Positions 1-64,000 of a stretch of 64,000 nucleotides of DNA are shown in pieces (positions within the stretch are counted from its first letter, which is position 1; each line of letters begins with the position of its first letter). The translations under genes and the position numbers were made by a program. The stretch is from Plumapathes pennacea. Lineage: Eukaryota > Cnidaria > Anthozoa > Antipatharia > Myriopathidae. The stretch covers positions 15,867,591 through 15,931,590 of the forward strand of contig OZ038469.1 in NCBI GenBank assembly GCA_964036295.1. The letters are read 5' to 3'. The notes under the pieces are model-generated. The model was not told where the DNA came from and made no database searches. It was given only the letters and a program-made list of their open reading frames with translations.

Positions 1-36
1 ACTGAACAGACTTTATTCACTAGCGTGGTTGCCGTA
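1..36 (+). repeat. Short dispersed element GGCAAC...GTTGCC, truncated copy
   Basis: CTGAACAGACTTTATTCACT and AGCGTGGTTGCC match the right part of the complete copies at 465-529 and 2436-2497. Confidence 0.7.
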
Positions 37-89
37 CCAAGATAACTATTATTCGGACATCCTGATCACTAAAGTTAAAATGCATTTAC

Positions 90-362
90 CTTGTCCTTCT
101 CGATGGCATCTCTCAAGACCTGATTTGCTTTTACAGAATCCTTTTTTATCTGCAAGAAAATGGCCAAATGATCATCTACAGTCTACAATGTTGGCAGTAC
201 ACCAGTAACATGCTTTTTCCTTCATCATGATCAAAGCAGAGCTACAGATAAGCAGACAAGCGAGTGGTAAAATTGAATACTGCTGACACTGCCAACTACA
301 GTAGAGGTATTCAAAGAACAGGACTGGCCCCACAGACAATATTTCAACTAATTCAATTCATG

Positions 363-393
<31 letters not shown>

Positions 394-3300
394 TGTAGCA
401 CATCTCCACGTTCCTCCAGGTAACAGATAACAAAGAAGAAGACAAAATAGAGACATGCCACTGATTTTGGCAACAGGGAACGAGTGAATAGTCACTGAAC
501 AGACTTATCCACTAGCAAGGTTGCCAAAACTACAAATGCAATGCAATATTTACCTTAGACAAAAATCTTGCATATCTGATGGCGTAAAATGAGCTAACTT
601 CATGGTCTGACGTTCCCTGGATGGCCTCCTCATACAACTGTGCAGTCATGTCCAGCTCCCCAAGCCGCCGTACTACATTGATTCTGCGTAGCTTTACAAG
701 TATTTGACCAGGTACAGCTGCATCTAGATCAGCCAGGATTTGGCTGGCTTTTGTGGCATTTCCTGACATAGACAGAGAAAGTTTACAATATTAGTTTTAA
801 AGGTCATACTTCTCTGTGAATGATTAACTCAGCTCTTACCACGCTCCTCTTCAAATGCAGCCCATGCCAAATGAATGTTAGGCTTCCTTGGGAGGTGAAT
901 AGTACAAGCCCTCTCATACACACGACGACACCCTTCCACACTACAATCTTCCATGTAGGATGCAAATCGCTGCCAGAAGTCTTCATACAATGCACATGCA
1001 ATGACACATCTCTCAAACAATGTAACAACCCTCTCATGGCTTCCATTTGCTATTTCAAAATCAAGATAGTCTCTCCAGTTTTTCAGCTGCATGCGTTCCA
1101 AGGGTTTTACATGGAAATATGGTCTTTTGACTGCCTCTTCAAAAGTCCAGCGCTTTCTAACTTCCTCTTCAAGTGCCGTGAACAGAGCAGTCCTAGCTGC
1201 AATAACTTTTTCTCTTATTGCAACTGACTCAACATCATTCTGTCAAAAAGAGAACAGGTATCAGTTTATGTGAAACTTCTGATAACTGAAACTCCACAGG
1301 GCAAAAACCTTTCCATTCTTTAAGGGAGAATAATTTTTTATACTAATAATATTGAAAAAAAAAAAAATTGTTTCCAGGGCTAATCAGCTTCAATATTCAC
1401 CTTCACTTTTTCACCAGAAGTACGCCCTACAGATTGGTGATTTGCTCAAACAAAAGCCGATTAGACTATCACTCCTCACTACATCACTCAAAACATATCT
1501 TGTTTAATGGTTGGGAGAAACTGTTTTATAAAAATCATGTACCACCATAATATAAGGCAAGCCATGCATTTAGAAACTCAGCAGCTGAGAAAATCATGCA
1601 AACTACCAGCTAACCGTGAGTGACTGTGCCGGCATAGCTTCCTCTTCTCCTGGTGCTACGAGGCTTTCAGTGACTTCTACTGGTGTCGAACTCGCTTCTT
1701 CTAAACCTACCACACCAAAACATGAGCAGGAAAAGTGTTCAGAAACAAGATGCAAGTGGTTGGATTAATCAAACAGTACTGGAAACACATCCAAAGCAAT
1801 CCCACAGTTTGGCTCTCAAAAAATTTGAAAGGTTTGACATGTGCATCAGCCTATTCAGTGGATGATTTTAAGGATATACACATTTAAAAGCAACACAAAG
1901 TGGCATCAATTTATTAGAAAATTATTTTAAAATTTAGGTTTTGCAAGGTGAATAGGCAAGGTGTACAGCAATCTCTATGACAACTTGTTTTACTATTGTG
2001 TTCAATCAATCTTCACCAGAGCAGCTGCACTGTTATAAAAATATCTTTTCTTGCTCAAGATTTTAGATTTTGTGATCCTTACCTGGGGGTGCTGTGCTGG
2101 CAACACTAACAAGCGGCTCAGCTTCCGCTGATGTTACACCAGGGGGAGCAGCTGCAACTTCCGCCCTGAGCTTGAGGAGTTCCTCTGTGGACAGAACGTC
2201 TGATACCGGGTTGGAATTGATGTGTTCCTTGAATCTTCAAAGAGTCAGATAATTCAAGTTAAAATAAAATCTCTAACAAAATATTGTCTGGTTACAATAA
2301 TAAAATGGGATGTACTTACCTTTTCCATCATTACCTAACACTAATTCCAGAAATAATTATGTACTATCTCCATATTATTCTTCCACTGTAATCACAGACA
2401 AGAAAGAATAAAACAAAGAAGAGATAGGCCGATACTTTTGGCAACAGGGAACGAGTGAATAGTCACTGAACAGACTTTATTCACTAGCGTGGTTGCCATT
2501 ATAAATATATACATCTGACAACAAGGGTTTCAGGACTGAATGGTACAAGTACTGTACCATGAAAACTCAACCAGGGATTTCTCACATAATTAGTACAAGG
2601 CAATAATTAGGTTCGGTGATAAATGGTTTCTCAAATCCCCAAGATGACAAAAGTGTGAAAGAGTGGTGGTTATTGTAGCTATTGTATGTGTGAAGAGTGA
2701 GAAGTGTGTGTGAATGTAAGGCACATCACAGTCTTGTGTACTTGTTCTTCAGTGAACAAGGCTTACTTTTCGAAATGTTGATTGTAGTGCTGGGTTGGTA
2801 TGGTAAAGACCCTGTCATACAGCTTAGTTACTCTCTGTAATTCTCCCTGGCTTTTCTCCCAGTCAACATATGCCTCCCAGAGTTTGTCTGATCTGAATTC
2901 TTCACCGGCTGCAAGTACTGCTCCCTCAAACAAACTGCCATCGGGAGACAAAAAAAGGAAAAAAACAGGAAGAGTTATGACGACTCAGTATCCTTGGCAT
3001 CCTTGCAAAAATATCACCCAACACAGCTCTGATCTCTCTGCTGCGATTTTAATTCAGGACTAGAGAAAGCAAGTACCTTTCTTGATTTAGTATGTACCCA
3101 CTCTCCAGGCAATCATGGGTACATTGCTATGCAATGCACTACGCACTGATAAGGAATGGTGAATGTGACAAAAACAATGCTGGGGTTAGAACACGAAAAG
3201 CAAAAAAATTCACAAAATTCAGGACTTCAACGAGTAAGGTCTTATGAACAAACGCTCACTGGAAGTGTCCTGTGCCTTGAAAGTTTTATTGCCATCTGAT

Positions 3301-4525
3301 TGGCGACTTTCCTGGAGGATAGAACACATGTGTTAGTAGGACACTCCCACACCAAATTTACCTGCGCATCACTTGAGGGCCATCAGGTTGGCCCTTGGTA
3401 GTTTGAGAAGCAAAATTCAGATAATGTACCCACAAATCCACACTAAGTGGGATAGCTGCCACACCTCTCTCGAACACCTAAACAGAAAAAAGAAAAAAAG
3501 TTCCACTCAAAAGAAGAATTCCAGAAACCTTCAGAGGAGTGGAGACACAAAAAGGAGCACTTGCAAGATGCCAGTCTTTCAGATGAGACAGACAGAAGCA
3601 TCAACTCAAAAATGGCCCAGAATGCACCTGACAGAAGCGAGGTTCTTTACTGCCACCAAGGGATATATTTCTCACCTCTTTTGCTTTGTCCGTGTTCCCA
3701 TTTTTTCGTTCAAGATCAGCATACTTTTTCCAGTAGCCGTAACAGTACGGATAACGTTTAAAAAACGCATCAAACGCCTTACGAGCGGAGGCAAGCTTAT
3801 TCTACAGAAAGAAAACAAAGAACCAACCGTTAGAACTCGTCGACCAGACTGAACAAACGACAAATATTCAGGTGACCATTGAAATAAAAATCATCATAAA
3901 CCTTCCTCTATACATACATGTACGCTTTCAATACGAAGTTAGGTACCCTTAGCTAACCCTGGCCTGGGTAAAAATGAAGCAATGTCAGACAAGTTAAAAA
4001 TCGAATCGATCAAGCAGTCTTCGAAGATACAAATGTTCACAGGTTCGTTGATAAAGTCATACAACACGAAAAAATATGCAATAAACACCTCTTGCTCCAC
4101 GAACTGCAACAAATACGTCCAACTGGTGAAGTCTGAGGGATTTTCCTTGACTGCTTTCCAGTATTTCAATTCTTGTTCGTTTATGACCTGCCCCTCGCTC
4201 GGGGAATCTTCTGGCTTCCCATTAGACTCGTCCGCTGCATTTGATGTGTCAACCAAAGTAATAACAGTATGAGTCTCAGCTTTGCCGTCTAAAAAAGAAA
4301 AAGAGATGGATGAGCTAAAACTGAAGGTGTACTCACAACGAACGTGACTTCGAGCACATGACATTATTCGGGGGAGTTGGAGCGAATCATTTCAAAACTT
4401 GTCAAATTAAGGTGCATGCTGTTCTGTCTCTTCCATGGTATTAAAGGATAGGACTGTATTACAAGGATGGAAAAGATTAACACTAAAACATTGAGCTCAC
4501 CATCCACTTCTGCCACCGACGCCAT
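90..4525 (-). CDS. PRPF39: Pre-mRNA-processing factor 39 (PRPF39), 5' ten exons, C-terminus beyond left edge
   Basis: PRPF39 is a U1 snRNP-associated nuclear splicing factor built of HAT (half-a-TPR) helical repeats that helps 5' splice-site recognition. Ten exons join in phase (4501-4525, 4089-4288, 3676-3801, 3362-3477, 2767-2934, 2083-2234, 1615-1700, 840-1239, 554-762, 90-149) to give 514 in-frame codons. After a short acidic N-terminus, HAT signatures follow: [58 protein letters not shown], then a 133-codon exon with [22 protein letters not shown] and a [20 protein letters not shown] segment. These match the animal PRPF39 order. The exon at 1615-1700 codes for a low-complexity acidic linker and is least certain; its donor is GTTAGC. 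The start ATG at 4525 is the one following the promoter; an in-frame ATG further upstream is possible. The last exons lie left of base 90. Confidence 0.93.
363..389 (+). repeat. Poly(A) tract in a PRPF39 intron
   Basis: 27 consecutive A (poly(T) on the gene's strand), about 75 bp upstream of the short dispersed element. Confidence 0.9.
465..529 (+). repeat. Short dispersed element GGCAAC...GTTGCC, copy 2
   Basis: TTTTGGCAACAGGGAACGAG through TCACTGAACAGACTTATCC to AAGGTTGCCAAAA has inverted ends. Shared upstream sequence (GAGACATGCC versus GAGATAGGCC) suggests the repeat extends left. It lies between PRPF39 exons 9 and 10. Confidence 0.75.
1383..1545 (-). mobile_element. CACTCCCAA MITE family, decayed copy in PRPF39 intron
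   Basis: TTCACCAGAAGTACGCCCTA, TAGACTATCACTCCTCACTA and CATCACTCAAAACATATC with TGGTTGGGAGAAACTG follow the order of the inverted copy at 43700-43897, with more divergence. Confidence 0.6.
2436..2497 (+). repeat. Short dispersed element GGCAAC...GTTGCC, copy 3
   Basis: The same 60-bp sequence as copy 2 with nearly full identity, in the PRPF39 intron between exons 5 and 6. All three copies are in the same orientation within one gene. Confidence 0.78.
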
Positions 4526-4681
4526 GACGCTACCGACCAGGGTCTGGATCGGGTCTGGGAATGAGTCCTCGCCTTTGCTCGTTGCATCCTCGGGTTTCCG
4601 AGGACGTGTCGAGAGCCAACGCGAACACAAATCTCTTGAAAACCGATGTAAGATGTAGATTTCACCCGGCGAGCTATTAGA
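4526..4681. promoter_or_regulatory. Bidirectional promoter between PRPF39 and TMEM179
   Basis: Only 156 bp separate the start codons of the minus-strand PRPF39 and plus-strand TMEM179-type gene, so both 5' UTRs and the core promoter must lie here or overlap each other. No TATA box is evident, which suits a housekeeping divergent promoter. The assignment is from gene geometry, not from a recognised motif. Confidence 0.6.
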
Positions 4682-6833
4682 ATGGGTTCCAGCGGATTGC
4701 TGGAAAACCTATCCTATGTGCTGGCCTTGGCATCAAGCTGCCTTGTAACTATTCCCCTTGGTCTTCATCGAGGAACTTTTAACGGGCAATGTTTGTTATT
4801 TGCCGAGGTGAACTTTCCAACTACATCTGTAACCATGGGCGACCAGAAATATTGTGACTTCGCGTTCTATTCGTCTCTGGCAAATATAGTTGTAGCTGCT
4901 TTTCTGCTTTTCCTTAAGTGCTGTTGTGCTCTCACGTCGGAACGTAGAAGGTACGAACTCTGTTTCCCATCTGCGAATTTGTAAATATTAAATGCATGGC
5001 ATGTCCTTTGATCGCCACTTTCAGACTTTGTACAGGAACTGTACTCAAAGGATCTGTAACCTGCAATATTGTACTTATAAATAATTATCTAATTACGTAA
5101 AACCTCTTCACATTATTACATCAGTACGATAAGATGATTTTAGGCAAAAGTTCCCCCCCCCCCCCCCCCTCCCTTTCCCACCTCCCCCCACCCTCCCACC
5201 ACCCACCCAGGGTTTTCAGGATGACAATCAGTTCTATCACCCACCATTTTTCACTTGGTACATATAATTGAGCTTTTTTTTCAGTAGAAACAGATGACAC
5301 AATATTTTATAGCAAAATGGTCAGACAACAGAACTACAAATTTATTAAATATTGTCTTCCAGTATGGCGTACATCACCCTGGCATTCAGTGTAGTATGTA
5401 CCTTGGCATGGATCAACTGTGTCCTTTGCACAGTGTGTGTGACTGTTGGCTTTACAGAATGGTGTAATTCAGTCGAGACCATGGCTAAAGCTGGCAAGTA
5501 AGTGCAGTAACATAGTACATAATTCCCAGGGCAACCAGACATTACCTAGTGTATTAATTCTTGTGACAATGTAATACCAGCTCTTAAGAGAACTAGGTTG
5601 ACTGCATTGGCGTGGCGGAAGACAAACTGGTCTATCAACTAAGTGTTGATGAGGGTAATGGAACGCCGTCAAAGAGACAATAGCTGACGTTTCGAGCACT
5701 TAAGCCCTTCGTCAGAGCGAATGAGAGGATTATAATCCTCTCATTTGCTCTGACGAAGGGCTAGCGCTCGAAACGTCAGCTATTGTCCTTTTGACGGCGT
5801 TCCATTACCCTCATCAACACTTAGTTGATACACCAGTTTGTATTCTTGTAACAACTTGCTGAGAAGAAGCTGTTCAAACTACTATATCTTGGGTAGTAAG
5901 TCATGCAAAATTATCATTGCGTTCTCTGAGGCAGATCTAGGATTATATAGATGGTTCAAGTGGGGGTTTGAATTTTCCCTGAAACATTCAGATTGGTATA
6001 TATTTCAAGCTAATGACTGAGTAAGCCAAAGAGGTATTCAACTGAACCTCCTGGATACATGTATGTCAAGGTACAGGATAAAACAATGTGTATTATAGCA
6101 TTATTAAAATGTGTTTTATATTTTTGTTCAGATGTCAAGATGCGGAGAAGTGGGACTGGGAACAACTCAAGCCACAGCCCTTGGACGGCAGTAACTTTTA
6201 CATATACCTTAATATTACTCAAGTAAGAAGTGGAAAATTTGTGTACAGTTGTTCATACAGTGAATTCATTTGTGATAAATATTTTTACCACAACACACTA
6301 GTTTCTCGCTCTCATTGGTCAATTTACCGTGGTAAATAAGAGTCCAGACAACGATGCTGACACCAGTTGACGCCAGCATGTCACATTTTGCAGCAAAGTA
6401 CAACAAAAGTTTCCTGTATATTTCTAAATGTTGTGGTAAAAAACAAATTTCCACTGGTTTGCCGTGGTGTAGACTCTTATTTACCGCGATTTAGTGTCAT
6501 CACACGGTCAAACTTAGTTGCGGACTCACTTGGCGAAGCGCCTCGTGAGTCCACAACATTTTGACCATGTGATGACGTAAATCGTGGTAAATAAGAGTCC
6601 ACACCATGGTAAACCAGTGGAAATTTATTAAATACATTATTTTCCAGATTGCATCCTACTGTACAGTGGTTCTGTGGTTTGTTGCTGCAATTTTATCTGG
6701 ACGGAACTTCAAGCAGTGGATTTTGAGAACAAGAGAAGAGTTTGTATTGGACCACTATGCAGTTGCCAGTCCTTCTCCGGTGTACTACGATTCCAGCCCT
6801 GGACATGTAAAGTTTGTGACAGATTACCTTTAA
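4682..6833 (+). CDS. TMEM179: TMEM179-type four-pass membrane protein (copy A)
   Basis: Four exons (4682-4950, 5363-5497, 6132-6222, 6648-6833) give a 226-residue protein, close to the usual length of about 230 for TMEM179. An N-terminal hydrophobic helix (residues about 8-27) is followed by a GQCLLFAEV box equivalent to the family's GRCLLFTEG, then a second helix (SLANIVVAAFLLFLKCC), a third (ITLAFSVVCTLAWINCVLCTV) with the FTEWC motif, a CQDAEKWDW extracellular-type loop, and a fourth (ASYCTVVLWFVAAIL). Intron phases are 2, 2, 0. The biochemical role of TMEM179 proteins is not established. Introns 2 and 3 carry foldback elements, the second ending about 20 bp before exon 4. A close paralogue in the opposite orientation lies directly downstream. 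Confidence 0.85.
5151..5215 (+). repeat. C-rich tract in TMEM179 copy A intron 1
   Basis: A run of about 17 C is followed by CCCT/CCCACC-rich sequence. The minus strand is therefore G-rich with several G-runs that could fold as a G-quadruplex. It is a simple repeat inside the first intron. Confidence 0.7.
5622..5841. mobile_element. Foldback (near-perfect palindrome) element, about 220 bp
   Basis: The left arm (about 5622-5732) is the near-exact reverse complement of the right arm (5735-5841), meeting at a centre reading GAGGATTATAATCCTC. The arms include CAACTAAGTGTTGATGAGGG and GCTGACGTTTCGAGC on each side. There is no coding capacity, so this is a non-autonomous foldback or MITE-like element in intron 2 of TMEM179 copy A. 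Confidence 0.85.
6282..6627 (+). mobile_element. Foldback/MITE family F1, copy 1
   Basis: The element starts TTTTTACCACAACACACTAG and contains a long internal inverted repeat: CCACTGGTTTGCCGTGGTGT with the TTATTTACC block, then its complement after a short loop with GACTCA...TGAGTC. A second copy in the opposite orientation lies at 57793-58128, which shows it is a dispersed family. It fills the 3' part of TMEM179 copy A intron 3 and ends about 20 bp before exon 4. Confidence 0.85.
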
Positions 6834-7056
6834 CCCCTCATAATTATTGCGTACTTCTGCACACGCTCACAATACAAATTCTCCCAACCCTTCAAGAGGA
6901 ACAGTGTGTGAGTGAGATAATGAGAATATTTTGATAGTCTTGTTGGCTAGGATCAACTGCCATGTCAGCCACTGCAGAAATTTTGGTTGAGATTCTGGTG
7001 TTTACTTAAGTCAGACTACAAGCAAAGTCACACTCTAGATAAATATTTTAATTAAT

Positions 7057-7062
7057 TTTATT
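7057..7062 (-). terminator. AATAAA poly(A) signal, minus strand (TMEM179 copy B)
   Basis: TTTATT on the plus strand reads AATAAA on the minus strand, about 400 bp after the copy B stop codon. It is the first canonical hexamer seen on that strand. Confidence 0.5.
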
Positions 7063-7072
7063 ATAACACAAT

Positions 7073-7078
7073 AATAAA
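7073..7078 (+). terminator. AATAAA poly(A) signal, plus strand (TMEM179 copy A)
   Basis: This canonical hexamer lies 240 bp after the copy A stop codon and only 11 bp from the minus-strand signal for copy B, so the two mRNAs probably end in the same AT-rich patch. Confidence 0.55.
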
Positions 7079-7468
7079 TTCTTATATAATATAAAATTAT
7101 ATATATACTAGAGTTTCAACAAGTCAAGTTTAGACAACTTATTGTGATCAAAATGTACCAAGTAACTTATAAACTAACATCAGATGACATTCGTAACCAA
7201 TCAGCTACAGATCAGTCAGAGAACCTTGAACTTCTGACACCATGTTATGGGGTTGGCGAACGGCACACTGAGAGCCAAGCATAAAAAAATGAAGCGTTTT
7301 AATGGACTAAAGACTGAATACTTGAGACCGCAACATTGAGAAACACACCACGCTTATAGAGGAACAGCCTAAATGTCAAGCCTGAGTGAACTTGTATAAG
7401 AGGGCAAAACTATGTGTAGTGGCACACATTTAATTAACAAACTATGAAGTTACAATATCACAACAATA

Positions 7469-10018
7469 TTATGTATTTAGTTGTTCTTTATCTTTAAATG
7501 TCCTCCACATAAAGCAGCTCAGTGCAACACCCAAGAAAAGGAAGGCTATCCAGGAAGTTATCTGTTGATGAAACAAAATGTAAGCCTGTTAGAATTTGTT
7601 TTGATCTGCATTGACGTGAAGTTGATGTGACATCTGAATGTAAGTCTTTTTTTTTTTATTATTATTTTTTCATTTGCTCTAAATTCTCTTTAATTCTTTT
7701 TCTTTAAGTTTGAGCTGATGTTTCGAGTGTCAGCCCTTCAGGTGAGCAAGGATTGATGAAGCCCTTTGTCACTTGCTCCAATAAGGGGCTAATGCTCAAA
7801 ACATGAGTTCAAACTTCTTAAATAGACCCTCTCACCGTAGATGCTTTGTGCACCCAGTGACAGATGGCAGCCATTTTTGTATCATACAAAAATGGTGGAT
7901 TCTTATGTTTTTCTACGTTTTATGGCGAAAATAAATCAGCAAAAACGCAGAAAGAGTATTGAATACAGCAAGCAGTGACAGTCAGATCAATCAGTCATAA
8001 TGTGGGCACCTCAGGAAAGTCGAGCTCCGGATGTAAATACAAACATGAGCGTGCAAAGCATCTACGGTGAGAGGGTCTCTTTAATTGCATACAGCTATCA
8101 TCCACATCAACCCTTAGTTGATTCACCATGTCTTTCTCCATGCTGATGCAATCAAAAAACTAATTCTTCCAAGAAAAGTACTTGCTTGTCACTGTAGCTC
8201 ATAACTGTACCTCTGCATGCCTTATCAAGGAATATGAGCTACCACAAGAACTGCCCTTTGGCTGGAACATCTTCCAATCCATATCTCGAACATGTGAATT
8301 TGAACACCTGCAATAAAGTAAAAAAACATCACATGATTGGTTATACGTGTGTGTTACTTCCTCTGGAATTTAGGCGAACAGGGAATCTGTACTTTTCTTG
8401 CTGTTCAAAATAAATAATGAGACTCTTCCTCTGTGGTTTAAAGTAATGTGCACAAATTTAATGTTGAACACCTTTACTCACACTCAAATTCAAGTCCTGC
8501 AAGATGGCACCTGATCAGTTACTTTTCTGTTGGGGTTGGTTGTGATTGTCCATGTTAGAGTAGTCTCCAGGAAGACTGTTGTTGGTGACTGACATTTAAA
8601 CTCCCTGAGTAAAAGTCATCTTCAAAGTCAAGTGAACAGGTTTCTCTGAAGATGACTGTTCAGGGAGTTGAAATGTCAGTCACCAATAACAGTCTTCCTG
8701 GAGACTCTCTAACCCAGACGATCACAACCAACCTACTGTTCACACTCCTGGGTTCAAATCATTTGCCAAGCTTAATTTAGTTGTTGGGAGAGAAAGGAGT
8801 GAGATTTTACGTGACTTGCCTGTTGATGGTAAAAGAGCTGCACCAGACTTGAAAACCCATGGAGATAGTACAGGCCATGAGCAATGATAAGATATTGCAA
8901 AACACCATCAGGAATCCTTGAATGATGTTTTTCATAAGTCTGCAAGTCAGGAAAAAGAAGTTGTTACTGTAAGTACTCAGTTCCTCAGTAATGAACCAGA
9001 CTTGTACATATTTGAGTCCTTGATCCACAATTATTACACATCCCACATACAGTAGTTTATGTTGTACTTTTAGACAAAGAAATTTTCACCATGTAAATTT
9101 AATAAAAAAAATGTGTACAGTCTTCCCACTCACCACAGATTTGAAACAGCTAACTTATGACCATAAAACAGTCTTGACTAACTTCTGTATGTATGATTGT
9201 GGTGGAATTTTGTACATCCTTGTTTCCATGAATTATGTACTGAAAAATGACAACCCGACTAGCACAAGACTTCATTCTTATCATTAACGTTCTGCTTTCA
9301 GGTGCTTTCTCATATGCCACAAAAAGTGTCAACAATCCCTCTTTTATACCCCTTACATCCAGGAAAACACAGCCAGGACCCCGGGAGGGGGTTTGTTCAA
9401 AAACCAACTAAAATTCTTCTTTTCACTCAAAACTTATCAACTATGCTGAATTTGAGTTAGACCTTCCAGTTTTTCAGGCTTAAAAATGACAAAACGATTG
9501 CTGCTAAATCTATAATATTGATAAAGTTAGTTATTAACTTACATGTCAGCACCCCCACCTCTACCCCAAACTTTTTCCAAATTGGAAATTGGGAGTGCAA
9601 GTAGAAGTCAATAAAATTGAATTGATCCCATAGATCCAATGATTAAAGACTAAGACAAAATATTTCGTTTTCCAAGGAGAGAACATTTAATTCTGTTTCT
9701 CTCTCCGGGTGATCTGGTCTGATCCAAATATGGAATAACTTGAGGAAACCATTTACTCACATACCTTAGCTTCCGAGACAACAATCTGAGTACCAAGCAA
9801 CCGCCAAGAACAGAGGTAATTATGCCAAGAACTACGCAGAGCACACACCACGCACTGTTCTCATTTGTGAGAATGCGCCTCCTTTCCAACACTTTTCCAA
9901 ACAAAAGACAATGCCCACAAATCCTCCTCAAGGAGGAAATAGCTCCAACCGCTACCACACTGAAAAAAATGCCGCCGATGAGAGCAGCAGCTTCCACTTT
10001 GACAGTTTTAGGCGCCAT
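7469..10018 (-). CDS. TMEM179: TMEM179-type membrane protein (copy B, inverted paralogue)
   Basis: Four exons (9765-10018, 8811-8939, 8211-8307, 7469-7561) encode 190 residues. Features match copy A in the same order: an N-terminal hydrophobic helix (ALIGGIFFSVVAVGAI), the GHCLLFGKV box, a second helix (WCVLCVVLGIITSVLGG), a third helix (GFLMVFCNILSLLMACTISMGF) with the GFQVWC motif, a C...DMDWKMFQP loop and a fourth helix (WIAFLFLGVALSCF) after an IT-S start where copy A has IAS. Intron phases are again 2, 2, 0, so the genes are paralogues sharing one ancestral structure. The tail is about 30 residues shorter than in copy A. The exon 2 donor was chosen as AC/GTAAAA because it keeps phase 2. 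The genes are tail to tail, so the duplication is inverted. Confidence 0.82.
7704..7822. mobile_element. Degenerate foldback element related to that at 5622
   Basis: Diverged inverted arms (AAGTTTGAGCTGATGTTTCG on the left, TGCTCAAAACATGAGTTC on the right) surround GTGAGCAAGG...CACTTGCTCC. The GATGTTTCGAG and GGGCTAATGCTC words echo the palindrome at 5622-5841, which suggests an older member of the same family. Confidence 0.6.
7824..8078. mobile_element. MITE with perfect 25-bp terminal inverted repeats
   Basis: AGACCCTCTCACCGTAGATG at the left end is matched by its exact complement at the right end, with 25 of 25 bases pairing. The roughly 255-bp element has no coding capacity and lies in intron 3 of TMEM179 copy B, directly beside the degenerate foldback. 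Confidence 0.85.
8536..8733. mobile_element. Foldback element, about 200 bp
   Basis: The left arm (GGTTGGTTGTGATTGTCC, TCTCCAGGAAGACTGTT, GGTGACTGACATTTAAACTC) is repeated as reverse complement on the right arm around a short centre. It lies in intron 2 of TMEM179 copy B. Confidence 0.8.
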
Positions 10019-10266
10019 TTTGGATCTGGACTAACCTCGTCCCCAGGGCCACCATCTGGGGTATGGGCGTGACGTCATGGCCGATGTTTTCTTTTTTCGT
10101 TCTGAATCACGTTTTGCGCGAGTAACAACAACAACAACAACAACGTTTATTTGCACCAATTTTAGAAGAAATTACAATGATTTTTTAGGGAAGAAAGAAA
10201 AAAGTGTATCTAGGTACAGAGTGCGAAAGGACTTCAAGTTACCAAAATGATTCCGGATCATTTTGG

Positions 10267-10983
10267 TAAGGATGGTTACCCCCTCCTGCAGTCTGATTAC
10301 ATTATGTCAGCGGTCGCCCCTCAACAGTAATAACTGACAGACAAAAGTGCAGTGATAAATAAACGTCACATCGGAGTGAAATAGCGTGTACGAAGAAAGA
10401 CGTAAAGTATAAAATATCCTAAAGCGTTTTATTTGAAACGTGCATACAATACTCTTTTATAGAAAATTAGCGCTTCGTGTAAATTTAGTATAAAATGTAA
10501 CTAAAATCAACGTGAATCAGAGAAAAATATCGCGGAGGGGAGAGGGGAGGGTCCATCAATACTCGGTTGCTGGTCCCCATTCCCCCAAGGGTCTGAAGTT
10601 GCTGGTCCTCATTCCCCCAAGGTTCTGAGGTTTGCTGGTCCCCATTCTCCCAAGGAGCCCGAGGTTGCTGGTCCCCATTCCCCCAAGGGTCTGAGGTTGC
10701 TGGTTCCCATTCCCCCAAGGGGCTTAAGGTTGCTGGTCCCCATTCCCCCGAGGGGTCTGAGGTGAACCTCTGCGGGAAGCTGGTAATGAGTCATTCACAA
10801 ATCATCCATTTTTTATTTACATTTTGGAGCGATGCTACCTGACACGAACACAGAAAACGACAACTAGAAAGAAACCATAGCAACGCGAAAATTACCGCTG
10901 CTTCACGTTTGGTTAGTTATTAATACAGTTGGGCGACCGCTGACATAATATAATCAGACTGCGGGAGGGGGTAACCATCCTTA
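10267..10983. mobile_element. Long inverted-repeat element, about 720 bp, carrying a minisatellite
   Basis: The left arm (from 10267: TAAGGATGGTTACCCCCTCC, then GCAGTCTGATTA and TATGTCAGCGGTCGCCC) recurs as reverse complement at 10928-10983. The arms are roughly 55 bp with a few mismatches. The interior has no convincing reading frame but holds six copies of a 32-33-bp minisatellite. A non-autonomous DNA transposon is the likeliest origin; the superfamily was not recognised. Confidence 0.75.
10564..10763 (+). repeat. Minisatellite, 32-33 bp x 6
   Basis: Six tandem units share the core TTGCTGGTCCCCATTCCCCC followed by AAGG and a variable GTCTGAGG. It lies inside the inverted-repeat element. 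Confidence 0.9.
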
Positions 10984-11189
10984 CGTGGAAATTCGATTCC
11001 CAAAATAAACAGCATTCATTTTCCTGGGGCGATCCAATCTCGTGCCCAGACTTTTCCGCTGGCCTATCGGTCATGACGTCACGGTCCTGTGCGCGAAGCG
11101 ATGCGCAGTCGTATTGGGCGGTATTTTTGAGTCGTGTGTCGTAAAAGTAATCGACAACATCACAAGAGGCTTGCCGCCTGCCGGCTGCA

Positions 11190-12576
11190 ATGCCCCCGAA
11201 ACGCAAAAGACGTGGCAGACAGAAAAGGCTTCATGACGAACAAGGTTACTTGTGTCTGTTGGTCGTAACTTGCTTGATATTTTTGTGTTCTAAATGTGAA
11301 ATTACAACGTTGTATGTTTAGTCGAAGGTATAAAATAGTTGCGACGGCTGATCTAAAAGGTCTATCTGATAACTAATTTCACGATTGACTGTTAGATAAA
11401 GTTGTGAACTGTACCTTTATACCGGATGTTTACGCGCTTAGTGTTCACATAACATAGCTTTCTCTGGGTTTGTATTTCGGTATTTTTTAGTTCAGTCGTT
11501 CATACGTTTCCCAAGTAGATATTACAAAAGCACTTCCCAGAATTTTACGGGGGTCCCGCTAGTTGTTATTAAGATCAGTAGGATCAAGTAACTTATGGTC
11601 CTGTTTTTAGAGTAACTTTTGTTTTGTTGAACAGATGACACCGAGTCTGAATCTGGAAAACTGTCCGAAACTCAAGAAGTAGCAAGGCGATTGTCAAGAG
11701 CACGCTTGGTAAGCCAGTTATTGATGGTCTTCAATTAATAGTACCTGGAGATTCAGAAACATACAAAGACATTGTGGCCATGTAGATGCTTCATTCATTA
11801 AACTTAATTCATTTCCTCTTTAAATCACCAAGCTCCCATCCTTGGAGACCCAGGGGCAGATCATGGGACGGCGGTGAAAAGAACATCTGCCCCTCAGTCT
11901 CCAAGGATGCCAAGCTCCCAACATCAGATGTAACTTTCAGCTCATACATGTACAGAATATGGGTCTTTGTTTAGTAATAAAATTGTGAACTGCTTTTACA
12001 GGGCAAAGAAAACTCTTCCAAGGTCTTGAACACCCCCGTACTAACTCAGAGAGAGAGCGAGGATTCTTATGATGCAGACTCGGAACCAGATGGAAACAAT
12101 CAGCCAATGCTAACAGACCAGCATTTGCGATCACAGTCACAGGAAGATCATGACAGAGTACCAAGCTTCCACAGTGACCACTCCACACCCTGTGTCCAGG
12201 TCGCAGGAGGCTGGTCTCCCTTGCCCTTCTCACCAGTCGGAGCTCCCCAGCCCCCACTCCCCTTTGACACTTCCCAGAGATCAATCTCTGCCTCATCCTC
12301 TGTGGTATCTCCAAGAAAAAGAAAGCCTGACATTGGTTTTTTTGACATTCCTTTTACTAAGCCGAGAAAAACAAAGAAGAGAAAGGCAGCCGTTGCACAG
12401 GTGAATAATGTTCTGGGATACTGTTGGTAGTTGCATGTGTTGACTTTTGCTGCCTTGGTATAATCTTCTGTGATGTATGTCTCTTGATAGTACAGTACAC
12501 AGAAATAATAATAATAATAATAATTATAATAATTATAATAATTATAATAGTAATAATAATAATAGTAATAGTAATA

Positions 12577-12640
<64 letters not shown>

Positions 12641-12926
12641 AATTCTTTATACAGCTGGCCTGTGGAACATGTGATTTTCAATAGGGCACTGTTTGCATAA
12701 AAAGTATAATAATAGAGTAAAAAAGAAAAATATTTTATATTATATAAAAAACATGACAAAAAATACATGACAACATGTATAGGATAGTATTGAGGCATGC
12801 AAGCTCAGGTTTCCAATCTCCACTAACATGTTGTTCTTTCCTTTTCAGAAAACAGAGCTAGATGAACTGGAAGAGATGCGTATCCACTTCATGGAAATCG
12901 AAAAACAAGAACTTTTTGTAGAATGA
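11190..12926 (+). CDS. CDCA5: Sororin (CDCA5) homologue, cohesin protector
   Basis: Sororin binds PDS5 on replicated chromatin, blocks WAPL and so protects sister-chromatid cohesion until mitosis. Four exons (11190-11244, 11635-11708, 12002-12400, 12849-12926) join in phase to give 201 residues. The last exon encodes the C-terminal sororin signature: KTELDELEEMRIHFMEIEKQ and then ELFVE before the stop, resembling the vertebrate KTELDEW...F..LVE ending. A KEN box, the APC/C degron found in sororin, starts exon 3 (GKENSS). The N-terminus is very basic (MPPKRKRRGRQKR), and a basic stretch PRKTKKRK precedes the last exon. The middle is Ser/Pro-rich with SP and TP sites expected for CDK control. 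The vertebrate FGF motif is not exact; GFFDIPF sits in a similar place. Vertebrate sororin is somewhat longer (about 250). Confidence 0.78.
11828..11921. repeat. Hairpin flanked by an 11-bp direct repeat, sororin intron 2
   Basis: CCTTGGAGACCCAGGGGCAG and its near complement CTGCCCCTCAGTCTCCAAGG face each other across about 25 bp. The word CCAAGCTCCCA occurs at both edges (11828 and 11911) like a target duplication. It is probably a small non-autonomous insertion. Confidence 0.65.
12505..12640 (+). repeat. (AAT)n microsatellite, interrupted
   Basis: About 135 bp of AAT/ATA triplets with TTATAATAA and AGTAATA interruptions lie in sororin intron 3. Confidence 0.95.
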
Positions 12927-12964
12927 TGTATAATATAAATTATGCTGTACCCTATTTATAGACC

Positions 12965-13111
12965 TGGGCCCGGTTGTTCAAAGAGTGGATAACGCTATCC
13001 ACAGGATAATCCTTATCCTCTCGACTGAAGTAAGCTTAATGGTTAATTCTATCCACTGGATAGCGACTTATCCGGCGAATAGCGCTATACACTCTTTGAA
13101 CAACCGGGCCC
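12965..13111. mobile_element. MITE with 22-bp inverted ends (CCGGTTGTTCAAAG family)
   Basis: GGGCCCGGTTGTTCAAAGAG at the left end is complemented at the right end (CACTCTTTGAACAACCGGGCC). The element is 147 bp. A diverged left-end relative (ACCCGGTTGTTCAAAGCATG) is at 38293-38340. It lies between the convergent sororin and NXPE genes. Confidence 0.82.
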
Positions 13112-13323
13112 TGATGTACAGATGTAAAGTCACAAGCACAGATTATAACAACAATGTTGTGGTTGAGAATCTTAACCTTATAGCTCCTGAGCCTTTTGAT
13201 TATTAAGTAAATTCTCTTGACTTTTTTCTAGGAATTAAAAAGAGAGAGAATTCGTCAATCCATCAGTTTTCATCCTACTTTTTCATACTGTTTGATATAT
13301 TTATGGTGCTATAATAGTTATAA

Positions 13324-13347
13324 AATAAAATTGTTAATACAAATAAA
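13324..13347 (+). terminator. Two AATAAA poly(A) signals for sororin
   Basis: AATAAA occurs at 13324-13329 and 13342-13347, about 400 bp after the sororin stop and only 28-51 bp before the stop codon of the convergent NXPE gene, so the two 3' UTRs probably overlap. Confidence 0.5.
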
Positions 13348-13374
13348 GTGTTAATATACAACACTCTTTTTCTC

Positions 13375-16300
13375 CTAGTCCATACAAACTTTGAATCTTT
13401 CTTTCCTAAATTCGGCAGGGTCTACTTTGTGCCGCTCCAGCATCTGTTCCACACTCGCAAACACGTGGTCCGGGTAGTGCACGAAATCCTCAGTACTGCC
13501 TGGGTACGAGTCGGTCAGCGGATACACATCAATGACATCATACTCTGCTTGGCACATAACCGATGTGGCAAAAACGCTGAACAGGTAAACGCGCTGAGAT
13601 GGAGGAAAAAAGCAGCCTCAGTGTGGGTACACACACAGTCACCGAATGCTGTGATTTGATAGTGCGTTATTGCATATTTTGAAACCCAGCCGAACACAAC
13701 CTCTTTCCCAGACTCTTCATTCCGGCGCCAGGAGATGAAAGAGCCTGGGAACGAGGTTGAGCCGAACGAAGCCCAGTGCGTCTTGTTCTGCTGCACAGCT
13801 TTACCATCTTACCTGCGAGGTGAAAAATCTCCAATTGGTGCTGTTAAGTTTTGTTGCCTTTTCCTTGCGTGGAGCTGTATTGGTTTTCCAAATCACTTTT
13901 GCCTTGAACTTAGGGATCTCATTTTCCATAAAAATTCTTTCTCGTTCCTTCAGCATGCTCGCAACATCGTGAATAAGCGTTTGGTAAGTACTAAAATTTA
14001 CACTGATTGGGAAATGAAGTCCAATGTTGAGAAGGAGAACACTGGCTGGATTGTCCATGGACGGATTACGGAGGACTTCGCGGATGTTTTCGATTACTCT
14101 TGAACCTTTGAAGTCCAGGTTGTCGTCTCTGTCTTTCTCTGCCTGTTCATTTCCAACGGGATATATCCAGTTATAACTTGCTTTACATCCCGCATAAAGC
14201 GGCCACCTGCACAGAGCTCGCGAGCTCACAGACCAGAAAAACCTCAAAGCCAGGGAGTCACCGAATGACCAGAGTGTTCCAGTCGATGACATCCAGCCCG
14301 GATCCGTCCACTGGTGTGAGTCTAATAAGAGACCGTATCACAAATTGGAGATTTTAGATTAAATGAATTGGTGTCAGTTTGACCTATTTGTCAACTTATA
14401 TTGACCATGTTTTGACTGCATCATTGCTGTTGTCTAGCATCTCTTAACAAAAAAGTATTTGCTAATATTCATCGATCTGCATCGGTTTAATAGCAGAGTT
14501 GACATGCATGGTTCAGTGCAATGAATTATTATTTTTATTTGTCGCAAAATAAGGTCTATTGCTATGGAAACATGGATATTAGACCCTTAAATACTTTGAT
14601 CAAATGCAAAATCCATAATTGTGGCACAGAACTTATTTTTATGCATGTCAACTCTGCACTGAGTGATTTTCAGGTCAAACCAATGAACAGTTTGCAAAGA
14701 AATCCTTTTTACAAGGTTGTAAGCTGGACTTTGTTTAGTACACCAATGATCACTGACCCGGCTTGAATATCTGCTGTGGAACCGTACAATACAAGCACTG
14801 TATGCAAACATACCACCACTAGATGTTGACTGTATCGTTAACCAAACCACAAATCATGGAAAGGACAACTTACGGTGTAGATATGGCTTCCATGTATTAT
14901 CTACCCAGCGACCAAAACCGTCCCATAAAAAGTGGCATGCGTTTTGGCACGGCATATGTTCGAGGCCCAGTTTGTCTGGTGAAGAATGATAAATAGAACC
15001 ATTTTATAGTAACAGTGGGATTTTAGAACCACACAAGTAGATACAAGAAAGAATATTTTTCTAACAATAATAATAATAATAAGCCTCATCTAAACACGCA
15101 GGAAGTTGAGAGAACACGAGAGTAGCGTGGGAAACCACGAGGCTGCCGAGTGGTTTCCCTTGCTACTCTAGTGTTCTCACAACGTTCCACTTACTCATCT
15201 CCATACCTTCAATTGCAATGCTCAAACTACTTGGTCTGATTTTGATATCCAGGCTTGTACCATTGTTGAAATATTGCAAAAGGTAGTCATCGAGAGGACC
15301 CAGCAGACCCTCTTTTTGATATTTTCCTTGCGCATTTCCTGTGGGAATAAAAAAATACACGTTCTTTGCATCTGGATACAGGCGCAATTAAATTCTCGCT
15401 TGCTACTATCAATGCGTCGAGTTATATTTGTGACGGAAGTCAAGAAAAGTGTAACTACACCAGTCAATTGTAACCCCCATCTCGGGGAATGGTGGGGCAT
15501 TTTTTCGTATTTGAAAGGTGTTTAAGCCCGAAGGGGTGGGGGATTTTCTCTTCATGATTCCCGACCTGCGGAGGTGGGGCTCAAGGTGGGAGATTTGACC
15601 AAAAATATGATGCAGTGCGGCCTCGTCCAGTTCGACCACGCGGTTCGTTCATGAGAGAAGTTTCTGTGCAAAGCCTCTTGTAAGATTTTGCCAAATTTTT
15701 GGCCCCACAATGTGGGGGATTTGTCAGCACATTATGTCCCATGGGGTGGAGGAATAGTCGATTATTGCAACAAAGAAAATCGATGTCCCCACTATTCCCC
15801 GAGGTGGGGGGGTGGGGGTTACAATTGACTGGTGCATAAAAAGCACTGATTGCCGGTTGTACTTTCCCACACTATTTTATTTTATTTTATTTTTTATTTT
15901 TTTGTTATTGGCTTAATTTCCTTCGTAAAATAATTAAGGCAGGCAACAAGTTAAAAAGCAACGACAAATAATGCAATACCATCAACGAGCCTGACAAGGC
16001 TGAGCTCACCGAGAATAAACCAATCCCTGGGAGGGTCCCTCAATCCATCACACAAGCTGTAATCCAGAATAATTTCCACTTTGTAAACTCCGGGCTCAAT
16101 AATGAGGAACAAAGCTTCGTATGAACCATTATTGTGGTCGAACACAGTAGCTGCCAGGGAAGAAGGACCTCTCAAATACACCCGCCACCAGTCTCCACCG
16201 ATAGTCTTTGCCCTGCCGTCCGCAGTCCTGGACTGGATCAAGAACTTGGAGAATTCCCCCGCTGGACGGATGTTCCAAAATGAAATAGTGCTAGCTGCCG

Positions 16301-16793
16301 CGTTGCTTCTGTTTTGTTTACCCCAGCCTGGTTTGGTCTGTCCCCACCCCATATGACCCCAACAAGGTCTAAGTAAGCTTTCCCAGTCCAAGCGATGACG
16401 CCGTTGACGAAACCATTCACGTCGAAACTGTAGAACGCCTTGTGTATCTACGTTTTCAGTTGTCCATTGGGAACTATTCTCAAAAGGCTGCTCCGTGCTA
16501 TCTGTAGATCCCGCTTGGTCGTCTTTCGCCAACACTTCTGTAGAGCCCCACTCCCCAAAGCGTTCTTTATACTTCCTGGAAAGTCTAACGAAGAGTGTTC
16601 TTGGAAATGTGTTCACCACTCCATGGTCTCCATAGTACTTAGTTACTCTGGATGGCTCGACTGGGTTTGTGTAGCTCTGCACATCGTCAGTCCAATAATT
16701 ATATCGAAGCAACAGATAGAGTACCACGCAGGCGAAGAGATTAAATGTTAGCACCGTGCGACTTGGGTTGTTTAGTTTTTGTCGCAGTGACAT
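13375..16793 (-). CDS. NXPE family PC-esterase (neurexophilin and PC-esterase domain protein)
   Basis: Four exons (16010-16793, 15195-15338, 13813-14321, 13375-13593) join with phases 1, 1, 0 into 551 residues, the usual NXPE length. A short cytoplasmic N-terminus is followed by a signal-anchor helix (residues about 13-32, TVLTFNLFACVVLYLLLRY), so a type II Golgi or secreted protein is expected. The neurexophilin-like half has GGDWWRVYLRGP and VFDHNNGSYEALF. The C-terminal PC-esterase domain has the nucleophile motif LWSFGDSLALR and the late Asp/His segment DVIDVYPLTDSYPG...DFVHYPDHVF, which supplies the other expected catalytic residues. The family is expanded in cnidarians and its substrates are mostly unknown, so I give no member number. 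Introns 1 and 2 hold inverted-repeat elements. Confidence 0.88.
15110..15180. repeat. Palindromic hairpin next to an NXPE splice donor
   Basis: GAGAACACGAGAGTAGCGTG and GGGAAACCAC pair with TGGTTTCCC and TTGCTACTCTAGTGTTCTC around a 12-bp centre. It lies in intron 2, starting 15 bp past the exon 2 donor, and could sequester that donor in RNA. Confidence 0.7.
15459..15834. mobile_element. MITE, about 376 bp, ends ACCAGTCAATTGTAACCCCC
   Basis: The left end ACCAGTCAATTGTAACCCCC plus CATCTCGGGGAAT is matched in inverse at 15790-15834 (ATTCCCCGAGGTGGG, GGGGTTACAATTGACTGGT). There is no coding capacity. It lies in NXPE intron 1. Confidence 0.82.
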
Positions 16794-18313
16794 TTTGCAT
16801 TCTCCAGTTGGAAGTGTCTTTATACTGGGGTGGTTACTGTTGTTATAGACATATAGGGTACCCGTGTCCCTCCCAAATGGCCTGGTTTCAACTTCGTTGC
16901 AGTGACCTTAGATCCCAATTGCGACCAGTGTCTTGCTGATCAAACATGTTGTTAGTTAAAGTTGGCAGTGACAGCTAATATGCTAATATAAATCATAGTA
17001 TGCTAATATAAATAAGCTAATTAGAGACCAAGTGAAGTATTTTCAAGTATGTAAAATCGTAACTATTAGCTGTCCATGGCTGCTATTACTTGGACTCACA
17101 ATTTTTTTTTTTTTTTTTTTTTTTTTTTGGTAGATCAAGGGGTAATGCCCGCTATCACCGTGGCCTTTGTGCCCTATTCTGTAGCTTCAGTTTACCAGCA
17201 CAATGTGCAGTATTCTGATTATTTTTAAATATGGTTTTAACGAGAACTTACAGTGGAATTACGAGAAAATCATATCTTTCAGCCGCACGCAAGTGTTGCG
17301 ACGCCATATAGGAGCGATATACGAAGGATAATGCACTTGCTCCATTTTCCAAATATTTCCTTGCTTAGACTGGTTGAAAATTTTATTTATACTTATATTT
17401 TTTGACTGTTGATACATGGCCGAGAAGGCCGATGACAGATTTGAATTAAAAAAGAAAGAGCTTCATACATAACCCGCATATCCTTACAATGTTTGAATCC
17501 AAAAACCGCAAAAATACAAAACCAGCGAACACACAGCGGGGGAAAAGAACTTTTCGCCGGAGACAATCCAATCCAGCCAACGCATTTGACCTTCAGCCGT
17601 GGTATGTAAGAGCTCAGGAATTTCAAGAAAGATCAGTGTCACAGTTTGAAGTGCAGCTTTGTCTTACCTCGGTCCAGCCAGTAGACTGTAATTCAAAATC
17701 TGGTAGGACGGTTTTCCCGCTCCAGCGCTGCTAAAATCACCTTTATTAGTGAAGAAGAGCCCACTACCTGTGAGAATCAATTTCCGGCACGCGAAAATAT
17801 TTAACCTTGACAGCTTACTGGTCAACTAACGCATTGATGCGTGTTATACGAGGACCTGTTTATACTAAAATGACCCGGATACCTGTCAAATGAACGGTTT
17901 CAAGGCTAATTGTACAAGCTCCTGCTGGTATTTGTCTACATATATTTAAGGCATGACTAGATCTGGTTGCAAGTCTCAAACAACCATCAATTTGAATAGA
18001 CTGTTTTTCGCCTAGAACCCACTGGCTGTTGAGAGCGAGAACCTGAAAAGTTTAATTAATCCACCTTTCAGTAAAACCATTGCCTAATAAATTGTGGTGC
18101 AACCCTTTGGTATCCACTTGAAACCGAGGTAAGTTAATTAAAAATGCTGGAATGCGTAAAGTGCAGACAGAAAACCTGGAATGACCGGGAAAGAATGAGA
18201 CTAGAAAGAATTACCCACAATGCTGTGCACGACTCAGCGCGGGAAAAAGAAAATGGCGGACTTGTCAAATTGAATGTTCAACGGTGGTGTTGTAGATTTC
18301 CAAAACACGGAGA
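16794..18313. other. Divergent spacer between NXPE gene and KNTC1
   Basis: This 1.5-kb region contains a T28 tract (17102-17129), a 13-bp direct repeat TGCTAATATAAAT near 16980-17010 and otherwise unique AT-rich sequence. It must include the 5' UTRs and promoters of both flanking genes. Short open frames at 17393-17734 and 18144-18458 have no recognisable protein character. Confidence 0.55.
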
Positions 18314-45628
<27,315 letters not shown>

Positions 45629-45629
<1 letters not shown>

Positions 45630-45826
45630 GCCGTTCACTCCCAAACTCATAATGTAGAAATTCTCCCGATTATTTAAGAGAAAATATATGAGTAATCTGG
45701 TAAGAATCATTGATAGTTTAGTCAGCTTTGTCTGAATCCAAATTCTCCATACTGTGTGAAATATATGTCTGCGAGAGATTGAAAGAGAAAATTGAAGTTG
45801 ATCACTCTTGAGAGTTACAGGGATAA
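45629..45826 (+). mobile_element. CACTCCCAA MITE family copy at the KNTC1 stop codon
   Basis: The element begins AGCCGTTCACTCCCAAACTC, overlapping or abutting the TAA stop at 45627-45629, and ends GATCACTCTTGAGAGTTACA. It therefore forms the first 200 bp of the KNTC1 3' UTR. Confidence 0.78.
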
Positions 45827-45963
45827 CGACTCGCCACCATCTCCCAAAAGCGCTGAAACGTTCGAGCTCCTGAGTTTAGAGTCCATTTCTTTCTGACAAA
45901 ATAATGGTTCACAAGGTTAGTTTGTACAGGAGAACTCTGAGTTGTAATGCAATCTGAACTGAA

Positions 45964-45969
45964 AATAAA
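45964..45969 (+). terminator. AATAAA poly(A) signal for KNTC1
   Basis: A canonical hexamer 335 bp after the stop codon and before the satellite array. It is the first AATAAA downstream of the gene on this strand. Confidence 0.6.
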
Positions 45970-46139
45970 CGAACTGAACTAACTGTGTTGCTAATTATGA
46001 GTACGTTGAGTATAAATATCTAAATTTAGGAGGAGTAAAAGTAAACAGTGAAGTATCTTTATTTATACACAGTAAGTACATAGTAAGTAGTTTAACATAG
46101 CTTGCACAAAGGAGACTCAAGTTTTACGTTATTTTTCTC

Positions 46140-48430
46140 CTATATCTCATCAACGGCTGAAATAAAATATGACAAACGTATTCTAAAAAGTCTCGTTATA
46201 GTCCTAGGAACGTTTCCTGGAAGTTTCGAAAGTTTTCAATTTTTGGCCAAAATCGGCCATTTTTGACAAAAACAATGGACTATAGCCTTAGTATGTTTCA
46301 AGAAATGGTCATTTTTGGGCTAGTCTCAGAATCGCATAATATGTTAAGGAATCATTCCAAGGACTATAACGACGATTTTAATCTATAATGTTTGATATTT
46401 TATTTAACAGATCCCCAGAAATTAGAGCAAAATCATCGACTAAAATGTCACACTTTAAACAAAGGAGCCTAATTTGATCAAATTTGTTGTTATATCTCGT
46501 CAACGGCTGAAGATGGATAAAGCAAATGTATTGTAGAAAGTCTTCTTATAATCCAAGGAAAGTTTCCTGAAAGTTTCAAGAGTTTTCAACTTTTGGCCAA
46601 AATCGGCAAAAAACCCTGTGCTATAGCCTTAGTATTTTGTCAAAATTCCAAGATTTTTCAACCATCTCAGAATCGCATCAAATTTTCAGGAAACATTGCC
46701 TGGACTACGCCGACGGTTTTTGCATAGTTTTTGTAAACTTTTAGCGCGCGCGTCGTGAGAAATTAGAGCAAATTACAGCAAATCATGCACTAATTAATTC
46801 ATCACACCTTTGGAGTTAAGCTGCTATATCTCGGCAACGGATCAAGATAGATATAGCAAATGTATTGCAAAAAGTCTTGTTATAGTCCAAGGAAGTTTTC
46901 TGAAAGTTTCAAGAGTTTTCAACTTTTGGCCAAAATCGGCAAAAAACCCTGTGCTATAGCCTTAGTATTTTGTCAAAATTCCAAGATTTTTCAACCATCT
47001 CAGAATCGCATCAAATTTTCAGGAAACATTGCCTGGACTACGCCGACGGTTTTTGCATAGTTTTTGTAAACTTTTAGCGCGCGCGTCGTGAGAAATTAGA
47101 GCAAATTACAGCAAATCATGCACTAATTAATTCATCACACCTTTGGAGTTAAGCTGCTATATCTCGGCAACGGATCAAGATAGATATAGCAAATGTATTG
47201 CAAAAAGTCTTGTTATAGTCCAAGGAAGGTTTCCTGAAAGTTTCAAGAGTTTTCAACTTTTGGCCAAAATCGGCAAAAAACCCTGTGCTATAGCCTTAGT
47301 ATTTTGTCAAAATTCCAAGATTTTTCAACCATCTCAGAATCGCATCAAATTTTCAGGAAACATTGCCTGGACTACGCCGACGGTTTTTGCATAGTTTTTG
47401 TAAACTTTTAGCGCGCGCGTCGTGAGAAATTAGAGCAAACTACAGCAAATCATGCACTAATTAATTCATCACACCTTTGGAGTTAAGCTGCTATATCTCG
47501 GCAACGGATCAAGATAGATAAAACAAATGTATTGCAAAAAGTCTTGTTATAGTCCAAGGAAGGTTTCCTGAAAGTTTCAAGAGTTTTCAACTTTTGGCCA
47601 AAATCGGCAAAAAACCCTGTGCTATAGCCTTAGTATTTTGTCAAAATTCCAAGATTTTTCAACCATCTCAGAATCGCATCAAATTTTCAGGAAACATTGC
47701 CTGGACTACGCCGACGGTTTTTGCATAGTTTTTGTAAACTTTTAGCGCGCGCGTCGTGAGAAATTAGAGCAAATTACAGCAAATCATGCACTAATTAATT
47801 CATCACACCTTTGGAGTTAAGCTGCTATATCTCGGCAACGGATCAAGATAGATAAAGCAAATGTATTGCAAAAAGTCTTGTTATAGTCCAAGGAAGGTTT
47901 CCTGAAAGTTTCAAGAGTTTTCAACTTTTGGCCAAAATCGGCAAAAAACCCTGTGCTATAGCCTTAGTATTTTGTGAAAATTCCAATATTTTTGACCATA
48001 TCAGAATCGCATGAAACTTTCAGGAATCGTTCCTGGGACTATGCCGACGTTTTCTGCATAGTTTTTGTAAACTTTTAGCCTGCGCGTCGTGAGAAATTAG
48101 AGCAAATTAGAGCAAATCAGCGACTAATTAAAACATCACACCTTTCAAAGTTTTAAGCGGCTTTGCTGCTATATCTCGCCAACGGATGAAGATACATAAA
48201 GCAAATGTACTGCGGAAAGTCTTCTTATTGTCCCAGGAAGGTTTCCTAGAAGTTCCAAGAGTTTTCATTTTTTGGCCAAAATCGGCAAAAAACCATGGCC
48301 TTAGTATTTTGTGAAAATACGGTCATTTTTTAACCATCTCAGAATCGCATGAAACGTTCAGGAAACCTTCCTGGGACTATGCCGACGGAGGTGGAGGGGT
48401 TTCCTCATAATGTTGAGAATTTTAAATTTT
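46140..48430 (+). repeat. Satellite array, about 333-bp period, seven units
   Basis: Units start at the word TATATCTCG(G/T)CAACGG near 46140, 46490, 46824, 47157, 47491, 47824 and 48169 (spacings 350, 334, 333, 334, 333, 345). The four central units are nearly identical, while the outer ones are diverged and the last breaks off around 48400-48430. Every unit contains the dyad AGTCCAAGGAAGGTTTCCTG ... CAGGAAACATTGCCTGGACT about 95 bp apart, plus TTTTGGCCAAAA. Open frames of 66-83 codons recur with the period and are not considered genes. Confidence 0.93.
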
Positions 48431-48577
48431 TGGCCAAAATGTGCTCCCGATTGCCCGATTTTCATTCCCGATTGCATACTTTAATTTTTTTGCTGCGGCA
48501 GGGTCTGGGTCGGGAGTCAACCGGACATGCGCACTCGGCACTATAAAAAGCTTAACAAATAACAATTCTTTATGTTG

Positions 48578-48583
48578 TTTATT
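48578..48583 (-). terminator. AATAAA poly(A) signal for the coiled-coil gene
   Basis: TTTATT on the plus strand, 438 bp past the minus-strand stop at 49021 and just outside the satellite array. Confidence 0.5.
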
Positions 48584-49020
48584 GTAAAAATATAGCCTGT
48601 GGGTACACAGTTTGCCGTTCCTAAATCTCCAATAAATAATTAAACAAGTTCAATATACAAAATATTTACACGCATGACGGCGTACATTCGTTTTAAAAAA
48701 TAAAGTAGTGCCTTTTGCCATTAAATATCACTAAACGCTTCCCCTTATAATTAATATACCTTGTCTGATAAGCCTATTTTGACTGTAATACGTTCGCCTT
48801 GGCTTGGCGAGTTCGGGGTAACTGTAAAAAAACATTTTAAGATTCTTCAAAATATTTCTTAATCACTTTCAAGATTCTTGGAATTTTCACAGATCGTCAC
48901 GTTCGTTGCTGGTTGCTGTTGTTGGTTTCGGTCAATGGCACACTTCAAGCCCATGATGAGATTTTGCGTGTTACGCGCTGAGTGAAGCCCGAAAAAGGTT
49001 CTCACACAAACAACAGCTGA

Positions 49021-52000
49021 TCACATCACCGCACAAAACGAGCTGATGGTATGTTCCCGCCCTTGTTTGTGTCTACCGTCCCCCTCTTCCTTGCCATTCT
49101 TCTTAGAAACCCTCGCGTTCGTTTCCCTTGTGCTCCTGCCCGAAGCTGAACTTGTCGACGCCTTCGTTCCCAGGGAATCGTCAGACGGGATCCGTGGGAG
49201 CCTGGGTTGAGAAGAGATGGAAGATGACCCACAGGGAACTGAGACCCGACTGGATCTCGGGATGGGACGCAGTCCCCGTGCGTTACGAATGTCTACCGAG
49301 GTTCGTTGCATTATCGTTTCGACGGACGGCGACAACGACTCTGTTCCGAGTTCCGCGGTTTTCCTTGCCAGGTCTAGATGTGTGTCCAAGTGTTTGACTT
49401 TCTGCTGGAGCCGCTTGTTCTCATTTTCAGAGACATCAAACTGTCAGAATAAAACGCATACATACATACATCACATTCCATACATACATCACATTCCATA
49501 CATACATCACATTCCAAAGTGGACAGGTTTGTTACCAGAATGTATACACCAAAATAATATAGAGCACAAAGTATCCTGGCCATCCTAACCCTTGGAGTCA
49601 GAAAAGTCTTTCTAAAATTAGAATCACGGTGAGGGAGGGACCGAGAAAAGACATTCTTGACGTCACTTCCGCTGGTCAGCGTTCACCGCCATTACTGTCA
49701 ACTCAAAGTGAAATTTCACAAATATGCAAAACGTGTTTCAAATTACCTATTATTTTTGTCTGTTAACCCTTTCATTCGTAAGCTCAAAATGTAGATTACC
49801 TTAACCTCATTATTATTTGTTACTCCACTTCTTGCCAAATGTACGTGAACTTTTAACCCGTTCACTCCCAAGCTCAAAATCCAGATTCTCTCAACTGCTT
49901 AAGAAGAAAATGTATGGGTAATGCAGTGAGAATTTATAGTTTGATCAGCTTTTATCTGAGCGAGGGATAAAAAGCCAGGTTATCCCAACTGCACAATATA
50001 TCTCCGGTGAGAAAACGAAAGAGTAAAAATTGAAGTTGATTACCCTTGGGAGTGGAAGGGCTAAAAAACTACAACTGCACCTTGCTTCGCAGATCAGCGA
50101 GCTCTTCATCTTTGGACTCGCACGCCTTTCGCATAGTAAAAAGTTCTTCCAGGAGCTGGCGATTCTGTGTTTTGAGTTCCTCGATCCTCATATCCATGCC
50201 CCTGCCAACGGTACTAACTCGACTCGCGCTCCTGCAACAACCAAGCAAACATGGACACTCAGTTTCTGAACGCTGCAACCGCGCGCTGCTTATAACGAAT
50301 AACACTTTTCACAAACAAACCTTTGCCGTGAGTATGACGGAGGAATGGCGACTGGGTCTTCGTCGTCTTTGTATTGCTTCAGTTTATTCTCCAGGTGTTC
50401 TTTTCTCGCTTCCAGCTCCTTTGCGAGACAATCCAGCTCCTGCAAAGACCGCCATTATCATCATCATAATCATTATCATCGTCTGACCATCACCAATATC
50501 AGCGTCATCACTGCTATCATCATCAACGTCATCATCGCCATCACCATTATCATCATCACCGTCGCCATCATCACCATCACCATCGCCATCATCATCATCA
50601 CCATCAACAACATCATCATCACCATCAACAACATTATCATCATCACCATCAACAACATCATCATCATCACCACCAACAACATCATCATCATCACCGTCAT
50701 CATCATCATCATCATTATCGCCATCTTAATCATCACCTCCATCACCATCACCTTCATCATCATCACCATCGTCACCACCATCATCACCACCGTTGACTTA
50801 TCTTCATCACCATCATCATCACCACCGTCACCACCGTTGACTTATCTTCATCATCACCATCATCACCACCGTTGACTTATCTTCATCATCACCATCGTCA
50901 CCACCATCATCACCACCGTTGACTTATCTTCATCACCATAATGATCGCCGTCGCCATCACAATGAGCAGCAACATTTCGTTCAAGGTTAGATAGTGATCT
51001 GTCATTTCAATAATAACGCCAACTAAATTCATGTGTCCTTGTCACGACCAGCCTTGCATTCAAGCTGTACTTACGCCTTGTAAGATATTCAGGTCCTCCT
51101 CTTTGCTGTTCAACACATTGTGTCTTCGGTTCAAGTATTCTTCATAATCAAGAACCTACAGAAACAAGCAATACAAAGATTTTACTTCCCGGCCTATAAA
51201 CATTCCTAGACTCAAGTTTGTACTCGACAAAAATGGTGAGTGGTGAGTGTGAATCTAACCTCGTTTTCCTGTTCGAGAGCTTGTTCCTTTCGATGTACCA
51301 GTTCCTCCTCTTGTTTCGATATCAACGCCTAAAATTCAGGTATCAAATAAGCAACAGGTTTAGTCCAGGAAAAAAAATAGAACTGACTTATAACAGCACT
51401 GTAAACACTGTACATTAGAATGTAATCATTGAGAGCTTTCATGTGAGTGGTCACACGTCTAGCTTTCATTTGACAGTTAAGCTTTGGATGTTCCTATGTG
51501 TTGCGCGTTAAACAAATCTAAATCCTACTTTCTCACCTCATGTTCTCGATATCTCTCCCTTCTCTCTACCAGCTTCTTTTCATTCCGGAATTCTTGCAGC
51601 TCCTCTTCAAACCTCCTCCTACAAAGAAAGCAAAAGAAAAGTTCAATGGCACCGCGCAATAGAGTTCGTTGTCATTGCTATCTAAATTTTTACCTCGTTC
51701 ACAAGCTCTGGTTTATTTTTGTGTCCACAATTTGTTATAGTAAATGTGTTGAAATAAAATAATCTATACTGGAGTAACGAGTCCTAGATTTGAGTTTTTT
51801 TGGATTTCTTCAGGTTTTGCAAGCGTTGAACAAACTACGAAACTTTGCACGCAGTTTCGTCCAAGGGTTGCCGATTCAAAGACAGGTGATCGTACGCCGG
51901 TTGAAAACCGTATTTCCGTGGTGTCTAGTTTAATAAGCCAGACTTCAGCATTCTGTAGAGAGAGAAGCCAAGTTGTGTCCCAGTATTTGCGAACGTTCCT

Positions 52001-55000
52001 TACTTCTGATCTACTCGTTTTCGGTCAAACTCTTCCATCTCCGTCATGTACTCTTGCTTTCTGTTTTCCAGCTCAAGTTGAAGTCTGCCCATCTGTTTTG
52101 ACAAAAAGCAGTCGGGGTGAGAGAGAAAAAGCGAGCATGTATCTCTGCTAGTATTATAATATCACTTAATAAGCTAAAGATAATATACGCGCCATCTGAT
52201 TGATGTTAAAACGAGCCGTGGCTCGTAAGTTGAATTGAGTGTTGAGCCCCAGCGTCAAACCCATTTCAAACCAAACACGATGCGTCAGACAGTAACTGCA
52301 CCCGATATCACGATAAAATTAGCTTTCAGTGAATTAGGTAACTGCTAAAAGTAGCTAGAAGCGATATCACGATAAAATTAGCTCGATGCACACTGAGCGC
52401 TGCGCAACACAACGACAGCAAGATAAGAATAGAACCGAGGCTAGTCCGTCCATCAACGCAGCTTAAATACCTCTTGTTTCGTGTCCTCGCGGACTTTCCT
52501 CAGCTGTTCTCCCAAGTCCGACATCTGCCTCTTGACAGAAATTTGTCTCGCGATGAGCGCGGACTCCGCCTGGCCGGTCTGTTCACAAAATAAAATGAAA
52601 ATGATAGTTTCACCAATGAATTCTAAGTCGTACTTTTACGTTTAACTGTGTGACGTCCTTCTTAGACTATGGACGGCGAGGCTGTAAAACTGGCCGATTC
52701 TACAAACCAGGAGGCCGAGCAAGGGGTGGGTATTTGACTTTTTGAGAAACATTTTGATCAAATTTCCCACCCAGCCCAAAATAAATTTCGTCAGTTCACC
52801 TTAACACACCCAACTCGAAGAATTCAAATGTCCCCCTCTTTCCCCCCACCTCCTGGGGCGGAGCCTCCAGGTCAAATTCCCGAGGATGCACGGGGATCAC
52901 AAGAGCAATCAAATCCCCAAACATTTGCCCGGCCCTCCCCCCTCGGGCTACGTGTGTATGAAACAAAATATTACCTGTGATTTAACATCCCCTTCATTCT
53001 TGTCATCAAGTACTTCATTGCTTGTGATCTCTTGTTGCGTCCTGGCACTGCTCTCTCTTTGTGCATCAACATCATCAACGCCTTTAGGTAAAGCATTGGA
53101 ATGTTCTAGAGATCCATTTGTTATCCCAGGGTCAATGTCCCCCTCATTAACGGCACTCTTGTTAACCAAATACCCATGCGTGACACTATCTCCTGCAGTA
53201 TCGGGGTCCGATTCCTCCTCATCTTCTTCATAGTTCTCATTATCATCATCATCATCATCATCGTCATCATCATCATCATACCCATTTGAGTGTTCATAAT
53301 TCACAAAGTTGATGTTATGTTCCATGTCAAACTTGCCGCTATCATCATCTGAAGACACCATATAGCTGTAGAAGAACTGCTCATTTCTTCCCATGTCAAA
53401 TCGAACTTGTTTCTTGCGTGGAACATCCTAAGGATCAAGATACCAACCCAGTAATATACATTAATAGCTGGACCACCGTGTTTTACAGGGAAATTTCTTT
53501 AGCAATTTGTAAAAAGAAAAAAATGTATATATATACAAAGTGGCTCATTGTTCACTTTTATTAAGTACTATCAGATGCAGCTTGACAACATTAAACTAAT
53601 GCGCACATACTGCTGTATGCCAAGTTCTAATGCAAAGTGGTTTTCATCATTGCCTATCTGGTCAGATGTGCATACTATTCAGTATTCACCTTGTTTCGAG
53701 AATAACATGATAAGAGTCATTTTCGGATGACTGTTGAAAGTATGGTGTGATTGCTTTAGTTTTGCGTTTTCTCCGCTTTCCGATTGGTCCTAACAAGTTT
53801 AGCAACATTCTTGGCCAATCAAGAGCAAAAGCAAAACCTGGTTGCAATATTTTCACAACCAGGTTTTTCTTTTGGTTTAGCTCATACTTCTAATATTGGT
53901 TGGGTGTGTTCTTGCTTGCCTCATGGATTGGCTCTATGATTGCTTTGGTTTTGATTGCTGATAGTCGTCCGTTAAGTGCTCTGTGCTGTCCATTTTAGTT
54001 TATTACCTTAGTCAATCCATTTTTAATGGCTCCTATCTTATCAGCTTCCTCCAGCAAGCATTCCAGCTGGGACCCCTCATCTGAAGAGCACTGGGGAATG
54101 GACACAAGTTTTACTCACACAACTCAAGTAAACATACAAGAAGGTAGTGAAATGCATGTATACTGGTATGTAGTATATACCCCCGGTAAATATCCTGCAA
54201 AGATAATGTCCAAAATCCTCAACCTGGAGTTTGATAAGAATAATAAATAACAAATAATTCTATTGATCATAACGGTAACATTGACCAACTCCATGGTATC
54301 AGTGTTGTACTGGTATTGTCTAAGGAACTAACCAAGGAAGGAGAGCGGTTCTTTCCACCATAAAATCCCATATCCCCATTTAGGGTTGGCCTTTGAACAG
54401 CGACCAGCATTATTTCTTTGTTTGCTCCTAGTTTGGTTTTGTGTGCCTGAAAAAATAGAAATAAATATAAGGATCTTATAAACATACAATAATTCAAACA
54501 AGGAAATGTATACAATTTCAAAGTCTTTGTCCAAAATACTGGGATGGACTCACCACAGAATAGTTCAGCAGCTTTGTCTGCTACTGAATGTGTGAAAAGT
54601 TTTGTTCGCTTATGATACAGTATGTTTAGAATTTATGCCTCATAACAGCTGCCAAAAGTAGAACATGGAAAATTCTGAATACAACAGTATTCACTGTCAA
54701 GACTATTTAGAGTTTTCAATATAAATTAAATCTCTACAGATTGAAAAGTCTATATGCCAAGTTAAGCTTGAAAGAAAATAGTAAAGCAATACAAAAAATA
54801 TGGAAAATTCTATGATAACTCTGCAGTATTGGAAAATAAAAACATGTGAACTTCTGCAATAAGTATTTGTGTACTGGAATTAATCCCAGAGGGGTGATGG
54901 TGAAAATTATTAGTCTTGAGAAACAGTCATTTTTGGCAATTAAACTTTTTGGCATGTTGTACACACATATAGGAGATGTTTAATAAAAATTTATACATTT

Positions 55001-57070
55001 TCATACAGTCAAATAAATTAAATAAATAATATTTTTTTTGTGGACATGTGTGAGTCTGTTATTTAGCAAGACCATGCTTAAGTACTGTATTTGGTTTTCT
55101 GTTAGAGCGGTTTTCGGATGACTGTCGAAAGTAATTGTGTGATTGCTTTGGTTTTGCGTTTGCTTCGCTTTCGGATTGGTCCACACGAGTTTGTCAGCAT
55201 GCTCAGCCAATCAGGGACTAAACCAAAACCAAAACCAAACACTTCTCACGCAAGCGATGGCGTGTACTCGCACTGCTGATTGGAAAGTAAAACCAAACGC
55301 AAGACCAAACGCAAATTACTTTGGCTTCTGATTGGCTGAACTGTTTTCTCTCAGTCTCTGTGATTGGCCTGTGTGATTACTTTGGTTTTGGTTTTCGACA
55401 GTCATCCGAAAACGGCTCTATGTCTGGAAATCAAAAGCTGTCATTGTAGCCACAACTAAAGAACATGCAATTTTATAGCACTAAAAATTCATGGCAAACA
55501 AAAATATTGATGTATAGTATACTTGGCAAACATATAGCTACAGTGTTGTAGTCAATGAATAATGACAACGGTATCAGTTATGTATTAAAATGAGAAAAAC
55601 AAGAATATATGCTGTACACAGTATTTTGTGAATACACTGTACATGCACGTATGGACCTTGCAATATTAATATTAATTAGTCACAAATATAATATAGTCAC
55701 ATTTTTCTTTTTGCTTCTAGTCACTTCACCTATAAATTTAAGCCTCTACAAATTTATGAGGGAGCAATCTACACAGATACTTTTAATCTACATTAAATGA
55801 ATCATCAATTGAACGTGATACACGAAAGTGTTTCTTCAGGGTATAAATTTACCGTACACGCTTCTTGTTTCAATGATTTACAACATATTCTAGTTATTTT
55901 AAAACGAAGCTTGAAAGGATTAAATCTAAGAAATGACTCACAATGGCATCACAAAACATTTCAATGATTTGTGTCAAAAATTTGATCGAGAGACAATATT
56001 AAAAGAGAGGACGAGGGCGGAGCAATATCAGTCGTACTGTACTTTAAATACCTGTTACTGCAATGTCAGGTTTCATAATATCCTGTAAAACATGGCATGT
56101 CAATATATTTTCTGTCAAATGTCGCTTGAAATAGATTCAAATGTGTTAGGCAAAATAATCCCGTAAACACTCCCAAATTTGCATCACAAAGCACTGGCTC
56201 AAGAAACGATTACGAACAACAGAATACAGAATATGCACCGCTTATGCTCACATGGAGATCGTTGTCAAAAACAAAAGCGCCGATTCTTTTTTGGCCTCTG
56301 TTGCAAACTTCTATGTTGTTCCAGCAAAACTGTACTTCAAAAATTAAAATTGATTACGTTCAAATCGCTTTAAACGCTCAACAATCTCGACTTGTCGAGT
56401 GCGGAGTTTATTTTGAGCAAACACTTCACCGGATAATTAGAACGCCGAAAGACGCCGAAACCAACTGATATTCTCTTCGATTAAACCTTTCAACGTCTGA
56501 ATTTATCGAAGTTCTCGGCAAATGCGTTGAATACATAAACTAACTTTCAAATCGCCGGGGTGATTGCAAAAAGACCATGCATACACGAACACAACAAAAT
56601 TAGGCATGTGGCACAGTAAAGGGTGAAGGAGAAAGTTTGGCGTTTGTTTTCCTACCAGCACTTCATAATTTGTGCTCTCAAGAGAAACGCGTTCATCAGT
56701 AGAAATAATCGGACTCAAACGACGAGAATGCAATTGCAAACAGCGCAGCTGCATGACAGTATTTTCGTGCGTGACCATAAAATGAGGCTTTACTCTGACC
56801 TTGGTAACTCCCGAAGCTCTAAAATGACATAAAAACGCGTTATTGAATGTTTGACACGTCGAGCTAAATATAGAGTATTTAAGAATCGCCAAATGCCGAG
56901 ATTCATAAAGAAACAAAGCAGTGAATGTCCGCCGTGCGTTTTGCATACCGACGTTGGGTCGGACTGTCGACCCGTCGCCATCAGCAAACAGCACTCGGAC
57001 AACTTTTTATAAGAGCGCTTCGAGCTGTGAGTTACCTGGCTATAAGCGGTTGTCCTTTCCTGTAGCACAT
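49021..57070 (-). CDS. Acidic coiled-coil protein with C-terminal CaaX box, family not recognised
   Basis: Thirteen exons join in phase: 57036-57070, 56656-56818, 54333-54446, 54007-54090, 52975-53427, 52471-52578, 52004-52092, 51537-51618, 51260-51328, 51075-51155, 50321-50439, 50081-50231, 49021-49440 (about 655 residues). Exons 2-3 carry a possibly folded N-terminal region (GVTKVRVKPHFMVTHENTVM, LGANKEIMLVAVQRPTLNGD). Exon 5 starts RKKQVRFD, which fits the PP1-docking K-x-V-x-F pattern, and then has a run of about 11 Asp and EEDEEESD. Exons 6-13 are heptad-rich coiled coil (LQLELENRKQEYMTEMEEF, EELFTMRKACESKDEELADL). The last exon ends in a Ser/Arg-rich tail and CAVM, a CaaX box suited to farnesylation. 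I could not place it in a named family. The start is uncertain: the first exon has an in-frame TGA just before ATG 57070, preceded by an open frame from ATG 57169. Confidence 0.75.
49461..49516 (+). repeat. 18-bp tandem repeat x 3 (ATACATACATCACATTCC)
   Basis: Three exact units lie about 20 bp inside the last intron of the coiled-coil gene, next to the acceptor of its final exon on the minus strand. Confidence 0.95.
49851..50064 (+). mobile_element. CACTCCCAA MITE family, most complete copy
   Basis: The left end CCCGTTCACTCCCAAGCTCA and the right end TTGGGAGTGGAAGGGCTAA are inverted repeats of each other (CCC-TTCACTCCCAA), with TTAA/CTAA flanks. A partial second copy precedes it (49768-49815). 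It lies in the last intron of the coiled-coil gene. Confidence 0.85.
50452..50945 (+). repeat. (ATC)n/(ACC)n array with higher-order repeats
   Basis: ATC/ACC triplets run for about 490 bp. Toward the right end a higher-order unit with CACCGTTGACTTATCTTCAT recurs four times (near 50789, 50832, 50868 and 50917). It fills the intron between exons 10 and 11 of the coiled-coil gene. Confidence 0.92.
53713..53982. mobile_element. GGATGACTGTCGAAAG MITE family, copy 2
   Basis: AGAGTCATTTTCGGATGACT at the left and GATAGTCGTCCGTTAAGTGC at the right are diverged terminal inverted repeats of the element at 55104. The interior shares TGTGATTGCTTTAGTTTTGC. It lies in an intron of the coiled-coil gene. Confidence 0.78.
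55104..55420. mobile_element. GGATGACTGTCGAAAG MITE family, intact copy
   Basis: AGAGCGGTTTTCGGATGACT plus GTCGAAAG at the left is mirrored by TTTCGACAGTCATCCGAAAA and CGGCTCT at the right. The interior has CCAATC/GATTGG and AAACCAAAACC/GGTTTTGGTTT words, so it folds further. Copies also occur at 53713 and 39448. Confidence 0.88.
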
Positions 57071-57792
57071 CTGTCATTTCCACCATCTTAGGAAGCTTTT
57101 TCTGCCCATCTGTTCGAAGAGTGAGGCAAGACCGCCTTCACACATCACTTTCTCGTAATTTGCAGCCATGAAACTGGGAACGAACGAATGTAACTATGGC
57201 GACGAGCTAAACTCCCGCTGATTCAGGTTGATTTTTTTGAAGGAACACCATAGAAGTTTGGAGAAGCACTCGGCAAAAGGACTAAGCAACGGAAAAAATT
57301 ATTCAAGCCAATTCCCTGGCCGTGCACTGAACTCCGCGACTTTTCCGTGAAATCTGATGGTTTCGTGTGGTGAATACGCTGTCTATATATCTCGCCTGCT
57401 ACAATGGGGGACGGGTGGGTGTATAAACTTATTCACTGTTAATCCTGAGATAATCACAGCACCAATTAATACATCGACCAATAGTCACAGTGGGACAGAC
57501 GGAGGAGGATACAGCCGCCATGCCAAAAAAATAAAAAACAAATAAAAAAAAAATAAAAAAGAATAAAAACAAATAAAAAACAGGCGACAATCACCAGAAA
57601 TTTGTGTGGCCGAAGAATTCACTGGAACCCGGAACGTCAATTAACACTTGACCAGTAAACCATTCGGAGTAAATATGGCTACAATACAATACAATGTGCT
57701 TATAATGCACCCAGAGAAGTCAGAGACAGATAAACATGTAAGCGCCGGTCTTAAGCATTCTTATTGAAGTAAAACTGAAATACCAAATTAAT

Positions 57793-58128
57793 AAATTTCC
57801 ACTGGTTTGCCGTGGTGTGGACTCTTATTTACCACGATTTACGTCATCACATGGTCAAAATGTTGTGGACTCACGAGGGGCTTCGCCGAATGAGTCCGCA
57901 ACTAATTTTGACCATGTGATGACGTAAATCGTGGTAAATAAGAGTCCACACCACGGCAAACCAGTGGAAATTTGTTTTTTACCACAACATTTAGAAATAT
58001 ACAGGAGACTTTCGTTGTATTTCGCTGCAAAACGTGACATACTGGCGTCAGCATCGTTGTCTGGACTCTTATTTACCACGCTAAATCGACCAATCAGAGA
58101 GCGAGAAACTAGTGTGTTGTGGTAAAAT
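57793..58128 (-). mobile_element. Foldback/MITE family F1, copy 2
   Basis: An inverted copy of the element at 6282-6627. It has AAATTTCCACTGGTTTGCCG, then TTTACCACGATTTACGTCAT, a loop with GACTCACGAG, the complementary arm, and the TTTAGAAATATACAGGAGAC tail ending ACTAGTGTGTTGTGGTAAAA. The inner arms are about 90 bp and nearly perfect, more intact than in copy 1. Confidence 0.87.
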
Positions 58129-58230
58129 GTAGCATAGAGATTAGTTAAATTCGACTTTTCCAGTCCTAAAATTTTAGAGTAATTCAAGCACGATAGGAGG
58201 CTTGTCTTAATTCTGGCACTATTGAACCTA

Positions 58231-58396
58231 CTGTTGTACATGCGCACTAACAAACCTGTTGCTGCACATGCGCACTAACAAACCTGTTGCTGTACATGCG
58301 CACTAACAAACCTGTTGCTGTACATGCGCACTAACAAAACTGTTGCTGCACATGCGCACTAACAAACCTGTTGCTGTACATGCGCACTAACAAAAT
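58231..58396 (+). repeat. Minisatellite, 28 bp x 6
   Basis: Six units of CTGTTGCTGTACATGCGCAC plus TAACAAAC with only C/T and A/C variants. Each contains TGCGCA. Confidence 0.95.
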
Positions 58397-59623
58397 AAGT
58401 TGCGCAATAATGGCGTTACGCAAATAACTGCACACGAACCAAAGCACACACAGGAAAAACTATTTCGGAGAACGTCTTGATATAATTTTCCAATCCATTC
58501 TTCAGATAAAGACTAAATTGGACTAATTATGCTTCCGAAGTAACTAGGGCCTGCGTTGCACCAGTTGCTACTTCGTTTCCATACTTGACCACAGAAACAC
58601 ACCCTTAACCTCGTTAGCTTGTGGAACACACCTTTTTCTTTCTGATCGACGCGACTGAGTTGCCCCTCCCCTCCCCTCCGGCTCCGGCCATCGCGCGCTC
58701 AAAAAAAAGAAACCCACAATTTTCCAAGACAGCTAAGATTAGTTCGCGGAAATAGTTATAATATAAAGCAAATCAAGACGGTGAAACTGAAAGAGCGGCG
58801 AAAAAAAAAAAAAAAAAAAAAAAAAAACATCCGTTTCCTGACCCAGACGTAATTTCGCCGGATTCGGAACTGCAGTATTGAGTCAGGATATGTACAAATT
58901 TTTCAAATTTATTGCCCAAATATAACTATATTTGATAAAGGTTCCAAGTTCCTCCGTCTACTCTCAGTTTTTAATTATGAGTTTATGCCGTTCATTTTGC
59001 TTCCGAAACTAAATTGAGCTTCTTTACGACGAGAAACATTTGATCGTATTTAGTAGTGCCGTGAATTTCACTCAAGCAGCGCGAAAAGTTTCTTCAGCAA
59101 GACAAAGATCTGAACTCAAATTAGCACAATAAATCAAATGAATGGAATAGTAAGACAACAAACACTCTCGCAAAATTGCTGCAATACGATCGAGAGATCG
59201 TTCGTTGTTTTTTTGTTTTTGTTTCTGTTTTTTTTTAACGGCTTGGTAACCATGTGGCTGTTCAGGTGGTCAGTATTGTTGCAGCACAGCGATCTAACAA
59301 CACAGAGGAGAAGACTGAGAAAACGAACATCTCGGACTGTGAACACTAACCGGCGCGAAGTTCTTCCCGCCAATCGGTCGGCGTCATGACGCCGACAGTG
59401 ATATCTGCTGGGTGGCAGATGTCCACCATTAATACACAGCTATCTTTATATGTGCTGTGTGCTGTGTCAGTGTCACGTCGTACGTACGTATACGGAATAA
59501 AAATTCTACGTTTTTTTTTTTTTTTTTTTTTTTTTTTTTCTTCTCCTCTCAAGGTCAAGCTCATTTCTCTCATTCGGTGATCTCTCAAACAACTAACCCA
59601 CATATTTTTTTCCTTACATTCTT

Positions 59624-59656
<33 letters not shown>

Positions 59657-62346
59657 TAAATAGCCATTTCTAAGCTCCTAAACCGTTTTCGTTATTTGCG
59701 CGAAAACACCGAGTTCTACTAAATTGTTGGAATATGGTGGAGTCCGGATCGCAGCCACTCATTCTACTGAAACGATATTGGCAGAACCACGTTCGCGATT
59801 AGTGAACTCCGCGAGCGCGGGCTTTTGTCTCAAACTAAATCTTGGACGAGATAATGTCTGCATTCGTGTGAGTTCATGTTTAGTTCCTATAAAATAGATA
59901 AGAAATCGCTTTTCCTCGGCGCCTTGGGGCGCGCACCGAAAATCGTTATCGTGCGTCAGGCGCCATCGATGGGAAATCGGCTCATCGCGACAAGTTACCA
60001 CCAGCGCCATCTGCCTCTTGCCTGTCGGTCTACCAAACTTGTTCGTTGGTCTGTTCATAATCGACTTTTTTGACAGTTTTGTCGTCATCAAGGCGTCAAG
60101 AATAATCTGCGCGCGGATGTGGTTATTTTTTTATCCCGCCAACTTGCACCTGCACGTATGCTGATTTTCGGGCGAGAAGACAAAAGCGGGCTCGCTAACA
60201 CACCAGCAACACGCAACGCACACGAACATCTTACGCACGGCACGTAATTAAATGTCGCGACATAACGGCAAAGTAAGATTCTATAATCGAGACATCCGTT
60301 TTTTTAGCCAAAAAACTGTTTTCTTCTTCTTCTTCTTCTTCCTCTTCTTCGTTTCAACGTGTAAACCCTGAAATGTAGAGGATGCTGAATTAAGATCAGT
60401 ATTTGCATCCGACTGTTTCATGACTTAAGCTATAGAATAGAAAATTAGCTATAGCATATCATTTGATGTCCAGTACTCTGTGACAGTATCCTTTGAACTC
60501 TGATAAAGTTCTTTTCAATTCTACACCTTCAGAGTTGTGAACCATGTGTCAACTTCTTTTCATTTTATCCTAAATGTGATAGCTTTTGAAATTACTTTAT
60601 AACACGGTTCTTCCTCTTTTAAATTAGAGCAGTAAAAACGGGGCTTTCGACAATGATTATCATGAATGTATTTTGTTTGAATTATTTAGCATCCTGACTT
60701 TAGAAATGGAATAACTAATGACGGTGCTTCTGGAAACTTGATGAATGCGAGCTTAAGCGCATTACAATTGTTTACTCAAACAAAAAGGTGAAAATTACCT
60801 GGGGTTATCCGCAAAGCATAAGAGTTATCCGGAAACTTCATTTTGATCTAAGGTTAAATGATGAAAAAGGATTGATCAAATTTTCAAACATCGCTTATCG
60901 TTGCCGTGTTGAAAACATATTTACAATTTTACTGATACATTCTTATTTAAAAACGAAGCCAATGTGACATTTTTTGACATTTTGCGCTTATTTAAAAAAG
61001 CAGTGTGTGTTTACCCCGCATACATAATTTGCACCGGCACGGCTAGCGGTTTAATTAAAGAAAGACCCCGTTTTATCATCGTGTATTTATTGAAGTGACT
61101 TAATACTTGGCAAAGTCAGCACTTTAGGGTTGAGTCCTGTATATTTTGCCATGGGAACAACTCCAAAGATTTGTCTTTCCCCCAAGACTCGGTCTCCTAT
61201 TAATAATAATAAAAATCAACGTGAAGACAGAGAAAAGCACCAGAAAATTATACAACCGCATTCCTGCAAGGGGCTACTACAAATTCGCTGCCTGATGTAC
61301 AAAACAAGTACTCAACTTCACTGTGTCATCCCCTTAGTTATAGAAAATAAACGTGTCACACAAGTTTGCAAATACAAAAAAGGGAACACTTTACAAAGTT
61401 CAACTATCTCTTACTGGTCAGAAGACTCTGCCTTCGTTCAACGAGGTTTTACAGCCACACAGACGCAAACCAAGTTCTCACAGAGACTGGAATTGTATTG
61501 TGCTTTAATCAAACATGGCCACGGATATGCTAAACGGTCATGAAAAATAAAATCCTGACATTTTGAGTCATTATGAGCCGCAAACTGACGGACATTAAGC
61601 CGCCTGGAAAAATTTGATATTCACTTCAACAAGCAAACAATATTCACAGAACCTTAGAAAATTACCCAATACTACGAAATATTCTACTGTTTGGCCTGAC
61701 ACGAGACCGCAGATCGTGCAAATATCTCTCTCCTTTGTACCCTTTCGTAAGAAAGGTAAACATCTTTGATCGTAATAACGAAAGTCATTTTTCGTAGATG
61801 AATAATTTAGTATCGAGATAGCGAGGGAGGCGATGTGGGGCTTAATACTCAATGCTGTTGACTTGAGAGACAAGTGGAAATATAGTTCAGTGGCGCCTCG
61901 AAGATCAAAACATGATTTATTGATTTTTTCCAAACCATACAATTCTAAGTGTTGATGAGTGGTTGGAGACTCGTCGATCGTAAAATACACGGGTTTTTGA
62001 TAACGTACTGTTGTTGAATAACGCCAATTTCGGTCCCACAGAGGAAAACTTCTGATCTGACAAATAAAAAAAGAAATTAAAAAAGGGGGAGAGGAGAAAC
62101 GACATAATGAAAGATGAGTTTTACTTTAGTTTTCAGGCAACGATTAGCCAAAATACAATATTTTTTGAAAAAATATTCATTGATTACAGCCCGGAGTGCA
62201 CATGCAAACGAGGCAGACAGGAAACGAACAAAGAAAACAAACAAAAGCAACTAGTTCCCAGGATCACGCAAATACCGGATGCTATATAATGTAACGGCAG
62301 ATGTTCCAACTGTTTAGAAGTGAATTTGCGTTGACCAAGAAGAAGA

Positions 62347-62629
62347 ATGTGGCGATTCCTGTTACTGGCGGTTCTTTCCGTCGGGTCTGACGGATACGAA
62401 GAAGACACGGTTCGTGTGTAAACCGAATAAATTCAAGTTGGCAAGAGGCCACTGTCTGAACTATTTTCCTCGTGTTTTCCAGGGACATCCTCAGCACCGG
62501 ACTCTGTCGGCGTCGGAACTGAACCAAGCAGCGGGGCTGACCAACTATCCGAAATTCGTATCAAATATTCTAAAACCGATCCTGCGAGTGCGTACCCCAG
62601 GGACGAAAGGACATCGCAAAGTGGAGAAG
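62347..62629 (+). CDS. QPCT: Glutaminyl-peptide cyclotransferase-like gene, 5' exons only
   Basis: Glutaminyl cyclase is a secreted or Golgi zinc enzyme that converts N-terminal glutamine to pyroglutamate. Exon 1 (62347-62409) encodes a signal peptide (MWRFLLLAVLSVGSDGYEED). Exon 2 (62483-62629) encodes HRTLSASELNQAAGL, FVSNILKPILRVRTPGTKGH and RKVEK, which matches the family's N-terminal segment (L-x-x-x-L-x-x-x-A, then L-x-P-x-L-x-x-R-x-PG-x-x-G). The catalytic zinc-binding part is not in the window, so the gene continues past the right edge. The intron between these exons is only about 70 bp and its donor (GTTCGT, or GTGTAA six bases later, both phase 0) is weak. Confidence 0.62.
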
Positions 62630-64000
62630 GTATTTTGTTTCATATGTCTCAAAACAAACAAAAAAACAAACTAGTTGTGCCTAAAACGAGGAAGGTAAAT
62701 ACAAGTTTGAAGTAGCTGGCTGCCATCGTCCACTAGTGCTCTAGCTTTTTCTACACCGGTGCGGAGTTTGGCGAATACATTTTTACGATGCTCAAGATAT
62801 TGATTATATTAAGAATGTCGGTCCTTCCTGGTGCTGATTTATAGCAGACCTACTTGACACATACACCCGATTATCGATGTCGAAATGGCAGATGATATCA
62901 CCATAAGTGCGACACTCTTTCAACCGCTAAAAAATTACTAGACAAAGCATTTCACTGCCTCTCGCATTAGATCTTGAATTCAAAGTGAAAGGGATTTTGG
63001 TTCCTTGCATCAAGTCTCCTCACAATTTGCTCGATATTTAACATTTTAGGATAACTTTTTCAGCTCATATGTATCTGTAGTTACCGGTGTGATGTCCGGC
63101 ACGCGTGCCGGTTCGCGGCAATTAAAGCGACCCAAAGTTCTCGCTCAAAAGCTCTTAAAAGAACTCATCACTGAAAGAATTAAGTTAATATTGAGCCTTG
63201 GCTGTATTGTTTAATTAGCATAAGAGTCAATTTACGGTTTAGTCGTATGAAGAAACGGCTTAACAACACAAAACCGCTGTTTTTCTGCGCGATAATGGAC
63301 ATTGTGTGCCCCAATTAAAAAATTTAGAGGGCAAGTAAGTTGCGGCGTTACAGCAAATTTTACAATGAAAATTACGCGAATTATTAAATTAAATTTTCTA
63401 CCACAGAGGCGTTCGCGATATGTTGTTGACAGTTGCATTAAAACTATCCAAAATACAATTGTATTCCCTGACAATTTTCTGGCCGAAAATAATGAATAAA
63501 GAATTCACTTGTCTTGTACTATAAGGACTTTCCCTACTAATAATACTGAAAAATAGGAACATTTAAATGACAATAGCGGCGCACCTGCCTTGCAGGACAG
63601 ATCAAGCTGATGTTGGTGTGTTCACACATTATTTCCCACGCAATTTCCCATAATCAACGGTCAAAAAAAATTTAGTTATTGCTAAATTATGAATTCCACA
63701 CATAGTGTATCAGGAAACGAGTGATTTGGATACAAATATAACGTTGATTCACAGTGGAAATGTTTTCTATTATAATTTTAAAAACATATTTTTTATCTAC
63801 GTATATGAGAAGAGTTTTGGGGACCCAGCTGTCAAAGCATGTAACTTGAAATGTCAGTCATCTCCTTGGTTGTGGAGACGACGGACATTTCAGGCTGTGA
63901 AGCATGATAAGGACGCTAAACCTGGTTATTCAGCCCTAATTTATATTTGATACTGAGCTCAGAAGTTAAAAGTTGATAACGAGAAACTTTTTCTCGCAGT
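62630..64000 (+). other. Presumed long second intron of the QPCT-like gene
   Basis: I found no exon matching the next part of glutaminyl cyclase and no other gene. The sequence is AT-rich. A short diverged inverted repeat around 63845-63890 (AAATGTCAGTCATCTCC ... GGACATTTCAGGC) recalls words of the foldback at 8536. Confidence 0.4.

Follow-up and report, generated by a model that had tools for sequence, protein, structure and literature searches.

Genomic context and layout of the array

The window analysed here is a stretch of 64 kb (C8:15867591-15931590) from an assembly of 290 Mb in 24 contigs, and within it a tandem array occupies the space between the 3' end of KNTC1 and an open frame on the minus strand that ends at 49021. 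The identification of KNTC1, proposed in an earlier note on this DNA, is upheld by a Pfam Rod_C match (E 1.2e-13, 42195-42377, plus strand), and the last open frame of the gene ends at 45629. The minus-strand frame gave a weak match to NUSAP (E 0.013), which lies under the curated cut-off. The array is flanked by AATAAA at 45964 and by TTTATT, the minus-strand form, at 48578, so that poly(A) signals do lie outside it as had been claimed, although other such hexamers occur inside, for example AATAAA at 46161. Copies of a dispersed repeat of about 200 bp lie on both sides of the array (43714-43895, 45625-45826 and 49852-50064); the copy at 45625 begins at the stop codon of KNTC1, and therefore the 3' end of this gene seems to lie in a repeat. 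Two more arrays, picked among the flanks of 20 loci, are situated 3' of gene fragments, one of a GPCR (L031) and one of a dynein C terminus (L049).

The array consists of seven head-to-tail units on the plus strand (46136-48390) with steps of 333-350 bp, the number of units given earlier. Tandem Repeats Finder reported a period of 334, 5.7 copies and 94% matches for 46491-48388, and the repeat and profile searches added unit 1 (start 46136-46140) and a truncated unit 7 (end 48388-48390). Unit 1 (46136-46485) has a step of 350 bp and is nearest to subfamily C, the long-loop type among the three subfamilies (A, B and C) described below. Unit 2 (46486-46819) has a diverged 5' part and follows a private A-like variant from about 46567 onwards. 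Units 3 (46820-47152), 4 (47153-47486, which served as search query) and 5 (47487-47820) form a homogenised core, the left arm of the dyad carrying a 1-bp deletion in unit 3. Unit 6 (47821-48164) is a mosaic, with the local core variant in its first half and a different second half, and the truncated unit 7 (48165-48390) is nearest to subfamily B. Beyond it lies an isolated partial motif (48398-48440, plus strand), an eighth TTTTGGCCAAAA box with its left flank, which matches at 79% and was found by the profile searches with E-values of 0.0095 and 0.00045.

The GC content of the array is 0.370, as compared with 0.410 for the whole window. The observed/expected ratio of CpG is 1.00 in the array (46136-48440) and 0.79 in the window, and no CpG depletion is thus seen in the array. 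Stop-to-stop frames within the array reach only 60-87 aa and the steps of 333/334 bp shift the frame from one unit to the next, which makes a coding repeat unlikely.

Local homogenisation and mosaic units

The earlier note described four nearly identical central units between diverged outer ones. A nearly identical tract of about 1.4 kb (46567-47975, plus strand) is indeed present, but the positions of the mismatches place its breakpoints inside units 2 and 6. All 12 mismatches between units 2 and 3 fall within unit positions 2-81; units 3 and 4 differ by 2 mismatches and one 1-bp gap, and units 4 and 5 by 3 mismatches, units 3-5 being 98-100% alike in each quarter. Unit 6 differs from unit 5 at a single position ahead of 156 and at 25 positions from there on.

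Nor are the outer units simply decayed or older copies of the core, as unit 1 is C-like, unit 7 is B-like and unit 6 departs at about position 156. The identities of the first three quarters of unit 1 are 0.85, 0.82 and 0.75 to subfamily C and 0.79, 0.76 and 0.71 to A, and its last quarter reaches 0.49-0.57 to all references. Those of the four quarters of unit 7 are 0.96, 0.94, 0.90 and 0.57 to B and 0.88, 0.91, 0.86 and 0.57 to A, and its positions 1-224 are 90-92% identical to copies on contigs C5 and C2. The recent unequal exchange and the satellite nature suggested before are both supported; breakpoints inside units would be the mark of unequal exchange or of conversion.

To each of the 20 A loci, which represent 14 arrays, the window consensus shows 93-95% identity, and it clusters with none of them within 5%, as local homogenisation would lead one to expect; the window array is therefore a private A-like variant. 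Units are more alike within arrays than between them, as in concerted evolution, though not universally among the A loci: 12 of the 20 (8 of the 14 arrays) lie within 3% of each other, and local distinctness is not the rule.

Abundance, subfamilies and dispersal

The whole-genome search with the unit, which the earlier note had proposed, gave at least 366 matches for the central unit, at least 182 for the first and at least 314 for the last, and those listed fall on contigs C1-C10, that is, related arrays are present on nine contigs besides C8 among the matches listed. The exact unit 20-mer CTGAAAGTTTCAAGAGTTTT has 9,966 sites in the genome (5,315 forward and 4,651 reverse), with 0 for its reversed control, and the 21-mer CCTAAAAGTTTCAAGAGTTTT of subfamily B has 660 (399 forward and 261 reverse), again with 0 for the control. 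Both occupy the same unit position and together account for 10,626 sites; if each site is one unit of 334 bp, the satellite amounts to about 3.5 Mb or about 1.2% of the assembly. Among extracted units, CTGAAAGTTTCAAGAGTTTT is present in 247 of 308 A, 15 of 30 C, none of 29 B and 5 of 6 window units, and CCTAAAAGTTTCAAGAGTTTT in 24 of 29 B units. Since these words are missing from part of the extracted units, the true number of units is probably higher than 10,626.

From 41 loci (35 arrays), 373 near-full units were extracted, these being the profile matches that covered more than 90% of the model (373 of 865; the other 492 include partial matches and reverse-strand matches due to self-symmetry). 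The loci were taken from the top-scoring matches and not at random, the B and C loci comprise about 1.1-1.25 kb each, and the 20 A loci stand for 14 arrays, six of which contributed both of their ends. Mean identity within loci ranges from 0.77 to 0.99 and is lowered in loci that mix diverged or opposite units, among them L031, L032, L034, L047, L053 and the window. Locus consensuses fall into subfamily A (20 loci and the window), B (10 loci) and C (10 loci); B is 83-88% and C 65-69% identical to the window consensus. The monomer is about 334 bp long in A, about 335 bp in B and about 345-381 bp in C, and the linker, about 50 bp long in both A and B, is longer in C (about 60-95 bp). The family thus consists of head-to-tail tandem units at high copy number, as is characteristic of satellite DNA.

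Clear flips of orientation were found in 3 of the 14 A arrays (L033, L042 and L045, each read in part), which represents a macro-dyad feature. The flips form large inverted repeats, at about 2075-2079 in L042, about 4474-4477 in L033, and about 3931 and 4486-4544 in L045, and diverged opposite-strand pieces adjoin L034, L044 and L047. A long array of the same satellite lies near the start of contig C1 (C1:7772-72416), in which CTGAAAGTTTCAAGAGTTTT and B-type CCTAAAAGTTTCAAGAGTTTT units are intermixed and CTGAAAGTTTCAAGAGTTTT sites reach at least 48952 among the matches listed. The first 500 bases of C1 read N, no telomere repeat is present in its last 500 bases, and C8:1-500 consists of the telomere repeat (CCCTAA). 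Despite the array at C1:7772, arrays are interstitial on many contigs and confinement to subtelomeric regions is not claimed. No exact match was found in viral or prokaryote contigs and none in plasmids, and no description of this satellite family was recognised by a word search of a partial literature collection, in which sequences are not searchable.

A palindrome covering nearly the whole unit

The earlier note had reported an inverted repeat of about 27 bp in every unit. An inverted repeat was found in all seven, but the exact pair of arms described there occurs only in units 4 and 5, the left arm being exact in units 4-6 and the right arm in units 2-5. The two 20-mers given for these arms agree at 17 of their 20 positions, with a separation of 117 bp; the inverted-repeat search returned arms of 54 nt for unit 4 (47199-47252, plus strand, and 47338-47391, minus strand), 72% complementary and 85 nt apart. 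Unit 5 has the same values (54 nt, 72%), and the arms measure 33 nt in unit 1 (82% complementary), 37 nt in unit 2 (76%), 54 nt in unit 6 (76%) and 38 nt in unit 7 (79%). In unit 3, with its 1-bp deletion in the left arm, the dyad was seen as a reverse-strand profile match. Near the symmetry centre of unit 4 lies GCTATAGC (47287-47294), which is exact in units 2-6 and absent in its exact form from units 1 and 7. The box TTTTGGCCAAAA is carried by all seven window units and by the partial motif, but it is not fixed across the family, being present in 24 of the 41 locus consensuses (15 of 20 in A, 7 of 10 in B and 1 of 10 in C, plus the window).

The 27-bp dyad is the best-kept core of a palindrome that extends over about 284 of the roughly 334 bp. 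This is clearest in subfamily C, the consensus of which aligns with its own reverse complement over positions 4-287 with 102 of 140 pairs Watson-Crick (73%) and a score of 300, as compared with 123 ± 11 and a maximum of 156 in 200 mononucleotide shuffles. The corresponding scores are 202 for A, 192 for B and 184 for the window, against shuffle maxima of 176, 156 and 160, with Watson-Crick pairs at 90 of 133, 91 of 134 and 88 of 133 aligned positions; transferred from the window consensus to unit 4, the palindrome spans 47153-47436. Taken singly, the ten C locus consensuses are 61-68% paired on the same scheme, and the higher value of 73% for their joint consensus, on which that scheme was chosen, fits a more symmetric ancestor. 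The linker has no symmetry in B and C (scores of 19 and 21 against shuffle means of 21.8 and 24.0) and a weak one in A (36 against 27.0, sd 5.7); the profile trims the unit ends, so that these scores cover the consensus part of the linker and omit up to several tens of bases, most in C. The monomer is accordingly a palindromic building block, as in satellites derived from MITE or foldback elements.

Conservation and covariation of the dyad

Pairing was followed in an alignment of 48 units from 42 loci (36 arrays), comprising the 7 window units, 40 units of the other loci and one of L075. Standard pairs are formed in 79.7% of the cells of the 42-pair core and in 34-53% when the arms are slid by 1-3 columns, and in 63.5% against 35-50% for the whole dyad of 140 pairs; the scheme was derived from ten of the 48 sequences and the excess over the slid versions is partly built in. 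The central helix of 4 pairs at GCTATAGC is paired in 97.3% of cells. The arms of the core stem are conserved, with 20-column means of 0.83-0.94 against 0.39-0.84 elsewhere in 15 consensuses, and the mean for the block with TATATCTCG is 0.84. The folding of one unit, another check proposed in the earlier note, is better than that of 100 of 100 shuffles for both strands as RNA (z of -2.80 and -2.62) and as DNA (-2.97).

Compensatory changes were not detected above expectation in this alignment. Covariation of the core stem is 0.066, equal to the shuffled value of 0.066 (246 of 500 shuffles at least as high), and that of the whole dyad is 0.048 against 0.048 (270 of 500). Two-sided changes occur at 4 core pairs with 3.7 expected and in 8 core cells with 5.9 expected (88 of 500), and at 23 pairs of the whole dyad with 25.8 expected. 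Covariation is higher in the true register than in the slid ones (core 0.066 against 0.027-0.053, whole dyad 0.048 against 0.028-0.039), which is to be expected because more cells pair there and the scheme derives from these sequences. Compensatory cells number 4 in the C consensuses, as compared with 145 that leave the pair unrestored (38 GU, 30 AC and 77 other). Over 133 dyad pairs, comparison of the window variant with the A consensus shows 9 pairs broken, 3 newly made and none compensated. Changes to GU occupy 30 positions and changes to AC 23 in C, and the numbers over all rows are 30 and 19; no conclusion is drawn from this slight preference for plus-strand wobble, as the sequences are related.

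A search with 4,227 Rfam models returned no family at threshold in the window array and six further loci, and no hammerhead ribozyme was found in them. Matches below threshold were MIR837, mir-1262 and an sRNA in the window array, and MIR8562 (best E 0.011), MIR2606, MIR821 and a snoRNA in the six other loci.

Flanks of the arrays

The flanks were compared for 20 array edges from 13 arrays, the window included. Only one pair, L035/L040, matches up to the array edge (724 bp at 81%), and a common carrier or a duplication would explain this shared flank. It has a relative in an element whose inverted repeats are about 1.26 kb long, and the single copy of this element that was read (L071) holds no satellite; a further full-length match of the flank lies at C11:2725397. 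The L071 copy (C1:20.02 Mb) has inverted repeats at 604-1863 and 3054-4286 that are 90% identical, as well as internal sub-repeats, and no open frame above 142 aa. Among the matches listed, about 40 are due to parts of this element, and several of these form inverted pairs with a spacing of about 3 kb. The flank common to L037 and L047 is a dispersed repeat of 1.1 kb with 83 matching pieces; hundreds of bases separate its start from the arrays, and none of its other positions falls on an array among the matches listed. Many pieces of this repeat (7654-8767 in L047) lie on C10, where five copies follow at steps of about 74-104 kb (C10:7.33-7.68 Mb). The repeat of about 200 bp seen beside KNTC1 occurs in 5 of the 20 flanks (both sides of the window array, L038, the left side of L047 and L050); its distance and orientation relative to the arrays vary, and it is therefore read as an unrelated dispersed repeat. 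None of the remaining flank matches is at an edge, and they represent dispersed repeats or diverged satellite. With a single edge pair among 20 edges and an element copy free of satellite, a transposon as carrier of the arrays was set aside, and so was a solo MITE, the sole apparent solo copy that was fetched (L075) being the end of a decayed array.

Discussion

The presented results indicate that the array beside KNTC1 is, with good probability, a short and locally homogenised member of an abundant, dispersed satellite superfamily that descends from a palindromic ancestor, and that no specific function is needed to account for it. The high copy number, the several subfamilies, the palindromy of nearly the whole unit, the lack of covariation between the arms and the mid-unit breakpoints of the window array are the observations on which this reading is built. 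In its tandem arrangement, copy number and concerted evolution the family agrees with satellite DNA, and it shares one feature with MITE/foldback satellites. The monomer may derive from a palindrome of about 284 bp, formerly closer to perfect symmetry, and a linker; this ancestor would have been amplified head to tail and seeded as arrays at many loci, and unequal crossing over or gene conversion would have kept the units of each array alike. Beside KNTC1, an A-like variant would have multiplied between one C-like and one B-like unit, within a gap between convergent genes that presumably tolerates extra DNA. The dyad recurs in each unit since it is inherited with the unit, and its repetition alone is no proof of selection.

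No parent element of the palindrome was found in the loci read, and three possible origins may be weighed. The first, a MITE or foldback element multiplied in tandem, is a claim about origin and compatible with the satellite reading; we give it somewhat less than an even chance. It draws on the near-full-unit palindrome next to a linker that is not clearly symmetric, as if host DNA had been co-amplified, on copies on at least ten contigs, on the flank shared by L035 and L040 up to the array edge, and on a precedent in Drosophila virilis (PMC4079207). The relic of a tandemly amplified MITE envisaged in the earlier note is to this extent compatible with the data, but the loci read hold no solo copy, the one candidate having turned out to be a decayed array end, and no common carrier. 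Furthermore, the edge-exact match is limited to one pair of edges, the element to which it belongs was seen without satellite, and the flank of L037 and L047 neither reaches the arrays nor coincides with them elsewhere among the matches listed. A rather doubtful option is that an ancestral repeat of about 167 bp was duplicated head to head and the inverted dimer then amplified. The halves of about 140 bp each with their tight centre and the relation 334 = 2 x 167 agree with such a dimer, 167 bp being the size of a nucleosomal unit, but the linker is asymmetric in B and C and only weakly symmetric in A, and no array of single half-units was noticed among the loci read. It is highly improbable that the arrays are the central repeats of a mobile element of the Helentron or the ribozyme-bearing (retrozyme) type. 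Dispersed short arrays in tandem are known to be carried by Helentrons (PMC7492417) and are reported for retrozymes (PMC7229834), and L035 and L040 do share an edge flank, but arrays with a common flanking element were not found, as no flank recurs at the edge itself in more than two of the 20 cases, and none of the 4,227 Rfam models gave a ribozyme match in the window array and six loci.

A different question is whether the dyad is kept for its pairing, as a source of cruciforms or hairpin RNAs or as a transcription barrier that separates the convergent genes, functions of which the barrier and the small-RNA hairpin had been suggested in the earlier note. The conserved core stem, the better folding of both strands than of shuffles, the weak matches to miRNA-type hairpins below threshold and the position between two gene 3' ends speak for it. 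The sequences, however, lend it no support: covariation does not exceed that of shuffles, unrestored cells far outnumber compensatory ones in the C consensuses, pairs broken in the window variant were never compensated, and the wobble lean to one strand is slight. Arms that mutate without compensating changes had been named beforehand as the sequence half of what would refute such a role, and this is the pattern observed; the array therefore reads as ordinary repetitive DNA and not as a selected hairpin, and a role through pairing is improbable. Conservation of the arms without covariation fits either a constraint on the sequence itself, such as protein binding, or slow drift combined with homogenisation. 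Against a purely neutral reading, the conserved blocks and the folding better than shuffles are compatible with a constraint of the former kind. The core arms, each of about 33 bp, could together with the GCTATAGC centre be bound by a protein specific for inverted sites in pairs, such as a domesticated transposase or a binder of the centromere type, a proposal that we consider a long shot. If it were true, the satellite would be kept through sequence-specific binding and not through pairing, which would explain conserved arms that lack covariation.

Taken as a dispersed satellite of palindromic ancestry, the family provides an example of a palindromic monomer that reaches about 1.2% of an animal genome, with some arrays beside genes, while its symmetry decays, and its three subfamilies offer a handle for following satellite turnover. 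It also calls for caution, since the recurrence of a dyad from unit to unit within an array adds no independent evidence of selection.

Several known systems resemble this satellite in part. Metazoan retrozymes are likewise repeated units in animal genomes, non-coding as the present ones probably are, but they contain hammerhead ribozymes (PMC7229834), none of which was detected here in the array and the six loci. In Crassostrea gigas, dispersed satellite-like repeats are carried by Helentrons (Cg_HINE) and form numerous arrays scattered over the genome, as here; in that case they are central repeats with defined flanks, whereas a single edge pair among 20 edges shares its flank in the present family (PMC7492417). 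The TIR-220 satellite of Drosophila virilis stems from the foldback element Tetris, so that an inverted-repeat element was the source of a building block from which satellite-like arrays grew. The parent element was identified in that species, whereas none was found here, and each monomer of the present satellite is itself a palindrome (PMC4079207). The abundant satellites of Tribolium madens have macro-dyad symmetries with inversion points inside arrays, comparable to those clearly seen in L033, L042 and L045, but they form megabase-sized, probably pericentromeric regions (PMC13081366). The satellite described here, in contrast, is arranged in arrays at many interstitial places, and its symmetry lies within each monomer.
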